A stretch of 64,000 bases of DNA from assembly GCF_000255115.2 (NCBI RefSeq), contig NC_018068.1, positions 3,257,977-3,321,976 of the forward strand, in the 5' to 3' direction. The first letter of the stretch is position 1; every line of letters begins with the position of its first letter. This document shows positions 1 to 64,000 of the stretch, piece by piece. The stretch comes from Desulfosporosinus acidiphilus SJ4. Its GTDB lineage: Bacteria > Bacillota > Desulfitobacteriia > Desulfitobacteriales > Desulfitobacteriaceae. Position numbers and translations under genes: made by a program. The notes below the pieces were generated by a model. That model was not told the origin of the DNA, ran no database searches, and was given only the letters and a program-made list of their open reading frames with translations.

Positions 1-92
1 TCCAGGATAATGGCAACTTTATACTATTTTTTCGGGTTAGATACCTAACTAAACGGCATAATAATCATAACAATTTTTTAAAGGAGATTATT

Positions 93-887
93 ATGGACCG
101 CCCTGATTCTAATTCTACTGTTCGCCGTTATATAGCATACGTCAGTACGCTTGGTACAACGCAACTTCATTTGAGAAATCCATATGTAATAGCTTGGTGG
201 TCATTTTCCTTTCCAGGCTTAGGACACCTTCTATTATCGAAATACTTAAGAGGTTTTCTTTTGTTTACCTGGGAAATATTTTTGAATTATAAAGCACATA
301 TTAATCTTGCAATTTTATACTCCTTCACAGGCAGGTTCGAAATGGCCAAAAACGTGCTAGATTTAACTTGGGTGATGCTTTATCCTCCAACTTATTTATT
401 TGCAGTTTATGATTCGTATCGAACTACGATTGACATAAACCTTCAATATATATTGGCAGCGAGAGAAGATGCCGAGGTAAAGATGTTTAACATCAATTCA
501 ACTGAGATTAATCACTTAGACAAGAGAAAACCCTGGGTCGCAGCCGCCTGGTCAGCTTTGATGCCTGGATTAGGGCAAATCTATATTCATAGAATTCCCA
601 GTGCATTGTTCTCTATGTGCTGGTTTATTAGTATGGTCTACCTTTCTAAACTGCTTCCAGCAATTCATTACACGTTAATGGGACAGTTTGACTATGTTAA
701 ATCCATTTATCTTAAATCCATCGTTGATGCCCATTGGTTATTAAATATTCCATGTCTTTACTTCTTTGCTATTTACGAGTCTTATGTAAACACTGTGGAA
801 AACAATAAATTATTTGATTGGGAACAAGCCAAATTTTTAAAGCGGGATTACCAATATAAGTATTTCAAAATGCCCTTTAAAAAGTAA
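93..887 (+). CDS. Membrane protein with an internal duplication
   Basis: 264 residues, family not recognised. Two halves (about residues 29-110 and 146-240) resemble each other. Each begins with N/K-P-(Y/W)-V and a tryptophan-rich helix, has a PGLG(H/Q) turn like that of TM2-type membrane proteins, then hydrophobic helices, and ends in FAVYDSY or FAIYESY. The polar linker between them is probably cytoplasmic. ATG is preceded by AAAGGAG at good spacing. It is followed nine bases later by another small membrane protein on the same strand, so the two probably form an operon. The duplication is seen in the sequence; function is unknown. Confidence 0.8.
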   Translation: MDRPDSNSTVRRYIAYVSTLGTTQLHLRNPYVIAWWSFSFPGLGHLLLSKYLRGFLLFTWEIFLNYKAHINLAILYSFTGRFEMAKNVLDLTWVMLYPPTYLFAVYDSYRTTIDINLQYILAAREDAEVKMFNINSTEINHLDKRKPWVAAAWSALMPGLGQIYIHRIPSALFSMCWFISMVYLSKLLPAIHYTLMGQFDYVKSIYLKSIVDAHWLLNIPCLYFFAIYESYVNTVENNKLFDWEQAKFLKRDYQYKYFKMPFKK

Positions 888-908
888 GATATAGGGGTGA
901 CCTTTTAT

Positions 909-1373
909 ATGTATGTTATCTCTACCTTTGAACACTCAAATTATTTAGAATTAGCAATAACTGCTATCCAAATGAAAGGAATTGCCAAGGAAAACATCCT
1001 GTGTGTTCCACTGGATAAAAAAAGTGAAGATAAAAAGCTTTTTGATACAATCCATTCCGCCGACGGTTTGAGTTTAATTGATTTCCCCATTATCTTGGCA
1101 ACCATATCTTGCCTCTTTGGTGGAATTTATGGTTTTATTCTAGCGTGGGGCCCCATTATGTGGGGAATAATCGGCATGTGTGTTGGTTTTAGCGTAGGTC
1201 TCGTAATAAAACTGATAACCACAAGAAAATATAATAGACAAAAAAAGTCGAAGTCGTCAGAAGTTGTAGTAATCATCGATTGTAATGACAAGCAATTAGA
1301 TATGATTAAAAATACTTTGTGGGAACACAACGCACTAGGTGTAAGCAAATTAAGCCTCGATAATAATATATAA
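909..1373 (+). CDS. Small membrane protein with a glycine-rich hydrophobic hairpin
   Basis: About 154 residues. I chose the ATG at 909 because AGGGGTGA lies about eight bases before it; a GTG at 897 lies inside that ribosome binding site. The order is a short N-terminal soluble part, a long glycine-rich hydrophobic stretch that can form two helices (around residues 58-105), a basic patch (KYNRQKKSKS), and a C-terminal soluble part (VVVIIDCNDKQLDMI). The soluble-hairpin-soluble layout resembles small stress or general-purpose membrane proteins, but I do not recognise the family. Probably co-transcribed with the duplicated membrane protein upstream. Confidence 0.7.
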   Translation: MYVISTFEHSNYLELAITAIQMKGIAKENILCVPLDKKSEDKKLFDTIHSADGLSLIDFPIILATISCLFGGIYGFILAWGPIMWGIIGMCVGFSVGLVIKLITTRKYNRQKKSKSSEVVVIIDCNDKQLDMIKNTLWEHNALGVSKLSLDNNI

Positions 1374-1442
1374 ATTCTTTTCTCGTGACTATTCAATTAT
1401 GCTTTTAGTTACTTTCTTTATAGTTGAGGGTGAGATGCGATT

Positions 1443-1991
1443 ATGAATCAACAAATGATAAACGACCTTGAAAAAGCGTATGGGTTAATCATTCAAGCTA
1501 ATAAAGATATGATTTATGTTTGGTATCACCAAATATTATTCACTTGGAGATGGTGGTTATCCCTCGTTTTTACCATAGTTCCTTGGGCAGCATGGATAGT
1601 TAAAAGGAGGAAGGATAGTACTAACCGCCTTTTATATGCAGGAGTCATAACGATACTTATATCATCATGGTTGGATGTTGTAGGGATACTCTTTGGTCTT
1701 TGGTCTTACCACGCTGAAGTTATTCCACTTTCACCCGCTTTTATACCTTGGGACTTCACCCTTTTACCTGTAATTACAATGGCCTTTTTACAATATAAAC
1801 CTATGGTTAACCCTTTAGTTAAGGCAGTTATTTTTTCTTTAATAGGTTCATTTGGGGCACAACCATTATTTGTGGTTCTCGGCTATTATTCTCCAAAACA
1901 TTGGCATCATTATTACTCCTTTCCAATATTTTTCGGTATTTATTTAGTTGCCCATTTTGTTGTCACACGAGATAATTTTAAAAGACTATAA
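1443..1991 (+). CDS. CBO0543-like integral membrane protein
   Basis: 182 residues with about five hydrophobic helices. The central segment LSPAFIPWDFTLLPVITM, and the tryptophan and histidine residues at helix ends (W-W-W-L near residue 36, HWHHYY near 158), look like the clostridial and bacillar CBO0543 family of unknown function, which is common in spore formers. The ATG follows GAGGGTGAGATG-type sequence. The assignment rests on memory of the family, so it is moderately sure; membrane location is clear. Confidence 0.65.
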   Translation: MNQQMINDLEKAYGLIIQANKDMIYVWYHQILFTWRWWLSLVFTIVPWAAWIVKRRKDSTNRLLYAGVITILISSWLDVVGILFGLWSYHAEVIPLSPAFIPWDFTLLPVITMAFLQYKPMVNPLVKAVIFSLIGSFGAQPLFVVLGYYSPKHWHHYYSFPIFFGIYLVAHFVVTRDNFKRL

Positions 1992-2306
1992 CTCCCTCCC
2001 TTATTGCAGAGAGAAGACTTTAGAGGCAGCTGCTTTCTCTCAAATGCTTGTCATACGCAGGATCCCATCTTCCAGTTTCTAATCTAATAGCCTATATAAC
2101 AAACCAGGTGGCTATGACTTCCCAGATATCGGAAAAATCATAACCACCTGCCCAACGCTTATTTAGACTCTTGAACCCGCTAGGGGTTAACTAATATAAT
2201 TCCTTGACCGCCTCTCCACCATACCGAAAAAGTATGAAAGGAACGTGTTTTGCTATTTTTAAAATTCATTGCCTTTCCAAAATCGCTAAACCTTTAATTG
2301 GCTGTC
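1992..2306. other. Intergenic region with inverted repeats, no gene
   Basis: No convincing open reading frame. There is a long hairpin at 2106-2150 (CAGGTGG-c-TATGA pairing with TCATA-a-CCACCTG) and a short one near 2171-2190 (TTgAACCC / GGGGTTaA). It separates the plus-strand membrane genes from the 3' end of spo0A, so the hairpins may act as terminators, though none has a clear T run. Confidence 0.5.
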
Positions 2307-3104
2307 TTAGCTAACTTTACTCATGACTCTCAATTTATCGGCTAAAAGAGCAATAAATTCTGAATTTGTAGGCTTTTGACGCTCTATGTTCATGGAATAT
2401 CCGAAAATGCGTTTCAGAGTATCCGTATGTCCCCGTTCCCAAGCTAATTCGATGGCATGGCGAATTCCGCGTTCCACTCTGCTTGGTGCCGTATCGAATT
2501 TTTTGGCTATTCCCGGATACAGCTCTTTAGTAACTGCTCCTAACAAGGAAACATCTTCAACCACCATCAGAATTGCATCACGAATATATTGGTATCCTTT
2601 AACATGGGCAGGGATGCCAATTTGATGCATCATTGAAGTGACCTCTACGCTTAAATTAACTCCGTTGCCGACGGACGTCACTGCAGGAGCATTTGATGTA
2701 AATTGAGCAGGGGGATTTGTCGGAACATCCTGCGTTAAGGAACGAATTCTTTTATTTAAAATTTCTAAATCAAAGGGTTTAAGTATAAAATAATCGACTC
2801 CTAGCAGCATCGCCTGATGAGTAAGAGACTCTTGACCAAACGCAGTGAGCATGATTACTTTTGGACGAGTCATCGTAGTACGACTATTTACACGTTCTAA
2901 AACTCCTAATCCATCTAAATTCGGCATTACCAAGTCAAGGATTATTAAATCCGGTTCTTGAGTTTGAATGAGTTCCCAAGCTTCTAAACCGTTATTGGCA
3001 ACGCCAACAACGATTAAATCTTCTTGACCTTGTAGGTAGTTCTGTAGCATTTGACATAAATTACGATTGTCATCCGCCACAATTATTTTTATTTTCTTAC
3101 CCAT
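2307..3104 (-). CDS. spo0A: Spo0A, sporulation master response regulator
   Basis: 265 residues, the usual Spo0A length. The receiver domain (1-125) has the acidic pair in VADDN (D11, D12), the phospho-acceptor Asp in IILDLVMP, the Thr in MLTAFG and the Lys in ILKPFD. A Q/N/P-rich linker follows. The C-terminal DNA-binding domain has the hallmark SRVERGIRHAIELAWERG recognition region and ends in KPTNSEFIALLADKLR. Spo0A-P binds TGTCGAA boxes and starts sporulation. One such box lies upstream, suggesting autoregulation. spoIVB, the usual upstream partner in many Firmicutes, is not in this window; an acetyltransferase gene lies upstream instead. Confidence 0.97.
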   Translation of the reverse strand: MGKKIKIIVADDNRNLCQMLQNYLQGQEDLIVVGVANNGLEAWELIQTQEPDLIILDLVMPNLDGLGVLERVNSRTTMTRPKVIMLTAFGQESLTHQAMLLGVDYFILKPFDLEILNKRIRSLTQDVPTNPPAQFTSNAPAVTSVGNGVNLSVEVTSMMHQIGIPAHVKGYQYIRDAILMVVEDVSLLGAVTKELYPGIAKKFDTAPSRVERGIRHAIELAWERGHTDTLKRIFGYSMNIERQKPTNSEFIALLADKLRVMSKVS

Positions 3105-3171
3105 TCGACCATCAACCCGCCTTAATAGTATTCCGGCTAACCTTTTTTCTTTTTGTAACTCCGGTGCCCTT

Positions 3172-3196
3172 ATTATACGTTATGCTCAATGTCGAA
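3172..3196 (-). promoter_or_regulatory. spo0A promoter region with a 0A box
   Basis: TGTCGAA, the consensus Spo0A-binding box, is at 3190-3196 (reads on the plus strand). A TATAAT -10 element for spo0A on the minus strand is at 3172-3177. The box therefore overlaps where the -35 element would be, and no good -35 is seen, which fits activator-dependent transcription or autoregulation by Spo0A-P. The placement is seen; the function is inferred. Confidence 0.55.
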
Positions 3197-3314
3197 ATCG
3201 CAAATAATTAGGGGGCTGTATAAAGGTGTTTCATAAGCTGTAAAGCGGACAGGCTATGGTTTTTGGATAATACTGGTAATTATTTCGGACGCAAAATCTC
3301 CCTATATTTTCCAC

Positions 3315-3341
3315 ATGATCGAAATAACTTATTTTGATCAT
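3315..3341. repeat. Perfect-type dyad between spo0A and the acetyltransferase
   Basis: ATGATCGAAATAA pairs with TTATTTTGATCAT around a one-base centre, with only one G-T wobble. It sits just downstream of the acetyltransferase gene. There is no T run, so it may be an operator or a processing hairpin rather than a terminator. Confidence 0.5.
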
Positions 3342-3369
3342 GAAATAAAGAGAACTATATCGAGATTAC

Positions 3370-3888
3370 TCAAATGATTTTTTCCAAACGTTGATTTGCA
3401 ATCATTTTTTGAACAGCAACAACATCAAGCCATTCCCCGAATTTTATTCCGACTTCTCGATAATGGCCAACTTGAACAAAACCATTCCTTTCTGCCAACT
3501 TCAAACTAGCTTTATTAGTACCTGTTATTAACCCGATTAAAGAATGATATTCTAAGGTTTTAGCACAAGAGCAAAGATGTTTCAGAAGCACGTCTCCAAT
3601 ACCTTTTCCTTGAAAGTTTGGGGCAATATAAATAGAAAATTCTCCCGTGGGCCGATAGGCAGGTCTGGGGTGAAAAGGCGAAATACTCCCCCAACCGGTC
3701 ACCGTCTCTTGATCTATGGCTACATACAGAGGATACCTCGTATGATGCTCGTTAAACCATTTTATATTTTGTTCAATGGTTCGTTCCTCAAGATCAAAGG
3801 TCGCGACGGTATTCTTTACCGCCCAATTATAAATCTCTCGTATTTGTTCCAAATCGTGACTTTCTGCAATACGTATCCCAATTTTCAT
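3370..3888 (-). CDS. GNAT N-acetyltransferase, phosphinothricin-acetyltransferase type
   Basis: About 172 residues from the ATG at 3888; a GTG at 3924 is possible but less natural because the GGAGAGGGG site falls inside that extension. The order fits PAT-like GNAT enzymes: N-terminal IRIAESHDLEQIREIYNWAV, the substrate-side VAIDQETVTGWGSISPF strand, the acetyl-CoA loop QGKGIGDVLL, and NKASLKLAERNGF near the C terminus. Such enzymes acetylate amino groups of small molecules in the cytoplasm; the substrate cannot be told. It starts back to back with the ferredoxin gene. Confidence 0.85.
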   Translation of the reverse strand: MKIGIRIAESHDLEQIREIYNWAVKNTVATFDLEERTIEQNIKWFNEHHTRYPLYVAIDQETVTGWGSISPFHPRPAYRPTGEFSIYIAPNFQGKGIGDVLLKHLCSCAKTLEYHSLIGLITGTNKASLKLAERNGFVQVGHYREVGIKFGEWLDVVAVQKMIANQRLEKII

Positions 3889-4020
3889 TTGTTTTCTCTG
3901 GACCCCTCTCCGTATCTTTTGCACTGAAAACCAGAAAAAATCTTATAATATTAAAGTATCGTGAATAGACAACTTTTACAAGGGCAGACTATCATTAGAT
4001 TTTCTGAAGGAGGGTACATA

Positions 4021-4209
4021 ATGATTGCTGAAGTAGACAAAGATACGTGCATTGGGTGTGGTGCTTGCCCTGAATTCTGCCCGGAAGTGTTTAAGATGGA
4101 AGACGATGGACTTGCAACAGCTTATACCAACCCGGTTCCCAGTGAAGTCGAAGACGCTGCCAAAGAAGCAGAAGAAGGCTGCCCTGTTGATGCTATTACT
4201 GTGAAATAA
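4021..4209 (+). CDS. Single-cluster [4Fe-4S] ferredoxin
   Basis: 62 residues from the ATG at 4021, which follows GAAGGAGGG; an upstream GTG at 3961 has no such site. C10, C13, C16 and the distal C54 (CIGCGAC ... GCPVDAI) are the expected cluster ligands. C20 is the position that forms a disulfide in some ferredoxins, but no second partner cysteine is present. The protein is acidic, as is usual for a cytoplasmic electron carrier. A TATAAT-like element lies near 3943. The gene stands alone and ends before a family 1 repeat. Confidence 0.92.
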   Translation: MIAEVDKDTCIGCGACPEFCPEVFKMEDDGLATAYTNPVPSEVEDAAKEAEEGCPVDAITVK

Positions 4210-4269
4210 CTGCTTTATAGCAAATCATTCATGGTGTCGTTTTAAACAGCATGGGGGGTCTGATAGTAT

Positions 4270-4408
4270 AAAGAAAACTTGGCTGACACCAAGCCTACGG
4301 CGCAGGCGGCTACCTAGTTGCACTTATGCTGGAGGACGAAGGCACTGCCTTCGCACGTATTAGTCCTTCTTGCAGTATACAACCGAAAGTTATACTTTCT
4401 GATAGTAC
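4270..4408 (-). repeat. Dispersed repeat family 1, copy A (full length)
   Basis: About 139 bp between ferredoxin and the siroheme protein. Left-end hairpin CTTGG...CCAAG next to AAAGAAAA, core GTTGCACTTATGC, central hairpin CGAAGGCA/TGCCTTCG, and right-end GAAAGTTATACTTTC followed by TCTGATAGTA. The same TCTGATAGTAYAAAGAAAA string occurs at both ends (from 4259 and from 4398). Read on the minus strand it finishes as a hairpin plus TTTTCTTT, that is, an intrinsic terminator. Confidence 0.85.
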
Positions 4409-4441
4409 AAAGAAAAACTCGGCTTATGCCGAGTTTTCTTC
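4409..4441. terminator. Bidirectional terminator after the siroheme protein gene
   Basis: ACTCGGC TTAT GCCGAGT hairpin with AAAGAAAA before and TTTTCTTC after. It serves the minus-strand siroheme protein gene and could also stop plus-strand transcripts. Confidence 0.75.
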
Positions 4442-4465
4442 TTTGCTATCTTTTACAAACCCAAT

Positions 4466-5347
4466 TCATTGAACATGTTTTTCCGCATATTCACGAAGAC
4501 CATCAAGTCCTATCCGGTCAATTAGCCGGCCAATTCGTTCTTGGGGTCTTGCATTTTCTTTGTAGTAAGAAATAACTGCATCCACTGCGGGCAGTACCTG
4601 TTCCTTTTGCAGGTTTTCTAGGAGGATGTCACCTTGCCTTGGCTTAACACCGCCATTTCCACCGACATACAGGTGATAACCTTTACTGGTTCCCATTAAG
4701 CCAAGATCCACTGAAGCCGCATCGGTACACTTATTCGGGCAACCGGCAACGCCAATTTTGAACTTTGAAGGCAATTCCAAGCCATGATAACGTTTATCAA
4801 TTTCCATCCCTAAAGCTAGTGTTTCCTGAAGCCCTCGTTTACAGAAAGTATCACCCGGACAAACCTTGACGCTTCTTACACACAAACCCACCGCATGACC
4901 CGGATCCATACCTAACTCGTCCCAAATTTTCGGAATATCTTCCGGCTGCAGACCAACAATGGCAATTCGTTGTGCAGAGGTCACCTTCAGAGCTTGGGCC
5001 TTATATTTCTCGGCAACATCAGCAATCTTGCGCAAGATATCCGGAGTAACAACTCCTGCCGGAATATGGGGAGCAATTGAATAGGTTTTTTTATCCATTT
5101 GGAGAATTGAACCGGATGGCTGTGCCTTTGCTGCTGCCTCAGGGGAGAGTTCACCCTGTTCCACCGCATTCACTTTTTCTAACAAGAGGTTAGGATCTAA
5201 ATGGTGCATTTGTGCCGCATTAGCTAATGTTTCGTTCACCGAAAATGCACACCCCAGGCAATGCAATCCTAATTCCTGCATTGCTTCCGCTGTTTTCGGG
5301 TTAGCCGCCATTATATCTTTTAATTTCATATCAAGTGTAAAGCGCAT
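4466..5347 (-). CDS. Siroheme/[4Fe-4S] sulfite/nitrite reductase-like protein with N-terminal DUF1858 domain
   Basis: 293 residues. Residues 1-65 form a DUF1858 redox-disulfide domain (LGLHCLGCAFS). A ferredoxin-like half domain follows (about 85-150), then a nitrite/sulfite reductase 4Fe-4S/siroheme domain with CPGDTFC and GCPNKC, the usual four cysteine ligands. It is much shorter than assimilatory or dissimilatory sulfite reductases, so it is a single-module, small-SiR-like protein. Substrate and electron donor are unknown. ATG at 5347 with TAGGAGAA; the stop of the upstream zinc ribbon gene overlaps this site, so the two are probably translated together. Confidence 0.85.
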   Translation of the reverse strand: MRFTLDMKLKDIMAANPKTAEAMQELGLHCLGCAFSVNETLANAAQMHHLDPNLLLEKVNAVEQGELSPEAAAKAQPSGSILQMDKKTYSIAPHIPAGVVTPDILRKIADVAEKYKAQALKVTSAQRIAIVGLQPEDIPKIWDELGMDPGHAVGLCVRSVKVCPGDTFCKRGLQETLALGMEIDKRYHGLELPSKFKIGVAGCPNKCTDAASVDLGLMGTSKGYHLYVGGNGGVKPRQGDILLENLQKEQVLPAVDAVISYYKENARPQERIGRLIDRIGLDGLREYAEKHVQ

Positions 5348-5356
5348 CGTATTCTC

Positions 5357-5503
5357 CTATCCATGAATGAGCATTGGCAGGCAATGCGTACAAACATGTT
5401 TTTCCTCACCTTGGTGAACATATGTCAAGATAGGTGTTAATTCACTCGTTGTTCCACATTGGTCACACTCAAGTTCCGGGGCCTCTTTTTTTTCATTCGG
5501 CAT
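5357..5503 (-). CDS. Small zinc-ribbon protein
   Basis: 48 residues, read directly: starts MPNEKKEAPELECDQCG and ends CTHCLPMLIHG. Two CxxC pairs (CDQC and CTHC) indicate one bound metal. The start has a strong AAGGAGGT site. Nine bases separate it from the siroheme protein gene, whose ribosome binding site overlaps this gene's stop codon. Co-expression suggests a helper role for the reductase-like protein, but this is inference. Confidence 0.75.
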   Translation of the reverse strand: MPNEKKEAPELECDQCGTTSELTPILTYVHQGEEKHVCTHCLPMLIHG

Positions 5504-5559
5504 AGTTGTCTACCTCCTTCTTTATATGGGTTAGTCTACCATGATAACTTTCCAGGAAG

Positions 5560-5575
5560 TGTGACTTAACACACA
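5560..5575. promoter_or_regulatory. Crp/Fnr-type box upstream of the zinc ribbon/siroheme unit
   Basis: TGTGACTTAACACACA matches the TGTGA-N6-TCACA pattern at nine of ten conserved positions. It lies 57 bases before the first start codon. Further GTG/CAC repeats nearby (ACACA-tttt-TGTGT) extend the symmetric area. Clostridial Crp-family redox sensors often use such sites; a Crp/Fnr regulator gene is present at 57987 but any link is inference. Confidence 0.5.
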
Positions 5576-5710
5576 TTTTTGTGTGCTTTTACGCACCTTA
5601 ATTAAACAATTAGTTTAAGTTTAAACGATTCACCGAAAAACTATGCAAACTTAGGAATAATATAGCCCGACTATAGAACTCAGTAGTAAGGCGTATTGGC
5701 TCTTTGACTT

Positions 5711-7339
5711 TTATTGCACTATCGCATTCTTAAAATCGAAGCAGGCAAGAGGAGATACTATGACTCCTTTTATGTTGTTTTTAAGGAGATAGTTTTGTTC
5801 GTAGTAATAAATCGGGATAATCGGCATTTCTTGCATTAATATTTTTTCGGCATCATGCATAGCTTTCATGCGTACCGTTTGATCAGGACTTTTTTGGGCG
5901 GTTTCGACAGCTTGGTCAAAAACTGGGTTAGACCACCCGGTTTTGTTGTTTCCGCCATTCGTTACAAATATGTCTAAAAACGGCATCGGGTCGACGCAGT
6001 CACCAATCCAACAAGCTTGGGCAATGTCGTACTGTAATACTTGTTGACTTTTTTGGTAAACATCCCAATCTTGACCTTGCAGCAGCACATTAACACCCAA
6101 GTTCTTTTTCCAATAATCTTGAATAGCTTCAGCCGGCAGTCGATGGGAGCCGTTCGTATTATAGAGAATCGTTAATGTCGGAAAATTAACACCCTCAGGA
6201 TAGCCGGCATCCTTCAAAAGTTGTTTTGCCCTTTCAATGTCTTCCTTGATTAAATTACTGCCCGCAGTTCGAAAGGTTGTGCCCGGAACGGCATCAGGTA
6301 TCGCACCCGGCACAAAGGCATAGGCAGGAAGCTCATCACCTTCTAAAACATTATCCATAAGATCCTGACGATTTAGGGCAATAGACAAAGCTTGGCGAAT
6401 CCTCAGATCATTGAGGGGCTTTTTAGTCGTGTTAAAGCAGTAGAAGTATGTACCCAACATCGGTGCACATTTGAGTGTGCCGTTCTTTTTAAAACGCAAG
6501 GTATCTTCAGGCACCAGATTATTCAGTCCATCTAATTTTCCGGCTTCAAAATCGGAAGCAGCCTCTTTTCCGTCTGCACTCAAGTTGAAGTCTAGCTCCG
6601 CTAATTTCACACTTGCTTCATCATAATAATTGGGATTTTTGACCAATACCATTTTATCCTTATGACTCCATGACTTAAGCATGAAGGGACCGTTCCCCAC
6701 AAACGTTGCTGCACCATTACTCCAGTCATAATGTACTTGAGAGTTCAGTTGATCAACAGGGAAGTACGTCGGGAGAGCTAAAAGAGATTTAAAGAAAGGA
6801 CAAGGAGACTCCAAAGTTATTTCCAGCGTTTTATCGTCCACTACTTTAATACCTACTTCTCCTGCTTCAGCAGTTTGGGAATAATACGCTTTAGCATTCT
6901 TGATATAGAATAATTGGTAGGCAGACGCTGCTGCCGAAGATGGATTAAGGGCATGCATCCAAGAGTCTTTAAAATCTGAAGCTGTTAGAGGATCTCCGTT
7001 GCTGAATTTTGTGTTTTTTAAGGTAATCGTATAGTTCAATCCATCGGAAGAAACTTCAACGCTCTTAGCAACTGCCAATTGAGGTGTATTTTCTTTGTCC
7101 AGACGCATTATGCCTTCAAACAAAGCTGTTTCGATAATCGCTTCGGGGATATTATCAGACATCTGAGGATCCAGAGTCTTTGGTTCTCCTCCAGGCGCAA
7201 AACTCATTTTCATTTTTTTGGGCAGTTGGATTCCTTCACTGCCTTTTGTGCTATTACTTCCGCAGCCCGCAAGAATCAACTCGAGGATCAGAATAATAGC
7301 AATGACTGCCGCAAAACCCCTTTCTCTTCTCACGTTCAT
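5711..7339 (-). CDS. Oligopeptide ABC transporter substrate-binding lipoprotein (OppA/DppE type)
   Basis: 542 residues. It has a short basic N terminus, a hydrophobic signal segment and the lipobox LILAGC, so it is anchored outside the membrane. The body is a family 5 solute-binding protein (FAPGGEPKTLDPQ, NPNYYDEASVKLAELDF, IRQALSIALNRQDL), as in peptide-binding proteins. ATG follows AGGAGGAT. No permease or ATPase genes adjoin it, so it either works with a transporter encoded elsewhere or senses peptides. Ligand not predictable. Confidence 0.92.
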   Translation of the reverse strand: MNVRRERGFAAVIAIILILELILAGCGSNSTKGSEGIQLPKKMKMSFAPGGEPKTLDPQMSDNIPEAIIETALFEGIMRLDKENTPQLAVAKSVEVSSDGLNYTITLKNTKFSNGDPLTASDFKDSWMHALNPSSAAASAYQLFYIKNAKAYYSQTAEAGEVGIKVVDDKTLEITLESPCPFFKSLLALPTYFPVDQLNSQVHYDWSNGAATFVGNGPFMLKSWSHKDKMVLVKNPNYYDEASVKLAELDFNLSADGKEAASDFEAGKLDGLNNLVPEDTLRFKKNGTLKCAPMLGTYFYCFNTTKKPLNDLRIRQALSIALNRQDLMDNVLEGDELPAYAFVPGAIPDAVPGTTFRTAGSNLIKEDIERAKQLLKDAGYPEGVNFPTLTILYNTNGSHRLPAEAIQDYWKKNLGVNVLLQGQDWDVYQKSQQVLQYDIAQACWIGDCVDPMPFLDIFVTNGGNNKTGWSNPVFDQAVETAQKSPDQTVRMKAMHDAEKILMQEMPIIPIYYYEQNYLLKNNIKGVIVSPLACFDFKNAIVQ

Positions 7340-7482
7340 ATCCTCCTTAGTGGAATTTACTGAATGTTCTGTATATAATTCTGCATAAAGACCTTAATTC
7401 CCTGCATTTTGAAACTTTTCCTCAGACAAGAAGTCTGCTATCTGTTATTTCAATTCAGCTAAACTAGCGGCAAAATAAAATC

Positions 7483-7518
7483 AGGACCCAGTCCCTAGAT
7501 TTTAGAAGACTGCGTCCT
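7483..7518 (-). terminator. Terminator of the NTF2-like lipoprotein/membrane gene
   Basis: AGGAC-c-CAGTC pairs with GACTG-c-GTCCT; on the minus strand it is followed by GATTTTATTTTG. Confidence 0.65.
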
Positions 7519-7553
7519 AAAAATTGCTTCCCTATTCATTCTACGCATAGAAC

Positions 7554-8003
7554 TTAGGAGAGGGTATTTATCCGCTTAAATTTCTGAATTCGCCATCCAT
7601 TTTCAGTTTGTTTTAATCCCATTGCAAAGGTCGCACTTTGCACTTCTTGGTTTGGCGATAACCAGGAAACCCTCACGATAACCTCTTGCCCTGCAGTTTG
7701 CTCTGAATTTAGTAGTTCAACCTTTTGCAACGATAACAAAGGATCTTTATTTAGCGTTGCTGCCCAGGTCTTAAACTCTTGGTCATCTCTTGAACCTTTG
7801 GGCAAGAGTAATAGGTCTTGAGCAAGATCCGTTTGACGCCTATCCATTAAAGACCAGAAATGCTGAATAGTTGTTCTTGGATTGCTTTGAAAATGAGGAT
7901 CTGCCATGGTTGAAATTACTGTTTGCGGTGTCTGGAACATAACAATTGTAAATAAGCAAACGATAGACAGACCCAAGATCCATACGTAACGACTCTGCCG
8001 CAT
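7554..8003 (-). CDS. Membrane-anchored protein, NTF2-like fold suspected
   Basis: 149 residues: an N-terminal hydrophobic anchor (residues 7-24), then about 120 exported residues. The pattern (FWSLMDRRQTDLAQDLL, then strands, ending ENGWRIQKFKRI) resembles small NTF2-like or DUF4878-type secreted domains. There is no lipobox cysteine. Function unknown; location outside the membrane is inferred from the anchor. Confidence 0.6.
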   Translation of the reverse strand: MRQSRYVWILGLSIVCLFTIVMFQTPQTVISTMADPHFQSNPRTTIQHFWSLMDRRQTDLAQDLLLLPKGSRDDQEFKTWAATLNKDPLLSLQKVELLNSEQTAGQEVIVRVSWLSPNQEVQSATFAMGLKQTENGWRIQKFKRINTLS

Positions 8004-8065
8004 TGTTTTCCCTCCTTGCTTGTCTCTATTACCATTTTAGGAGGGAATTGCATTTTTATTCCACT

Positions 8066-8131
8066 TTAGCCAAAAACTTTTCTCAATACATTAAGTACGA
8101 ACTCTGGTAATCGTACATAGTAGATCCGCAT
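8066..8131 (-). CDS. spoVM: SpoVM, spore-coat anchoring peptide
   Basis: 21 residues, read directly: MRIYYVRLPEFVLNVLRKVFG. It matches the SpoVM pattern M-(K/R)-x-Y-x-x-(K/R)-L-P-x-F, including Pro9, which is essential in Bacillus for sensing forespore membrane curvature. It is an amphipathic helix that recruits SpoIVA and the coat. ATG is preceded by GGAGG with seven bases spacing. It stands alone between two unrelated genes; the Bacillus peptide is five residues longer at the C terminus. Confidence 0.88.
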   Translation of the reverse strand: MRIYYVRLPEFVLNVLRKVFG

Positions 8132-8205
8132 GAATAATTCCTCCTTCGCCCCGAAAATAACCTTTCCTAGAGGTAATGTATGCTCTTAAGCTTCGAAATT
8201 CCAAA

Positions 8206-8556
8206 TCAAACAGCCTGGTAATTTTTAACTGCTTCTTCAAGCTGGGCTACAAGTTGACGTTCTTCTTCCGTATTGGCAGTAAAATATAAGCGGCCAATAA
8301 TGCCCGTAATAAGTTTAATAACATCTTCCAGTACTAATGATTCTTTCATTGCCAATTGTGCGCTGGTTTCGATGAGAGCAATGCCAAACTGATGCCCTAC
8401 GCCCTCTTTGACCATCCGGGTACAACTCTTCCCTAATAAACGCATAACCAAAGAGGCTTCTTGAACATCCAGTTGGCGTACGACATCAATTGTGGTGGTC
8501 AGACCTTGAACTATCCGTAATCCTACGTTATTCCAACTAACTTGTTGATTATCCAT
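8206..8556 (-). CDS. Helical protein of unknown function
   Basis: 116 residues, almost entirely predicted helix, no membrane segment or cysteine cluster. The pattern includes LVMRLLGKSCTRMVKEGVGHQFG and ends in an acidic EEERQLVAQLEEAVKNY helix. Family not recognised. It lies just upstream (minus strand) of spoVM, which might hint at a sporulation role, but there is no direct evidence. Confidence 0.55.
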   Translation of the reverse strand: MDNQQVSWNNVGLRIVQGLTTTIDVVRQLDVQEASLVMRLLGKSCTRMVKEGVGHQFGIALIETSAQLAMKESLVLEDVIKLITGIIGRLYFTANTEEERQLVAQLEEAVKNYQAV

Positions 8557-8621
8557 AAAATGCTTCCCCCTTAGTGTTCACAGTCCTGTGCCATACTATA
8601 TGCCGTACTGCCTTCAAGGGT

Positions 8622-8657
8622 GAAAAAACGAGCAGGAGATTATGATTCCTGCTCGTT
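8622..8657 (-). terminator. pssA terminator
   Basis: AACGAGCAGGA pairs with TCCTGCTCGTT (11 bp), followed on the minus strand by TTTTTT. It lies 57 bases after the pssA stop. Confidence 0.85.
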
Positions 8658-8713
8658 TAGAAGATATTTAATTAAACTATAAGAATTAGAAAATAAGGCC
8701 GGTAAAATAAACA

Positions 8714-9256
8714 CTATTTGCCTAGTTTCGGAACCTTGAACGTTGAAACCATTAAGAAAGCAAGGATAACCATGCTAAAGGGGTAAAGGTACCAAGGCAA
8801 CATATGGCGTAAAAACATTAATAAAGCCATGAGCCCGCCTGCGAAGGTAATGGGTACCCCCACAAAATAAGTTGTGATGTTCAGCATATTAAAACGTGCC
8901 AGACGTACCGCACCACATAAAGCAAAAATCACAGCAATTCCTAAGCCGATATACCTCATATAGCTAAACTGAAGAGGTTGGATAATACCTTGATAGGTTA
9001 ATATGGCTGGTGCAACACCAAAAGATACTAAGTCGCTGAGGGAATCAAGCTCCTTTCCGAAATCGGAACTAACCGAAAGTCTTCGAGCAACTTTACCATC
9101 AAGACTATCCATGAGCACTGAGAGAAGGATCATCGTCGATGCTAAATCAAAATTCGCTTCCAAAACCCATATTAAGGCAAGGAAACCAAATAAAAGATTT
9201 GCAAGAGTAAACATGCTCGGGATCATACGAGCCGGGATTGGTTTACCGCTACTCAT
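8714..9256 (-). CDS. pssA: CDP-diacylglycerol-serine O-phosphatidyltransferase
   Basis: 180 residues. The CDP-alcohol phosphatidyltransferase motif DG-x2-AR-x(8-9)-G-x3-D-x3-D is present (DSLDGKVARRL ... GKELDSLSD, about residues 47-70). Five to six membrane helices. It makes phosphatidylserine, the precursor of phosphatidylethanolamine. The start overlaps the stop of the small upstream gene by four bases, so the two are translationally coupled. No phosphatidylserine decarboxylase gene is adjacent. Confidence 0.93.
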   Translation of the reverse strand: MSSGKPIPARMIPSMFTLANLLFGFLALIWVLEANFDLASTMILLSVLMDSLDGKVARRLSVSSDFGKELDSLSDLVSFGVAPAILTYQGIIQPLQFSYMRYIGLGIAVIFALCGAVRLARFNMLNITTYFVGVPITFAGGLMALLMFLRHMLPWYLYPFSMVILAFLMVSTFKVPKLGK

Positions 9257-9462
9257 TTTTTACTCAACCTCCCTATCGCATTTACTCCAACAACCACATC
9301 GTCTTTATTCTTCAAAACATTGTAATTAACAAATAAGGCAACCGTTAAGACTAAAATAAATAAAGATAATAACTGCGGCCTATACCAATAGACTAAAACG
9401 GATAAAACAGGTAATATCGCATAATGAGACCAATCATCACACGATAAGGAATATTGTTCCAC
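9253..9462 (-). CDS. Small membrane protein coupled to pssA
   Basis: 69 residues, GTG start with GAGAGGGGG upstream. Two hydrophobic helices (around 16-30 and 34-50) are followed by a short soluble tail. The ATGA overlap with pssA indicates an operon. It could be the remnant or partner of a phospholipid-synthesis enzyme, but there is no motif to support that. Family not recognised. Confidence 0.6.
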   Translation of the reverse strand: MEQYSLSCDDWSHYAILPVLSVLVYWYRPQLLSLFILVLTVALFVNYNVLKNKDDVVVGVNAIGRLSKK

Positions 9463-9525
9463 CGAAAAAGTAACCCCCTCTCAATCTTCTCTAGTTTACC
9501 ATTTTTATAACGATTATTAAAGCAC

Positions 9526-12303
9526 CTAATTAATCCCTAATTGCCATTCCTGTATTTTCTCATACAGCAAATTATCATCTCCTCGAAGATGGGTCTTAAT
9601 AGGCAACGAATTCAAAAAGTATCGTCCATAGTATTTAGCAAGCACCCGATCATCCAATAATACAACGAACCCCCGATCCTCTTTCGAGCGAATTAAACGT
9701 CCGAAGCCCTGCTTAAATCGGATAACGGCTTCCGGGAGAAGGAGTTCCTGAAAGGGGTCTCGCCCTTGTGATTTCAGGAATTCTGACCGAGCCTCAATTA
9801 AGGGCAGGGAAGGAGGCCAAAAGGGCAATTTAACAAGAATAACACACGATAACGTTTCTCCAGGGATGTCTATCCCCTCCCAAAAACTATTGGCACCCAA
9901 CAAAACACTCCTTGAGTTTCTCTTAAAGGTTTCCAACAAGGAAGTACGTTCTCCATGAATTCCCTGAGCTAATGTATCAATATTAATGTTTGTTAGACGA
10001 GGCTGCAATAACGTATAAGTTTCTTGCAGCAATTTGTGGGCGGTAAATAAAACTAACGTGCGTCCCTGCATCCGCTTAACAATCTCCAAAATTGTCTCAG
10101 ACAAACGTTCGACCTTTTCTTGATCAGAAGAAGGCAGAGAATGAGAATAGTTTTTGAGGATATAAAACTTCATCTGCTCATCGAAATCAAAAGGTGAATC
10201 AACAACAGCGGTTTTTGTTGATAAGGGTAAGCCAATATCCTGCAAGAAATGATTAAATGAATCAGCGATACTTAGTGTCGCTGAAGTTAAAATGACCGTA
10301 TCAAGGCGTTTAAATATTTTCTCCCTTAGAATTTCATTAACTTCAATGGGAGACGATTTTAAGTATAGCCTGGCACTTTGTTCCAGCCACGTTACTTGTT
10401 TGGGGTCATTTACGTTTACCGCCAGAGCTAGAGTTTCCTGAATTTGCTGAAGTTCCCTTAGATGAGTAGCGAATAGGTATCTTAGTTCTTCGGCTTCATC
10501 AGCTTCTTCTCCGTTCAAGGCGCTCGTAAGATTTTGAAATACGACGGATAACGATTTTATACGTCCCGTTAAATTTTCAATTTGGATCAACAGCAGTTCC
10601 CACCAAGAGAGATTTGTATGTTGGGGAACGAAGCGAAATGTACGATTAGGGCCTAAGATACGTTCAAATAACTGGAATAACTCTTTCGCTTGTTCTGACA
10701 CCTTAAGACATAACTCAGGTATCGTTTCCAAATGTTTTGCGAAGGTATCCCAAGCCACTGCAGGCACTCTTTCGCTCAAGGAACCCAAACGAACTTTTAG
10801 TGAGCTATAAAAACTCGGGCCTGTCTTTCGGTAAATTGACTCTGTTGTACGCAAAACCATTTCCAGACTTAGTTCGGATCCCAAGTTTTGCAGCGCTGTT
10901 TGATATATCTGATGGGCTTCATCAATAACCAACTGATGATGTTCAGGTAATACATTATAATCCGTTTTTAAATCAGAAAATAATAAGGAATGGTTAACGA
11001 TCAATACATCTGCTTCTTCAGCCTTTTTACGCGCTCGCAGCAGAAAACAAACTCCGGCTTTAGAACATTTACTCGGATTACACATTTCATGATCTGCATT
11101 TAAATTCGGCCAGAGCGCCATCAGCCCCGGGACTTTGGAAAGTTCTTGGATATCCCCCGTATGTGTTTCCCTCAGCCAGATCAAAATGCTTAAGACCGCT
11201 AACTTTTGGTCTCGAACGCGAATTTCGCTTGGGTTGTTCAAACAACTCAGCCAATTCTTAAGGCAGCAATAATTACCTTTCCCTTTTAAAACTGAGGTTC
11301 GGAAAGAAAAAGGAAGGACTTTTTCGAGCATTGGGATATCTTTTTTCTGTAGTTGTTCTTGCAGCGGTATGGTATGAGTTGCGATAACCACTTTATTGCC
11401 AGTTTTTCGAGCAAACCATAAGCTTGGAAGCAGATAAGCGAAGGATTTCCCTGTTCCAGTGCCGGCTTCAACAACGACATGATGGGCTGAAGTAAGTCCT
11501 TCTGCGATAAGTTTTGCCATTTTCATCTGGCCGAAACGACATTCATAACCTGGGAGAGATTGTTCGAGAATACCACCCTGGGAAAAGCTTTTGATAACCC
11601 ACTCTATAGAATCCGGTATTTGACGATGGGAAGTTTGAACTTGAGCAAATAACCCTTCCGGCGCGGGAGCAAGCACCAGGTCGGTCTGTATTCGCCGCTC
11701 GGGAAATTGGGTTCTAATCTCTCGCCGTAAATCATCAAAAAAACCCTTCCCAGACCACCCCTCCAAAAATACCTGAGCTTGATCAAAAAAACTAAGATCA
11801 TATTGCCGTCCCTTATCCTTACAGGCCTCAAAAACTCTCCACGTTAAATAAGCCTTTCTCTCTGCAAGTTGAAGGTCTTCTTCCTCATCATTGCCAAGAG
11901 AAAGATACTCTGCCAAATAGGACAACTGGTAATCTTGCATCATCGGAAAAAATATCCGAGCTAATTCGTAAGTATCCCAATAGTCGTTCACTAAATAACT
12001 ATTGATTGTTTTCTCTAAAATTTGTAAATTAAAGGTTCCTTGATGACTGATCAAAACTGCTTCTTTTAAAACATCAAGGATTTCTCCACGTTTGCCTGAA
12101 AGTGAAATCGCACAAGTTCGATCATTTTGAGAAAGTTCATCGTAATCGTCATTATTTATTTCTATTTTAGGGTGTTCCTGAAAGAAACATGATTTTTGAA
12201 CTTGTCCATCGTGAATTCTAAGGGCGGCGAACTCGCGGATTTTTTCCTGCCCGCCCTCTAAAAAACCCGTCTCTATGTGAAAAAAAACCATGTCCTTATG
12301 CAC
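9526..12303 (-). CDS. dinG: DinG-type Fe-S helicase with a degraded exonuclease domain
   Basis: About 925 residues from the GTG at 12303, chosen because GAGAGGGG lies eight bases upstream; a longer reading frame exists, but its first codons lie inside a family 1 repeat. The N-terminal 160 residues have the shape of the DnaQ-like domain of Firmicute DinG, yet the DxE motif is HIE, the FD motif is FN and the HRAxxDA motif is LQLAERKA, so it is probably inactive. The helicase part has Walker A AGTGTGKS, cysteines for an XPD-type cluster (YCC, MCNPSKC, GVC), DEAH, and FGRLIRSKED. Its role is 5'-3' DNA/R-loop unwinding in repair. Confidence 0.9.
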   Translation of the reverse strand: MHKDMVFFHIETGFLEGGQEKIREFAALRIHDGQVQKSCFFQEHPKIEINNDDYDELSQNDRTCAISLSGKRGEILDVLKEAVLISHQGTFNLQILEKTINSYLVNDYWDTYELARIFFPMMQDYQLSYLAEYLSLGNDEEEDLQLAERKAYLTWRVFEACKDKGRQYDLSFFDQAQVFLEGWSGKGFFDDLRREIRTQFPERRIQTDLVLAPAPEGLFAQVQTSHRQIPDSIEWVIKSFSQGGILEQSLPGYECRFGQMKMAKLIAEGLTSAHHVVVEAGTGTGKSFAYLLPSLWFARKTGNKVVIATHTIPLQEQLQKKDIPMLEKVLPFSFRTSVLKGKGNYCCLKNWLSCLNNPSEIRVRDQKLAVLSILIWLRETHTGDIQELSKVPGLMALWPNLNADHEMCNPSKCSKAGVCFLLRARKKAEEADVLIVNHSLLFSDLKTDYNVLPEHHQLVIDEAHQIYQTALQNLGSELSLEMVLRTTESIYRKTGPSFYSSLKVRLGSLSERVPAVAWDTFAKHLETIPELCLKVSEQAKELFQLFERILGPNRTFRFVPQHTNLSWWELLLIQIENLTGRIKSLSVVFQNLTSALNGEEADEAEELRYLFATHLRELQQIQETLALAVNVNDPKQVTWLEQSARLYLKSSPIEVNEILREKIFKRLDTVILTSATLSIADSFNHFLQDIGLPLSTKTAVVDSPFDFDEQMKFYILKNYSHSLPSSDQEKVERLSETILEIVKRMQGRTLVLFTAHKLLQETYTLLQPRLTNINIDTLAQGIHGERTSLLETFKRNSRSVLLGANSFWEGIDIPGETLSCVILVKLPFWPPSLPLIEARSEFLKSQGRDPFQELLLPEAVIRFKQGFGRLIRSKEDRGFVVLLDDRVLAKYYGRYFLNSLPIKTHLRGDDNLLYEKIQEWQLGIN

Positions 12304-12355
12304 ACTCTTGACCCCTCTCTTGAGCCATTGTAACCAATCTTTCTGCAATAAGCAA

Positions 12356-12460
12356 TAAAGAAAACTCGATTTGTGCCGAGCTCGCGAGACAGAAACCGTT
12401 AGTTGCACTTATGCTTCCGAAAGTAATTAACCAAAGGTTATACGTTCGGCTAGTATAAAG
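12356..12460 (-). repeat. Dispersed repeat family 1, copy B (internally deleted)
   Basis: It keeps the AAAGAAAACTCG...CGAG head, the core AGTTGCACTTATGC and the tail CCAAAGGTTATACG...TAGTATAAAG, but lacks the central CGAAG hairpin. A tail fragment (TTATACGTTCTGACAGTAC) recurs at about 12485-12502. It lies between the divergent dinG and lipoprotein genes. Confidence 0.75.
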
Positions 12461-12602
12461 AAGGAAAATTACACCACATTAGTTTATACGTTCTGACAGT
12501 ACGAAAAAAGCAGGATTTCAAGTTTAGGCAGCGAATATACATAGAGTAAATTTTTAAACATGCAAGAATGGACAATCTTGTTTAAGGAAGAAGGCTAACC
12601 CA

Positions 12603-13109
12603 TTGTTGTTGAGGCGACGATTTTCAACACTGGCACTCAGCTTAACTATTTTGTTCTCAGTTTTGTTTCTTGGCGGTTGCTCTGAAAAACCTTTTTTGTC
12701 TGAAGACGGATCCTATGTTATTCTGACTGTTTCGCCATCTGGTATGACCCAATCAGAAGTTATTCAATTACCTTGGAATTCAAATATGGCTGTCATGCAA
12801 AATCTACTTGACGAATGTTCTTTTGTTTTGAGTGATCTACATACCCCAAGTTCTCAAGAATTAGCAAGTACTGATCCTGCCACCACCATTAGTTTACAGG
12901 CTACGTTTCCCCAGCCAAAACGGATGACCTTAGTCGTAGATAAGCACCCTGTTACCCTGGATGTTGAATCCCTGCAGATAGAGGTTGAAGGAGCAAATGT
13001 TGGGCGAGTTACTATTAATCGAACAATGATCCTGCAAGGGATAAATGACTCTAACCTCCAGCCCGCCTTTCAAGAACTTGAAAAAATACTCCATGATCAA
13101 AATAGTTAA
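12603..13109 (+). CDS. Lipoprotein of unknown function
   Basis: 168 residues with a signal peptide and the lipobox FLGGC near residue 26, so it is lipid-anchored outside the cell membrane. The mature part is beta-rich (YVILTVSPSGMTQSEVIQLPW; TISLQATF; RMTLVVDKHPVTLDV). The start is one of two TTG codons after GAAGAAGG. There is no motif I recognise. It is transcribed away from dinG, and no other gene shares its direction nearby. Confidence 0.7.
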   Translation: MLLRRRFSTLALSLTILFSVLFLGGCSEKPFLSEDGSYVILTVSPSGMTQSEVIQLPWNSNMAVMQNLLDECSFVLSDLHTPSSQELASTDPATTISLQATFPQPKRMTLVVDKHPVTLDVESLQIEVEGANVGRVTINRTMILQGINDSNLQPAFQELEKILHDQNS

Positions 13110-13209
13110 AATCAATGCAGCTTGTCCTGTCATGACCAGGCATCATTTATCCTATGCCAGAGGTAAATACTATCCGAATCTTATGCATTCTTGCCCTCAA
13201 AATAAAAGA

Positions 13210-13228
13210 TGTCAGGTTATACCTGACA
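13210..13228 (-). terminator. Terminator of the ABM-domain gene
   Basis: TGTCAGG TTATA CCTGACA hairpin, followed on the minus strand by TCTTTTATTTT. Confidence 0.75.
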
Positions 13229-13234
13229 CCTTCT

Positions 13235-13498
13235 CTAATATTTCTCCTCAAGGACTTCAAATATTTGGGGAGTTGAAGACTTAAAAGCATTATTTTCGCC
13301 AATGGTATTTGCCCAATTTTCAAAAGCACGGCGATTTTCCCATTTTGAAAAGAGCATAATTTCTGAAGTATCTTGTTGTTGATTTACCGAGGCAAATTTG
13401 AATCCATCGAAGTCTTCGCAAGTTCGAATTCCGGTTCTTACTTGTCCCAATAATCCCTCGAGGTCAGGACCATCAAAGGTATGAATCACAGTGAGCAT
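13235..13498 (-). CDS. Small ABM-like (antibiotic biosynthesis monooxygenase fold) protein
   Basis: About 87 residues from the ATG at 13498, preceded by TTGGAGGT; a TTG further upstream is part of that site. The pattern fits a dimeric alpha/beta barrel: MLTVIHTFDGPDLEG, then SVNQQQDTSEIMLFSKWENRRAFENW, where the W-E-N-R-x-A-F-x-x-W stretch is typical of ABM domains. These bind small molecules or haem; there is no sign of the substrate. Confidence 0.65.
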   Translation of the reverse strand: MLTVIHTFDGPDLEGLLGQVRTGIRTCEDFDGFKFASVNQQQDTSEIMLFSKWENRRAFENWANTIGENNAFKSSTPQIFEVLEEKY

Positions 13499-13726
13499 AA
13501 ACTTTACCTCCAAAACTTCTTATTTAGAATAGTTTACCCTAAACTGAATTTTAGCATACTCTAAACTATGAACCTTCATCTCAACATTAGCATACTTTAA
13601 ATTGCGTAGATTTTAGGCAACACCAATTTCTTAGTTTTGAGCTTTGAGTGTATTTGTTTGTAGTTCATGCTATACTACATTTACCTTAGAAGCTCAACTT
13701 GAAGTGCACAAAGGGGGATTAAATGA

Positions 13727-14044
13727 ATGAAGCTTACTTATGGACGTACTGATTTCCCTAATGGCCGTTCACACATACTAATGCGTGATTCCGAATCTCT
13801 AAACCCTCAGCTTGTACATTTTTTGCTGGTTCTAAGTAATAAAGGGACTTTATGGGTTGATGTTTTTTGGCCCTATGATGAGGAATCCGAACGAATTACT
13901 CGTCGTATTTCGGAACAGCAGTTTTGGCAAACCTTTCGTGAATGGCGGTTACAGGGAATTAAGCTTGGTGACAATAGTAAAGTAGCAGATATGTTGGCCC
14001 GCAAACAACTCCTAACCAGGAAACATAGGGAAAAAGACGCCTAA
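13727..14044 (+). CDS. Conserved-looking small protein of unknown function
   Basis: 105 residues, soluble, basic C terminus (ARKQLLTRKHREKDA). Contains LLVLSNKGTLWVDVFWPYDEE and RRISEQQFWQTFREWRLQG. AAAGGGGGA precedes two candidate ATGs (13723 and 13727, different frames); the one at 13727 opens this frame. A hairpin terminator follows directly. Family not recognised. Confidence 0.65.
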   Translation: MKLTYGRTDFPNGRSHILMRDSESLNPQLVHFLLVLSNKGTLWVDVFWPYDEESERITRRISEQQFWQTFREWRLQGIKLGDNSKVADMLARKQLLTRKHREKDA

Positions 14045-14046
14045 TC

Positions 14047-14074
14047 AAAGAAGCGGCAACCGCCGCTTCTTTTT
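14047..14074. terminator. Bidirectional terminator between convergent genes
   Basis: AAAGAAGCGG pairs with CCGCTTCTTT, followed by TTTT on the plus strand. It lies between the stops of the convergent genes at 14044 and 14077. Confidence 0.85.
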
Positions 14075-14076
14075 GT

Positions 14077-14517
14077 TTAGTGAAAATAAAGACCTTCCTT
14101 AATTTTTTGCAGCTGCTTCAAATGATCATGTTCATCAGCAAAAATTGGTTCCAGTAATTCTTTCTCTGCAATGCTTAAATTACGCTCAGAATATTGGACT
14201 GCCCGTGCCAGACCTTTATCTTCACCATTATAGAGCCGATCAAGCATTGCTTCAGGATTTTCCTTCCCTAAGTTAAGTATTCGTTGTTTCCAATTTTCAA
14301 TTTTCCCAATGACCCCCGCGCCTTCGCGAACATGTCCTCCATTCGTTTGAATATGATAGGCTAGTCTTGTCGCGTGATTTTTATGATCCGTAAGAATGCT
14401 TGTAAGATGGTTTCGGAGGGGACCATCAGAGAGAGTATCTATACATGCCTGATATTGTTCAATGGCCATATGCTCACCTTGTAAAATAGTATTTAATACT
14501 TCAAAAGATCTATCCAT
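14077..14517 (-). CDS. Ferritin-like four-helix protein (DUF2383 type)
   Basis: 146 residues, all helical. Spaced acidic and histidine residues (LQGEHMAIEQYQACI, DHKNHATRLAYH, SERNLSIAEKELLEPIFADEHDHLKQL) give the E...ExxH-like pattern of ferritin-like bundles, and the layout fits DUF2383. Metal binding is plausible; function unknown. Single gene with its own strong start (ATG after AGGAGGAT-like sequence). Confidence 0.75.
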   Translation of the reverse strand: MDRSFEVLNTILQGEHMAIEQYQACIDTLSDGPLRNHLTSILTDHKNHATRLAYHIQTNGGHVREGAGVIGKIENWKQRILNLGKENPEAMLDRLYNGEDKGLARAVQYSERNLSIAEKELLEPIFADEHDHLKQLQKIKEGLYFH

Positions 14518-14567
14518 TTTCCAATCCTCCTATTCATTTTTGAATAGTTTGTTCCATAATCCTGCTA

Positions 14568-14864
14568 TTATGTGCTTGAGGATGAAATCTTTGCTTGTTT
14601 TGCCTCTTCCTCCAAGGAATAAACAAAGGCTAGTATTTCGGCTACGGCCCGATAAAGCTGCGGAGGTATCTCTTTCGTTAATTCTATCTGAATTAAGGCT
14701 TCTACCAAGGCTTCATTTCTCTGGATCGGTATCCCTTCTGCCTCAGCGACCTCGATCATTCTCCGAGCTACGTCGCCTCGCCCCTTGGCAACAACACGCG
14801 GCGCTCCTGTCTGGTCGTAACTTAAAGCGGCAGCCATTTCAAGTTTAGTATTCTTGATCGTCAT
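14568..14864 (-). CDS. FlhB C-terminal-domain-like protein (YlqH type)
   Basis: 98 residues resembling the cytoplasmic tail of FlhB/YscU export-switch proteins without the membrane part: AAALSYDQTGAPRVVAKGRGDVARRMIEVAEAEGIPI, then LTKEIPPQLYRAVAEILAFVY. The NPTH self-cleavage motif is absent. It overlaps the stop of the upstream gene by four bases. In Bacillus the same pair (YlqG, YlqH) stands apart from the main flagellar operon; the role is unclear. Confidence 0.88.
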   Translation of the reverse strand: MTIKNTKLEMAAALSYDQTGAPRVVAKGRGDVARRMIEVAEAEGIPIQRNEALVEALIQIELTKEIPPQLYRAVAEILAFVYSLEEEAKQAKISSSST

Positions 14865-16294
14865 TGTTTAACATCTACCCCACTTCTTCTAAGGCCTCGG
14901 AGGAAATCTTCAAGCTCTGAGCTCTCCTTCAAATCGTCTGTTCCTACCTTCATAAGTTGAAATCCTAATCTTGCAAATCTAGCTTTTGCTTCGGGCAGAA
15001 CCTCTTCGACTAACTCAGATACGTTCTCAGGGTCATGGGAAAGAATATTGAGAGTTAAGGAATCTTCATTAAAAAATGCATCCACCCCTATAAGTCCCAA
15101 GCCTTCGGTTTCCATCTGGATGGCTATTCGGCAATGCTTTTCATCCATTTTTGAACCTTTGCGAGCGCTTTCTATGCCTATTTGAACGGGTAGACATTGG
15201 TCTTGATACATAACTGGCAAATGGAGCAACATATACCCATTATTTTGTGTCCCCGTTTTATACCACAATTGCTGTCCGGTAATTGTATTAAGAAGACGTT
15301 GGAGCGGCTCTTTTAAATGGTTTTCCTCTGCTTGTACAGTTCCTTGCCCTGTTCTTGGCTCGATACCTTCTTCTTTTCTTGGGCCGGTTCCTTGTTCTAG
15401 TCTTGGGCCGATACTTTGCTCTGTCCTCGAGCCGGTTCCTTGCTCTGTTCTTGATCCGGTACTTTGCTCTGTTTTCGTGTCGGTTCCTTGCTCTGTTCTT
15501 GGGCCGGTACTTTGCTCTGTCCTCGGGCCGGTTCCTTGCTCCGTTCTTGGGCCGGTACTTTGCTCTGTCCTCGGGCCGGTTCCTTGCTCCGTCCTTGATC
15601 CGGTACTTTGCTCTGTTCTTGTGCCGGTTCCTTGCCCTGTTCCTTGCTCTGTTCTCGGCCCGCTTCCTTGCTCATTCAATTTTTTCAAAATCGCATATTT
15701 CAAGGTGTTTTTGAGACTTTCTTTTTCTGCTTCTATGGCGCTGGGATCGAGCATAACAACCATTTGATAAAGCCGTTGTTCATAATTTATCCCTAACTTA
15801 CGCAAACACTCAATTATTTGTTCGGCCCCATTTTCATCGGATAGACTCTCCCATTTGGGAAAAGATTCTTTAACATTTTCTAGAAGTTCGTCCGGTAACA
15901 AGCCCTGTAAATTTTCCAAGAGAAATGTTCCGCTTCCACCTGCATTAAAATTCCTAAGCAAACCCAAGAGTTCTTGTTTCATCGGTAGTCCTCTTTCAGT
16001 CAGTTCCGACGATTGAGGGGAATTGACCGAAATCTCCTGAGGGTTATCTTGATTAATGTCTCTCAGCAAAAGGTAAAACCCTTCGTCTTCGCCAACTTTT
16101 GTCCAGAATTTATCCCCGACCTTCGCCGATGTCTCAAAAATAGCCGCTAGTTCTTGACCTTTAACCGATATTGTCCCTATGTTCTCTCCATCTTTCTGGA
16201 TTACTTCCACGAGAAGTCGTTCTCCAGGTTGCCCTAGCTTAGATTTTAGTAAATCCATCGACTTTAGGGATAAGGAATTTATGTTTATTTCCAT
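14861..16294 (-). CDS. YlqG-like protein with a Gly/Thr/Glu/Gln-rich octapeptide repeat
   Basis: 477 residues. An N-terminal region (about 1-200) and a C-terminal region (about 330-477, MLLHLPVMYQDQCLPVQIGIE ...) flank about 13 near-tandem copies of an eight-residue unit (GPRTEQST/GPRTEQGT, about residues 205-318; DNA 15340-15680, 24 bp per unit). The C-terminal part recalls flagellar hook-length-control (FliK) C domains. It is translationally coupled to the FlhB-like gene, matching the ylqG-ylqH pair. The repeat is probably a disordered linker that varies in length between strains. Confidence 0.8.
   Translation of the reverse strand: MEININSLSLKSMDLLKSKLGQPGERLLVEVIQKDGENIGTISVKGQELAAIFETSAKVGDKFWTKVGEDEGFYLLLRDINQDNPQEISVNSPQSSELTERGLPMKQELLGLLRNFNAGGSGTFLLENLQGLLPDELLENVKESFPKWESLSDENGAEQIIECLRKLGINYEQRLYQMVVMLDPSAIEAEKESLKNTLKYAILKKLNEQGSGPRTEQGTGQGTGTRTEQSTGSRTEQGTGPRTEQSTGPRTEQGTGPRTEQSTGPRTEQGTDTKTEQSTGSRTEQGTGSRTEQSIGPRLEQGTGPRKEEGIEPRTGQGTVQAEENHLKEPLQRLLNTITGQQLWYKTGTQNNGYMLLHLPVMYQDQCLPVQIGIESARKGSKMDEKHCRIAIQMETEGLGLIGVDAFFNEDSLTLNILSHDPENVSELVEEVLPEAKARFARLGFQLMKVGTDDLKESSELEDFLRGLRRSGVDVKQ
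15340..15680 (-). repeat. 24-bp tandem repeat within the YlqG-like gene
   Basis: Alternating 24-bp units encode GPRTEQST and GPRTEQGT with scattered changes (GSRTEQGT, DTKTEQST, EPRTGQGT). Because the unit is a multiple of three, several other frames are open here too; those are artefacts. Confidence 0.9.
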
Positions 16295-16337
16295 ACTCTT
16301 TCTCCCGTTCCGTTAGCAATCGTTTCTGTTATGGTTA

Positions 16338-16367
16338 AAACAGCTTAGGAAACTTCCTAAGCTGTTT
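16338..16367. terminator. Terminator of the phosphodiesterase gene
   Basis: AAACAGCTTAGGAA pairs with TTCCTAAGCTGTTT (14 bp), three bases after the minus-strand stop codon. Confidence 0.8.
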
Positions 16368-16369
16368 GT

Positions 16370-16852
16370 TTAAAAATAAATATGTTTTGCATTGATATGA
16401 CCTTCTTGCACTTCAAGCCAGCCAAAAGAATATTGAGGTTCACGTCGTTTGTCCGTAGGGGAACCAGGATTAAACATAAGTACTCCATTATGGCACTTGA
16501 GAGTTGGAGTATGACTATGCCCAAATACAATAACATCAACATGATTCGACTCAAAGGCTGAATAAGCCCGTTCTAAGGTAGTCTTTCCCTTGCCTTGATG
16601 TCCATGGATAATACCAAATTTAAACGATTCACATTCAACCCATTCTTGACTTGGCAAATCTACAGTCCAGTCATCACAATTCCCGCACACTGCTTTTACT
16701 GGGGCAACAAGGGAAAGTTCATCAACGAGTTCCTTGTGTGTTAAGTCTCCTGCATGAAGAATGAGATCCGCGTCGCTTAAATGCTCCCATACCAAACGCG
16801 GCAGTGATCGTCCGGCTTTTAGATGGGTATCAGATAATACAGCAATTCTCAT
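16370..16852 (-). CDS. YfcE/MJ0936-type metallophosphoesterase
   Basis: About 160 residues from the ATG at 16852, preceded by GAGGTG. Full calcineurin-like motif set: DTH near residue 9, HAGD, GNCD, HGHQGK and GHSHT, then NPGSPTDKR. Small enzymes of this type hydrolyse phosphodiesters using Mn or Ni; the natural substrate is uncertain. Cytoplasmic, single-gene unit upstream of the FlhB-like pair. Confidence 0.93.
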   Translation of the reverse strand: MRIAVLSDTHLKAGRSLPRLVWEHLSDADLILHAGDLTHKELVDELSLVAPVKAVCGNCDDWTVDLPSQEWVECESFKFGIIHGHQGKGKTTLERAYSAFESNHVDVIVFGHSHTPTLKCHNGVLMFNPGSPTDKRREPQYSFGWLEVQEGHINAKHIYF

Positions 16853-16982
16853 CAGATGCACCTCATATGTAATTTTTCTCATCTTGTTTGTCATCTATAT
16901 TATTCGTTTACAGCTAAATCTTCGCGTTTCGTTGATACATTATAACATAATTCTTGGATTTGGAGAAAAGCTAAGAGTGAAA

Positions 16983-17012
16983 AAGGATTGTAAGGTTTCC
17001 CAAACAATCCTT
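16983..17012 (-). terminator. Terminator after the gene at 17018
   Basis: AAGGATTGT pairs with ACAATCCTT; on the minus strand it is followed by TTTTTC. Confidence 0.75.
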
Positions 17013-17017
17013 AAAAA

Positions 17018-17389
17018 TCAATGTAAATACTTCCCTGGATAACGTTGGCGTTTAATGGCCTTCCGAACTTCGTTGGCGACACGCCAAGTTTCCGGCAGAT
17101 GAGGTGTAATCAATTCTAATTTTCCCGATCTTTTATCGATTAAAATATCAACCGTTGGCTTTCTTCCTTGTTCCTTCTCTCCCGGGTGTAAAATATCAAT
17201 CCCTATTTTATGTTCGTCATATTGAGGAGGAACAAGATAATTTAAAACCTCTTCAGTAGCATCCATTAACTCTATAACTTGTTCTTGAGGATATCCTTCT
17301 CGCAAAAGAATATCTTTTACTTGAGTTAGAGGATGGTCAAGGGTGAGTAACATCTGGGCGCGTTGAATTAAATTGTAATCGATTTCCAT
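17018..17389 (-). CDS. Small soluble protein of unknown function
   Basis: 123 residues. The N-terminal helical part (YNLIQRAQMLLTLDHPLTQVKDILLREGYPQEQVIELMDATEEV, in two segments) looks like a UBA/HTH-sized helical domain; a beta-strand stretch (TVDILIDKRSGKLELITPH) and a basic C terminus (RKAIKRQRYPGKYLH) follow. Not recognised. ATG after GAGGTGCG. Confidence 0.6.
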   Translation of the reverse strand: MEIDYNLIQRAQMLLTLDHPLTQVKDILLREGYPQEQVIELMDATEEVLNYLVPPQYDEHKIGIDILHPGEKEQGRKPTVDILIDKRSGKLELITPHLPETWRVANEVRKAIKRQRYPGKYLH

Positions 17390-17511
17390 GACGCACCTCC
17401 ACTTTATTTTGATGTCTTCATTTTTCCCTTAACCTTTCTAATGAATACTGATGAGTTGTTTACGGATCTGGCGATATCTTACATTAAATTTATGAATATG
17501 AGGAGGTAACA

Positions 17512-17955
17512 ATGTTAAAATTTCTATCACTGCCTTTTGTCATTGCAGCCATTTCCGGGATTGCCATGGCTGTTCAAGGAAGTTTAAACTCTTTATTAAG
17601 TGAGAAAACGTCTTTATTATCTGCTACTTTTGTAGTTCATATTATTGGAACTTTTGTTGCCTTATTAGCTCTCTTAGCATACAAGACACCCATCTTTAAA
17701 CAACATTGGATGTCAGTTCCTTGGTATCTATATCTTGGCGGGGTACTAAGTGTTGTTATTGTAGGACTTGTTGCGGTCAGCATTCCTAAGATCGGCGTAT
17801 GTAATGCAACAACAGCCATTATTATTGGTCAAGTTGCCACCGCAGTTCTTATCGACCATTTTGGTTGGTTTGGTATTCATCGACTTCCCTGGAATCAATG
17901 GCAGCTTTTGGGGATTATTTTGTTTGCGGCTGGAGCGAAACTTCTTTTTCGCTAA
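17512..17955 (+). CDS. DMT-family transporter, DUF606 (YdcZ) type
   Basis: 147 residues with five hydrophobic helices and the DUF606 pattern: GIAMAVQGSLNSLLSEKTS near the start, then YLGGVLSVVIVGLVAVSIPKIG and TAIIIGQVATAVLIDHFGWFG. These half-size EamA-like proteins probably act as dimers; substrates unknown. ATG after GAGGAGGT. Confidence 0.88.
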   Translation: MLKFLSLPFVIAAISGIAMAVQGSLNSLLSEKTSLLSATFVVHIIGTFVALLALLAYKTPIFKQHWMSVPWYLYLGGVLSVVIVGLVAVSIPKIGVCNATTAIIIGQVATAVLIDHFGWFGIHRLPWNQWQLLGIILFAAGAKLLFR

Positions 17956-17957
17956 CA

Positions 17958-18479
17958 TTAGCTATTCGAACGAGCTGTAATAGCTGCCATGTTTATTATA
18001 ATGGAATATATTTCATCGCTGACAATGAATTTATGAATTTGACCATTTGAGGCAAGAATAACCGTATTTTTGCCATTCGAGTTTTTATCTATTTCAATCA
18101 AACGAAGCAAGAATTCATAAGCTTCACTGCTTACAGGAAGTTGCTTAAACACTCCATCGGCAACAAATATTATCCAAAATCCGGAGGTGATCTCGCTTTT
18201 TCCATTATCAAATGCACTGGAGGCATTTGAATAATCTTGGCCCAGGTAATTTTGTGAGTTTATATTATTATAAATTTGATCCGTTGTACCGTTCATAGTG
18301 TAATTGTCATTTAACGTACTTGTTTGAGTCACGGGAGAAGATAAACGATTGTAAATATCTTTAAAAAAATTAGGAAATAACAAATATCCTACGACTCCTA
18401 TGATAAAAATCCATAGGGCCAAGGCTTGTAAATCTTGCCACAATTCACTATGTGGTGGTCTACCCCAGGTATTTGGCAT
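17958..18479 (-). CDS. Membrane-anchored protein of unknown function
   Basis: About 173 residues from the ATG at 18479, which follows GGGGGAG. One hydrophobic helix (about 18-38, ALALWIFIIGVVGYLLF), a Ser/Thr/Asn-rich stretch, then a soluble C-terminal domain (FWIIFVADGVFKQLPVSSEAYEFLLRL...) that reads like a small alpha/beta fold. Convergent with the DUF606 gene with two bases between stops. Family not recognised. Confidence 0.6.
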   Translation of the reverse strand: MPNTWGRPPHSELWQDLQALALWIFIIGVVGYLLFPNFFKDIYNRLSSPVTQTSTLNDNYTMNGTTDQIYNNINSQNYLGQDYSNASSAFDNGKSEITSGFWIIFVADGVFKQLPVSSEAYEFLLRLIEIDKNSNGKNTVILASNGQIHKFIVSDEIYSIIINMAAITARSNS

Positions 18480-18616
18480 AGCCTCTCCCCCTATAGTCAT
18501 GATTTCTATCATAATTAAGCATCCCTAAACATATATACGTTCAGCTATATGAAGATATGTGTAAGATACTTGCATCTAACTAACCCGAGTTCTAAAATAG
18601 AACAGAGGTGTTATAG

Positions 18617-20410
18617 ATGGATATACTCCGCCAAAAACTAAGCCTGCTGCCTCCAAAACCTGGTGTATACCTTATGAAAGACTGCCAAGGTCAAATTATA
18701 TACGTCGGCAAAGCTAAACAACTAAAAAATCGTGTAAAATCGTACTTTACCGGATCCCATGATGGAAAAACCGCTCGTTTAGTGAGCCAGATCATAGATT
18801 TTGAGTATATTTTAACCGATTCCGAAGTAGAAGCTTTAGTACTGGAATGTAATTTAATAAAAAAACATAACCCCAAGTACAACATTCTTCTGCGCGACGA
18901 CAAAACTTACCCTTATTTGATGATTACCCATGAAAGGCACCCGCGGGTTATTGTGACACGTCAAATTAAAAAAGGCTCCGGTAAATATTTCGGACCCTAT
19001 CCCAACGCAACGGCCGCCCAAGAAGCCGCTCGTTTGCTCAACCGTCTTTTTCCTTTTAGAAAATGCCGCCAAATACCGACTCGTTCTTGTCTCTATTATC
19101 ATCTGGATCAATGCTTAGCGCCCTGTGTTCATGATATCACTCCTAATGCCTATGAAGAAATTTCCAAGAATGCAACAACCTTTCTCAATGGCGACCAAAG
19201 TGAAGTATTGAATCTTCTAGCGACAAAAATGCATACAGCTGCAGAATCCCTCCAATTCGAAAGAGCCAAAGAATATCGAGATCTCATCGAGGATTTGAAA
19301 CGCCTTGGTGAGAAGCAAAATATCACTCTCAACGATTTTATTGACCGTGATGTCATTGGCTATGCTCAAACCACTGATCAATTATGTATACAGATATTTT
19401 ATCTTCGTCAAGGTAAATTATTGGCGAGAGATAACTTTATTTTTCCTTATTTCGAAGATCCCGAAGATGCATTTAGTTCCTTTATTGCTCAATTCTACCT
19501 TGATCGTAAAGCATGGCCGAAGGAAATTCTCATCCCTCCTATCGACTCACAAGCCTTAACTAGTCTGTTTCCTATTTCAATTCCTCAAAAAGGGAAAAAA
19601 AGAGATTTAGTTCTCATGGCCATGTCCAATGCTCAAACAACACTTCATGAGCAGATTACTCTGGAAATCCGCCAACAATCGGATAATCTCCAAGCATTGA
19701 CAACCCTTGGGGAGCTCTTGAAGATATCATACCCTAGACGAGTTGAGGCCTTTGATATTTCAAACACGGCCGGCACTCATTCTGTGGCAGGCATGATTCA
19801 GTTTATCGAGGGTAAACCCCATCGAAAAGGCTATCGTAAATTTAAAATTCAACCAATGGAGACTTCCGATGACACTGCTTCTATGAGTCAAGTGATACGC
19901 CGCCGTTACGCTCGCCTTAGATCTGAAGATGAACCTTTGCCGGACCTGATCCTGGTCGACGGGGGAAAAGGTCAAATTAATGCGGCTTTAAAAGAATTGG
20001 AAGCCCTTGGCCTCAATATTCCTGTGGCAGGCATGGTTAAAAATGATCGTCACCAAACAAATGAACTCATGGATAGGGAGGGGAATTCAATTCCCTTGGC
20101 GAGAAACCATCCAACGTTCTTATTGTTGGGGCGAATTCAGAATGAAGTTCACCGTTTCGCCATCACCTTTCACCGGCAGCAGCGAACTAAAAATATGACA
20201 CTTTCTGCTTTAGACGGAATAACTGGAATCGGGCCCAAACGCAAGCAGCATCTCTTACAGCATTATTCTTCCCTTTCTGAGATACAGAAGGCTACTATAG
20301 AAGAACTACAAGCGACAGGACTGCCAAGAGCAATTGCAGTCTCAATTTTTGAATATTTTCACCCGGCTCCGTCACTTAACCCTTTGGAGGAGGAGAAATC
20401 AATTCCATGA
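18617..20410 (+). CDS. uvrC: Excinuclease ABC subunit C
   Basis: 597 residues. The N-terminal GIY-YIG nuclease domain starts PPKPGVYLMKD and has IIYVGKAKQLKNR; it makes the 3' incision. A UVR domain (about 200-235, LQFERAKEYRDLIEDLKRL) contacts UvrB; the central RNase H-like domain (FDISNTAGTHSVAGMI, LILVDGGKGQ) makes the 5' incision; the helix-hairpin-helix at 540-580 (LDGITGIGPKRKQHLL) binds DNA. Standard length. Nucleotide excision repair; uvrA and uvrB are not in the window. Confidence 0.97.
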   Translation: MDILRQKLSLLPPKPGVYLMKDCQGQIIYVGKAKQLKNRVKSYFTGSHDGKTARLVSQIIDFEYILTDSEVEALVLECNLIKKHNPKYNILLRDDKTYPYLMITHERHPRVIVTRQIKKGSGKYFGPYPNATAAQEAARLLNRLFPFRKCRQIPTRSCLYYHLDQCLAPCVHDITPNAYEEISKNATTFLNGDQSEVLNLLATKMHTAAESLQFERAKEYRDLIEDLKRLGEKQNITLNDFIDRDVIGYAQTTDQLCIQIFYLRQGKLLARDNFIFPYFEDPEDAFSSFIAQFYLDRKAWPKEILIPPIDSQALTSLFPISIPQKGKKRDLVLMAMSNAQTTLHEQITLEIRQQSDNLQALTTLGELLKISYPRRVEAFDISNTAGTHSVAGMIQFIEGKPHRKGYRKFKIQPMETSDDTASMSQVIRRRYARLRSEDEPLPDLILVDGGKGQINAALKELEALGLNIPVAGMVKNDRHQTNELMDREGNSIPLARNHPTFLLLGRIQNEVHRFAITFHRQQRTKNMTLSALDGITGIGPKRKQHLLQHYSSLSEIQKATIEELQATGLPRAIAVSIFEYFHPAPSLNPLEEEKSIP

Positions 20411-20580
20411 TCTTAAATTACAGAGTGGAGTTATGCCGAAAATGTTACTATAAACGCACTCAACAATGCTTAAGTACAGATGACTATATCAATAATTCAA
20501 ATGACTTTTTAACGAAACCTGGCGGTGAGTGTCTTCACTACAGGCCCGTTCCTTGGGTACCTCGACCCCCACTTCAATGA
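20407..20580 (+). CDS. Small Cys-rich protein coupled to uvrC
   Basis: 57 residues, read directly: begins MILNYRVELCRKCYYKRTQQC and has a further cysteine in GGECLHYRP. The ATG overlaps the uvrC stop (ATGA) and follows GGAGGAGGAG, so translation is probably coupled. CxxC plus two later cysteines suggest a metal site. The last few codons (PPLQ) lie in the left hairpin of a family 2 repeat, so the natural C terminus may have been replaced by the insertion. Confidence 0.6.
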   Translation: MILNYRVELCRKCYYKRTQQCLSTDDYINNSNDFLTKPGGECLHYRPVPWVPRPPLQ

Positions 20581-20740
20581 GTGAGGGTTACTCCTTCTAT
20601 TTCTTCAGCGGGGAGTAGAGCCCATCCTTCAGCGCGATAGCATTTGTTATTGGCTAGGCACTTGCGGAGCGAAACTGTCCACAGGACACTTTCGGCACCA
20701 AAGCCCCGAGATTCAACTTGAGTTGAACAAGTTCACTAAA
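20560..20740 (+). repeat. Dispersed repeat family 2, copy 1 (longest)
   Basis: It contains, in order: a hairpin CCCCCACT/AGTGaGGG (about 20563-20587), TACTCC/GGAGTA, the shared core AGCGCGATAG...TTGTTATTGGCTAGGC, the hairpin GTCC-aca-GGAC inside CGAAA/TTTCG, and the tail hairpin TTCAAC/GTTGAA followed by AAGTTCACT. Copies 2 and 3 share these parts at 28610-28745 and, inverted and shortened, at 36196-36302. There is no transposase. Confidence 0.8.
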
Positions 20741-20755
20741 TACTTTTATGATGAT

Positions 20756-21436
20756 CTAATTAACCCGCCGTGCGCCTAAATAACGGTTTGCATAATAGTT
20801 CTCATTCAAATTGGTAACACGAATACCTTTATTTGAGGCATGAACAAAACGCCCTCCGCCAATATAAATACCCACGTGAGAGGCCCCTGAGGCATAAGTT
20901 GAAAAGAAAACCAAATCACCTACTTGCAGCTGTCCTCGGCTCACTGAGGCTCCAACTCTAAATTGCTCGGCAGCCGTTCTAGGCAAAGAAGTATTTACCG
21001 CCCGGTATACATACTGGGTAAATCCTGAACAATCAAAGCCGCTTCGACTCGTTCCGCCAAAACGGTAAGGGACACCCTGCAGGCTTAGTGCATTAGCAAT
21101 TAATTGGTAACTGTCCGACCGTGAGACATGACTTTGGGACGCATTTGCCACTTGAACAGGCTCGGATTGAATCGTTTCGGGTCTTGTTGTCGGAACCTGG
21201 ACTACCGTTGAATTTGTTTTCTCTGCAGATTTGCCAATGTCACTTGTGGTAATTGAAGGATTCTTCCAATGGAACTGAGTGCGGATGGTCTTGGTGTAGG
21301 ATCCAGTTGACAGGGAAATTGAAACTGAGTTGGCGGCAACTTTACCCGTTTCCGGTACTGATAGACTGCTTGCCAACAAGATGCCTGCCAAAACTGTGCT
21401 TCCTAACCACATCCGCCCGGATGAGGAAATTAGCAA
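20756..21436 (-). CDS. NlpC/P60 cell-wall hydrolase
   Basis: About 226 residues. I place the start at the TTG at 21436, seven bases after AAAGGTGG; an ATG at 21454 has no ribosome binding site and touches the riboswitch. It has a signal peptide, a low-complexity linker (about 40-105), then a C-terminal NlpC/P60 domain with the catalytic triad: Cys in FDCSGF, His in ASHVGIYIG, and His in FVHAS. It cuts peptidoglycan peptides outside the cell. Control by c-di-AMP links it to wall and turgor homeostasis. Confidence 0.92.
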   Translation of the reverse strand: MLISSSGRMWLGSTVLAGILLASSLSVPETGKVAANSVSISLSTGSYTKTIRTQFHWKNPSITTSDIGKSAEKTNSTVVQVPTTRPETIQSEPVQVANASQSHVSRSDSYQLIANALSLQGVPYRFGGTSRSGFDCSGFTQYVYRAVNTSLPRTAAEQFRVGASVSRGQLQVGDLVFFSTYASGASHVGIYIGGGRFVHASNKGIRVTNLNENYYANRYLGARRVN

Positions 21437-21455
21437 GGAAAATCCACCTTTCATT

Positions 21456-21564
21456 TGCTTACGAGGTTAGTTGACGGATTCGGGCTAAAGGTGTAAGCCC
21501 TACACGAAATTCGTGATTCACCCCAAGAAAGTCCCCCGCTCCTAACATAGTTGGGATTCAGCAT
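21456..21564 (-). promoter_or_regulatory. Cyclic di-AMP riboswitch (ydaO/yuaA class)
   Basis: The leader of the hydrolase gene carries hallmark strings of this class: GCGGGGGAC, TTGGGGTGAATC, TAGGGCTTACACC, TTTAGCCCGAATCCGTC and CTAACCTCGTAAGC. The closing helix TGCT/AGCA ends just before the gene's ribosome binding site, so control could act on translation; no terminator hairpin is seen between aptamer and gene. The class normally switches genes off when c-di-AMP is high and often governs NlpC/P60 or related wall hydrolases. Confidence 0.93.
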
Positions 21565-21593
21565 TTACTATTAGTCTATTCGTCTATGTTAGG
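21541..21593. repeat. 10-bp inverted repeat spanning the 5' side of the riboswitch
   Basis: CCTAACATAG and CTATGTTAGG are perfect complements. One arm is upstream of the aptamer and the other lies inside its 5' part, so pairing between them would compete with, or extend, an aptamer helix. Confidence 0.6.
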
Positions 21594-21693
21594 CTATTCG
21601 CCAGTATGTCTAAAAAGGCCTGCAATAATTCGTGGAAATTCTAACTAGCAATTCCATTATTTTTGCAACTCAGGAAACATTTAGTAAATCTAT

Positions 21694-21832
21694 CAAGAAA
21701 ACTTAGCCGGCCCTAAGCCTCCGGCGAAAGCGGCAGGTTAGTTGCACTTATGCCAGAGGACGAAGACACTGTCTTCGCACGAATTAGCTCATCTTGCAGT
21801 ATACAACCAAGGGTTATACTCTCTGATAGTAC
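21694..21832 (-). repeat. Dispersed repeat family 1, copy C (full length)
   Basis: Head CTTAG...CTAAG (compare CTTGG...CCAAG in copy A), core GTTGCACTTATGCC, central hairpin CGAAGACA/TGTCTTCG (compare GGCA/TGCC in copy A), tail GGGTTATACTCTCTGATAGTAC. It lies between the large RNA candidate and the riboswitch. Confidence 0.85.
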
Positions 21833-21868
21833 AAAAAACCGCCCCTCAAATTGAGGGGCGGGTTTTTT
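21833..21868. terminator. Strong bidirectional terminator ending the large RNA candidate
   Basis: A 13-bp GC-rich stem (CCGCCCCTCAA / TTGAGGGGCGG) with TTTTTT on both sides. On the minus strand it follows the structured region 21870-22465. Confidence 0.9.
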
Positions 21869-22460
21869 CTTGGGCCACAGGAGGCTAAAGAGTCAATATT
21901 GAGGCTTAGGTCAAGTAGGTTTTCCCACTGAGCTCCTTCGGTTTCCCATAAGGCGATTTCTCCTTTTTCTCAGCCTGGGATGTCACCATCACCAGAACTT
22001 GATCACCACTTAGTCCCCACTTCAATCCTCTCTAGTTAACGTTCTAGAAGTTTCCTTAACACTCCTAGACAATCTAGCCTCTTTTGCAGAAAAGCATTTC
22101 CGGCAGTTTGTAAGGCATCGGCCAACACCTTCCAAACCTCTTACAGCCTTCCCAACTTTTCCACCTCAAGGCAGGCTACACTGCACTAAGTTCCTTCCTA
22201 ATGCAGGTTCTACCCTAAGCCATAGCTATAAAAGCCACGCACTTAGGCCTCCACGGAAAAGGGTCGCGCCCGCATGCCATTGCGGATCCCCCTCATTCCT
22301 TAACCCCCAGCAGCAGCCCTCGACTGGGCGTCGAAAGCCACCACCAGGAACTTCATCGGTATGCCCTCGGCGGATTATTAGGCCCGCCTTCGATTGCCAA
22401 TCGTGCACTAGAATAACGCTCCATAGCCCAAAGTAAAATTAATGTCTCAAAGAATTTACA
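21833..22460 (-). ncRNA. Large structured RNA gene candidate, about 630 nt, class not identified
   Basis: No credible protein is encoded, yet the minus strand has a sigma-A promoter at its upstream end and a strong terminator at its downstream end. In RNA sense there are many hairpins: CTGG-u-GATG closed by a GUGA tetraloop (21975-21995), CTAGGAGT/ACTTCTAG, AAGGTGT/ATGCCTT, CTGCATTA/TAGTGCAG, CCTAAG/CTTAGG, CCGCA/TGCGG, GGCGG/CCGCC and CGATTG-g-CAATCG. It is GC-richer than its surroundings. Length and host type fit the OLE class of large Firmicute RNAs, but I cannot confirm this from sequence memory. Group II intron remnants are the main alternative. Confidence 0.6.
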
Positions 22461-22466
22461 GTGATT

Positions 22467-22495
22467 ATTTTACCTGATTATCGTTACTTTGTAAA
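22467..22495 (-). promoter_or_regulatory. Sigma-A promoter of the large RNA candidate
   Basis: TTTACA at 22495-22490, a 17-base spacer, and TAAAAT at 22472-22467 (minus strand). Start of transcription expected near 22460, within the non-coding region and 150 bases after the DUF711 stop. Confidence 0.7.
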
Positions 22496-22618
22496 AAACC
22501 TTTTAGCTAGTTATACCTTCGATAGAGCGAGCAAAAACTTTTATCGAGTTTCTTATTATCATAGAATCGAATATTTCCTACGAAAATCAGTAAAAATAAA
22601 GATAATAAAGCCTAAATT

Positions 22619-23986
22619 TTAATTGGACAAACTTGTAATGGGAGCAGGAATCCTACCTCCGCGCTTTATAAATGTTTTTGAAGAAAAGGGATGAATATCC
22701 ATAACCGGAGCACCACCCAATAATCCTCCGAACTCAACACGTTCCCCGGCATTTTTGCCGATGGCGGGAATGATTCGAACAGCCGTTGTTTTTTTATTGA
22801 TCATTCCGATGGCAGCTTCATCAGCTATGATAGCAGAAATAGTTTCCGAGCTCACATTCCCGGGCAGCGCAATCATGTCTAAACCAACGGAACAAACACA
22901 AGTCATTGCTTCAAGTTTATCCAGATTCAAAGCTCCGACTTCAACTGCATTAACCATCCCGGCATCTTCAGAGACGGGGATAAAAGCGCCGCTTAGCCCG
23001 CCGACATGAGAAGAAGCCATCGCGCCGCCTTTTTTAACCGCATCGTTTAGTAGAGCTAAGGCAGCCGTTGTTCCATGAGTTCCACACCGTTCTAAACCCA
23101 TGTTTTCAAGAATCTCCGCCACACTATCACCGATTGCCGGCGTAGGAGCCAAAGATAAATCAACAATCCCAAAAGGAACCTGTAAAGCCTTGGAGGCAGC
23201 TCGACCAATCAATTCACCCATCCTCGTGATTTTAAAGGCTGTTTGTTTTATAAGATTCGATAGTTCACCGAAATCTGCATCCGGGTATTCCTTGACAACC
23301 TTTGCCACAACTCCCGGACCGCTTACTCCAACATTAATTACACATTCCGGTTCCCCAACACCATGAAAAGCACCGGCCATGAAGGGATTATCTTCCGGAG
23401 CGTTGCAGAAGACAACAAGTTTCGCCGCACCAATACCGTCTTGATCAGCGGTTTTACGTGCGGTATCCAGAATAACCTCTCCCATCTTTAATACCGCATC
23501 CATATTTATTCCGGCCTTCGTTGTTCCAATATTAACGGATGAGCATACATAGTTTGTTTCGCTCAAAGCCTGAGGAATTGCCTCAATTAAGGCCAAATCT
23601 CCATTCGTAAATCCCTTTTGCACCAATGCCGAAAAACCGCCGATAAAATTAATGCCTAACTCATTGGCTGCCCGGTCTAAGGCCCTTGCGATTTTAACCA
23701 TTCCTTCCGGCGATAAATGAGCTGCCGCGATGGCTATCGGTGTAACTGCAACACGTTTATTAATAATCGGGATTCCAAAGCGTGACGAGACCTGTTCCCC
23801 AACGCTAACCAATTGACTTGCTTTTTTCACGATCTTATCATAAATTTTCCGTTCCAAAGAATTAATATCGTCTGTTATGCAGTCCAACAAACTTATACCC
23901 ATGGTGATCGTTCTAATATCAAGATTCTCTTCATGAATCATCTTGATCGTTTGTTGAATTTCTTCACGGGCAAATGTAATCGTCAT
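22619..23986 (-). CDS. DUF711 (PFL-like, UPF0210) protein
   Basis: 455 residues, the family's usual length. Contains [12 protein letters not shown], the glycine-rich [42 protein letters not shown], and the C-terminal [13 protein letters not shown]. The fold resembles pyruvate formate-lyase but lacks a proven activity. As in many Firmicutes and archaea, it lies just downstream of a small ACT-domain gene, with which it forms an operon. Confidence 0.93.
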
Positions 23987-24033
23987 TCACGATTCCCTCC
24001 ACAATTACCTTTAATATTCTTTCAACGCCAATC

Positions 24034-24327
24034 CTAAATGCGGTGCATATAAGTGAAAATATCCTCGTGTTGAACCTTTACTTGAAGTCCTTTCTCAAGC
24101 CCCTCACGTTCAAGAGTATTGGCTAATGCAACTAACTCCAACGTTGCAGATTTCAAGTCAACTACCATGATCATCGTAAAAAACTCTTTAAGAATCGTCT
24201 GGCTTATATCTAAAATGTTTACTTGAAACTCTGCAAGTTTATTGGAAACCCAGGCAATAATCCCTATCTGGTCTCGTCCAATAACCGTAATGATGGCTCG
24301 ATTGGACTCTTCTCGAATCACTGACAT
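24034..24327 (-). CDS. ACT domain protein (UPF0237)
   Basis: 97 residues, a single ACT-type regulatory domain: AIITVIGRDQIGIIAWVSNKLAEF, then ILDISQTILKEFFTMIMVVDL. ACT domains bind amino acids or similar small ligands. The 47-base gap to the DUF711 gene and the widespread pairing of the two families suggest that it regulates that protein. ATG after AAAGGGAGG. Confidence 0.93.
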   Translation of the reverse strand: MSVIREESNRAIITVIGRDQIGIIAWVSNKLAEFQVNILDISQTILKEFFTMIMVVDLKSATLELVALANTLEREGLEKGLQVKVQHEDIFTYMHRI

Positions 24328-24367
24328 ATTGTTATCCTCCCTTTGAGACGTTAGTATATGTTATGTC

Positions 24368-24394
24368 AAAAGAGAGCCCCAAAGAGCTCTCTTT
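24368..24394 (-). terminator. Terminator of the HesB-like gene
   Basis: AAAGAGAGC pairs with GCTCTCTTT; on the minus strand followed by TTTTGAC. It lies 15 bases after the stop. Confidence 0.75.
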
Positions 24395-24408
24395 AGAAAC
24401 TTTACGTA

Positions 24409-24732
24409 TTATGAACAACTTCCGCCGCAGCTATCACAACCGCCGCTCGGATTGGCTGTGCGGATTTCGAACCCACCGCCATTTTGAGAATCAATGAAAT
24501 CAATTGTTGCGCCCTCTAAATAAGAGGAAAGCTTCTTATCGGTGAGTATTGACACGCCAAAGCCTTCATCAAGTACATCATCCGTTGTCTTTGACTCATC
24601 CAGAGTCATGCCGAAATTCGGCCCACCTCAGCCAGCACCTGCTAAATAAAGCCTAAGAAATGCATTTTCTTTATTTTGGCTTTTTAACACTTCTTTAACT
24701 TTTTGGGCGGCGAGCTCTGTTATTGCTACCAT
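24409..24732 (-). CDS. HesB/IscA-like protein with predicted selenocysteine at position 35
   Basis: 107 residues if the in-frame UGA at 24628-24630 is read as selenocysteine. Translation from the ATG at 24732 gives MVAITELAAQKVKEVLK..., then LYLAGAG-U-GGPNFGMTLDES. The UGA sits exactly at the conserved cysteine of HesB/IscA proteins; the frame continues intact to GGFEIRTANPSGGCDSCGG. A hairpin (GCCGA/UCGGC within GAG/CUC) lies just after the UGA, as a bacterial SECIS should. HesB-like selenoproteins are a known family. Without this reading the gene would appear as an N-terminally truncated 66-residue ORF starting at 24609. Confidence 0.85.
24604..24630 (-). promoter_or_regulatory. Candidate SECIS element and UGA codon
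   Basis: In RNA sense, UGA is followed by GGUGG, then GCCGA-AUU-UCGGC, then AUGACUC; a lower GAG/CUC pairing can close it. Position immediately 3' of the UGA is what SelB-dependent decoding requires. Confidence 0.6.
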
Positions 24733-24834
24733 AAATCTCACTCCCTTTCATCTCGCTAGTCCTAAATATACCATATTTTTAGTTTTTAGCAAGGAAAAAT
24801 AAACTAAAATTTAAACCAATTTATCATTTAAATC

Positions 24835-25074
24835 CTAGACTTCTTCCCCACTTCCTGATGCACGAAAATCTTTCAAAAATTGGCGTACTTCAACTTCTAA
24901 GCTTTCGGGAAGACCTTGAGTAATACTTTGCCAATGTTTAACTTCAAAGTTAATTTTCTCTACCCAGTTTTTCCCTTCAGGCCAAGAAATAAACGCCTTC
25001 GGTTCTGAGAACGTGTAAGTTTTTAGAAAATACGCGATCGCAATAAGAAGTATACCACGCCAAAGCCAACGCAT
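24835..25074 (-). CDS. Small membrane-anchored protein
   Basis: 79 residues: N-terminal hydrophobic helix (LWRGILLIAIAYFLKTY), then a soluble part ending in an acidic stretch (DFRASGSGEEV). Not recognised. Lies 75 bases after the HD-domain gene on the same strand. Confidence 0.5.
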   Translation of the reverse strand: MRWLWRGILLIAIAYFLKTYTFSEPKAFISWPEGKNWVEKINFEVKHWQSITQGLPESLEVEVRQFLKDFRASGSGEEV

Positions 25075-25149
25075 CTAAACTCATCCTTCCAAATAAGCTA
25101 AAAAAACTATAAATGTTTTATGGAAATAGCTTACCCAGATAAGATAGAT

Positions 25150-25746
25150 TTAAATCATTTCCGAATGTAACTGTCGCCAAAATTCTTCCATATAAAGGAA
25201 TAATGGTTTAAAATAAGTTAAGGCCGTCTTCGTAAATAAATGTTCTTGATAACCTTGAATTCTCTCCTGATAAAAGGATTCACAAGAGTTTTCTCCCATA
25301 ATGGGCCAACCTTGCACACCCCCGAGTGTAAAAAGACGCCCCAAACCAATGGCTCCTACAAAATCCAATTTATCCGCATCATACAATATTTTGGCCTCTA
25401 ATGTTTCCGGTTCATACCCAGCTTCCCGAGAATGGGCAATAATTGCTTCTTTGACTCTTGCAATAAGATCCTCTGAATATCCGGCTTTATGTAAAATATT
25501 AACTGCAAGCCCTGCACTGCTTTGAGCATGTGTTTTTTCAACGGCACCGGATCGACCGATGTCATGCAGTAAGGCCGCAAGTTCAATCACAGTAACGTCT
25601 GCACCTTCAGCTAAGGCTATTTTTTTACCCCAGTTTCTAACCCTCAAGGCGTGCTCTAAGTCATGTGCCCGATCCTTGCGTGCGTAAAAGCCTTTTGCAA
25701 TTTGGACTACCTGATCTATCATTTCCTGACTCGAGGGAAAATCCAT
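25150..25746 (-). CDS. HD-domain phosphohydrolase
   Basis: About 198 residues from the ATG at 25746, which follows GGAGGTG. The HD signature is clear: H (HDLEHALRVRNWGKK), HD in LAALLHDIGRSG, a further H in EAIIAHSREAGYEPETLEAKILYDADKLD, and the metal-binding D. This layout matches YedJ-type HD hydrolases acting on nucleotides or small phosphates. The exact substrate is unknown. Confidence 0.88.
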   Translation of the reverse strand: MDFPSSQEMIDQVVQIAKGFYARKDRAHDLEHALRVRNWGKKIALAEGADVTVIELAALLHDIGRSGAVEKTHAQSSAGLAVNILHKAGYSEDLIARVKEAIIAHSREAGYEPETLEAKILYDADKLDFVGAIGLGRLFTLGGVQGWPIMGENSCESFYQERIQGYQEHLFTKTALTYFKPLFLYMEEFWRQLHSEMI

Positions 25747-25856
25747 TGTGCCCACCTCCATTCCCCTATATTGAATACTCTTTCCAATTTAGTCCATCTT
25801 ACTCCCCGTTTTTCGGACTTGTCAATATTACTTATTACTAATTAAAAGGAGCATTT

Positions 25857-26570
25857 ATGAGCAAAACAACCGTTCTTAACACGTTCCTTATCCTAACCGT
25901 CTTCATAACCTTCTGCATAACCTTCTGCATTACTTCATACTATGATTATTCTGAGGTGAATACCTCAACTTTTGAGCAAAAATCCATTGAAATCTCTCAC
26001 CCACAGTCCTCTCCGGCTCAACTCGCTTCTCCAATCTCAATCTCCGACTCAAACCCTCCTCCTATTCATTCCTCAGATCCCAAAGCCCTTACACTTTACG
26101 AAGAAGGACTTAAGCTCTATTATCAACGCCGGTTTTCACAGGCCCTTGAGCTCTTTAATAAATCATTAACCATTGACCCCCTTTGTTACGAAGCCCTTAA
26201 CGGCAAGGGGGCAACTCAGGCCTATTTAGGCAATTATAATCAAGGACTCGCTCTGATTCAGCAAGCCCTTGATCTTAATCCAGCCTATGTTTATGGAAAT
26301 TTCAACCGAGGATTAGCTTTCGAACTTGCTGGACAGTGGGATGAGGCCATTGCCGCTTATCAAAAGACATTACAATTAGACAAAAACGACACTTGGAGTT
26401 ATTACGGGATTGCAAGTATCTATGGCCGGCTCGGGAACATTAACAAGGTGGTCGAATACCTGCAGCAAGCCATCGCCCTTGATCCTGATGTCAAAGAGGT
26501 TGCCCGGGAGGAAAAAGATTTTGCTCCTGTGCGAGAATATCCACGTTTTCAAGCACTCATTGCACCTTAA
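25857..26570 (+). CDS. TPR-repeat protein with an N-terminal membrane anchor
   Basis: 237 residues: hydrophobic helix at 6-24, a Ser/Pro/Gln-rich linker (about 30-75), then at least three tetratricopeptide repeats (LYEEGLKLYYQRRFSQALEL; GKGATQAYLGNYNQGLALIQ; RGLAFELAGQWDEAIAAYQK; YGIASIYGRLGNINKVVEYL). Protein-protein interactions at the outer membrane face are likely. Ends two bases before the convergent pepF stop, with no terminator between. Confidence 0.85.
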   Translation: MSKTTVLNTFLILTVFITFCITFCITSYYDYSEVNTSTFEQKSIEISHPQSSPAQLASPISISDSNPPPIHSSDPKALTLYEEGLKLYYQRRFSQALELFNKSLTIDPLCYEALNGKGATQAYLGNYNQGLALIQQALDLNPAYVYGNFNRGLAFELAGQWDEAIAAYQKTLQLDKNDTWSYYGIASIYGRLGNINKVVEYLQQAIALDPDVKEVAREEKDFAPVREYPRFQALIAP

Positions 26571-26572
26571 AA

Positions 26573-28375
26573 TTAGTTAAGGAGATTTTCTAAGCGATCA
26601 ATAAGTTCTGTAAAAACTTGCAGTGCCTCCCGAACAGGCTGGGGTGTCTCCATATCTACTCCGGCTTTACGCAGCAATTCAATAGGATAGTCTGAGCTGC
26701 CGCTGCTTAAAAACTTGAGATAACGTGCCACAGCCGGCTGGCCCTCCTTCAAAATCGCCCGGGCAAAGGCTATAGCTGCAGAAAAACCTGTGGCATATTT
26801 ATAGACATAAAAAGCATTATAGAAATGGGGAATGCGCGACCATTCAAGAGCAATTTCGGGGTCTAATATCATATCATTTCCATAGTAAGTCGCATTTAAG
26901 TCGCGGTAAATTTCTGAGAACTGATCGGCAGTCAGTGCTCCTCCTTCTTCGACGATGGCATGAGTTTTCTTTTCGAATTCAGCGAACATAGTTTGCCTGA
27001 AGATGGTTCCCCTGAATTGTTCAAGATAATGGTTCACTAAGTAGGCAAGAAGATTAGCGTCTTTCGTTTTTGCCAACAGATGCTCCATGACAAGAGCTTC
27101 GTTCAAAGTTGAGGCCACTTCGGCAACGAAAATTTTATAACCGGCGTAAAGATGAGGTTGGGCATGATTTGATAAGTACGTGTGCAAAGAATGACCCATT
27201 TCGTGAGCTAACGTAAACATAGAGTCGAGGGTATCCTGATGATTCAGCAGCACAAAAGGATGCGACTGATAGGTACCCCAGGAGTAAGCTCCGCTTGTCT
27301 TGCCTTCATTTTCGCAGACATCAACCCATTTGTTTTCAAATCCCTCTTTCAAAATCTTGAGATAATCAGCTCCCAAAGGGTTCAAACCCTCTAGTACCAT
27401 TGATTTAGCCTCTTCATAGGATATCTTCATGGTCGTCTCAGGGACCATAGGTACATAGATATCGTACATATGTATCTCCGAAAGATTCAAGGCCTTTTTA
27501 CGCAGGCGAACATAGCGGTGCATTTCGGGAAGAAATTCGTGGACCGTTTCAATTAAGGAATCGTAGACTTTCAGAGGAACCCGATCATCATCTAAGGAAG
27601 CCTTTATGGCGGAAGGATAGTTTCGAGCTTTGGCAAAAAAAACATCCGATTTGATGCTGGAATTTAAGGTTGCAGCCCAGGTATTTCGCTGTTTGCCATA
27701 GGTTTTGTAGAGAGTCTCAAAAGCCTCCTTGCGTACTTCACGTTTGTAACTCTCCATATAGTGAATGAAATTCCCCTTGGTCAATTCAACCATTTGCCCA
27801 GATTCATCTTCAATTGAAGGAAATTTAAGATCCGCATTATTTGCCATGGTGAAAATAGCGCTCGGAGCTTCAGCAAGTTCACCAACTCCGGCTAATAATT
27901 TCTCTTCATTGGAGCTAAGAATATGCTCTTTCTTACGCAGGATCTCTTCGAGGGCATGATGATAAACTTTCAACGTTTCAGACTCGGCACGAAATTCGTT
28001 GAGCTTCCCTTCAGGCATTGCCAATAATTCAGGGACAACAAAGGCTGTTGCCCTGCTGACTTTAACAGCAAGGGCTCCGGCACGATCCGTCATTGCCTGA
28101 TAGTTCCCCTGACGATTGTCCTCATCCCTTCTCATTCGCGCGTAAGAGTAAACCTCTTCAAGTCGTAAACTAAGGTCATCCATCCATTTTAAACAGGACA
28201 CCAAGACACTTGAGGAGTCTCCTAGGTGACCTTCAAATTTTTCCCCTTCATCCAAGAGCTTCTCAATATGAATATACTCCTGTTCCCAAAGGTCATTGCT
28301 GGCGAAAATATCTTCCAGTCTCCATTTCATGGCCTCCGGAACTTCTTCTCTGGACTTTAGTCGATTTTGTTCCAC
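26573..28375 (-). CDS. pepF: Oligoendopeptidase F
   Basis: 600 residues from the GTG at 28375, which follows AAGGAGG; earlier in-frame codons would place that site inside the gene. M3 zinc peptidase with HEMGH (LAHEMGHSLHTYL, about residue 385), the third ligand in the VAEVASTLNEALV helix, and YGNDMILDPEIALEWSRIPHFYNAFYVYKY split over the C-terminal domain. It hydrolyses oligopeptides in the cytoplasm. Standard length. A shortened family 1 repeat lies upstream. Confidence 0.95.
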   Translation of the reverse strand: MEQNRLKSREEVPEAMKWRLEDIFASNDLWEQEYIHIEKLLDEGEKFEGHLGDSSSVLVSCLKWMDDLSLRLEEVYSYARMRRDEDNRQGNYQAMTDRAGALAVKVSRATAFVVPELLAMPEGKLNEFRAESETLKVYHHALEEILRKKEHILSSNEEKLLAGVGELAEAPSAIFTMANNADLKFPSIEDESGQMVELTKGNFIHYMESYKREVRKEAFETLYKTYGKQRNTWAATLNSSIKSDVFFAKARNYPSAIKASLDDDRVPLKVYDSLIETVHEFLPEMHRYVRLRKKALNLSEIHMYDIYVPMVPETTMKISYEEAKSMVLEGLNPLGADYLKILKEGFENKWVDVCENEGKTSGAYSWGTYQSHPFVLLNHQDTLDSMFTLAHEMGHSLHTYLSNHAQPHLYAGYKIFVAEVASTLNEALVMEHLLAKTKDANLLAYLVNHYLEQFRGTIFRQTMFAEFEKKTHAIVEEGGALTADQFSEIYRDLNATYYGNDMILDPEIALEWSRIPHFYNAFYVYKYATGFSAAIAFARAILKEGQPAVARYLKFLSSGSSDYPIELLRKAGVDMETPQPVREALQVFTELIDRLENLLN

Positions 28376-28453
28376 AAATATACCCTCCTTGTTGTTCGTC
28401 ACACTTATTATATACACGCCCATCAAAAATTACCATTTTCTATAGCTTTCTTT

Positions 28454-28510
28454 GAAGAAAACTTGGCCGGCACTCAAGATACTGTCTTCGCATTCCAGAT
28501 AGTATCAAAA
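28454..28510 (-). repeat. Dispersed repeat family 1, copy D (shortened)
   Basis: Keeps GAAGAAAACTTGGCCGG, half of the central hairpin (ACTGTCTTCGCA) and the tail AGATAGTATCAAAA; about 80 bases of the interior are gone. Confidence 0.7.
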
Positions 28511-28544
28511 GGGTGTAACCAAACAAATCGTTGGTTACACCCTT
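28507..28544. terminator. Hairpin upstream of pepF
   Basis: GGGTGTAACC pairs with GGTTACACCC, with AAAA on the left giving a T run on the minus strand. It could stop transcripts from the GntR gene before pepF. Confidence 0.7.
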
Positions 28545-28604
28545 AGTTTATGCTTAAATTCGTTGGAATCCCGATTTCTTGAGCAACTTGCCTTTTATTC
28601 TTAC

Positions 28605-28745
28605 TCCTCGGTATCTTCAGTGAGTGTTAAGTCCATCCTTAAGCGCGATAGTATTTGTTATTGGCTAGGCGCTTTCGGCGAAACTGTCCACAGGACACTT
28701 TCGTCACCGAAGCCCTGATGTTCATCTTTTGCTGAACGAATTCAC
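28605..28745 (+). repeat. Dispersed repeat family 2, copy 2
   Basis: It aligns with 20590-20735 over about 140 bp: TTACTCCT, TCCATCCTTAAGCGCGATAG, TTTGTTATTGGCTAGGC, the GTCC-aca-GGAC hairpin, and the tail hairpin GTTCA...TGAAC followed by GAATTCACT. It lies just beyond the 3' end of the GntR gene. Confidence 0.8.
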
Positions 28746-28751
28746 TCTCGA

Positions 28752-29483
28752 TTAATGAGATCGTAAAAGATGAAATACAAAATAATCTGAGCGGAAGAAT
28801 AGCCGCGAATAAAAGATTGGCTGATCTAATTTGTCAAAATGAACTTCATCCAGAAGAAGCAAGGGGCTCGCAGCGGAAACGGACAATTTATCGGCTAGTT
28901 CTTTACCGGCCACAATAGGGCGAAGGTCCGTTGACGCATAAGAAATGCGAACACCTTTTACCTCTTCAAGATAGGCAAACACGGAAGATCTCATTTTTTC
29001 AACTTCAAGTTCTCCGATCACCGCGGGAAACGTGTCGATACAATAGACCACCGGAATACCATCTGCAGTACGTACTCTGCGCAAATGGTAAACTGAAGTC
29101 CCCACCTCAATCCCTAACTTTTCAGCAACCCGGGCATCTGCAGTGGACATTTCAAAGGCTGCTTCACTAGTACCCGGAGTAGAGCCCATTTCCAAAATAG
29201 CATCCGTTACTCGAAACAGAACTTCTAAACCCGGTTTAGCTTTGGGTGAAGGTTCTCCCAGAATAAATGTCCCTAGTCCTTGTTTTTTTTCAACGACACC
29301 ACTGGCCTCCAGCACTCGCAAGGCTTCACGAAGCGTATTTCGGCTGACACCCATTTCTTTGGCTAATTGTTCTTCATTAGGAAGTCTGCTGTTTACCAGA
29401 TACTTCCCTCGTCGAATTTCATCCAAAAGCTCCAAGCGAACAAGATCGGAGAGGGATTTTCCACTCTGCTGAATACGTCCCAT
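28752..29483 (-). CDS. GntR-family regulator with UTRA ligand-binding domain
   Basis: 243 residues. Winged helix at 10-75 (LLDEIRRGKYLVNSRLPNEEQ; MGVSRNTLREALRVLEASGV; KKQGLGTFI), then a UTRA domain (about 95-243; VYHLRRVRTADGIPVVYCID ... LDEVHFDKLDQPIFYSRLF). HutC-type GntR proteins sense small metabolites. It is the last gene of the BMP-type ABC operon (20-base gap), so it probably senses the imported compound or a product and controls the operon; no operator was identified. Confidence 0.9.
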   Translation of the reverse strand: MGRIQQSGKSLSDLVRLELLDEIRRGKYLVNSRLPNEEQLAKEMGVSRNTLREALRVLEASGVVEKKQGLGTFILGEPSPKAKPGLEVLFRVTDAILEMGSTPGTSEAAFEMSTADARVAEKLGIEVGTSVYHLRRVRTADGIPVVYCIDTFPAVIGELEVEKMRSSVFAYLEEVKGVRISYASTDLRPIVAGKELADKLSVSAASPLLLLDEVHFDKLDQPIFYSRLFFRSDYFVFHLLRSH

Positions 29484-29502
29484 CTACGATAACCCCTCCT
29501 AT

Positions 29503-30429
29503 TTATTTGTTCGGATCATACGGAATTCCATCTGCGGCAGGCGCAGTACTCTTCCCAACTAATCCGGTTAAAGCGAGAATGGTCAGTGCGTAGGGCAGCA
29601 TTTGAATAATATTTGAAGAGATGCCTCCCCCCTGCAAGACCATGCTTAAGGCCATAGCGAAGCCAAATAATAAAGCAGCTCCTAAAGACCCCAAGGGAGT
29701 CCATTTGCCAAAAATCATGGCTGCAAGAGCGATATAACCTCTGCCGCCGCTCATATTAACCTCAAAACTATTCAAGAGGCCCAGTGATAAGTAAACGCCT
29801 CCCAAGCTTGAAAGCATACCTCCAATAATGACTCCCAAATATCTCAACTTTCGTACATTCAATCCGGCAGTATCCGCAGCCTGAGGGTTTTCGCCAACTG
29901 CTCTGAGACGCAGTCCCAAGTTTGTATGAAAAAGAAAATAATGGGAAGCAACGACTAGAATCAACATTAAATAAACAACAACATTTTGAGAACCGAGGAT
30001 TGGGCCGACCAGAGGAATGTTACTTATTCCAGGTAATGTGATATTGGGCAGAGCCGGCGTCGTACGAGGAGTCCCGCCATAGCCAAAAATCGTATTTAAC
30101 AAAAATGCCGTTAAGCCTGCAGCGAAAATATTAATCCCCATACCAACTATAACCTGGTCGGCACTAAGGTTCACTGTAACATAGGCGAATAAGACTGATA
30201 TCAAAGCACCCATAATCAATGCTCCCAGAAGTCCGACCCAAGCACTGTTTGAATAATAAGCGAAAAGGACTCCGAAAAATGCTCCGATAAGCATAATGCC
30301 TTCCATAGCAATGTTTACAACCCCACTGCGTTCCGAATAAGTCCCCCCCAGTGCAGGCAGAGCAATTGGAGTAGCCATGGCTAACGTTGCCGCCCAAAGG
30401 TCAGGTCTTAATAATGCCGCCCACAACAT
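29503..30429 (-). CDS. BMP-family ABC importer, permease 2 (NupQ/YufQ type)
   Basis: 308 residues, about eight to nine membrane helices, branched-chain-type permease family (ALGGTYSERSGVVNIAMEGIMLIGAF near the start, GENPQAADTAGLNV in the cytoplasmic loop). Such permeases pair with a second one and carry nucleosides or related bases in Gram-positive bacteria. Two bases after the stop of the partner permease gene. Confidence 0.92.
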   Translation of the reverse strand: MLWAALLRPDLWAATLAMATPIALPALGGTYSERSGVVNIAMEGIMLIGAFFGVLFAYYSNSAWVGLLGALIMGALISVLFAYVTVNLSADQVIVGMGINIFAAGLTAFLLNTIFGYGGTPRTTPALPNITLPGISNIPLVGPILGSQNVVVYLMLILVVASHYFLFHTNLGLRLRAVGENPQAADTAGLNVRKLRYLGVIIGGMLSSLGGVYLSLGLLNSFEVNMSGGRGYIALAAMIFGKWTPLGSLGAALLFGFAMALSMVLQGGGISSNIIQMLPYALTILALTGLVGKSTAPAADGIPYDPNK

Positions 30430-30431
30430 AG

Positions 30432-31493
30432 CTAAACCTCCTTACCTGACGCAAGGGTCTGATCCTTACGCCAGCGTTTTTGAACCATTTGAACGATATC
30501 CTTTGAGGCCACTAAAAATATGATGATTCCCGATATAACATCGGTTAAATTAGCCGGGACTCCGGAAACCAATTGCATAGATTGTCCCCCTGAAGACAAA
30601 GCGGCAAAGAATATCGAAGCAAGAATAACCCCAAAAGGATTATTATTGGCAAGCAGAGCAACGACAATAGCAGTAAAGCCATATCCTGACGAGAAACTGT
30701 CATAGAGCCGATGCTGAACACCCAGCATCTGTACAGCTCCTGCCAGACCTGCAAGCATACCACTGATAAATAAAGCTAAGATAAGGTGTAAGGGAACATT
30801 AATTCCGGCATATTTTGCCGCCCGGGGATTTAAGCCTACGGATCTCAAGCGATAGCCCAACGTTGTTTTGTAGAGCATCCAATAGACTATGATACAAGCA
30901 ACCAAGGCGATTAAAAGCCCCCAGGACAATTGAGTGCGCTGAACAATCAGACCAATCGTTGCCGAGGGTAATATAACCGGAGATTGTGGGGTATATCCGG
31001 GCTGCATCATCGGACCATTTTCCAGCATATAGTGACTTAAAAAAATTGCAATATAACTCATCATCATGGTTGTAATGACTTCGTGAGCTCCGACAAATGC
31101 CTTAGCCAATCCAGGGATAATCCCTCCCCATAAACCTGCAGCTAACATGGCCAAGACAATGGCAATGGTAATATGCAATATGGAAGGAAGTCCTTTCAGT
31201 GAGTAACCAATCCAGACAGCCACCATGCTGCCGATCCAATATTGTCCTTCCGCCCCAATGTTAAACAACCCGGACTTAAAGGCAATTGCCACTCCAAGAC
31301 CTGAAAGGATAAGAGGAATCGCGCTAGCCAAGGTATTAGAGAAATTTGCAGTAGAACCAAATGCTCCGGAAAATAGAGCTCCGTAAGCAGTGATCGGATT
31401 GTCTCCTGTGATTAACATGACCCCCGCACCGATTAGTAGAGCAATTACTATCGCCAACAAAGGGGTAATCAAGCCTTTTAGTGTTTTCTGCAT
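30432..31493 (-). CDS. BMP-family ABC importer, permease 1 (NupP/YufP type)
   Basis: About 353 residues from the ATG at 31493, which follows AAGGAGG; a GTG two codons earlier overlaps the preceding stop. Nine to ten membrane helices; FKSGLFNIGAEGQYWIG and GLNPRAAKYAGINV are typical of this permease family. Forms a heterodimer with the next permease. Confidence 0.92.
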   Translation of the reverse strand: MQKTLKGLITPLLAIVIALLIGAGVMLITGDNPITAYGALFSGAFGSTANFSNTLASAIPLILSGLGVAIAFKSGLFNIGAEGQYWIGSMVAVWIGYSLKGLPSILHITIAIVLAMLAAGLWGGIIPGLAKAFVGAHEVITTMMMSYIAIFLSHYMLENGPMMQPGYTPQSPVILPSATIGLIVQRTQLSWGLLIALVACIIVYWMLYKTTLGYRLRSVGLNPRAAKYAGINVPLHLILALFISGMLAGLAGAVQMLGVQHRLYDSFSSGYGFTAIVVALLANNNPFGVILASIFFAALSSGGQSMQLVSGVPANLTDVISGIIIFLVASKDIVQMVQKRWRKDQTLASGKEV

Positions 31494-31495
31494 TT

Positions 31496-33010
31496 TCACC
31501 CCTCCTTCTCCATGTCTACACCTGTCATCAATAAGCCCAGTTGTTCGCGAGTTGCTTCTCCCCCAGGAACAATTGCCATTAACTTTCCGTCATGGATCAC
31601 TCCAATACGATCGGACAAGGCCATAATCTCATCTAATTCCAAAGAAACTAAAAGAACACCTTTTCCCTGAGCACGCAGCTCCAAAAGTTTATTATGAATA
31701 AATTGGATAGCCCCAACATCAAGGCCGCGAGTCGGCTGTGCGGCAATCAGCAGTTCAGGATTCCGAGAGACTTCACGGGCAAGGATGACTTTTTGCTGAT
31801 TTCCGCCGGAAAGATTTCTGGCCAAAGCGTGAATTCTTCGAGGCCGAACGTCAAAGGCTTCTGACAAACGGGTGGAGTATTCTTCGATTGACTTTTTATT
31901 TAATTGACCCAGATGTGAATAGGGTTCCGCTGAGAAGTCTCGGAGTACAAAATTCTCCGTCAGTTCGAAATCCAACACCAATCCATCTAAATGACGATCT
32001 TGAGGGATATAAGCAATCCCTTCCTTTGTCCGCTGGCGAACTGTTGAATGGGTGATATCTTTTCCCAGAAATTCGATTTTGCCCTCTTTACAGGGCATTA
32101 GGCCGGTAATTGCTTCGATGAGCTCAGATTGGCCGTTTCCATCGATTCCAGCTAAACCAAAGATTTCTCCGCGATGAACTTGAAAACTAACGCCTTTTAC
32201 TTTATCACTCCGGTCGGCTGAAACAACAACGTCCTCAACCTTCAGAATAGGTTCGCCTGGCTCTTGGGGCGGTTTAGAGACGTGGAGTACGACTTCCCGT
32301 CCAACCATCATGTTAGCAAGATCTTGAGCGGAAGCAGATTTTGTCTCAACAGTATTGACGGTTTTACCTGCCCTCATGACAGTTACCCGATCGGAAATGC
32401 GCTTAACTTCATCAAGCTTATGGCTGATAAAAATAATGGGAATCCCCTGCGAGCGAAGTCGTTCCATGACTAAGATTAATTCTTCAACTTCTTGAGGTGT
32501 GAGCATAGCTGTCGGTTCATCCAAAATAAGAAGCTTAGCCTTGCGATAAAAAACTTTTAAAATTTCTACTCGCTGCTGAAGACCCACTGTGAGGTCCCCA
32601 ACCTTAGCACTGGGATCGATATCCATATGATATTGTTTTGCGAGGTCACGAACCATCTCAATATTTTCACGGCGTCGATAGCGAATGTTACCAGGTTCTC
32701 CGCCAAGGACTATATTCTCAGCCACTGTTAAAGCAGGAATTAGCATGAAATGCTGATGAACCATTCCGATGCCTGCTTGGATTGCTTGGCGAGGACTTGT
32801 GAAGTTGAGTTCTTGATCATAAAGCTTTATGCTCCCCGAATCCGGTTTGTAAAGTCCATAGATGATTTTCATGAGCGTTGATTTTCCAGCGCCGTTCTCA
32901 CCTAAAATTGCATGGATTTCTCCATCGCTCACACTAAAATTAACGTGATCATTAGCGATCACTCCCGGAAATGATTTTGTGATGTCTCTAACTTCTAAAC
33001 AAGTACGCAT
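31496..33010 (-). CDS. BMP-family ABC importer ATPase with two nucleotide-binding domains (NupO/YufO type)
   Basis: About 504 residues from the ATG at 33010, which follows GGAGGGG. Two fused ABC domains: the first with Walker A GENGAGKST, the signature VGLQQRVEIL and LLILDEPTAML; the second with GIDGNGQSE and LSGGNQQKV followed by LLIAAQPTRGLD, where the Walker B Asp-Glu pair is replaced, as is usual in this sugar/nucleoside-type ATPase. It powers import through the two permeases. Confidence 0.93.
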   Translation of the reverse strand: MRTCLEVRDITKSFPGVIANDHVNFSVSDGEIHAILGENGAGKSTLMKIIYGLYKPDSGSIKLYDQELNFTSPRQAIQAGIGMVHQHFMLIPALTVAENIVLGGEPGNIRYRRRENIEMVRDLAKQYHMDIDPSAKVGDLTVGLQQRVEILKVFYRKAKLLILDEPTAMLTPQEVEELILVMERLRSQGIPIIFISHKLDEVKRISDRVTVMRAGKTVNTVETKSASAQDLANMMVGREVVLHVSKPPQEPGEPILKVEDVVVSADRSDKVKGVSFQVHRGEIFGLAGIDGNGQSELIEAITGLMPCKEGKIEFLGKDITHSTVRQRTKEGIAYIPQDRHLDGLVLDFELTENFVLRDFSAEPYSHLGQLNKKSIEEYSTRLSEAFDVRPRRIHALARNLSGGNQQKVILAREVSRNPELLIAAQPTRGLDVGAIQFIHNKLLELRAQGKGVLLVSLELDEIMALSDRIGVIHDGKLMAIVPGGEATREQLGLLMTGVDMEKEG

Positions 33011-33023
33011 AGTCCCCTCCATA

Positions 33024-33072
33024 ATAAAGAAAACTTGGCTAGTGACAAGCCGTCAGGCGCAGGCACCAGCCT
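33024..33072 (-). repeat. Dispersed repeat family 1, copy E (left part only), inside the ABC operon
   Basis: ATAAAGAAAACTTGGCTAGTGACAAGCC... followed by GGCGCAGGC: it matches the first 50 bases of copy A. On the minus strand its CTTG...CAAG hairpin plus TTTTCTTTAT ends 14 bases before the ATPase start, so it could partly stop transcripts from the binding-protein gene. Confidence 0.75.
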
Positions 33073-33195
33073 TAATAATAGGCAAACCGTCAGACCCAAG
33101 CAATACTGATACTTTTAGGACAATTATAGAAAGGGATTGCCTCATATTGGCTATGAAGCAATCCACTTGTCAAAACCCTTAGCAATCAAATCCAA

Positions 33196-34242
33196 TTAGA
33201 AACCTGCGGGCATTTTGTTAGATACCTTAATTTTTCCGTCTTTGATTTGTTGGGCAACATCGTTTACCTTATCGACAACATCTTTAGGCACAGCTTTAAT
33301 AGGCGTAGCAAAACCAACGCCATTATTGCTTAAATCAAAGTACACATCGCCGCTCTTGAATTTACCATCCATTGTATCCTTAATGATATCGTAAGTAGCA
33401 GTATCCATACCTTTGAGAGCACTTGTCATAACTGTCTCAGGAGCCATGTAATTCTGATCGGCATCAACACCGATAGCATAAACATTCTTTTGTTTGGCAG
33501 CATCAATAACCCCCGTACCGGTTCCGCCAGCGACCGGGAAAACAATATCAGCGCCATTGGCAATTTGCGAAAGTGCCGTTTGTTTACCTAAGGCGGGATC
33601 ATCAAACTTGTTCGTATAGTTCAAATTTACCTTAATATCAGAATTCACACTTTTAGCACCTTGAATGAATCCGGCAATATAATCGTCAACCGGAGGAATT
33701 TTCATACCACCAACGACTCCAACCGTATTTTTGCCAAGGGCATTGGGAATCCCAGGTGTTTTCTCCATTAAGCCTGCCATGACCCCTACCAAATAGCCGC
33801 ATTGTTCTGTTTTAAACATAGCAGAGGCAACATTGGGGCGATCTGTAACCTCAGAATCAATGATCATAAATTTGGTATTAGGGTACTCTTTGGAGACCTT
33901 TTCCACAGCATCTTGCATTAAGAATCCAACGGCAATGACCAAATTGTATTTATCCTGAGCAAAGCGCGTTAAATTAGTCTCATAGTCCGTCATCTGCTTC
34001 GATTCCACAACACCTTTGGTAATACCCAGATCAGATGCTGCTTTCTCTAACCCTTTGTTGGCCAAGAAGTTAAAACTGTGGTCGTTAAGCCCTCCGACAT
34101 CTGTGACTAACCCGACTTTAAAATCCTTTTTCGCTGAGGCAGAGTTCGTGGATTTTGGCGCTGATGTGTTAGCGCATCCGACAAGAGCAACAGCCAGTGT
34201 AAGTACGACAACCAGAGTGCTTAGGAACCTTGACTTTTTCAT
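33196..34242 (-). CDS. BMP-family substrate-binding lipoprotein
   Basis: 348 residues. Signal peptide with lipobox LVGC. The mature protein is a PnrA/Med-type basic membrane protein: KVGLVTDVGGLNDHSFN, NLVIAVGFLMQDAV, GVVGGMKIPPVDDYIAGF, VFPVAGGTGTGVIDAAK, AIGVDADQNY. PnrA-like members bind purine nucleosides. First gene of the operon, with its own promoter; the 173-base gap to the ATPase gene holds a repeat fragment. Confidence 0.94.
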   Translation of the reverse strand: MKKSRFLSTLVVVLTLAVALVGCANTSAPKSTNSASAKKDFKVGLVTDVGGLNDHSFNFLANKGLEKAASDLGITKGVVESKQMTDYETNLTRFAQDKYNLVIAVGFLMQDAVEKVSKEYPNTKFMIIDSEVTDRPNVASAMFKTEQCGYLVGVMAGLMEKTPGIPNALGKNTVGVVGGMKIPPVDDYIAGFIQGAKSVNSDIKVNLNYTNKFDDPALGKQTALSQIANGADIVFPVAGGTGTGVIDAAKQKNVYAIGVDADQNYMAPETVMTSALKGMDTATYDIIKDTMDGKFKSGDVYFDLSNNGVGFATPIKAVPKDVVDKVNDVAQQIKDGKIKVSNKMPAGF

Positions 34243-34345
34243 TCTTTCTTTCCCTCCATCTAACTAACTAAATTGCCTTAATGAGACTTTGAAATCTAAG
34301 GTTCTGCTCTTTTAAGTCGTTGGACATCGAACAGCTCCATTACTA

Positions 34346-34374
34346 AGTTTAGCAAGTATTCAGAAAAGGGTCAA
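34346..34374 (-). promoter_or_regulatory. Sigma-A promoter of the BMP operon
   Basis: TTGACC (34374-34369), 17 bases, TAAACT (34351-34346), minus strand, about 100 bases before the lipoprotein start. The leader has no riboswitch I recognise. Confidence 0.75.
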
Positions 34375-34423
34375 GGACTAATTTTGCATCGCTATTATCA
34401 ATTATTATGAATATCATAGATAT

Positions 34424-34894
34424 CTACCAAGTAGTATATGGTCTGCGAGCTAAGTTTATGTTAAAGTATTTTGAATCGCTGGTAATGTCTTGCTTGCTGT
34501 CAACCCAATTCGGAAACGTTAGGGAATAACCTATTTCCGGTACTTCAACATCTACAGTTATTAAGCCCCGATTTTCCTTCTGATATTCATCAATTTCCCA
34601 GATGAGACCTTCGAAGAGAATCTTATACCTAATTTTTTCAATAGGAGGGACCATAGATATTCTTTTCAAAGCCTCCCGTTCCTCTTCAGTTGCCGAATAA
34701 TTAACCGTTTCAATCTCTTGACGGGTGCCGTCACTTAGTTGTTCTTTTACCGTTATCTTGATGGAATTACCGAGGATTCTATAGCGAACTGACGGCACTT
34801 CAGACAAATACCCTTGAATTATGTACTGTCCTCCTTGCAGGTCAGGCAACTTTTCCTGGATTGCTAAAAATTTGCGTTCGATTTCCAAAGCCAA
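34424..34894 (-). CDS. CYTH-domain protein (triphosphate tunnel fold)
   Basis: 156 residues starting with the EIERKFL signature. Alternating charged strands (YIIQGYLS, VRYRILGNSIKITVK, IRYKILFEGLIWEIDEY, GLITVDVEVPE) line the tunnel that binds inorganic or nucleoside triphosphates. Members act as triphosphatases or adenylyl cyclases; the substrate cannot be told here. Preceded by two hairpins in its leader region. Confidence 0.88.
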   Translation of the reverse strand: MALEIERKFLAIQEKLPDLQGGQYIIQGYLSEVPSVRYRILGNSIKITVKEQLSDGTRQEIETVNYSATEEEREALKRISMVPPIEKIRYKILFEGLIWEIDEYQKENRGLITVDVEVPEIGYSLTFPNWVDSKQDITSDSKYFNINLARRPYTTW

Positions 34895-34933
34895 ATTAAC
34901 ATCTCCTCTACAGACTTTAATCTAAATAAAAGT

Positions 34934-35009
34934 GAAGCAGGCAGCGTACGTTCCACTGCCTGCTTCTTCACCTTGTCCACTGATCCCCTAGAAGGTTCCC
35001 CAACCTTCT
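34934..35009. repeat. Two consecutive hairpins between the CYTH gene and pheA
   Basis: GAAGCAGGCAG / CTGCCTGCTTC at 34934-34966, T-rich on its minus-strand side (ACTTTTATTT), and AGAAGGTT-cccc-AACCTTCT at 34990-35009. The first looks like a minus-strand terminator, yet no minus-strand gene ends before it, so it may be an attenuator in the CYTH leader. Confidence 0.55.
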
Positions 35010-35095
35010 ATTCTAATTTTACTAAATTCTTTTCGCCTGCGCAAGTATCTTTTAGGCAAAGTGACATTCTTTAACCAATACTTTTAGAAGGTGAC

Positions 35096-35124
35096 TTGCT
35101 GGTATTGTATATCTGTATTATGAT
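35096..35124 (+). promoter_or_regulatory. pheA promoter
   Basis: TTGCTG (35096-35101), 17 bases, TATGAT (35119-35124). Confidence 0.65.
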
Positions 35125-35210
35125 AAGAGACAATGAGATATTCCAGGATTCTGTTTCGTCTCTAAAAGATGCGGGACAGATCATTTTATATAGAGGAAGG
35201 AGACAACACC

Positions 35211-36074
35211 ATGACAACGATGGGTTATTTAGGCCCAAAAGGAAGTTTTTCTGAAGAAGCAATCCATCTTTTTCTAGCTGATCATCCCGAGTTTAACCTG
35301 TCCCCGCCGCAGTTGATCCCCTTTCCCACCATTCCTCGTCTGCTGCTTGCTTGTGATGAAAACAAGATTGACTGGGCCTTCATTCCTTTAGAAAATTCGG
35401 CTGAAGGACAAGTTGGCGTAACCATGGATATACTGGGCCAGACTGAACACCTCTATATCAGCTATGAATTCGTCCAGCCAATTGACCAGTGTTTATTAAC
35501 TCACGAACCCATGCCACTGGAACAAATCCAACGTATCTATTCTCACGAACAAGCAATTGGGCAATGCCGAGACTTTCTGGAAACACACCTTCCCCAGGTT
35601 GAACAAGTGACTTGTTTGAGTACGGCGGAAGCCGCTCAAAGAATATCGTCAATTCGGGAAAATTGGGCGGCTATTGGTCCACGCAGAGCGGCCGACCTTT
35701 ATAATCTTCACATTCTGGCGGAACGCATTCAGGATGTGGTTCTTCAACCTACCAGATTTGTTCTTGTCGGTCATCGTTTGGCAGAAATGTCCGAAGGAAA
35801 CGACAAAACCTCTTTACTAATTGTCGCCAATAATACTCCAGGTTCCCTATATTCTATTCTCGGGGAATTTTCCAAACGTCATATCAACCTTACCCGCATT
35901 GAATCGCGTCCTTCAAAGCGAAAACTTGGCGAGTATGTTTTCTTTATTGATGTTGACGGTTATGTTTTTGCTCCTCCGATCCAAGATGTTCTCCACGCCC
36001 TGAGAGTAGAAAACATTTCCGTTAAGTTGTTGGGTTCATACCCCAAAGCTCTTCCCGACGAAACAATCTTCTAA
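35211..36074 (+). CDS. pheA: Prephenate dehydratase
   Basis: 287 residues from the ATG at 35211, which follows GGAAGGAG. Prephenate dehydratase domain: GYLGPKGSFSEEA at the N terminus, FIPLENSAEGQV, and the catalytic TRF motif in QPTRFVLVGH. The C-terminal ACT domain has RIESRPSKRKLGEYVFFID, the ESRP motif that binds phenylalanine for feedback inhibition. Converts prephenate to phenylpyruvate. Single-gene unit, monofunctional (no chorismate mutase part). Confidence 0.96.
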   Translation: MTTMGYLGPKGSFSEEAIHLFLADHPEFNLSPPQLIPFPTIPRLLLACDENKIDWAFIPLENSAEGQVGVTMDILGQTEHLYISYEFVQPIDQCLLTHEPMPLEQIQRIYSHEQAIGQCRDFLETHLPQVEQVTCLSTAEAAQRISSIRENWAAIGPRRAADLYNLHILAERIQDVVLQPTRFVLVGHRLAEMSEGNDKTSLLIVANNTPGSLYSILGEFSKRHINLTRIESRPSKRKLGEYVFFIDVDGYVFAPPIQDVLHALRVENISVKLLGSYPKALPDETIF

Positions 36075-36089
36075 ACGTCTTAAACGCCA

Positions 36090-36143
36090 ATCAATGAGCC
36101 TTTTAGTATGTCACAGCGAAAACATATTAAAAGGCTCATTGAT
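36090..36143 (+). terminator. pheA 3' hairpin
   Basis: ATCAATGAGCCTTTTA pairs perfectly with TAAAAGGCTCATTGAT over a loop of about 21 bases, starting 15 bases after the stop; followed by ATTTATATTA. Confidence 0.7.
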
Positions 36144-36195
36144 ATTTATATTACGGGTCAATTTTCATTATCCCCATCGTAAGGATTGCCCAAAC

Positions 36196-36302
36196 TTGAG
36201 GGAACTCGTTCAACTAAAGCTGAACATTAGGCTTCATATGGGAACTCTACCCCACCCGAAGTTTACGAAGGACCCACCCCCGCTTATGAAGTGGGGGCCT
36301 TA
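36196..36302 (-). repeat. Dispersed repeat family 2, copy 3 (inverted, shortened)
   Basis: On the minus strand: GCCCCCACTTCATAAGCGGGGG hairpin arms (CCCCC...GGGGG), then TCCTTC, GGGGTAGAG, AAGC, and the tail hairpin GTTCAGC...AGTTGAAC with GAGTTCCCT. The core between the first hairpins and the tail is missing compared with copy 1. Confidence 0.65.
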
Positions 36303-36336
36303 AAAACCGGATCAAAAAAAAGCGAGCGAAATACCC

Positions 36337-36380
36337 AAAGGGATAGTCACTTTACCACTATAGAGAGTGACTATCCCTTT
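36337..36380. terminator. Long hairpin downstream of thrC
   Basis: AAAGGGATAGTCACT pairs perfectly with AGTGACTATCCCTTT (15 bp). It is 80 bases past the thrC stop; T runs are weak. Confidence 0.6.
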
Positions 36381-36459
36381 CGTTAATGATTAGAGAAGCA
36401 AAACAGATGGAGGCGTAAATAGTCTCGGAAATCATCTGAAATTTGAAGCTTGACAGTTT

Positions 36460-37944
36460 CTAAAGATTTTCTTTAATAAACAGTTTCCGAATTGCTTCTT
36501 CAATGCTCTCAGGTTGGAAGGAATCAACGTTTCTGGCCTTCTTCTTATCTAAATCTTTTAATCCTTCAGGAATCTTCCAGCCTGTTAACTGACTTAGATC
36601 CGCTAAAGCCTGCCACTCATCTCTCTGCTTATGATTAATTCCTTCTAAAGCGATCAAAACATTAGGGGCAAATTTAAAAGGGCTGGCAGTTGAAGCGATC
36701 ACGGTAAAGGTTGAGTCTTGACTTGATGTACGATAATCTTCAAAAACTTTCATGCCTACGGCAGTGTGAGGATCAAAAACATACTGATAAGCCTTATAAC
36801 TGTGAGCAATAGTTTCTAAGGTCTCCTCTTCACTGGCCCAACCCGCGAACACAACTTCCCGGCAATTATTTAGCGTTTGAAGATCAACTTTAAAACTCCC
36901 CCGCTTTTCAGGAGCATACCAATCTTTAATTAAATCAGCCTTCCGTCCACTCATCTCATATAAGAAACGTTCAAAATTACTGGAAATCAAAATATCCATG
37001 GAAGGAGATATGGTTTGAAAAAAATCACGCTGACTTTGATATTCACCGGCAGCAAAAAAATTCGTTAATACATTATTCTTATTTGAAGCACAAATGATTT
37101 TGGCGATTGGCAAACCCATGCGCTGAGCATAATACGCCGCTAGTAAGTTCCCAAAGTTCCCTGTGGGTACAACCACATTCATCACGCCGCCAAGGGCAAC
37201 CTTGTCCTGTTCAACCGCCTGCAAATAGGCCCAAAAATAATAGACGATTTGGGGCAGCAGTCGTCCCCAGTTAATCGAATTAGCTGAAGAGAAAACCAGC
37301 TTATTTTCCCACAGTTTAGTTTTTAGGGATTCTGAGGAAAACATTTGTTTAACCGCTGTTTGACACTGGTCAAAGTTACCTTTAACGGCAATCACATGGG
37401 TATTAGATCCTTCTGTGGTAGTCATCTGACGCTCTTGTACCGGGCTTACTCCGCCTTCAGGATAAAAAACTGCAATGTGCATGCCTGCCCGGTTTTTAAA
37501 TCCCTCCAGGGCTGCTTTACCCGTATCTCCTGAGGTCGCAACTAAGATCAATACTTCTGCCTCAAGGCTAATTTGCTCAAGACTAATTTTTAGTAAGTCA
37601 GGTAATACTTGTAAAGCCATATCCTTAAAAGCTGATGTGGGACCATGCCAAAGTTCGAGTACGCCAAAATCACCCACTGAAACGAGCGGGGCTGGATTTT
37701 GGCCGTCAAAGGTTCCATCGGCATATACATTAACAATTTTGTCGAGAGTCACCTCAGCAAAATCCGGCAAATATGCTGTCATGACACGCTTGGCCACTTC
37801 ACGATAGGAAAGTCCCTGAAGTTCTTGCCAATTCAAGACAGGAAACGTTGACGGAACAAAAAGTCCCCCTTTAGGTACCATACCTAATGCAATAGCTTGA
37901 GAAGCGCTTTGTCCCGATAAATTACCCCGAGTGCTTTCGTACAT
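36460..37944 (-). CDS. thrC: Threonine synthase
   Basis: 494 residues, the long form of the enzyme. Contains the starting pattern YESTRG, the PLP-lysine site GPTSAFKDMALQVLP, the phosphate-binding glycine loop VATSGDTGKAAL, and FGNLLAAYYAQRMGLP. Makes threonine from O-phosphohomoserine. It stands alone, without hom or thrB. No T-box or other leader structure is seen upstream. Confidence 0.96.
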   Translation of the reverse strand: MYESTRGNLSGQSASQAIALGMVPKGGLFVPSTFPVLNWQELQGLSYREVAKRVMTAYLPDFAEVTLDKIVNVYADGTFDGQNPAPLVSVGDFGVLELWHGPTSAFKDMALQVLPDLLKISLEQISLEAEVLILVATSGDTGKAALEGFKNRAGMHIAVFYPEGGVSPVQERQMTTTEGSNTHVIAVKGNFDQCQTAVKQMFSSESLKTKLWENKLVFSSANSINWGRLLPQIVYYFWAYLQAVEQDKVALGGVMNVVVPTGNFGNLLAAYYAQRMGLPIAKIICASNKNNVLTNFFAAGEYQSQRDFFQTISPSMDILISSNFERFLYEMSGRKADLIKDWYAPEKRGSFKVDLQTLNNCREVVFAGWASEEETLETIAHSYKAYQYVFDPHTAVGMKVFEDYRTSSQDSTFTVIASTASPFKFAPNVLIALEGINHKQRDEWQALADLSQLTGWKIPEGLKDLDKKKARNVDSFQPESIEEAIRKLFIKENL

Positions 37945-38167
37945 TTCATTTCCTTCCTTGACTTTAATTTTTTTATTTATTTGCGTTCTATTCGCAGTAT
38001 ATTCGCTATTACCCGCTAAATTCCTTCAAAATTAACAGACCAATCCCTGAGCAAGTTAATAAAAGGCAATCCTCCCCTATTTTTAAAGGAAAGTTGGATA
38101 AATATGTAGAATATCATGTTAAATATACTCTCCAAAACTACAACATTTTAGAAAGGCGGTGCCTTGA

Positions 38168-39556
38168 ATGTCTGATTACACTATTCGCAGATATCGTCAA
38201 AGTTTAATTCTCGGCCTCATAGGGGTCGCCAAAAAACTCTTCCCAGATGAGCAGCTCAAAATTTCTCACTCAATACTCGATGGAGTCTATTGTGAGCTCG
38301 AAGACTCATTGTTATCCTCCAGGGAAGTCATTCAAGTTGAAGAAGCGTTAAGAAGCTGGGTATTATCAGATCAAACCATCTCTTGTAATCCAAGTCAAGA
38401 TCATCTATATCAATGTCGCTTAGGTGACCTTGAAATTAAAACACTGTACCCCCCTCTCGAACGCACCGGTTCCTTACAGTTCTTCCAGCTGATTCATTTC
38501 CCTCCAGGCTTTATTCTGCTCTTTCCCAATGCTAATCACCCTGAAACACTGGCCCCTTTTGTCCCACCGGAAAAGCTTTCCTCTACCTTCTCTGAGAGCC
38601 AGCGTTGGTTGGAAAATTTGCACCTCGATAAAGTAAAGGACGTTAACGCCATTATATCTGAACATGGATCAAACGATCTAATTTGCTTAGCTGAAGCTTT
38701 GCACGAAAAGAAAATATCCTCTATTGCCGACCGTATCTATGAACAACGGCGTAATGTCCGCATGATTCTCATATCGGGACCTTCCTCTTCGGGCAAAACC
38801 ACCTTCGCTCAGCGCTTATCAACTCAACTGAGAGTCAGCGGTCTGCGGCCTGTCGCCCTTTCTCTGGATAACTACTTCCTATCCAGGGAAGAAACTCCTC
38901 TCGATGAAAATGGGCAATATGATTTTGAATCTTTGAAAGCTTTAGATTTACCTCTCCTTGCTGCTCAGATAAATGCTCTCATTCGCGGTGAAAATGTAGA
39001 AACTCCAATTTTCGATTTTGTCCATGGAAGGCGATCACCGGCAGGTAAACCAATGCACCTTAGCTCAGATGAAATCCTTGTGATCGAGGGAATACACGGC
39101 CTTAATCCAAGTTTAATTCCTTCGCTGGATCGAAACCAAATGTTTAAGATCTATGTCAGCGCTTTATTTCAACTTAACATCGATAACTATACCAGAGTAC
39201 CTACGACTGAAGTCAGACTTATACGACGTATCGTCAGAGATAATCAATTTCGCGGCATTAATCCTGAGCGGACATTAGCTCAATGGGAGAGCGTGCGCCG
39301 CGGTGAGAACCACAATATCTTTCCTTATCAAGAAGAAGCCGATGTTATGTTTAACTCCAGCCTTTTATATGAATTGAATGCGCTGCGCCCTTATGCGGAA
39401 CGACTTCTGCTCACGGTCACCCCAGATTCTGATTACTATCAAACGGCGACTCATCTCTTAACCTTGCTGTCTTTCTTCAACTCCTTAGATGTTTCTACCA
39501 TCCCCTTCATCTCGATTCTCAGAGAATTTTTAGGCGGGAGTATTTATAACGTTTAA
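38168..39556 (+). CDS. Uridine-kinase-like P-loop nucleoside kinase with an N-terminal extension
   Basis: 462 residues, much longer than Udk (about 210). The kinase domain is C-terminal: Walker A GPSSSGKTT (about residue 205), LSLDNYF, IFDFVHGRR, VIEGIHGLNP and RLIRRIVRDNQFRG. The first 190 residues form an extra domain with hydrophobic strands (LIHFPPGFILLFPNANHPE), as in related longer proteins in Firmicutes and Thermotogae. The phosphorylated substrate is uncertain. ATG after AAAGGCGGTG. Confidence 0.88.
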   Translation: MSDYTIRRYRQSLILGLIGVAKKLFPDEQLKISHSILDGVYCELEDSLLSSREVIQVEEALRSWVLSDQTISCNPSQDHLYQCRLGDLEIKTLYPPLERTGSLQFFQLIHFPPGFILLFPNANHPETLAPFVPPEKLSSTFSESQRWLENLHLDKVKDVNAIISEHGSNDLICLAEALHEKKISSIADRIYEQRRNVRMILISGPSSSGKTTFAQRLSTQLRVSGLRPVALSLDNYFLSREETPLDENGQYDFESLKALDLPLLAAQINALIRGENVETPIFDFVHGRRSPAGKPMHLSSDEILVIEGIHGLNPSLIPSLDRNQMFKIYVSALFQLNIDNYTRVPTTEVRLIRRIVRDNQFRGINPERTLAQWESVRRGENHNIFPYQEEADVMFNSSLLYELNALRPYAERLLLTVTPDSDYYQTATHLLTLLSFFNSLDVSTIPFISILREFLGGSIYNV

Positions 39557-39756
39557 CCATATACAACCATCGTTCTCCTCCCGCCATCCCGCTAGTCTCC
39601 AGTGGAGAGCAGCGCACTTTTTGGTTCCAGAGACACTCAGCCAATCCGCTCTGCGGGAGTTTGAAATAAGTTGCGGCGTGGCGATAAACTCATTCGTTTA
39701 TCGCCCAGTCAGTGGCTGATACCCTCGAATCTTAGTGAGAATGGTAAACGATAGTA
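39557..39756. other. Non-coding region with a branched inverted-repeat element
   Basis: TCAGCCA (39637-39643) pairs with TGGCTGA (39713-39719) and encloses CCGC-tct-GCGG and a 10-bp hairpin GGCGATAAAC/GTTTATCGCC (39680-39705), giving a three-way junction shape. No ORF. It lies after the kinase gene. Confidence 0.55.
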
Positions 39757-39796
39757 AAAGAAAACTCCGCTCTGGTACTGAGACGGAGTTTTCTTT
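39757..39796. terminator. Bidirectional terminator between the kinase gene and mgsA
   Basis: AAAGAAAACTCCG pairs with CGGAGTTTTCTTT (13 bp) with A/T tracts on both sides. Confidence 0.9.
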
Positions 39797-39835
39797 ATTT
39801 ATCAATCCATTTTTAAGTCAGTTATTTACTATTAT

Positions 39836-40243
39836 TTAACTATTGGAAGAATCGTTTTGCTCTTCCAAACAAAGTTTCACATAAGCCATTAATATTTCTG
39901 CACTTTTCCGATTGGTCGCCAGAGGAACATTGTGAACATCACATACTCTTAACAATGCCGCAATATCAGGTTCATGGGCTTGAGCAGTTAATGGATCCCG
40001 CATAAAAATAATCATGTCTAAATTTTGCGTTGCAACTAAGCTGCCAATTTGTTGATCCCCTCCGATAGGACCTGACAACAGAGCTTGTACATTTAAGCCT
40101 ACGTGTTGTTTAATCAATTTACCGGTTGTGCCAGTCCCGGTCAATTCACACTGAGCCAAGAGATCTTTGTGTGTTTTAGCAAATTCAATCATTTCTGCTT
40201 TTTTTTCATCATGGGCAATTAAGGCAATTCTCAAGTCTTCCAC
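39836..40243 (-). CDS. mgsA: Methylglyoxal synthase
   Basis: 135 residues. The phosphate-binding and catalytic pattern is intact: [34 protein letters not shown] (with the catalytic Asp), [15 protein letters not shown], and [13 protein letters not shown]. Converts dihydroxyacetone phosphate to methylglyoxal, a bypass of lower glycolysis under phosphate limitation. Confidence 0.95.
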
Positions 40244-40279
40244 CTCATTCTTGTTAAGTAAGATTCAGTCTCGCTTCAT

Positions 40280-40621
40280 CTATGAGTTTATGTGACGGAT
40301 TTCCTCGGTTGCTGCTCTGATACAGAAGGTTAACTTTCGTCTCTCGGCAATACGACAAATTTCCCAAGGGTCTTGGATTAAACGCAGCTTTTCGGTCCGC
40401 TCACAACGTTTAATAGCATATTCTAAACGCAGGGCATCCCCCCATGAGTTAACCTCCCAGGCTTGAACCAGCGATATGGGAAGGTGAGAGGCTGTATATT
40501 TTGCCCCATGCCCTCCGGAACTTTTTCGATTATGTTCTTGCGCTCTCCGTTTGAGATCTGTAGTGGCCCCGGTATAAATCGTACCATCCCCACAACGTGC
40601 AAGATACACCCAATACCCCAT
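40280..40621 (-). CDS. GIY-YIG nuclease-family protein (UPF0213/YhbQ type)
   Basis: 113 residues: YWVYLARCGDGTIYTGATTDLKRRAQEHN carries the GIY-YIG-like pattern and the catalytic Arg; LEYAIKR gives the conserved Glu. Small stand-alone nucleases of this type may act in DNA repair. It lies three bases after the mqnA stop, so it is in the same operon. Confidence 0.9.
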   Translation of the reverse strand: MGYWVYLARCGDGTIYTGATTDLKRRAQEHNRKSSGGHGAKYTASHLPISLVQAWEVNSWGDALRLEYAIKRCERTEKLRLIQDPWEICRIAERRKLTFCIRAATEEIRHINS

Positions 40622-40624
40622 ACC

Positions 40625-41443
40625 TTACCCCTCTGCCCAAACTTCGATATGTGGACGGCTTGGCAGCAAATTCTGTTCATAGCACAAATCTAAATATTTT
40701 TGCAGTCCTGACCTTAGCATAGGATCTAAATCATAATGAAACTGAGTAAAATAATCCTCCCAAAAATCACCTGTTCCACCAAGCATCCCTTGGCAGGCAT
40801 TGACGATATCCTCCATATGATTCAAGGCCTTCGATTTTGCCTCCAACAACAATTGATAAACACCCTTTATTTCATCGGCCTGCTTTAGCAGCAATTTCTT
40901 AGGAAAAGCCCATACAGAATAAGTCATAGAATGTCCCGTTTGTTTTAACCATTCTGCCCCCAAATCGTATATTAAACAATCCGGGTGTTCTTGGGCCGCT
41001 TGAATAGCGGAATCGGCTATCAAGAGCGCCGCATCTGCTTGAGCGAACATATCCGTTAGATTTGAAGGCGTCGTGATATAGTTAGGAAAAACCTTATAAA
41101 ATCCATGGAGTAATATCTTTGTCAGATTAACAGAGGTTGCCGACATATCTGTTAAAGCAACGGTTAAACCATTTAAATTTTCTAAAGGAACTTTTGAAAA
41201 CAAAAGAATAGAGCCTACTCTTCCTTTGGTAGAAACAGAGAGATTGGGGAGTACTAGATACTCTTTCCAATGCTCACCATAAGAAAATGCACTAATCGGG
41301 GCCATATCGATCAGCCCTTGGGCTAACATAGCATTATGCCCAGTCGGTTCTGCCGTAACTGACTTTAAGAGAGGATGTTCTTTAGGCAAAAAATAAAACA
41401 TCGGCAACATGTTTGTATTCGGGTTATGTCCAATTCGGATCAT
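40625..41443 (-). CDS. mqnA: MqnA-like chorismate dehydratase (futalosine menaquinone pathway)
   Basis: 272 residues, periplasmic-binding-protein-like fold. Pattern: IRIGHNPNTNMLPMFYFL at the start, LAQGLIDMAPISAFSYGEH, ALTDMSATSVNLTKILLHGF, and AALLIADSAIQAAQ followed by YDLGAEWLKQTG. MqnA dehydrates chorismate to 3-enolpyruvyl-benzoate. The other mqn genes are absent here; menG at 50614 supports menaquinone synthesis. A related MqnD-type role cannot be excluded. Confidence 0.8.
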   Translation of the reverse strand: MIRIGHNPNTNMLPMFYFLPKEHPLLKSVTAEPTGHNAMLAQGLIDMAPISAFSYGEHWKEYLVLPNLSVSTKGRVGSILLFSKVPLENLNGLTVALTDMSATSVNLTKILLHGFYKVFPNYITTPSNLTDMFAQADAALLIADSAIQAAQEHPDCLIYDLGAEWLKQTGHSMTYSVWAFPKKLLLKQADEIKGVYQLLLEAKSKALNHMEDIVNACQGMLGGTGDFWEDYFTQFHYDLDPMLRSGLQKYLDLCYEQNLLPSRPHIEVWAEG

Positions 41444-41501
41444 TCAATTACCCCCATAAGGTTATACCTTTCAGCAAAATCAAGAATCTTAAGTTGATTT
41501 T

Positions 41502-42305
41502 CTAATTCTCTGCAATGATGGTATTGCCTAATTCTCCTATCGCAGGTATTTTAACAACGACCTCATCCCCGGGCTGCATTGGACCAACACCTTCTGGAGT
41601 CCCAGTTAGAACGACATCACCGGGATTCAAGGTCATAACTTGAGAAATAAAGCTTATTAGCCTTGGCACGGGTGTAATAAAATACTTTGTATTCGAGGAT
41701 TGTTTAACTTCTCCATTCAGAAAAAGTTGAATATCCAAATCGCTTGGGTCGATATCTGTGACAACCCAAGGTCCAAGCGGACAAAACGTATCAAAGGACT
41801 TTCCGCGAGTCCATTGGCCATCTTTTTGCTGCAAATCCCTTGCCGTAACGTCATTGGCACATGTGTATCCTAAAATAGCGTTAGAGGCTTCCTCCTCTGT
41901 TACTCCTTTAATGGTCTTTCCAATAACTGCAGCAAGTTCAGCTTCAAAATCCACTCTCTGACTGATTTGGGGATAAATAATTTTATCTCCGGGTCCTATG
42001 ACACTTGTTTGTGGTTTTAAAAAAACAATAGGGTCATCGGGTTTCGAAGGTTCCGTGTCCTTTAAATTTAAAGAACTTTTCATTTCTTTTATATGCAAAG
42101 AATAATTCAATCCTACACATATTACTTTACTAGGTTCAACAGGGGCCAGTAGGCGAACCTCTTCCAATTTTATTACTTGATCAGTAAGCTGTCTCTTGGA
42201 ATCCAAGAATGTTCTGTCGAACAATCGAATGTTTGTATCCTCTAGGACACCAAATTTAATTTCATTGCTTTGATCCATAAAGCGAACAAATTTCACTTTT
42301 TTCAC
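41502..42305 (-). CDS. Fumarylacetoacetate-hydrolase-fold protein
   Basis: 267 residues. The C-terminal FAH domain has VICVGLNYSLHIKEM, the metal-binding EAELAAVIGK (Glu pair), YTCANDVTARDLQ, and VVLTGTPEGVGPMQPGDEV. Family members hydrolyse or decarboxylate acylpyruvates and oxaloacetate. Single gene, substrate unknown. Confidence 0.9.
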   Translation of the reverse strand: MKKVKFVRFMDQSNEIKFGVLEDTNIRLFDRTFLDSKRQLTDQVIKLEEVRLLAPVEPSKVICVGLNYSLHIKEMKSSLNLKDTEPSKPDDPIVFLKPQTSVIGPGDKIIYPQISQRVDFEAELAAVIGKTIKGVTEEEASNAILGYTCANDVTARDLQQKDGQWTRGKSFDTFCPLGPWVVTDIDPSDLDIQLFLNGEVKQSSNTKYFITPVPRLISFISQVMTLNPGDVVLTGTPEGVGPMQPGDEVVVKIPAIGELGNTIIAEN

Positions 42306-42449
42306 CCTTTCTAGTTTTTGATGGACTGGTTAATCCTATCCTTTTAATCCACGAATACCTAAGTAAGATGCCCTAGCCCGTATTCGATTATCTTCTTTGC
42401 ATTTTAACACGAAAGGACTTTAAAAAGAAGAGACGCGAAATTTGTTGAA

Positions 42450-43097
42450 TTAAAGTTCGTGACCCTTAGCCATCTTACAAACGGAAGCAACTGGACATGC
42501 CGGACAATTTGGCTTTCTGGCCGTACATATTCGTCTGCCCAAAAAAATTAATAAATGATGAAGATCCGACCATTGTTCGCGTGGAAATTGCTCCATCAAT
42601 TCTTTTTCCACCTTCTCTGCTGTAGAACCTTCTGCCAGACCTATCCGATGTGCAACACGAAAAACATGAGTATCTACTGCTATAGCGGGAATTCCGTAAG
42701 CATTGCTGACAACCACATTAGCCGTTTTCCGTCCTACTCCCGGCAGTTTTCTCAATAAATCGATAGATTCAGGTACAATCCCAGAGTATTTTTCGACGAG
42801 TATTTGAGACGTTGCAAGAATACTTTTAGCTTTATTGTGAAACAAGCCTAAAGAACGAATTTTGCCTTCGAGACTACTTAATCCTAAAGCAAGAATATCC
42901 TCTGGAGTGTTAGCTGCCTCGAATAATGATGCTGTAACTTGATTCACTCTCTCATCAGTACATTGAGCAGACAAAATCGTGGCAATTAGAAGTTCAAAAG
43001 GAGTACGGAAGTTCAGCTCGCAGTGGGCATCAGGGAATTTATTTTGCAGAGCCGTATAAATATATTCCAGTTGGGAAGCGTCCAATTTTCTGTTCAT
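42450..43097 (-). CDS. nth: Endonuclease III
   Basis: 215 residues. Helix-hairpin-helix with catalytic Lys in LPGVGRKTANVVV, catalytic Asp in VDTHVFRVAHRIG, and the Fe-S cluster cysteines C-x6-C-x2-C-x5-C (CTARKPNCPACPVASVC). Glycosylase and AP lyase for oxidised pyrimidines. Confidence 0.97.
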   Translation of the reverse strand: MNRKLDASQLEYIYTALQNKFPDAHCELNFRTPFELLIATILSAQCTDERVNQVTASLFEAANTPEDILALGLSSLEGKIRSLGLFHNKAKSILATSQILVEKYSGIVPESIDLLRKLPGVGRKTANVVVSNAYGIPAIAVDTHVFRVAHRIGLAEGSTAEKVEKELMEQFPREQWSDLHHLLIFLGRRICTARKPNCPACPVASVCKMAKGHEL

Positions 43098-43284
43098 TAT
43101 TACCTCCCCCTAATGACGTGTAATTCTTAAATAATACATTTTCTGCCCTTTGACATTATATAATATGGGATTAAGTAAAAATCAAATAGATTACCCTAAA
43201 CTAATGGAAAAAATAATGACGAACTCACTCTCTAGGGGTATACTTAAAAAGGTCTTTGCAAATTGGTATAAGTGAGGTAACAAT

Positions 43285-44037
43285 ATGTGGCTTAATCTTC
43301 TTATTGTCATCATTTTAGGTTTCTTGGCAGCGGCAGTTGATGCAATTGCAGGAGGCGGCGGACTCATAAGCCTACCGGCTTTATTACTCATTGGTGTACC
43401 CCCTCAACTAGCTCTAGGAACGAATAAGTTCGCTGCGTCCATGGCTTCCCTAAACAGTTCCATCACCTTCGCTCGTTCAGGTAAAGTGCATTTTCCATTA
43501 GTAAAATGGCAAATCCCCTTTACGTTTATTGGAGCGTTGCTTGGAGTATGGGCAGTCCTCAGCGTCAGTTCTCAATTTCTGAACAAAGTTGTCTTAATCT
43601 TAATCCTAATTGTCGGAATTTATACGATACTCCACAAGAACTTAGGTATGGAAAACCGCTTTGAACAATTAGTTCCCTCAAAACTTAGGGCAGGCTGTTG
43701 CTTTGCCTTGGCTTTAGGTTTCTACGACGGTTTCTTTGGCCCAGGAACAGGCTCTTTCTTAATTTTCTCCTTTATCGCACTTTTCGGCTTTGATTTCGTT
43801 TCAGCATCGGCAAATTCAAAGGTCTTAAATTTCGTCAGTAATTTTGCCTCACTGATACTATTTGCTTGGAACGGTAAAATCCTCTTCTTATACGGGATCC
43901 CAATGGCTCTGGCTATGATTTTAGGCTCATTTCTGGGAACAAAACTTGCCATTCGTCGGGGCGCCGCTCTTGTAAAACCTATCTTTATTACAATGTCTCT
44001 TTTAGTAGCATTTAAGTTAATTTACCAATATATTTAA
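43285..44037 (+). CDS. TauE/SafE-family (TSUP) membrane transporter
   Basis: 250 residues, eight or so helices. The pattern AAAVDAIAGGGGLISLPALLLIG, GTNKFAASMASLNSSITF and GFYDGFFGPGTGSFLIF is typical. These export sulfite, sulfoacetate or related anions. In a likely sulfur-reducing organism, sulfite or sulfonate export is plausible but inferred. Confidence 0.92.
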   Translation: MWLNLLIVIILGFLAAAVDAIAGGGGLISLPALLLIGVPPQLALGTNKFAASMASLNSSITFARSGKVHFPLVKWQIPFTFIGALLGVWAVLSVSSQFLNKVVLILILIVGIYTILHKNLGMENRFEQLVPSKLRAGCCFALALGFYDGFFGPGTGSFLIFSFIALFGFDFVSASANSKVLNFVSNFASLILFAWNGKILFLYGIPMALAMILGSFLGTKLAIRRGAALVKPIFITMSLLVAFKLIYQYI

Positions 44038-44087
44038 AATTTATTATTTACTTATTCCAATTTATATTATTGAATTATAGGAAAATA

Positions 44088-44136
44088 GAGTGCTCCCTAG
44101 TCAAAGGCTTTCGTTACCTCCGACTAGGGAGCTCTT
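44088..44136. terminator. Terminator between the TSUP and VanW genes
   Basis: GCTCCCTAGTC pairs with GACTAGGGAGC, 50 bases after the permease stop; lies between convergent genes. Confidence 0.75.
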
Positions 44137-44193
44137 CTTATAGGGGCAGGTCCCATGCCGCAAAAGCGGTACCACTGATGATTAAAGTGATAA

Positions 44194-45309
44194 CTACTTG
44201 AAATCATCGCTGAATACATCGGGTCGAACTGGATAACCATCCGGTTGTTGAACAGGATGATTAGCATCTGAAACTCCAAACAGTCTAATTCTTAACCAAT
44301 TTTCGCCTGTTAGAGCACTGACAAGAAGATAACCCTTTGTATTATTTTGAAAGCGAAAGTCAAGCAGACCATAAGCAACAGTGGCATCTTGACCTTTTGA
44401 AACGTAAGATACGGGCAACGAGTGAACATGTCTTTCTTCCACTTTTAAGTTTGCTTGACGAACAGCTTGAAACAAGGTGCTGGAGTCTTGGCAAACGCCC
44501 CCCCCATCTCCTTTGACCTCTTTGCTATCTACGAAAATATAAGCGGGAAGGTACCCAGCCGCCTCAGTGCGTTCCCCAACCACCTTATTGTAAGAAAAAA
44601 CCTCACCTGGGGCAATCAAGTGATTATTAATGGCATTAGCGGCTAATCTTACATTTTTGGTTCTTGAAATATCTTCGGGATTAAAATAAGTAGTATAATC
44701 TCCTAAGACATCCCCGACTTCATTGAGTTGATCCGTAGCAGGTTGAATTGGAACATCTTTTACTACCGCTTCAACTTGTTTGTCTGTATGGTTAGCGGCA
44801 ATTTTACGCCATGTTGCGTCAATGTCCAGCGTTTGTCCTTTTTTACCTGCTATCTTTATAAAATGATGATTTTCATAAGAAATTGTTGCCGGAAGCATCG
44901 GTTCATTAATCTGGGTACTAATAGTCTTCAGTTGAGAAACAATATCTTCCCGGTCCAATTCTAAGACCGGATTCAAAACCGGTTTATGAATTAAACTTTG
45001 AAAGACATCCCAGTACCAAACTCCAGATGTGGGCGGAAAAACTTGGTTCAGCCAGTTGTCAATTTTAATGTAGGAGCGTTCCAATCTTAAGGGAAATATT
45101 TTTCCTTGGTAAACTACAGTCTTGGGAATCTCCGCTTTTAATTCAGAAGCTACCTCAGCTTGATTCAATCCAGAAAAGTTCCGACCCCAAATGATTAAAC
45201 CTGATGGTGCGCGGTTATGTGTACTAGCATAAGCTACTACGCTCCCCAGACTTAAAGTTACACAAAACTGAACAACTAACGCGGTCAGAATGAATCCAGC
45301 CTTTTTCAT
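44194..45309 (-). CDS. VanW-family secreted protein (YoaR type)
   Basis: 371 residues: signal peptide (cleavage expected after VVAYA), a peptidoglycan-binding-like N-terminal half (about 30-190), then the VanW domain (about 215-350) with NHLIAPGEVFSYNKVVGERT, GYLPAYIFVDSKEVKGDGGGVCQDSSTLFQA in two segments, and DATVAYGLLDFRFQN. It acts outside the membrane on the cell wall. Fifteen bases follow the PRC-barrel gene. Confidence 0.92.
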   Translation of the reverse strand: MKKAGFILTALVVQFCVTLSLGSVVAYASTHNRAPSGLIIWGRNFSGLNQAEVASELKAEIPKTVVYQGKIFPLRLERSYIKIDNWLNQVFPPTSGVWYWDVFQSLIHKPVLNPVLELDREDIVSQLKTISTQINEPMLPATISYENHHFIKIAGKKGQTLDIDATWRKIAANHTDKQVEAVVKDVPIQPATDQLNEVGDVLGDYTTYFNPEDISRTKNVRLAANAINNHLIAPGEVFSYNKVVGERTEAAGYLPAYIFVDSKEVKGDGGGVCQDSSTLFQAVRQANLKVEERHVHSLPVSYVSKGQDATVAYGLLDFRFQNNTKGYLLVSALTGENWLRIRLFGVSDANHPVQQPDGYPVRPDVFSDDFK

Positions 45310-45323
45310 TACTTTTCAGTTCC

Positions 45324-46103
45324 TTAATTTTTCTGTAAGTGCGATGTGATTTCCATCAATGTACTGCGCGAAGTAATAAACGATATCATTTCAGGAGTAA
45401 TCCGTTCTCCTGCCCGCAAAACATTCCCATTGTCCAAAACAATGTCTTTTTCTACTATTTTGCCAATAAAATACTGCAGTTGACGCTGTTCAAACAGGTT
45501 AAATCCCTTATCGGCTTCGACCTCACCAGGAGCAGGAACTGGGGCAGGAGCAGGAGCGGCCTGTTCCTTGGCTTCTGTTACAGCGCTATTGGAAACCGAT
45601 TCAACATTTCCAATTTGCGGTTTCCCTTGAATAGGTTCTTCGTTAAACCCCTCTACAATAAGCAATTCCTTACCTAAGGTAATAACCTTTTCGGCTCCAA
45701 TTTCATGCTCTTGGTTATTAGTTTTAAAAATACAAGCAGCAATGCGGCCTGTCTCTTCATCGATAAGTATCTCGGTAACTTCTCCAATCAATTGCCCTTT
45801 TTTAGTCAGCACTTTTGTTCCAATCACTCGGGTATCCAAATTTAATAACTTTTGAGCATCTACATTTTGAGCAACATCTTGAATAACATTAGGGTTTGGT
45901 ATCGTCATAGCGAATTCACCAACACCTAAAATATCTTTAAAGGCAATAATCTTGGCGCCAAAATAATCTGTAGGCTGATCAACAATAACAAAGTCTAAGG
46001 TTTTCTCTTGCGGATTAAGAACAAAATCCTTGACCACACCCGTTTGAGTACCATCCGAGATACTAATAATCCTTAATCCCATAATTTCTTTTGTAGGTTT
46101 CAT
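45324..46103 (-). CDS. Protein with two PRC-barrel domains and a C-terminal extension
   Basis: 259 residues. Two PRC-barrels (about 5-80 and 85-150; LRIISISDGTQTGVVKDFVLN and TRVIGTKVLTKKGQLIGEVTE). A Pro/Ala/Glu linker (APAPAPVPAPGEVEADKG, around residue 195) leads to a short C-terminal part (QLQYFIGKIVEKDIVLDNG). PRC-barrels bind RNA or nucleoproteins. It is next to the acidic-repeat protein gene, 19 bases downstream. Confidence 0.88.
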   Translation of the reverse strand: MKPTKEIMGLRIISISDGTQTGVVKDFVLNPQEKTLDFVIVDQPTDYFGAKIIAFKDILGVGEFAMTIPNPNVIQDVAQNVDAQKLLNLDTRVIGTKVLTKKGQLIGEVTEILIDEETGRIAACIFKTNNQEHEIGAEKVITLGKELLIVEGFNEEPIQGKPQIGNVESVSNSAVTEAKEQAAPAPAPVPAPGEVEADKGFNLFEQRQLQYFIGKIVEKDIVLDNGNVLRAGERITPEMISFITSRSTLMEITSHLQKN

Positions 46104-46122
46104 TTTGCAAACCAGCCCCCTA

Positions 46123-47826
46123 TTAATATAAATATTTATCGAGACCTTCTTTTTTTAACCAGATCTCAAATTGGTATTGTAAATCCAAACTGAATTGTGA
46201 ACTATACTTTCGGGCATATTTCATAATTCTAAAAACTGCATAGTCAGATTTTCCAATATTCTTCCAGAGCCAATAACAATCCAAAATTAAGTAAAAAGCT
46301 ACATCAGGCTTAGGTTCCAGAGTTAAAGCATGCATAAAATAAACTGCTGCCTGAGTAAAATTCCCAGCAAATTTCTCATTAAAGCCCAAATCAATAAGTT
46401 CTTCTAAGGATAAGGAGTCTAGCCGCTCATTCGTATGAACTTCAACCAATACAGATTCCTCAGGTAACGCTTCCGACGCAACAATTTCCTCAGGGTATTC
46501 CTCGGCGACTTCGGGTTCCTCGATTTCTTCTTCGGTGACTTCCGGTTCCTCAGTTGCCTCTTCGGTGACTTCAATTTCCTCAGTTACCTCTTCGGCGACT
46601 TCAGTTACCTCGGTTTCCTCTTCGGTGACTTCCGGTTCCTCAGTTGCTTCTTCGGTGACTTCAATTTCCCCAGTTACCTCTTCGGTGACTTCCGGTTCCT
46701 CAGTTGTCTCTTCGGCGACTTCAATTTCCTCAGTTACCTCTTCGGCGACTTCAGTTACCTCGGTTTCCTCTTCGGCGACTTCAGTTACCTCGGTTTCCTC
46801 TTCGGCGACTTCAGTTACCTCGGTTTCCTCTTCGGCGACTTCAATTTCCTCAGTTACCTCTTCGGCGACTTCAGTTACCTCGGTTTCCTCTTCGGCGACT
46901 TCCATTACCTCGGTTTCCTCTTCGGTGATTTCCGGTTCCTCAGTTTCCTCTTCGGCGACTTCAGTTACCTCGGTTTCCTCTTCGGCGACTTCAGTTACCT
47001 CGGTTTCCTCTTCGGCGACTTCAGTTACCTCGGTTTCCTCTTCGGCGACTTCAATTTCCTCAGTTACCTCTTCGGCGACTTCCATTACCTCGGTTTCCTC
47101 TTCGGCGACTTCCATTACCTCGGTTTCCTCTTCGGCGACTTCCATTACCTCGGTTTCCTCTTCGGCGACTTCCATTACCTCGGTCTCCTCTTTGGTGACT
47201 TCCGGTTCCTCAGTTGCCTCTTCATCGACTTCAATTACCTCAGTTGCCTCTTCGGTGACTTTTGTCCCCTCGAATTCTTCATCCGCTTTGTTTTCACCGA
47301 GTTCCTCTTTCTGTAAGTCTTCGGCATGATATGCTTCTACTGCTGCTGCTTCGTTCAATACTTCATTCCTGTCTAAACGAGAGTTTTCTATGCACTCGGA
47401 ATCCTCAAAGTCATAGAGCTCGCCGGATATTAGTTCCGCTTGATTCGAATGGTCTTTCTCCGCAATGGATTCTGCTATGCCGAAATTTTGATGACTACTA
47501 GAGTAACCTTCATCATTGAGGTTAATTTGTTCATTTCTTTTGTCGTTATTCCTCGTTTCAGCATAGCTGTCTCTTTGGGAATCTGTTTTTTGTTTTTTGA
47601 CAATTTTCACAACGATGCTTGGCCAAAAAGAACCTGCGAATATCAGGACTATAGTTAAAATAAGCCACAAACTAATATACCCTGACTGGAGAGCACTGGG
47701 AAAAGCCATCACATCTCCACACAATAAGAAAGCAATAAAAACAGCACTTCGTTTAGTCAATCCCCAAGATTTTGCTCTCACAGTTATGAACGCAACAAAC
47801 GGAATACTTCCCAAAAAAACAATCAC
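46123..47826 (-). CDS. Membrane protein with a long acidic decapeptide repeat and a C-terminal TPR-like domain
   Basis: About 567 residues. Three N-terminal membrane helices (FLGSIPFVAFITVRA, FIAFLLCGDVMAFPSA, LWLILTIVLIFAGSFW), then a linker, then about 25 copies of a 10-residue unit rich in Glu, Val and Thr (EVTEVAEEET; 30-bp unit, DNA about 46490-47270). The C-terminal 100 residues form a helical, TPR-like domain (LGFNEKFAGNFTQAAVYFMHAL). The start is uncertain: I used the GTG at 47826; a longer reading to 48042 starts inside a family 1 repeat. Function unknown; the repeat may span the cell wall or act as a charged spacer. Confidence 0.7.
   Translation of the reverse strand: MIVFLGSIPFVAFITVRAKSWGLTKRSAVFIAFLLCGDVMAFPSALQSGYISLWLILTIVLIFAGSFWPSIVVKIVKKQKTDSQRDSYAETRNNDKRNEQINLNDEGYSSSHQNFGIAESIAEKDHSNQAELISGELYDFEDSECIENSRLDRNEVLNEAAAVEAYHAEDLQKEELGENKADEEFEGTKVTEEATEVIEVDEEATEEPEVTKEETEVMEVAEEETEVMEVAEEETEVMEVAEEETEVMEVAEEVTEEIEVAEEETEVTEVAEEETEVTEVAEEETEVTEVAEEETEEPEITEEETEVMEVAEEETEVTEVAEEVTEEIEVAEEETEVTEVAEEETEVTEVAEEETEVTEVAEEVTEEIEVAEETTEEPEVTEEVTGEIEVTEEATEEPEVTEEETEVTEVAEEVTEEIEVTEEATEEPEVTEEEIEEPEVAEEYPEEIVASEALPEESVLVEVHTNERLDSLSLEELIDLGFNEKFAGNFTQAAVYFMHALTLEPKPDVAFYLILDCYWLWKNIGKSDYAVFRIMKYARKYSSQFSLDLQYQFEIWLKKEGLDKYLY
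46490..47270 (-). repeat. 30-bp tandem repeat in the acidic-repeat gene
   Basis: About 26 units of the type that encode EVTEVAEEET / EVMEVAEEET / EPEVTEEATE in a mixed order. Nearly identical units are grouped (47050-47180, 46740-46860 and 46930-47050), suggesting recent duplications. Opposite-strand frames are also open and rich in serine; those are artefacts. Confidence 0.92.
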
Positions 47827-47989
47827 TTCATATGCCAGAGTACGGGTCCCCCCTTCTTCTGTACAATCTTTATTTAGATTCGACAGAAAATTACTTTCTC
47901 CTTCTTCTATTTCCACAGTTTGCAAGCATTCTGCGCTGCGAAAAATACAGTGAATTCTGATTCGAATTACATTTGTTGCATTCGTATAT

Positions 47990-48130
47990 AAAGAAAACTT
48001 AGCTGGCGCTAAGCCTCCGGCGAAGCGGCAGGTTAGTTGCACTTATGCCAGAGGACGAAGACACTGTCTTCGCACGTATAAACTCTTCTTGCAGTATTTA
48101 GCCAAAGGTTATACTTTCTGATAGTATAAG
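47990..48130 (-). repeat. Dispersed repeat family 1, copy F (full length)
   Basis: Head AAAGAAAACTTAG...CTAAG, GCCTCCGGCGAAGCGGCAGG, core GTTGCACTTATGCC, central hairpin CGAAGACA/TGTCTTCG, tail CCAAAGGTTATACTTTCTGATAGTATAAG. Nearly identical to copy C. Confidence 0.85.
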
Positions 48131-48136
48131 AAAAGA

Positions 48137-48168
48137 AAAACCCCGCTATTTTAATGATGCGGAGTTTT
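48137..48168 (-). terminator. Terminator after the small membrane protein at 48220
   Basis: AAAACcCCGC pairs with GCGGaGTTTT with one mismatch; minus-strand side reads GGGGTTTTTCTTTTC. Confidence 0.75.
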
Positions 48169-48219
48169 GAATTCATTCATTCTGCTATATTTTGTTTAAA
48201 ATTGAAAAAAGCACCTGTC

Positions 48220-48366
48220 TTAAGCCTCTTGAGCCCTTGACACAAAACCACGATCTTTAGGAACTTTTAGAAGTGATTTTAAAATTTGAAAACCAGAAGT
48301 AACAATTACTGAAGCACAACTTAAAAGAAAAAAGCCAATCATCACTGTTCCAATCCAAGTTAACAT
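48220..48366 (-). CDS. Small membrane protein
   Basis: 48 residues, read directly: MLTWIGTVMIGFFLLSCASV ... LKSLLKVPKDRGFVSRAQEA. One N-terminal membrane helix and a basic cytoplasmic tail. The ATG follows AGGGAGTG. Unrecognised. Confidence 0.6.
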   Translation of the reverse strand: MLTWIGTVMIGFFLLSCASVIVTSGFQILKSLLKVPKDRGFVSRAQEA

Positions 48367-48513
48367 ATGCACACTCCCTAATGTATTTAATATCATTATA
48401 GCCGTTCCTTATCTTGCTATAATGATAGCATATATATATAAAAAAGGAAAGTGATTGTATTCACTTTCCCAAAGTTTAACTCTTTTAAATTATTTTTATT
48501 TTCAAAAATGACT

Positions 48514-49128
48514 CTATTCCCAAATAAGTCCATTATCTTCAGGCGAAATTTGACTGTTGGAGAAATTCCCCAGCCACGTTAAGAATAATTCTCTTTGTTC
48601 TTCCGGAACAGAGATTATCATATCAACAGCTTCACTAAATTCTTCACCTTTGATATGGTAATCCTTTTGCTCCAATTGATATTTCAAGGAAGCATATAAA
48701 TCATATGAAACGCGTAATCGATATTGATGAAAAAGAGTCAATTGAACTAACTGTATTTCCTCAAAAACCTTCTTTGCGGTACCGCCGTAAGCTCTTGTTA
48801 AACCACCAGTACCGAGAAGAACTCCTCCAAAATACCTAACAACAACCAGTAAGATGTTCCATATATTTTGATGTTTGAGAATATCAAGGACCGGTCGCCC
48901 TCCTGTTCCTTGGGGTTCTCCATCGTCAGAAGCTTTTTCCAAATGGCCATCATGCAGACGGTAGGCATAAACATAATGCCGCGCATTCGGATAATCCTGA
49001 CGGATTCGCTGCATTGCCTGATTGATTTGTTCAAGACAGTTTACAGGCATTCCAATTCCTATAAAACGTGATTTATCTATAGTTTGCTCGGCAATTGTTT
49101 TTTGGGAGAGTGTATAAAACCCTTCCAT
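48514..49128 (-). CDS. YigZ/IMPACT-family protein (UPF0029)
   Basis: 204 residues. IMPACT N-terminal domain with NARHYVYAYRLHDG, ASDDGEPQGTGGRPVLDIL and VVVRYFGGVLLGTGGLTRAYG, plus the small C-terminal domain. In bacteria the function is uncertain, possibly translation-related or peptidase-like. Its start lies two bases after the stop of the thioesterase gene. Confidence 0.94.
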   Translation of the reverse strand: MEGFYTLSQKTIAEQTIDKSRFIGIGMPVNCLEQINQAMQRIRQDYPNARHYVYAYRLHDGHLEKASDDGEPQGTGGRPVLDILKHQNIWNILLVVVRYFGGVLLGTGGLTRAYGGTAKKVFEEIQLVQLTLFHQYRLRVSYDLYASLKYQLEQKDYHIKGEEFSEAVDMIISVPEEQRELFLTWLGNFSNSQISPEDNGLIWE

Positions 49129-49130
49129 AA

Positions 49131-49520
49131 TTAAATCTCCCGGTTCCTTTTCTGAGCTTTGTTTAAAAAAGGTTCTATATCAATAATAAAGCGTTCGTGC
49201 TTGCCGGCTCCGATCTGTCCCGCTTCATCGCTGGCTTCCACTGTAAACACTAATCTCCTCCGGTCAATTTCAATCAACTCAGCAGTTGCTGTTATTTTAA
49301 CGCCTATAGTAGTGGCAGCAATATGATTGATTGTCAAAGAAGTTCCTACACTCGATTGTCCCTCAGGTAATTCCAAAGCGTTTACAGCGGCTTGTTCCAT
49401 GAGTGCCACCATGGCAGGTGTGGCAAATACTTCTAAATTTCCGCTTCCCATAGATTTAGCCGTATTTGAGAACGTTACATTTGTCTCAGCATAACCCCGC
49501 ATCCCAATACTAATCGCCAC
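49131..49520 (-). CDS. Hotdog-fold thioesterase, fluoroacetyl-CoA-thioesterase (FlK) type
   Basis: 129 residues. Single hotdog domain: FATPAMVALMEQAAVNAL on the helix with the catalytic-type Glu, SVGTSLTINHIAATTIGVKITATAEL on the strands, and GAGKHERFIID. Members hydrolyse acyl-CoA thioesters, but the physiological substrate in Firmicutes is unknown. Operon with the YigZ-type gene. Confidence 0.88.
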   Translation of the reverse strand: MAISIGMRGYAETNVTFSNTAKSMGSGNLEVFATPAMVALMEQAAVNALELPEGQSSVGTSLTINHIAATTIGVKITATAELIEIDRRRLVFTVEASDEAGQIGAGKHERFIIDIEPFLNKAQKRNREI

Positions 49521-49624
49521 TATACTACATCCTTTTATTAAAAATTTACGTATATTCTATCATAAAATAAAGTAGTGTGTGAAATTATCACAACACTACT
49601 TTTAAACAAAAGTATTTTCAAGAA

Positions 49625-49750
49625 TTACATTTTAGCCAGCCAATAACCAATGTAACCCACTACTACAATACCAACAATGTGCAAAACCCACCAGCCTGTC
49701 CGAAACGCTCCCCAAGTGCCTAAATCCATCCGTTCACGCAAATCGGCCAT
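49625..49750 (-). CDS. Small membrane protein
   Basis: 41 residues, read directly: MADLRERMDLGTWGAFRTGW, then WVLHIVGIVVVGYIGYWLAKM. An N-terminal basic part and one membrane helix. AAAGGATG precedes the ATG. Twenty bases after the CBS protein gene on the same strand. Confidence 0.6.
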   Translation of the reverse strand: MADLRERMDLGTWGAFRTGWWVLHIVGIVVVGYIGYWLAKM

Positions 49751-49770
49751 TTACGTTTCATCCTTTCTGA

Positions 49771-50202
49771 TTAGTTCATATTCTGATGGGCTCCTCGAGA
49801 AATATCGCTCAGAGCATCTCCTGCTTCATTAACATGGATTCTTTCAATCGCCAAATCTCCGATAGCCAGAATGCCAACTAATTTTCCTTGGTCTACGACA
49901 GGAAGCCTTCTGATTTGATATTGCGACATTAAATCGGCCGCTTCATGAACATCTTGATTTGAGGAAACACTAACAATATTTTTACTCATAATTTCTTGTA
50001 CTAAAGTAGTATTATAATCCTTACCGGCAGCTACGACGTTTAAAACAATATCTCGATCTGTAATCATGCCAACTACTTTACCGTTATCACAAATTGGAAT
50101 GGATCCAACATCATCCTTCTTCATCAAACGTGCAGCATCTGCAACCGAGGTTTTGGATCCTGCCCAATCAACAGTGCTTGTCATTACGTCACTGACTTTC
50201 AT
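49771..50202 (-). CDS. Two-CBS-domain protein
   Basis: 143 residues made of two CBS motifs (about 1-60 and 70-130): VGSIPICDNGKVVGMITDRDIV and IRRLPVVDQGKLVGILAIGDLA. CBS pairs bind adenine nucleotides. Stand-alone proteins of this type act as energy sensors. ATG after AGGAGGGT. The five-copy 19-bp repeat lies upstream. Confidence 0.95.
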   Translation of the reverse strand: MKVSDVMTSTVDWAGSKTSVADAARLMKKDDVGSIPICDNGKVVGMITDRDIVLNVVAAGKDYNTTLVQEIMSKNIVSVSSNQDVHEAADLMSQYQIRRLPVVDQGKLVGILAIGDLAIERIHVNEAGDALSDISRGAHQNMN

Positions 50203-50374
50203 TGTTTTACCCTCCTAAATAATAATTATCTAAACAGGATTAGTATGTACATTATTAATAAATCCATGCCAAGCTGTTAATATTATTTTAAGCAGCAGTT
50301 ACTTAGTTACGTAATAAATTTTCATTATTCGGTGGTGCAGCTTTCGGGAATGGAGGTATAACGGTAACAACCGG

Positions 50375-50469
50375 ATGTTATCTATACTAATAGATGTTAT
50401 CTATACTAATAGATGTTATCTATACTAATAGATGTTATCTATACTAATAGATGTTATCTATACTAATAG
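50375..50469. repeat. Five perfect tandem copies of a 19-bp unit
   Basis: The unit ATGTTATCTATACTAATAG occurs five times without change at 50375, 50394, 50413, 50432 and 50451. Each copy holds a dyad ATCTAT-acta-ATAGAT. It is in the 411-base gap between the CBS gene start and menG. Unlike a CRISPR, there are no spacers. Confidence 0.97.
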
Positions 50470-50613
50470 GATAAATAAGGGAGTATCATTTGCTACCTCC
50501 AGATAAAGTAGTTTTACGACACTCCCAACTTTCTATCCTATTCAAATACCTCACCCTGCCGAACTTAGTAACTTTTAATGAAGTGTTGCAAATGGCATGT
50601 GATGCTAAGTAAA

Positions 50614-51339
50614 CTAATAAAACTTTGGCTTTGTGCCGACGATAATCGCAACAACACCGCCTGCCAAATTAATATACTTCGTATTTTCCAAACCACACTC
50701 TGCAAAAATTTTAACGAGTTCCTGCTGTGCCGGGAATTCCAGCGCAGAGTCATGTAGATATTGATAAGCACTGGCCTTTTTAGCCCAAATTTGCCCCATC
50801 AAGGGAATTAATTTTTCGAAATATAACCAATAAACTTGTTTGAAACCAGGAAATGACGGCTTAGCCATGTCTAAGGAAACTACCTTGCCTCCCGGCTTAA
50901 CAACACGTGCCATCTCTCTAATACCTTTTCTTAAATCCGGTAAATTTCGCAACCCCCATCCTACAGTGACTCCATCAAAAGAATTATCCGGAAAAGGAAG
51001 TTCCATAGCATCTCCTTGCATAAATTCAATCCAATGCATATCCGGAGTTTCAGCAAGTGTCTGCCGGGCAACATCGAGCATTTTTTGCGAGAAGTCTAAA
51101 CCGGTGACTTTGCCTTTACTGCCTACTGTCTTGCCTAATTCCATGGAAAACTGTCCTGTCCCGCAGCAAACGTCCAGAATACTCATGCCGGGTTTAGCAC
51201 CGACCTGCTGAACGGCTAGTCTTCGCCAGCGTTTGTCCATTCCCAAGCTCATTAAGCTATTCATTAAATCATAATGACCCGCAATTGCATTGAACGTTTC
51301 TTGAACATAAGTTGCTTTATCTTTTCCTGAAAAATCCAT
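50614..51339 (-). CDS. menG: Demethylmenaquinone methyltransferase
   Basis: 241 residues from the ATG at 51339, preceded by GGGAGAAAG. SAM-binding motif DVCCGTGQFSMEL, GLDFSQKMLDVA, GDAMELPFPDNSFDGVTVGWGLRNL (in parts), and VVKPGGKVVSLDM. UbiE/MenG methylates demethylmenaquinone in the last step of menaquinone synthesis, common to both menaquinone routes. Confidence 0.94.
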   Translation of the reverse strand: MDFSGKDKATYVQETFNAIAGHYDLMNSLMSLGMDKRWRRLAVQQVGAKPGMSILDVCCGTGQFSMELGKTVGSKGKVTGLDFSQKMLDVARQTLAETPDMHWIEFMQGDAMELPFPDNSFDGVTVGWGLRNLPDLRKGIREMARVVKPGGKVVSLDMAKPSFPGFKQVYWLYFEKLIPLMGQIWAKKASAYQYLHDSALEFPAQQELVKIFAECGLENTKYINLAGGVVAIIVGTKPKFY

Positions 51340-51438
51340 AAGCTTTCTCCCATTCTTACGATCATGTCTCACTATAGTATTGGACATTCGTATAAATAAT
51401 ACGCGATTGGGCGTTTGTTGTCTAGGCTGAATAAGTGT

Positions 51439-51465
51439 AAAGAAAAACTCGGCTTGTGCCGAGCT
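51439..51465 (-). terminator. Terminator of the TetR gene
   Basis: CTCGGC-ttgt-GCCGAG with AAAGAAAAA on the left, giving TTTTTCTTT on the minus strand. It is nearly the same as the left end of the family 1 repeats. Confidence 0.85.
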
Positions 51466-51473
51466 TGTTGACC

Positions 51474-52067
51474 TTAATTAATTTCTCCGATCTTGAAAGC
51501 ACCACACATGAGATCGAAAACAACCTCTTCCATCCCCTCTAAGGACCTTGGCTTTTTGGAAATAACCCAATCACTAACCATGGCATCCAATGTGCCAAAA
51601 AACATTTGTCGTCCGACTTTCACGTCGTACAACAACAGCTCACCCTTATTAACGCCTTCAGTCAAAACCAGTTCAATTATATGAAAATATTCCCGAAGGG
51701 GACCGGAAATAGCTTCTCTGATGGTTGGATTAGATTGCCTCAACTCAATCTGAGTAAACATCGCTAAGGATCTGTTTTCCTGCATATATCTCAAATGTGT
51801 TTTTATGATACGTAATAGTCGCTCCTTGGCAGACTGGCACTCCTCTATTTCATGACGGATCTCATTAATGAATTGTCCCATGCGCTCCGTAAATAAGCTG
51901 ATAAGAATATCTTCTTTATTTTTAAAATAAAGATAAATCGTTCCATCGGCAACACCGGCTAATTTAGCAATTTTAGATATTTGACTGTTAAAGAAACCAT
52001 ATTCGGCAAATGCCTCCGTTGCCGCGTCAAGAATCGCTTGATATTTTTCCTCACGGGGTCTACTCAT
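51474..52067 (-). CDS. TetR-family regulator
   Basis: 197 residues. N-terminal helix-turn-helix (KYQAILDAATEAFAEYGFFNSQISKIAKLAGVADGTIYLYFKNKEDILI in parts). The C-terminal region resembles FadR-type TetR proteins that sense fatty acyl-CoA (LFTERMGQFINEIRHEIEE, FFGTLDAMVSDWVI), but the ligand is uncertain. No enzyme operon follows; menG is next on the same strand after a terminator. Confidence 0.92.
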   Translation of the reverse strand: MSRPREEKYQAILDAATEAFAEYGFFNSQISKIAKLAGVADGTIYLYFKNKEDILISLFTERMGQFINEIRHEIEECQSAKERLLRIIKTHLRYMQENRSLAMFTQIELRQSNPTIREAISGPLREYFHIIELVLTEGVNKGELLLYDVKVGRQMFFGTLDAMVSDWVISKKPRSLEGMEEVVFDLMCGAFKIGEIN

Positions 52068-52150
52068 TAGGAAGGACTCCCTTCAATCACAGATAACTCC
52101 ATCTAAGCAATAGTTAGATGATATCATATTTTTTGATTTTCATAAATACT

Positions 52151-52438
52151 TCAAGACAACTTGGTACCCGCTAACGATTTCCCCCGGTCGGTAAGCACCC
52201 AAAAAGAATAGGTTTCTGAGGAGGCGAATCCACAACCTTGACAATGGCTGCTGCATTCGCTTGAACCGCAATTAACACTGCAAGCCTGTCCATAGTTCTC
52301 TCTGCGAACGTAACCCATGTGTTCCATTTGTTCCAAAGCGCTATCTATTTCCCTTTGCGAAGAATTTAATTCTTGAGCAAGTTGAGTCAATGATAATGAT
52401 TCTTTGCGAGCCAAGATGTTTAAAATACTAGTAAGCAT
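52151..52438 (-). CDS. feoC: FeoC-like winged-helix protein with a cysteine cluster
   Basis: About 95 residues from the ATG at 52438, which follows GGAGGTGG; a longer frame would overlap feoB. N-terminal winged helix (LNILARKESLSLTQLAQELN) and a cysteine cluster C-x3-C-x4-C-x3-C-x2-C (CSVNCGSSECSSHCQGC), suited to an Fe-S cluster. Last gene of feoABC, so it probably regulates or stabilises FeoB. More cysteines than the four of enteric FeoC. Confidence 0.8.
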   Translation of the reverse strand: MLTSILNILARKESLSLTQLAQELNSSQREIDSALEQMEHMGYVRRENYGQACSVNCGSSECSSHCQGCGFASSETYSFWVLTDRGKSLAGTKLS

Positions 52439-52467
52439 TCGAGACCACCTCCAGGAGTTAAATTCAA

Positions 52468-54558
52468 TTAGCGAAAGCCCAAGGCTAGACCTCCGTGAAA
52501 GATAATCCACCCCACGATAAAACTTAAGATTAAGTTATAAGCGATCCCAAAACCAGTCCAACGCAGACTGCCGGACTCTTTATACGTCGTCACGACCGAG
52601 GCTAAACAGGGAATGTAGAGCATATACACTACTAAAAACGTATAGGCTCGCAAAGGAGACATGGCTCCGGTCATCGCCTGGGCAATTGATTGTGAGGCAT
52701 CGGCTGCAACACCATATAAAATCCCCAAAGTCGATAACGTAGTTTCTTTAGCCGTAAAGCCAAAAACTATAGCAACCATAATCTTCCAGTCAAAACCAAG
52801 GGGTTTTCCGATGAATTCCAACCATCCTCCCATCTTACCGGCCCAAGTTAAGTTCATGGGAACTCCTTGGGGGAAAGAACTCAGCACCCAGACCACAATA
52901 GAAGCACCTAATATAAATGTCCAAGCTCTCTTCAGAAACGTGTAAGTTTTATGCCAAGTTGGCAATAAAACATTACGCAGGGTGGGAAGATGATACAAAG
53001 GCAATTCCATAACAAAGGCTGAGCGTTCTTTCTGATTGACAACTCTCCGCATAAATAAAGCAGAGATCATGACAAGAAGTAAACTAATAAGCATAAGACT
53101 TAACATAACCATAGCTCCGCGAGTTCCAGGAAAGAATGCCGCGACGACAGCACTCATAACTCCTAACCTCGGTACGCAGGGAATTAAGGGATTCAGCAGC
53201 ATTGTAATCAATCGATCCTTGGGATCTTCAAGGGTTCGTGTGGCCATAATTCCCGGAACATTACATCCGAAACTGGATACCAAGGAAAAAAATGATTTGC
53301 CATGCAAACCCATCAATTGCATCAAGCGATCACCTAAGAAAGCAGCCCTGGCCAAATATCCGCTGTCTTGCAGAAAGGAGAAAAAAGCAAAGAAAATAGC
53401 AATTTGCGGAACAAAAGCCAGAACAGCCCCAACTCCGGCAAAAATCCCATCCCTGATCAGGCTCAATAGAAAAACAGGTGCGTGTACCCATTGCAATAAG
53501 TCGACTAAACGATCAGCAGCCCATGCCATTCCTTGAGAAACAGCATTTCCTAAAGGGGCACTGGCGATAAAGGAAGCCCAAAATACAAGGGCAAGAACCA
53601 GGATCATGATGGGATATCCCCATAAAGGGGATAAAATCCAACGATCCAAGGAATCAGTACGGGAAGGTTTCTTAAGAGCCTCTTGAGTTAAAAACTTGGG
53701 TAAGATCTGAGATATATAGTTATACTTCGCATCAGCAAAAGCCATTTCGAAATGGTCTTTAGTCCATCCTTCTTCCTCAAAGGTACGCAGCAAATCATCT
53801 CCCGGAAGCTCTGCCGCGTTCATAAGCCTGTATTTTAAAGCATCGCCCGAATCACAGCAAGAATCGCGCTGCCTACTCTTTGAAGAATCTGAAGAAGAGA
53901 TTGCCGTCCATTCTTGTCCTATCTCCTGATCTCTCTCTAAACGTTTAAGGGCTAACCACCGTAATGGATACTTAGAAGCCCAGACCGTATCTTTTAAAAG
54001 AGTCTCCATCGCTTGAATTTTCTCTTCGAGCTCAGCCGGATAGGGCACTTCACGAATTACAGGGTCCTCCTTCATGAGTCCAACGTTAATAGCTTCTGCT
54101 AAGAACTGCTCAATTCCGATCCCCTTGGCTGCCACAATCTCAACCACTGGGACATTGAAGGCTCTTGCCAGCTCAGTGGTATGTAAGATTATGCCCGAGG
54201 ATTTTGCTAAGTCCATCATATTGAGTCCAATGACTACGCGTGGAGCTAGCTCAAGAATCTGAAGAACCAAATAAAGATTCCTTTCGATATTAGAAGCATC
54301 TACCATAGCCATTACGACATCTGGTTTTTCACGGAGAATATATTCACGAGTTACAATCTCTTCCTGAGTATAAGCCGTCAAACTATATGTCCCCGGCAGG
54401 TCAATTAATTCGATGTCAAGATTATCCCGGCGTATATATCCCGTTTTACGTTCAACCGTTTTACCCGCCCAATTTCCTACCTGTTGATTTGACCCTGTTA
54501 GAGCATTAAAAACCGTACTCTTCCCAACGTTAGGATTGCCTACTAGAGCAATTTTCAT
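52468..54558 (-). CDS. feoB: Ferrous iron transporter FeoB
   Basis: 696 residues. N-terminal G domain: G1 GNPNVGKSTVFN, G3 DLPGTYSL, G4 NMMD; then a guanine-nucleotide dissociation-inhibitor region (about 165-270) that contains an unusual CC pair in QRDSCCDSGD; then the membrane core with two Gate motifs (SFGCNVPGIMATRTL; VFGFTAKETTLSTL). Imports Fe2+. Follows feoA by 70 bases. Confidence 0.97.
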   Translation of the reverse strand: MKIALVGNPNVGKSTVFNALTGSNQQVGNWAGKTVERKTGYIRRDNLDIELIDLPGTYSLTAYTQEEIVTREYILREKPDVVMAMVDASNIERNLYLVLQILELAPRVVIGLNMMDLAKSSGIILHTTELARAFNVPVVEIVAAKGIGIEQFLAEAINVGLMKEDPVIREVPYPAELEEKIQAMETLLKDTVWASKYPLRWLALKRLERDQEIGQEWTAISSSDSSKSRQRDSCCDSGDALKYRLMNAAELPGDDLLRTFEEEGWTKDHFEMAFADAKYNYISQILPKFLTQEALKKPSRTDSLDRWILSPLWGYPIMILVLALVFWASFIASAPLGNAVSQGMAWAADRLVDLLQWVHAPVFLLSLIRDGIFAGVGAVLAFVPQIAIFFAFFSFLQDSGYLARAAFLGDRLMQLMGLHGKSFFSLVSSFGCNVPGIMATRTLEDPKDRLITMLLNPLIPCVPRLGVMSAVVAAFFPGTRGAMVMLSLMLISLLLVMISALFMRRVVNQKERSAFVMELPLYHLPTLRNVLLPTWHKTYTFLKRAWTFILGASIVVWVLSSFPQGVPMNLTWAGKMGGWLEFIGKPLGFDWKIMVAIVFGFTAKETTLSTLGILYGVAADASQSIAQAMTGAMSPLRAYTFLVVYMLYIPCLASVVTTYKESGSLRWTGFGIAYNLILSFIVGWIIFHGGLALGFR

Positions 54559-54628
54559 GGCACAGCCGCCCTCCTTCTCAAAGCATTGTTAACTATGTCA
54601 AAGCGGCAAATTGATTTATCGTTATCCA

Positions 54629-54895
54629 TCAGCGGCTGGCCAAGGAATGTCGATTAAAGTCTTGTTGCTTCTCTGAGACAACTATTTTGGCACATTCTCC
54701 GCGACGCATGGCAAGATAATAACCTTTTAGGCGAATTTGAAGCGGACCTCCCATAGGAGCGCAACGGACAACCTCCAGTTCGACTCCCGGTACAATTCCC
54801 ATATCCATCATCCGGCGGCGCAATGCTCCTCCGCCGTTAATGCGCTCGACACAAGCCCGTTCTCCAGGTTTTAACTCTCCAAGACAGCGTTCCAT
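54629..54895 (-). CDS. feoA: FeoA
   Basis: 88 residues from the ATG at 54895, preceded by GGAGGAGGG. SH3-like fold: LGELKPGERACVERI, RRRMMDMGIVPGVELEVVRCAPMGGPLQIRL (in parts), and LAMRRGECAKIVV. Partner of FeoB in ferrous iron uptake. Confidence 0.94.
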   Translation of the reverse strand: MERCLGELKPGERACVERINGGGALRRRMMDMGIVPGVELEVVRCAPMGGPLQIRLKGYYLAMRRGECAKIVVSEKQQDFNRHSLASR

Positions 54896-54914
54896 GTTGA
54901 TCCCTCCTCCGCAA

Positions 54915-54966
54915 TTGATACTCATTCTCAATAAAATAGGCAACTTAATTGAGAATCTATCTCATT
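54915..54966. promoter_or_regulatory. Two Fur-like boxes upstream of feoA
   Basis: TTGATACTCATTCTCAA (54915-54931) and TTGAGAATCTATCTCATT (54949-54966), each an inverted TGAnA...TnTCA repeat. They lie between the promoter and the feoA start, where a bound Fur or DtxR-type repressor would block transcription when iron is plentiful. Confidence 0.7.
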
Positions 54967-54973
54967 TGTTTAT

Positions 54974-55002
54974 AGCATACTATTCTTTCTTGACCTTGTC
55001 AA
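54974..55002 (-). promoter_or_regulatory. feo operon promoter
   Basis: TTGACA (55002-54997), 17 bases, TATGCT (54979-54974), minus strand. Confidence 0.8.
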
Positions 55003-55059
55003 TATGATTAATTCCCTGCAGCGTCATAATCCTGAATTCGCTGAATTCTGACTACGTCG

Positions 55060-56055
55060 CTAATCAGCAAAACTTACAGCCCCAGTAAGTAACATTTCCT
55101 TTATAATTTTTTTGCTCACTCTCTGTCCCAAGGCAATACTTAGAAATAAGCGAACCTTTTCAGTCGATAAATCGGAAGCAAACCAGGCACCAATACGTTC
55201 GAGATCAGCTCCACCGCCAGGATATCCATAGACGGGAGAAGTTCGTCCGAATAAACAGCGTGACGTTATCACCACTGGAATACCTCTCTCAACTATCTCT
55301 GCGATTTCCGGAACGAGATGAGGCGGTAAATTACCTCGACCGAAAGCTTCAATAACCAAAGCACCTGTTTTCTCTTGCGTTATTGAGCGTAGAATATTAT
55401 TGGGCATACCCGTATAGACCTTGCAAATAGCAACATCAGCCAAATTCTGGGGGACGCCGAGTTTGATCGTTTTTTCCGGCATACGGTGCCAAATGACCTC
55501 TCCTGTATCAATGGTCCCTAAATCACCTTTCTCCCCGGAATTAAAGGCATCAACGTGATTTGTGTGCAGTTTCCTGACATCTCTGGCTGCGTGAATTTGT
55601 TCATTAAGTGCGATCACAACTCCACGACCTACAGCACGAGGATCAAGGGCAATCCGCATAGCGTTTGTTAAATTGCGCGGCCCGTCGGAGTCTGCTTCCG
55701 AAGCGTCTCTCTGGGAAGCCGTTAATATTATCGGCCTAGGGTCCTTAATCGTTATATCTAAAAAATAGGCCGTTTCTTCAAGGGTATCTGTTCCATGAGT
55801 CACAACAATTCCTCTTAAGGAAGAATCCTTAGATAACCATTCTTCAATGACAGAGGCTAACCTCTTCATTTGATTTAAGTCCATATTACAACTTGCTACA
55901 TTACTGAAATCGCATACATCCCACTTGGCGTGTCTTGTAAGTTCGGGAATACTTTCCAGAAGTTCATGCCCACTCACCGCAGGTACCGCTTTCCCTGCCT
56001 TATCTTTGCGCATAGCTATTGTTCCGCCGGTAGCGATAAGAAGAACCTTTTCCAA
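55060..56055 (-). CDS. ansA: Type I (cytoplasmic) L-asparaginase
   Basis: 331 residues. Two catalytic motifs: IATGGTIAMRKD near the N terminus and VVTHGTDTLEETAYFL in the centre. No signal peptide. Hydrolyses asparagine to aspartate and ammonia. Overlapping or adjacent to an HD-domain gene (two-base gap), with which it forms an operon. Confidence 0.94.
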   Translation of the reverse strand: MEKVLLIATGGTIAMRKDKAGKAVPAVSGHELLESIPELTRHAKWDVCDFSNVASCNMDLNQMKRLASVIEEWLSKDSSLRGIVVTHGTDTLEETAYFLDITIKDPRPIILTASQRDASEADSDGPRNLTNAMRIALDPRAVGRGVVIALNEQIHAARDVRKLHTNHVDAFNSGEKGDLGTIDTGEVIWHRMPEKTIKLGVPQNLADVAICKVYTGMPNNILRSITQEKTGALVIEAFGRGNLPPHLVPEIAEIVERGIPVVITSRCLFGRTSPVYGYPGGGADLERIGAWFASDLSTEKVRLFLSIALGQRVSKKIIKEMLLTGAVSFAD

Positions 56056-56057
56056 GA

Positions 56058-56549
56058 CTATCCCTCCATTGAAGATGTTATATTTAGCTCTGAAAGAAGA
56101 CTTTGAAGCCTAGCAACATGATATTTTTTAGAGATAACGTCACCATACCAATAACAATCTAGAATATCCGCGTCTTTCACCAGTTCTTCAAGAGGTGAAC
56201 CTACTTCTTCTTTTTTCGAATGATTAATGATCGCTTGAACTATCCGCTCTTGGTTTATTGGAGAAATACTTTGCTGTGCTAAAAAGTGACGGGCAAAATC
56301 TTCTCCCTGAGGGGCATGGTTTTCTTGGCGACCGGTGACCCAGCGCCCACAATCATGTAATGCACAAGCTAAGGCTGCTTGTTCACTATCCACATGACGC
56401 TTCTGTGCTAATAGCCTACCAATCTGAGCGCAGCTAGTCAAATGAACTTTTTCCCAAAGGATCGGATAATCCCGTTCCATTTCTTTAAGTTCCATTTGAT
56501 CCAAGAGGTGATAAATATCATGTAATTTTTTAATGAATTCCGTATTCAT
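56058..56549 (-). CDS. HD-domain hydrolase (YqeK-like shape)
   Basis: 163 residues. HD signature: ALACALHDCGRWVTG, a further H in AIINHSKKEEVG, and D in DADILDCYWYG. Phosphohydrolase of unknown substrate. Upstream of, and coupled to, the asparaginase gene. Confidence 0.85.
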   Translation of the reverse strand: MNTEFIKKLHDIYHLLDQMELKEMERDYPILWEKVHLTSCAQIGRLLAQKRHVDSEQAALACALHDCGRWVTGRQENHAPQGEDFARHFLAQQSISPINQERIVQAIINHSKKEEVGSPLEELVKDADILDCYWYGDVISKKYHVARLQSLLSELNITSSMEG

Positions 56550-56650
56550 AGCCGTTATCCCTTCCTTAATTTTACAGTTAAAAAAGTAAAATTAAATTAT
56601 AAATTTCTCATATCTTATCCTAAGAGTACCGATAAAGGAGGAGGATATAA

Positions 56651-57625
56651 TTGAATTGGACACCAACCGTACGACATCTCATGGATAACCGCCTGTGGGT
56701 CCTTGGCTATGTTTCCGATGATTATCCCGGAGATTTGCGAGGAATAGATTCGATTCGCCAACAAGGATCCCACATCGATGTATACGCAGACTTCGCTTTT
56801 CAGCTTCAGACGAATGGTTTTTTTACAGGGCAGATTAATAATCTCGCTTTACAAGAAGGTCTGGCACGAAACATTGCACCACTCATTCTGTTCCATAATT
56901 TTAATGGAAGAATTTTTGATCCAATACCCATACGGACTGTTCTTGCCTCAACCTCTTCCCAAAAAAATTGTATCCAACAAATGATCAATTTACTGCCGCC
57001 TTCCGCAGCCGGTGTACATGTGGATTTTGAGGGAGTCGAAGCCCCGTACCGAATTCCTTTTATCGCTTTTCTTGAATCTCTTCGAGCTGTTTTGCATGAC
57101 AGAGGTTTACTCTTAACTATTGCCGTCCCTGCAAAGCGTTCAGAATGGGAAGCTCCGGGCTATGACTTCACAGAAATAGGAAGGTTATGTGATGCAATCA
57201 CTCTTATGACCTACGACGAACACTTTTCCGGCGGATCTCCGGGCCCAATTGCCAGTTTGCCATGGATGACTCAGACGCTCGACTATGCAATACGTTATCT
57301 CCCTCAGGACAAACTATTATTAGGAATACCTGTTTATGGATACGACTGGTCCAACGAAGCCACTCAAATAGTGCCAATGCGTGACATTCCTGGTTTAGCT
57401 GCTAAAGCCAACGCCCGTATCCTTTGGTCCGATACAGCTGTTGAACCATATTTCTACTATTGGCTCAGCCGCTCCCGCCATAGTGTTTGGTTTGAAAATG
57501 AGATTTCAACCAAAATCCGTCTTGGTTTTGTTAAAAGTTACCGTTTAAGAGGTATTGCTATTTGGCGCCTGGGATATGAGACCAATCGGTTTTGGCAAGG
57601 AGTTACCAGTAAATTAAAAAAATAA
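56651..57625 (+). CDS. Glycoside hydrolase family 18 protein, spore-coat/YaaH-like
   Basis: 324 residues, no signal peptide. GH18 barrel with the catalytic pattern GVHVDFEGVE (the Glu is the acid), ITLMTYDEHF, the substrate Trp/Asp in GYDWSNEA and IAIWRLGYE. In spore formers, signal-less GH18 proteins such as YaaH act on the spore cortex or coat. LysM repeats are absent. Alone in its unit; GGAGGAGG precedes a TTG/ATG start. Confidence 0.88.
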   Translation: MNWTPTVRHLMDNRLWVLGYVSDDYPGDLRGIDSIRQQGSHIDVYADFAFQLQTNGFFTGQINNLALQEGLARNIAPLILFHNFNGRIFDPIPIRTVLASTSSQKNCIQQMINLLPPSAAGVHVDFEGVEAPYRIPFIAFLESLRAVLHDRGLLLTIAVPAKRSEWEAPGYDFTEIGRLCDAITLMTYDEHFSGGSPGPIASLPWMTQTLDYAIRYLPQDKLLLGIPVYGYDWSNEATQIVPMRDIPGLAAKANARILWSDTAVEPYFYYWLSRSRHSVWFENEISTKIRLGFVKSYRLRGIAIWRLGYETNRFWQGVTSKLKK

Positions 57626-57661
57626 TTAAATCTTGTTCCTTCAATAAATAAAGAGAAATAG

Positions 57662-57691
57662 AGAGACATCCCCATAAAGGATGCTCTTTTT
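57662..57691 (+). terminator. Terminator of the GH18 gene
   Basis: AGAG-a-CATCC pairs with GGATG-c-TCT, followed by TTTTT. Confidence 0.8.
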
Positions 57692-57752
57692 ACTTGTTTC
57701 TTTATTTATTTCCCCTTATTATTGAGATAACAAATCATAATTGGGTTACGAA

Positions 57753-57866
57753 TTAAACAGAATTTATGATGATAATGACCATCAGAAAAAAAACAACGAA
57801 TACAACAGTAACTCTGAAAGGTGAATTAATGACCGATCGAATACGAACGAGTTCAATTCCGAGCAT
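57753..57866 (-). CDS. Small membrane protein
   Basis: 37 residues, read directly: begins MLGIELVRIRSVINSPFRV and continues as one strongly hydrophobic helix to the C terminus (FFLMVIIIINSV). ATG after AGGAGGC with a good spacing. Divergent from the Crp/Fnr gene. Unrecognised. Confidence 0.6.
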   Translation of the reverse strand: MLGIELVRIRSVINSPFRVTVVFVVFFLMVIIIINSV

Positions 57867-57986
57867 ACTCTTGCCTCCTGTAAATAATGTATGCTCTCGT
57901 CAGTTTTAGTGTTATTTTATGGTCTTAGTATAACATTAAACTCCGATTAAATAAATTTGCATTGAGGATGGAAAAGAGGTCTTATT

Positions 57987-58661
57987 GTGCTTACACCTAA
58001 TGAACTCCTGCGTTTTTCTCTGTTCTCATCGTTAACAGAAGACGATCTGTCCCCGCTCATTCCCCATCTCCTAGAACGTCATTACCGGAAGGGACAGCTT
58101 TTGTTTGTGGAAGGAGAAATCGGCACCTGCGTTTATTTTGTGCATTCAGGACAAGTAAAACTTAGTAAACGATCTCCTGAAGGTGATGAACAAATTCTCG
58201 ACTGGTATGGCCCTTACGATAGCTTTGCCGAAATTTTGCTCTTAGAGGCAGGCCCATATCCTGCAACCGCTGAAGTGCTTCAAGATACTGTTTTATTTGT
58301 CCTAGACAATGAGATTATGCCCCAAATCCTTGAGGTCAGCCCCACACTCTCTTTAGCCCTTATTCGTACTTTAAACCGCAGGCTAAGATTAGCTCAAGAG
58401 TTTATCCGAATTTTAACCAATCGCTCTACCTCGGGAATATTGGCTGCGCTCTTTCTGCGTCTGGCTCAGCCTGCGGCTTCTCCGGGAGAACCCATTTTTA
58501 TCGATGCTTCTATCACGCATCGTGATCTTGCCAATATGATTGGGACAAGCCGGGAATGTGTCAACCGGGCTATCAACGGATGGAAGAAGACCGGAATACT
58601 TAGACAGGTCGACGACCGCTTAGAAATTATCAAACCCCATGAACTAGCCGATTGGCCTTAA
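57987..58661 (+). CDS. Crp/Fnr-family regulator
   Basis: 224 residues, GTG start. Cyclic-nucleotide-type sensor domain (about 15-125; LLFVEGEIGTCVYFVHSGQVKLSKRS), dimer helix, and a C-terminal Crp helix-turn-helix (about 170-205; THRDLANMIGTSRECVNRAINGW). It lacks the N-terminal cysteines of Fe-S Fnr proteins; the only cysteines are C47 and one in the helix-turn-helix. Signal unknown. Its stop overlaps the convergent gene by four bases. Confidence 0.93.
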   Translation: MLTPNELLRFSLFSSLTEDDLSPLIPHLLERHYRKGQLLFVEGEIGTCVYFVHSGQVKLSKRSPEGDEQILDWYGPYDSFAEILLLEAGPYPATAEVLQDTVLFVLDNEIMPQILEVSPTLSLALIRTLNRRLRLAQEFIRILTNRSTSGILAALFLRLAQPAASPGEPIFIDASITHRDLANMIGTSRECVNRAINGWKKTGILRQVDDRLEIIKPHELADWP

Positions 58662-59635
58662 TTAATTTCTAGGTCCTGTATGTTTACGGATTCGAATTGA
58701 TTTATTATCTGCCAGCAGTCAGACCAACTCATGTTTAGTTGACGCCTCCAAAAAATCATGGCGGCTCGTGTCTTCTCATTAACCCGATCATTGAACATGC
58801 TTTGATTAGGGATCTTCCCTCCCCATGCTTTAACCCATTCGAGATAGCAATGAATCTGTTCTGCTGCCTGCCGCTTCAAATATCGAATGGTGTAAATAAT
58901 TGTCAGCCAATGGATAACCTCCTCTTCGACGCCACGTATAAAAACTTGCCCATCTAAATCTTCACCGGCAATTATCAAGAGCAGACAAAGAAAATGTACT
59001 CGAACTGCTTGACGCAAAGAGTCAGGATTCATCTGAAAAATCTCAGCAAACCTTCCTAAAGGCTTTAGGAAAACCTTTACACTTGGATCTCGATAAGTGC
59101 AAACTCCAAAGGCCGATAGTGAAACTGGGAAGACATCTTCTAAACCGCTCTCTTGCAATTGGCCTAATAAATCTTGTTCAGCTTGCACTAAGCGTTGTTC
59201 TCTCGTTAATAGTTCATCCGTGGTTTCTTTTAAAAAAGCCTCAGCATCTTTTGGACGTTCCGGAAGAGAATCCGACCATTCCCTTAACCGCGAGCGCCTG
59301 GGCATTAATAGCTCGATCATCGAGCCTGTTTCTTGATGCAAGCGTTTAAAGCCCTGCCGAACACGTTCAGGATCTCGGTATACCCCCCGCATCATTGTTT
59401 CAGCCGCACGGGGTATTTCCATGGATTCCTCAAACTTCACAATTGCTGCTCCGTTTCGTTCCGGAAATTTTAGCCCCATGGACTGCTCTATCTCTAATCT
59501 CAGCGAAGACACCACCAATCCCTCCTTAGCCTTGTCTCTTGTTTCATCATATGGATTCAAGAACCGATTAAGACCAAACCTTGCGTAAAGTTGACCACCA
59601 ATGACCCTTTTGTTAAAATAAGTAAAAAATGACAT
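58658..59635 (-). CDS. Protein of unknown function
   Basis: 325 residues, soluble, helix-rich, with many Arg, Trp and Leu (RGVYRDPERVRQGFKRLHQE; LMPRRSRLREWSDSLPERP; WLTIIYTIRYLKRQAAEQIHCYLEWVKAWGG). No motif recognised. It is divergent from the Ski2-like helicase gene (20 bases between starts), so they may share a promoter region. Overlaps the 3' end of the Crp/Fnr gene by four bases. Confidence 0.65.
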   Translation of the reverse strand: MSFFTYFNKRVIGGQLYARFGLNRFLNPYDETRDKAKEGLVVSSLRLEIEQSMGLKFPERNGAAIVKFEESMEIPRAAETMMRGVYRDPERVRQGFKRLHQETGSMIELLMPRRSRLREWSDSLPERPKDAEAFLKETTDELLTREQRLVQAEQDLLGQLQESGLEDVFPVSLSAFGVCTYRDPSVKVFLKPLGRFAEIFQMNPDSLRQAVRVHFLCLLLIIAGEDLDGQVFIRGVEEEVIHWLTIIYTIRYLKRQAAEQIHCYLEWVKAWGGKIPNQSMFNDRVNEKTRAAMIFWRRQLNMSWSDCWQIINQFESVNIQDLEIN

Positions 59636-59654
59636 CAGAAACGAGCTGACTTAC

Positions 59655-61904
59655 ATGTCTGAGCTTACCTTTCATGAATATACCTTAGACCCCTTCCAAG
59701 AAAAAGCTTTAGCAGCCATTGATGCGGGGAAATCAGTTATCGTAGCCGCACCCACCGGAACAGGCAAAACATTAGTTGCTGATTATTTAATCGAGAAAGC
59801 TATGTCTGAACACCTTAAAGTGATCTACACAGCTCCTATCAAAGCCTTAAGCAATCAAAAGTATCGTGATTTTAAGGACCAGTTCGGAGAAGATTCAGTG
59901 GGTATAATGACAGGAGATGTTGTCTTAAATCCTACAGCGCCTCTTCTCATTATGACGACGGAAGTATTCCGCAATCAAGTTATAACGGAAGACCCTAATC
60001 TTGAATTCGTATCTCACATTGTCTTTGATGAAATTCACTGGCTCAACGACGAGGAACGAGGAACGGTCTGGGAAGAATCAATCATTCTTGCTCCTGCCAA
60101 GATGAAAATTCTTGGGCTTAGCGCTACAATTGCCAATGCCCGGCAGTTAGTGGACTGGATTGAATCCATCCGTCATGAGGAAGTTGCCTTAATCGAAGAA
60201 CCCAAACGCATTGTTCCGTTAGAATATTTTTATTTTACCAAGGATACGGGACTTGTAGATTACAATCACCTTTGGAAATTTTACCGTCAAAAACTCAAGC
60301 AAAACAAAAATGAAGAGAATCCCTTCAGTCCCACAACCCACTTGGATCTTATCCGGACAATACAGCGCGACCATCTGCCTGCTCTTTTTTTCGTTTTTAG
60401 CCGCAAGCAGTGTGCCATTAAAGCTATGGAACTAGCCGCTATTGCCAACTATCTAAAATCTCCGGAGCGGCGAATGGTCGAAGAAAAATTTCTTCAATAC
60501 TTTGGTCCGGAAAATGATTGGTCTTCATCAACTCGTCAATTAAAGCGCTTATGTTCGAAGGGAATCGCCTATCATCATGCAGGGTTGCTGCCCTCTCAAA
60601 AAATGGTGGTAGAAGAGCTATTCCTAGAACGACTTATTAAAGTCCTTTATTGCACTGAAACCTTTAGTGTCGGCATTAATTATCCTGTAAAAGCGGTCTG
60701 TTTTGATTCTCTCAATAAATATGACGGCCGCAATTTCCGTCCCTTGGCTAACCATGAGTTCTTTCAAATGTCAGGTCGGGCCGGACGGAGAGGTATTGAT
60801 AAAAAAGGGTTTTCTTTTGCCATAGTAGACTTAGCCTATATGGAAAAAAGTCCCCCTCCCAAATTTCAGCTTAACAAGCTTGAACCTTTGACCAGCCAAT
60901 TTCGGTTGTCTTATAATTCCGTTTTAAATCTAACGGCCACACTTAATCAAGAGCAAATAGAAACCTATTTTCAGAAGAGTTTCGCCGCCTACAGCTACCG
61001 ATCGAACTCTGATCAATTTCATTTAGAGTTGGCTGACATTGAAAAACAACTGGCAGAATCCAAAAAGAATTTATGCGAAGATGTTGAGTCGTTTAAGTGT
61101 CCTATAAAGCACCGTCCTAAACAAAAAGAGTTAGAAAGATTGCGTAAAGCTTACAGAGCTCTGGGGCCCCGTAAGCAGAACCGTGCTTATGGTCGTGAAA
61201 TGGCGCGTAAGATTCGATCATGGGAAAAAATATTATTACACCCTCCGCAAAACTGTCCTTCAGAGCAAAGAGATCGCTGCGAAAATTACAGTAAAACCTA
61301 CCTTAAATTAAAACAACAACAGAAAGAACTTTTAAATGCTCTTGAAGCCCTTCCTAATGAGAATGCCTTTCTAATGGAATATGAGTATAAAAAAAATCAT
61401 CTTCGCCAGCTTGGATATCTTCGTGATGATGAACTATTACCACGAGGTCTATGCGCCAGCCGGATTTATGTACAGGAGCTGCTAGTGACGGAGTTGATTT
61501 ATTCAGACGTCTTGACTCAGCTCGACGATGATCAAATGAATGCTCTGCTTTCAAGCATTGATTTCGAAGCTCGAAAAAATGATATTTTCCAGCGTTCTGC
61601 AGCCTTTGATTCAACACCGGTTAAGGATATCCTTACGTACATCCAGAGTATATGCGGGCCAGAGTCTGTTCGCTTTGACCCTCGTGTTTCAGGAATCACT
61701 TACGCTTGGAGTCAGGGACAGTCCTTTAGTGAAGTTCAAAAGATGTGTAATCTCGACGAAGGAGATATCATTAGTGTTTTTCGACGTACCATCGATTTAT
61801 TGCGTCAAATGCGTGATGCAGTGAATGACTCAAATTTAAGATCGCGTTTCAAAGAATGCATGGATAAACTCGATCGGGATGAAGCTGCAATTATGGAACT
61901 GTAA
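59655..61904 (+). CDS. Ski2/Mtr4-like DExH-box RNA helicase
   Basis: 749 residues. Motif I APTGTGKT (about residue 31), Ia TAPIKALSNQ, II DEIHWL, III LSATIAN, motif V/VI region VGINYPVKAVCFDSL and QMSGRAGRRGIDKKG. The length and motifs fit the bacterial Ski2-like branch (DEAD/DEAH helicase), which resembles RNA-exosome helicases more than RecQ. The C-terminal half carries a coiled-coil-like basic region (560-620) and a helical bundle. RNA metabolism is likely but not proven. Confidence 0.88.
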   Translation: MSELTFHEYTLDPFQEKALAAIDAGKSVIVAAPTGTGKTLVADYLIEKAMSEHLKVIYTAPIKALSNQKYRDFKDQFGEDSVGIMTGDVVLNPTAPLLIMTTEVFRNQVITEDPNLEFVSHIVFDEIHWLNDEERGTVWEESIILAPAKMKILGLSATIANARQLVDWIESIRHEEVALIEEPKRIVPLEYFYFTKDTGLVDYNHLWKFYRQKLKQNKNEENPFSPTTHLDLIRTIQRDHLPALFFVFSRKQCAIKAMELAAIANYLKSPERRMVEEKFLQYFGPENDWSSSTRQLKRLCSKGIAYHHAGLLPSQKMVVEELFLERLIKVLYCTETFSVGINYPVKAVCFDSLNKYDGRNFRPLANHEFFQMSGRAGRRGIDKKGFSFAIVDLAYMEKSPPPKFQLNKLEPLTSQFRLSYNSVLNLTATLNQEQIETYFQKSFAAYSYRSNSDQFHLELADIEKQLAESKKNLCEDVESFKCPIKHRPKQKELERLRKAYRALGPRKQNRAYGREMARKIRSWEKILLHPPQNCPSEQRDRCENYSKTYLKLKQQQKELLNALEALPNENAFLMEYEYKKNHLRQLGYLRDDELLPRGLCASRIYVQELLVTELIYSDVLTQLDDDQMNALLSSIDFEARKNDIFQRSAAFDSTPVKDILTYIQSICGPESVRFDPRVSGITYAWSQGQSFSEVQKMCNLDEGDIISVFRRTIDLLRQMRDAVNDSNLRSRFKECMDKLDRDEAAIMEL

Positions 61905-61970
61905 GCAGCAGCAGAGAACGGGGGACCACTCACACTTCTATAAGTAGGAATCTCACGATTGGATGGTAAT

Positions 61971-62111
61971 AAAGAAAACTAAGCTGTCGCTTTCGCCAGA
62001 AGCTTAGCGACAGCTTAGCTGCACTTATACTAGCGGACGAAGACACTGTCTTCGCATGAATTAATTCTTCTTGCAGTAGTTAATCGAAGGTTATACTTTC
62101 TGATCGTATAA
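61971..62111 (-). repeat. Dispersed repeat family 1, copy H (full length, with an extended head hairpin)
   Basis: Head CTAAGCTGTCGC...GCGACAGCTTAG is a 12-bp stem, longer than in other copies. Core GCTGCACTTATACT, central hairpin CGAAGACA/TGTCTTCG, tail CGAAGGTTATACTTTCTGATCGTATAAAAAA. It lies between the helicase and rubredoxin genes. Confidence 0.85.
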
Positions 62112-62152
62112 AAAAGGGGTATCTCAAAGCAAGCTTTGTGACACCCCTTTTT
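62110..62152. terminator. Bidirectional terminator between helicase and rubredoxin
   Basis: GGGGTATCTCAAAGC pairs with GCTTTGTGACACCCC with two mismatches, with AAAAAA before and TTTTTT after. Confidence 0.9.
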
Positions 62153-62182
62153 TATTATCCGCAACTATGTTGTCCGTTCAGT

Positions 62183-62344
62183 TTAATCGGCAACTTCAAA
62201 TTCGCTTTTGGCCACACCACAAAGCGGGCAAACCCAATCATCCGGAATATCCTCAAAAGCGGTACCCGGTTCAATTCCTGAATCCGGGTCTCCCAGTTGA
62301 GGATCATAAACATAACCACAAGCACTGCAAACGTATTTTTTCAT
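62183..62344 (-). CDS. Rubredoxin
   Basis: 53 residues, read directly. Two metal-binding pairs, [11 protein letters not shown] and [11 protein letters not shown], with the typical [17 protein letters not shown] loop between them. Binds a single iron; electron carrier in anaerobes (oxygen and peroxide defence). ATG with GGAGG upstream. Not part of an obvious operon. Confidence 0.97.
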
Positions 62345-62436
62345 GATCAAACCTCCAATTGATGTTAAATATCATTGTTATCATATCATTATTATAATAA
62401 CATTATTCTGCTAAAATTGCTCTTCATCTTAATGTT

Positions 62437-62883
62437 CTATATTAAAATCTTTGTCAAGGAAATATTATAGTTCCTTAACACATAATCAATAAACTCCTCA
62501 GCACAGTGACAGGGTTCACGATGTTCACAAAAGCCAACTTCAAGTTTGCCGACGAGATGATGCTGTAAAACATGTACATTAACATATAAATGACTTACCC
62601 TTTGACTAACCGCTAAAAAATATCTTACCGCCAAATAAAACAAGACTAACAAGCAGAGACTGAAGAGTATTCCGAAATTGGGTAATAACCATGGTATACT
62701 GACGATGCAGACCCCAATAATCATCAACAACAGCATCCCAATAATCTCTCTGAGCTTTGCGCTTTTCCATTCATAATAACGTCTGAGGAATTCATAAAAT
62801 AAATTGGCAAAATTGGTTGATGGCACCGGAAGATTCATGGGTACTGCTGGTTTTGGGAACAGGAGATGATCGTAGATTCCCAA
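62437..62883 (-). CDS. Membrane protein of unknown function
   Basis: 148 residues, TTG start with GGGGGAG. Two membrane helices (about 46-65 and 68-88), then a soluble tail with CEHREPCHCAEEF, a Cys/His patch that could bind a metal. Family not recognised. Preceded by the structured RNA candidate and its terminator. Confidence 0.6.
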   Translation of the reverse strand: MGIYDHLLFPKPAVPMNLPVPSTNFANLFYEFLRRYYEWKSAKLREIIGMLLLMIIGVCIVSIPWLLPNFGILFSLCLLVLFYLAVRYFLAVSQRVSHLYVNVHVLQHHLVGKLEVGFCEHREPCHCAEEFIDYVLRNYNISLTKILI

Positions 62884-63040
62884 GGTATCTCCCCCTCTAG
62901 TTTATATTCAATCTGCGGAAAGAATTAACAATATAATTATATTATCCCCCTTTACCATTCTACCCTTCCATATAAAATTCCTTCACGCATTTAGAATCTC
63001 TAAACTCTTTTCTTTGATACCGCTTGGATCGTGGAGGTCT

Positions 63041-63077
63041 AAAAAAAAGCCTCTGAGCATAATCTTCTCAGAGGCTT
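63041..63077 (-). terminator. Terminator of the structured RNA candidate
   Basis: AAGCCTCTGAG pairs with CTCAGAGGCTT, followed on the minus strand by TTTTTTTT. Confidence 0.9.
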
Positions 63078-63300
63078 CAGCCAAATCTCAGCGTTTGCTA
63101 CGACCCGCTCTGTTTTACAGAGGTGCATAAACTGAGACATCCTTTCTCGGTGCTGCAGCACCGGAGAAACAGAACATATGGCAAGAAATCAGGAACCATG
63201 GTTTTCCTTGTCCTTTTGATTTCATTCGTTTCGAGGCTAATTATTTAGCCTGTTCATGCCGGACAAAGTATCCATTCCTATCTACTTATTCGCGCTGATC
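63041..63300 (-). ncRNA. Structured RNA candidate, about 230-260 nt, class unknown
   Basis: A run of hairpins on the minus strand with a strong terminator at its end. In plus-strand coordinates: AGGCTAA/TTAGCCT (63234-63251); GAAATCA/TGATTTC with GGAA/TTCC inside (63185-63223); TTTCT..CGGTGC/GCACCG..AGAAA (63143-63169); TCTCAG/CTGAGA enclosing CTCTGT-ttt-ACAGAG (63086-63137). No protein is encoded. It lies between the Fe-S oxidoreductase and membrane protein genes. The 5' end is not fixed; no clear promoter found. It could be an independent RNA or a leader with termination control. Confidence 0.5.
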
Positions 63301-63355
63301 ATAAGAAATTCCTTGAACGAAAAAAGATAACTTTTGGTAACTATTGTAGAATTAA

Positions 63356-64000
63356 CTATTTCTTGTTTCCTTTTTGCTTCTTTTTATTACGCTTTTCGAA
63401 AAGAAGTTCGGCAGTATGAATCACTTTAATATTAGGGTTTCGTTTATCCAATCCACCGGAAATTTGCATCAAACATCCGGGACAATCCACGGCTACGACT
63501 TCAGCCCCCGTTTCCTCAATATTATTAAGCTTTCGCTCCAAAATTGGTTCAGACAGTTCCGGGAATTTGATGGAGTACGAACCTGCAAATCCGCAGCAAC
63601 GATCAGACTCTTTCATTTCGATGAGCTCAACCCCTTTTGTATCACTCAGAAGTTTACGTTGCTCAGCGAAGACACCCATTTTTCTTTTCAGGTGACAGGA
63701 ATCGTGATAAGTAACTTTCAGCGGTACACCATCTCCACCTGGTTCAAGACCTCCCAGATCCGAAAGCAATTTGGAAAAGTCGAAGGATTTACGGCTTAAC
63801 TCAGCAGCCCGAGCAGCTAAAGCAGGATCGTCTTCAACGAGTTCCAGAAAACTATCTTTAAGAGCGTGGGTACAGGTTGGGCAGGCACTTACCACATAGT
63901 CAACATTTTCAGCATCGAGAGCTTCAATGTTCATTTTAGCCAGTTTTCGTGCATTGTTGCGGTCACCCATATAGGTAGCCGGAGCACCGCAACAAGATTG
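63356..64000 (-). CDS. CCG-domain Fe-S oxidoreductase subunit (GlcF/LldE type), partial
   Basis: At least 214 residues; the gene continues upstream beyond the window edge. Two cysteine-rich CCG domains: SCCGAP at the window edge and DRCCGFAGSYSIKF, plus the CPTC and CPGC motifs. Such subunits carry Fe-S clusters and pass electrons from glycolate or lactate dehydrogenases, or are part of heterodisulfide-reductase-like complexes. The basic C terminus is KKQKGNKK. The N-terminal ferredoxin part is not visible. Confidence 0.9.
   Translation of the reverse strand, partial: QSCCGAPATYMGDRNNARKLAKMNIEALDAENVDYVVSACPTCTHALKDSFLELVEDDPALAARAAELSRKSFDFSKLLSDLGGLEPGGDGVPLKVTYHDSCHLKRKMGVFAEQRKLLSDTKGVELIEMKESDRCCGFAGSYSIKFPELSEPILERKLNNIEETGAEVVAVDCPGCLMQISGGLDKRNPNIKVIHTAELLFEKRNKKKQKGNKK

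Follow-up and report, generated by a model that had tools for sequence, protein, structure and literature searches.

A stand-alone OLE RNA gene in Desulfosporosinus acidiphilus and the paired occurrence of ole and oapA across the genus

To our knowledge, OLE is one of the largest structured RNAs in bacteria that still lack an assigned activity, and we know of no organism in which its biochemical activity has been established. Published work describes OLE as a dimer (PMC12286853) that is brought to the membrane by OapA and binds OapC at a k-turn, forming an RNP with a protective role under cold, alcohol and Mg2+ stress (PMC12265935, PMC9723947, PMC11332333). OLE and OapA have been claimed to be inseparable, with MpfA standing in for both, and Fernando and Breaker report that OLE and MpfA anticorrelate (PMC11332333). 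Adjacency of ole and oapA is the commonest arrangement but is not universal (PMC12265935, PMC12054373). A survey of GTDB R214 species listed 2,822 Bacillota OLE hits and almost certainly already counted the copy described here (PMC11332333). Our literature search found no paper naming OLE together with Desulfosporosinus or with Desulfitobacterium, and nothing on unlinked ole in Desulfosporosinus or on paired ole/oapA deletions.

We analysed a stretch of 64,000 nucleotides from the genome of Desulfosporosinus acidiphilus SJ4 (NC_018068.1, positions 3,257,977 to 3,321,976), hereafter the window, whose numbering is used below. Its minus strand contains a match to Rfam family RF01071 (OLE RNA) at 22440-21865 with 402.4 bits and an E-value of 9.8e-115 (cmscan), covering model positions 1-616 of 616; the gathering score is 50 bits. 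No second copy exists in the 4,991,181 bases on 3 contigs that were searched. The original prediction, made from the sequence alone, had put forward OLE RNA as its leading guess, and the end-to-end match supports it. OLE is a known RNA class, and the Desulfosporosinus copy adds no new one. At a permissive threshold, the other Rfam matches within this locus stayed below their gathering scores (SMAD5-AS1_4, RefA9 and others) and were taken as chance. The features of the locus are the following:

22467-22495, minus strand: ole promoter TTTACA-17-TAAAAT, with a predicted start near 22460
21865-22440, minus strand: full-length OLE RNA, from the cmscan match and covariation on 30 relatives
22350-22365, minus strand: 5' strand of the putative counterpart of the k-turn that OapC binds in H. 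halodurans OLE, placed by sequence mapping
21975-21995, minus strand: helix 16, a hairpin of the 3' domain capped by a GNRA tetraloop (GUGA)
21833-21861, minus strand: intrinsic terminator of ole, stem 21861-21839 (10 bp, 8 GC pairs) followed by a T run

Both the sigma-A promoter and the GC-rich terminator proposed earlier hold up in relatives. Promoter-consensus sites numbered 3 against 2.0 expected in shuffles, which alone is no better than chance. A site of the form TTTAC(A/T)-17-TA(A/C)AAT recurs 24-38 nt upstream of OLE in 11/11 OLE-positive members of the genus. A hairpin with a T run likewise follows OLE in relatives, and the terminator sequence of the window can be read as a terminator on the plus strand too. 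The predicted transcript would span about 630 nt, from about 22460 to 21833 on the minus strand.

The upstream neighbour of ole is a DUF711 gene (23986-22619). Directly after the terminator, a c-di-AMP riboswitch (21573-21440, minus strand, 94 bits) heads an NlpC/P60 cell-wall hydrolase gene at 21454-20756. The usual next gene, oapA, which encodes the essential protein partner of OLE, is missing beside ole. An OapA-like protein of 204 aa with the DxxxD motif DVVGD is encoded 193 kb away at C3:3473201-3473812 in the cluster ispA-DUF212-oapA-dxs; its identification relies on synteny, the motif and a weak similarity to CNNM proteins (E 0.02) rather than on a curated OapA model. Its homologues lie directly behind ole at two loci of the same order (L005, L006). 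These classical loci share the ispA-DUF212-...-oapA-dxs cluster with the genome studied here, but their ole sits between DUF212 and oapA, a slot that is vacant in D. acidiphilus. Reading of ORF starts assigned this classical placement to one family (f2). In the family of the window (f1) ole adjoins the DUF711 gene and/or the riboswitch-headed NlpC/P60 gene, and in a third (f3) it occupies other sites, for example adjoining bactofilin genes. The sites of ole differ across f1 and f3, and unlinking from oapA is therefore widespread in this order; since adjacency has been published as the most common arrangement only, an unlinked ole is in itself no contradiction. By the same reading of ORF starts, an NlpC/P60-like gene is still found beside ole at two loci of the family (L011, L015) where DUF711 is elsewhere. 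In one draft genome (G036) there are two different OLE genes of full length (C349:1577-2154, locus L007, and C486:7283-7870), of which one is divergent; given a completeness of 78% and a contamination of 5%, this draft may mix species.

Compared with OLE of the Halalkalibacterium halodurans type, the architecture is likewise full-length, the conserved structure and the core nucleotides are shared, and oapA and an oapC candidate are encoded, whereas ole is distant from oapA, has the DUF711 and NlpC/P60 neighbours described above, and no OapB was recognised. An OapB (YbzG) gene is present in about 60% of OLE-bearing species; in D. acidiphilus the map-infA slot holds no such gene and no third KOW match was seen in a Pfam test that had no positive control for OapB. 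The oapC (ybxF) candidate lies between rpoC and rpsL, and its best PDB match is YbxF. The base equivalent to C85 of H. halodurans OLE, which is needed for OapC binding, maps onto the k-turn at window position 22358 (PMC9723947); this base, C83 of the OLE studied here, is invariant in the alignment of 30 relatives. A candidate gene and a putative k-turn site are both present; binding of OapC is predicted.

Within Desulfosporosinus, OLE was detected in 11/30 genomes at 380-410 bits, and a permissive search of the other 19 gave nothing above chance, only fragments of about 13 bits. Full-length OapA is encoded in exactly the same 11 genomes. The Fisher p of 1.8e-8 for this association is overstated, as genomes were treated as independent although their counts are linked by phylogeny and independent losses are few. 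Among the genomes examined, the co-occurrence of OLE and OapA has two apparent exceptions: in G041, OLE runs off a contig end, and G056, a draft of 95% completeness, encodes OapA (G056:C83:38667-39272; L156, L060) without detectable OLE, possibly an assembly gap. Traces of deletion are visible at both sites. At the oapA site, the DUF212-dxs gap measures 30-132 nt in 17 inspected OLE-less genomes, against about 620 nt with oapA, and remnants of the oapA 3' end persist in G015 (residues 171-204) and G001 (residues 181-204), the gap of G012 being nearly identical to that of G001. At the ole site, no more than a short spacer separates DUF711 from the riboswitch in those inspected OLE-less genomes where the riboswitch was found, and in G015 a piece of 25 nt from the 3' end of OLE (96% identity) survives immediately after DUF711. 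A distance of 193 kb separates the two sites in D. acidiphilus, and in complete OLE-less genomes it is 1.7-2.5 Mb, so two separate deletions were needed each time. One large OLE-less group has a conserved promoter-like element (TGGATG...GGATACACTGTTGTAGGG) in the interval from DUF711 to the riboswitch (loci L174 and L176-L183, for example downstream of DUF711 in G022, G007 and G018). It was not found in the OLE-positive members checked and might promote transcription of the riboswitch gene or of a small RNA.

The paired absence could instead reflect shared ancestry after a single loss rather than functional dependence. A tree of four genes (DUF711, DUF212, IspA, Dxs) resolves the OLE-less species into three groups and still tolerates a single OLE-less clade (p-AU 0.31). 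When a 960-aa dinG-like helicase was added as a fifth locus, a single OLE-less clade was rejected (p-AU 0.008), as was the union of the two large OLE-less groups (p-AU 0.002), while joining G015 to either of them was borderline (p-AU 0.042, 0.085); the groups were defined after the first tree had been seen, which makes these p-AU values somewhat optimistic. The single loss allowed by four genes is thus rejected with five. Moreover, one deletion cannot take both loci at distances of 193 kb to 2.5 Mb, and the deletion scars differ among lineages. Losses are favoured over gains because scars remain and outgroup genera have OLE. We infer that ole and oapA were lost together at least twice, probably three times, and regard shared ancestry as an unlikely explanation of the co-occurrence.

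Counts of CNNM-domain proteins (PF01595) vary with OLE among genomes of the genus that are 90% complete or more. OLE-positive members encode 0-1 and OLE-less members 1-4, with means of 0.8 and 2.1, respectively (rank test p 0.0007, phylogeny ignored). A test on independent pairs was not significant for MpfA, with too few independent events. The excess of CNNM/MpfA-type proteins in OLE-less genomes agrees with the published hypothesis (PMC11332333). In G003, G006, G007, G010, G016, G017, G018, G019, G022 and G027, all of them OLE-less, CNNM/MpfA-type genes occur as tandem pairs with a distance of about 1.5 kb; no such pair was seen in a genus member that has OLE. Overall, we consider it reasonably probable that two unlinked loci of the OLE RNP were co-deleted in at least two, probably three lineages, accompanied by extra CNNM/MpfA-type transporters.

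Separation from oapA and the complete loss of OLE in other members of the genus could also suggest that the gene of D. acidiphilus is a relic, moved away from oapA, decaying and no longer working with its protein. Compensatory changes in the RNA speak against such decay. The folding energy of the locus is 5.1 sd lower than that of dinucleotide shuffles, none of which (0/20) folded as stably, in line with the dense secondary structure noticed from the sequence. We aligned 30 OLE sequences from the genus, family and order of the window and projected the Rfam structure of 141 pairs onto them. Standard pairs fill 89% of cells, a share that drops to 38-48% if the partner strand is shifted by 1-3 columns, and 61/141 pairs changed on both sides versus 35.9 in shuffles; 0/500 shuffles were as high, and none matched any of five covariation measures. 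The conservation and covariation that had been proposed as a check are therefore present in relatives. Helix 16 (21995-21975), picked out earlier by its GUGA tetraloop, is a real helix in which 6/8 pairs show changes on both sides and all loop variants in the alignment remain GNRA (GUGA, GCGA, GCAA, GUAA). A full-length gene that retains promoter and terminator and accumulates compensatory changes among close relatives does not resemble true decay as seen in G015 with its 25 nt, and an intact oapA accompanies OLE in every OLE-bearing member of the genus and vice versa. We therefore hold a relic to be very improbable.

Two further readings are refuted. Size and structure alone would be compatible with another large ornate RNA, the remnant of a group II intron or a class not yet described, which the original prediction had listed as options; ROOL and GOLLD are likewise large, ornate and homo-oligomeric, and ROOL has been described as borne by prophages or phages near tRNA islands (PMC12286853), but neither has a sequence or covariance-model match at this locus, the Rfam models of ROOL, GOLLD and group II introns gave zero matches up to E 10 in 21500-22800, and OLE scores 402 bits over the whole length, leaving these options practically no probability. 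Equally negligible is a decayed protein-coding insertion, for which a 60-aa ORF readable at 22408-22226 could be cited: its frame is interrupted by stops in 27/30 relatives, lengths differ among them by numbers that are not multiples of three, conservation tracks RNA pairs, and the longest in-frame stretch in the locus has 70 codons, so the earlier view that no credible ORF exists stands. The higher GC content noted for the region is likewise found (0.50, against 0.27 upstream and 0.42 downstream).

We are highly confident that the locus is a functional stand-alone OLE gene with its own promoter, whose RNA would form a membrane RNP with OapA in trans and OapC and probably has a role in stress and Mg2+. 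Our data directly support the identity as OLE, the conserved structure, the promoter and terminator signals, the presence of an oapA gene and a candidate for oapC, and the joint loss of ole and oapA; the dimer, membrane site, protein contacts and physiology would correspond to what has been published for OLE of H. halodurans and clostridia. By this analogy, OLE of D. acidiphilus most likely acts together with OapA and OapC in the membrane RNP known from other bacteria. A vegetative promoter of its own would yield the predicted transcript, which most likely folds and dimerises as in the solved OLE structures. OapA, supplied in trans from its distant locus, would hold OLE at the membrane, and OapC (YbxF) would sit on the k-turn. 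The RNP may then help the cell to withstand stress and a load of divalent metal (Mg2+), a role extrapolated from an alkaliphilic Bacillus relative.

Desulfosporosinus offers a tidy test bed for OLE biology, as close relatives with and without OLE exist and two separate sites have been precisely deleted. The published claims on OLE, OapA and MpfA (PMC11332333) could be tested in this genus by swapping or deleting genes. If co-deletion with extra MpfA-type proteins is true, the genus would represent a natural genetic experiment for an obligate dependence between RNA and protein without operon linkage, and would point to MpfA as a replacement of the OLE RNP.
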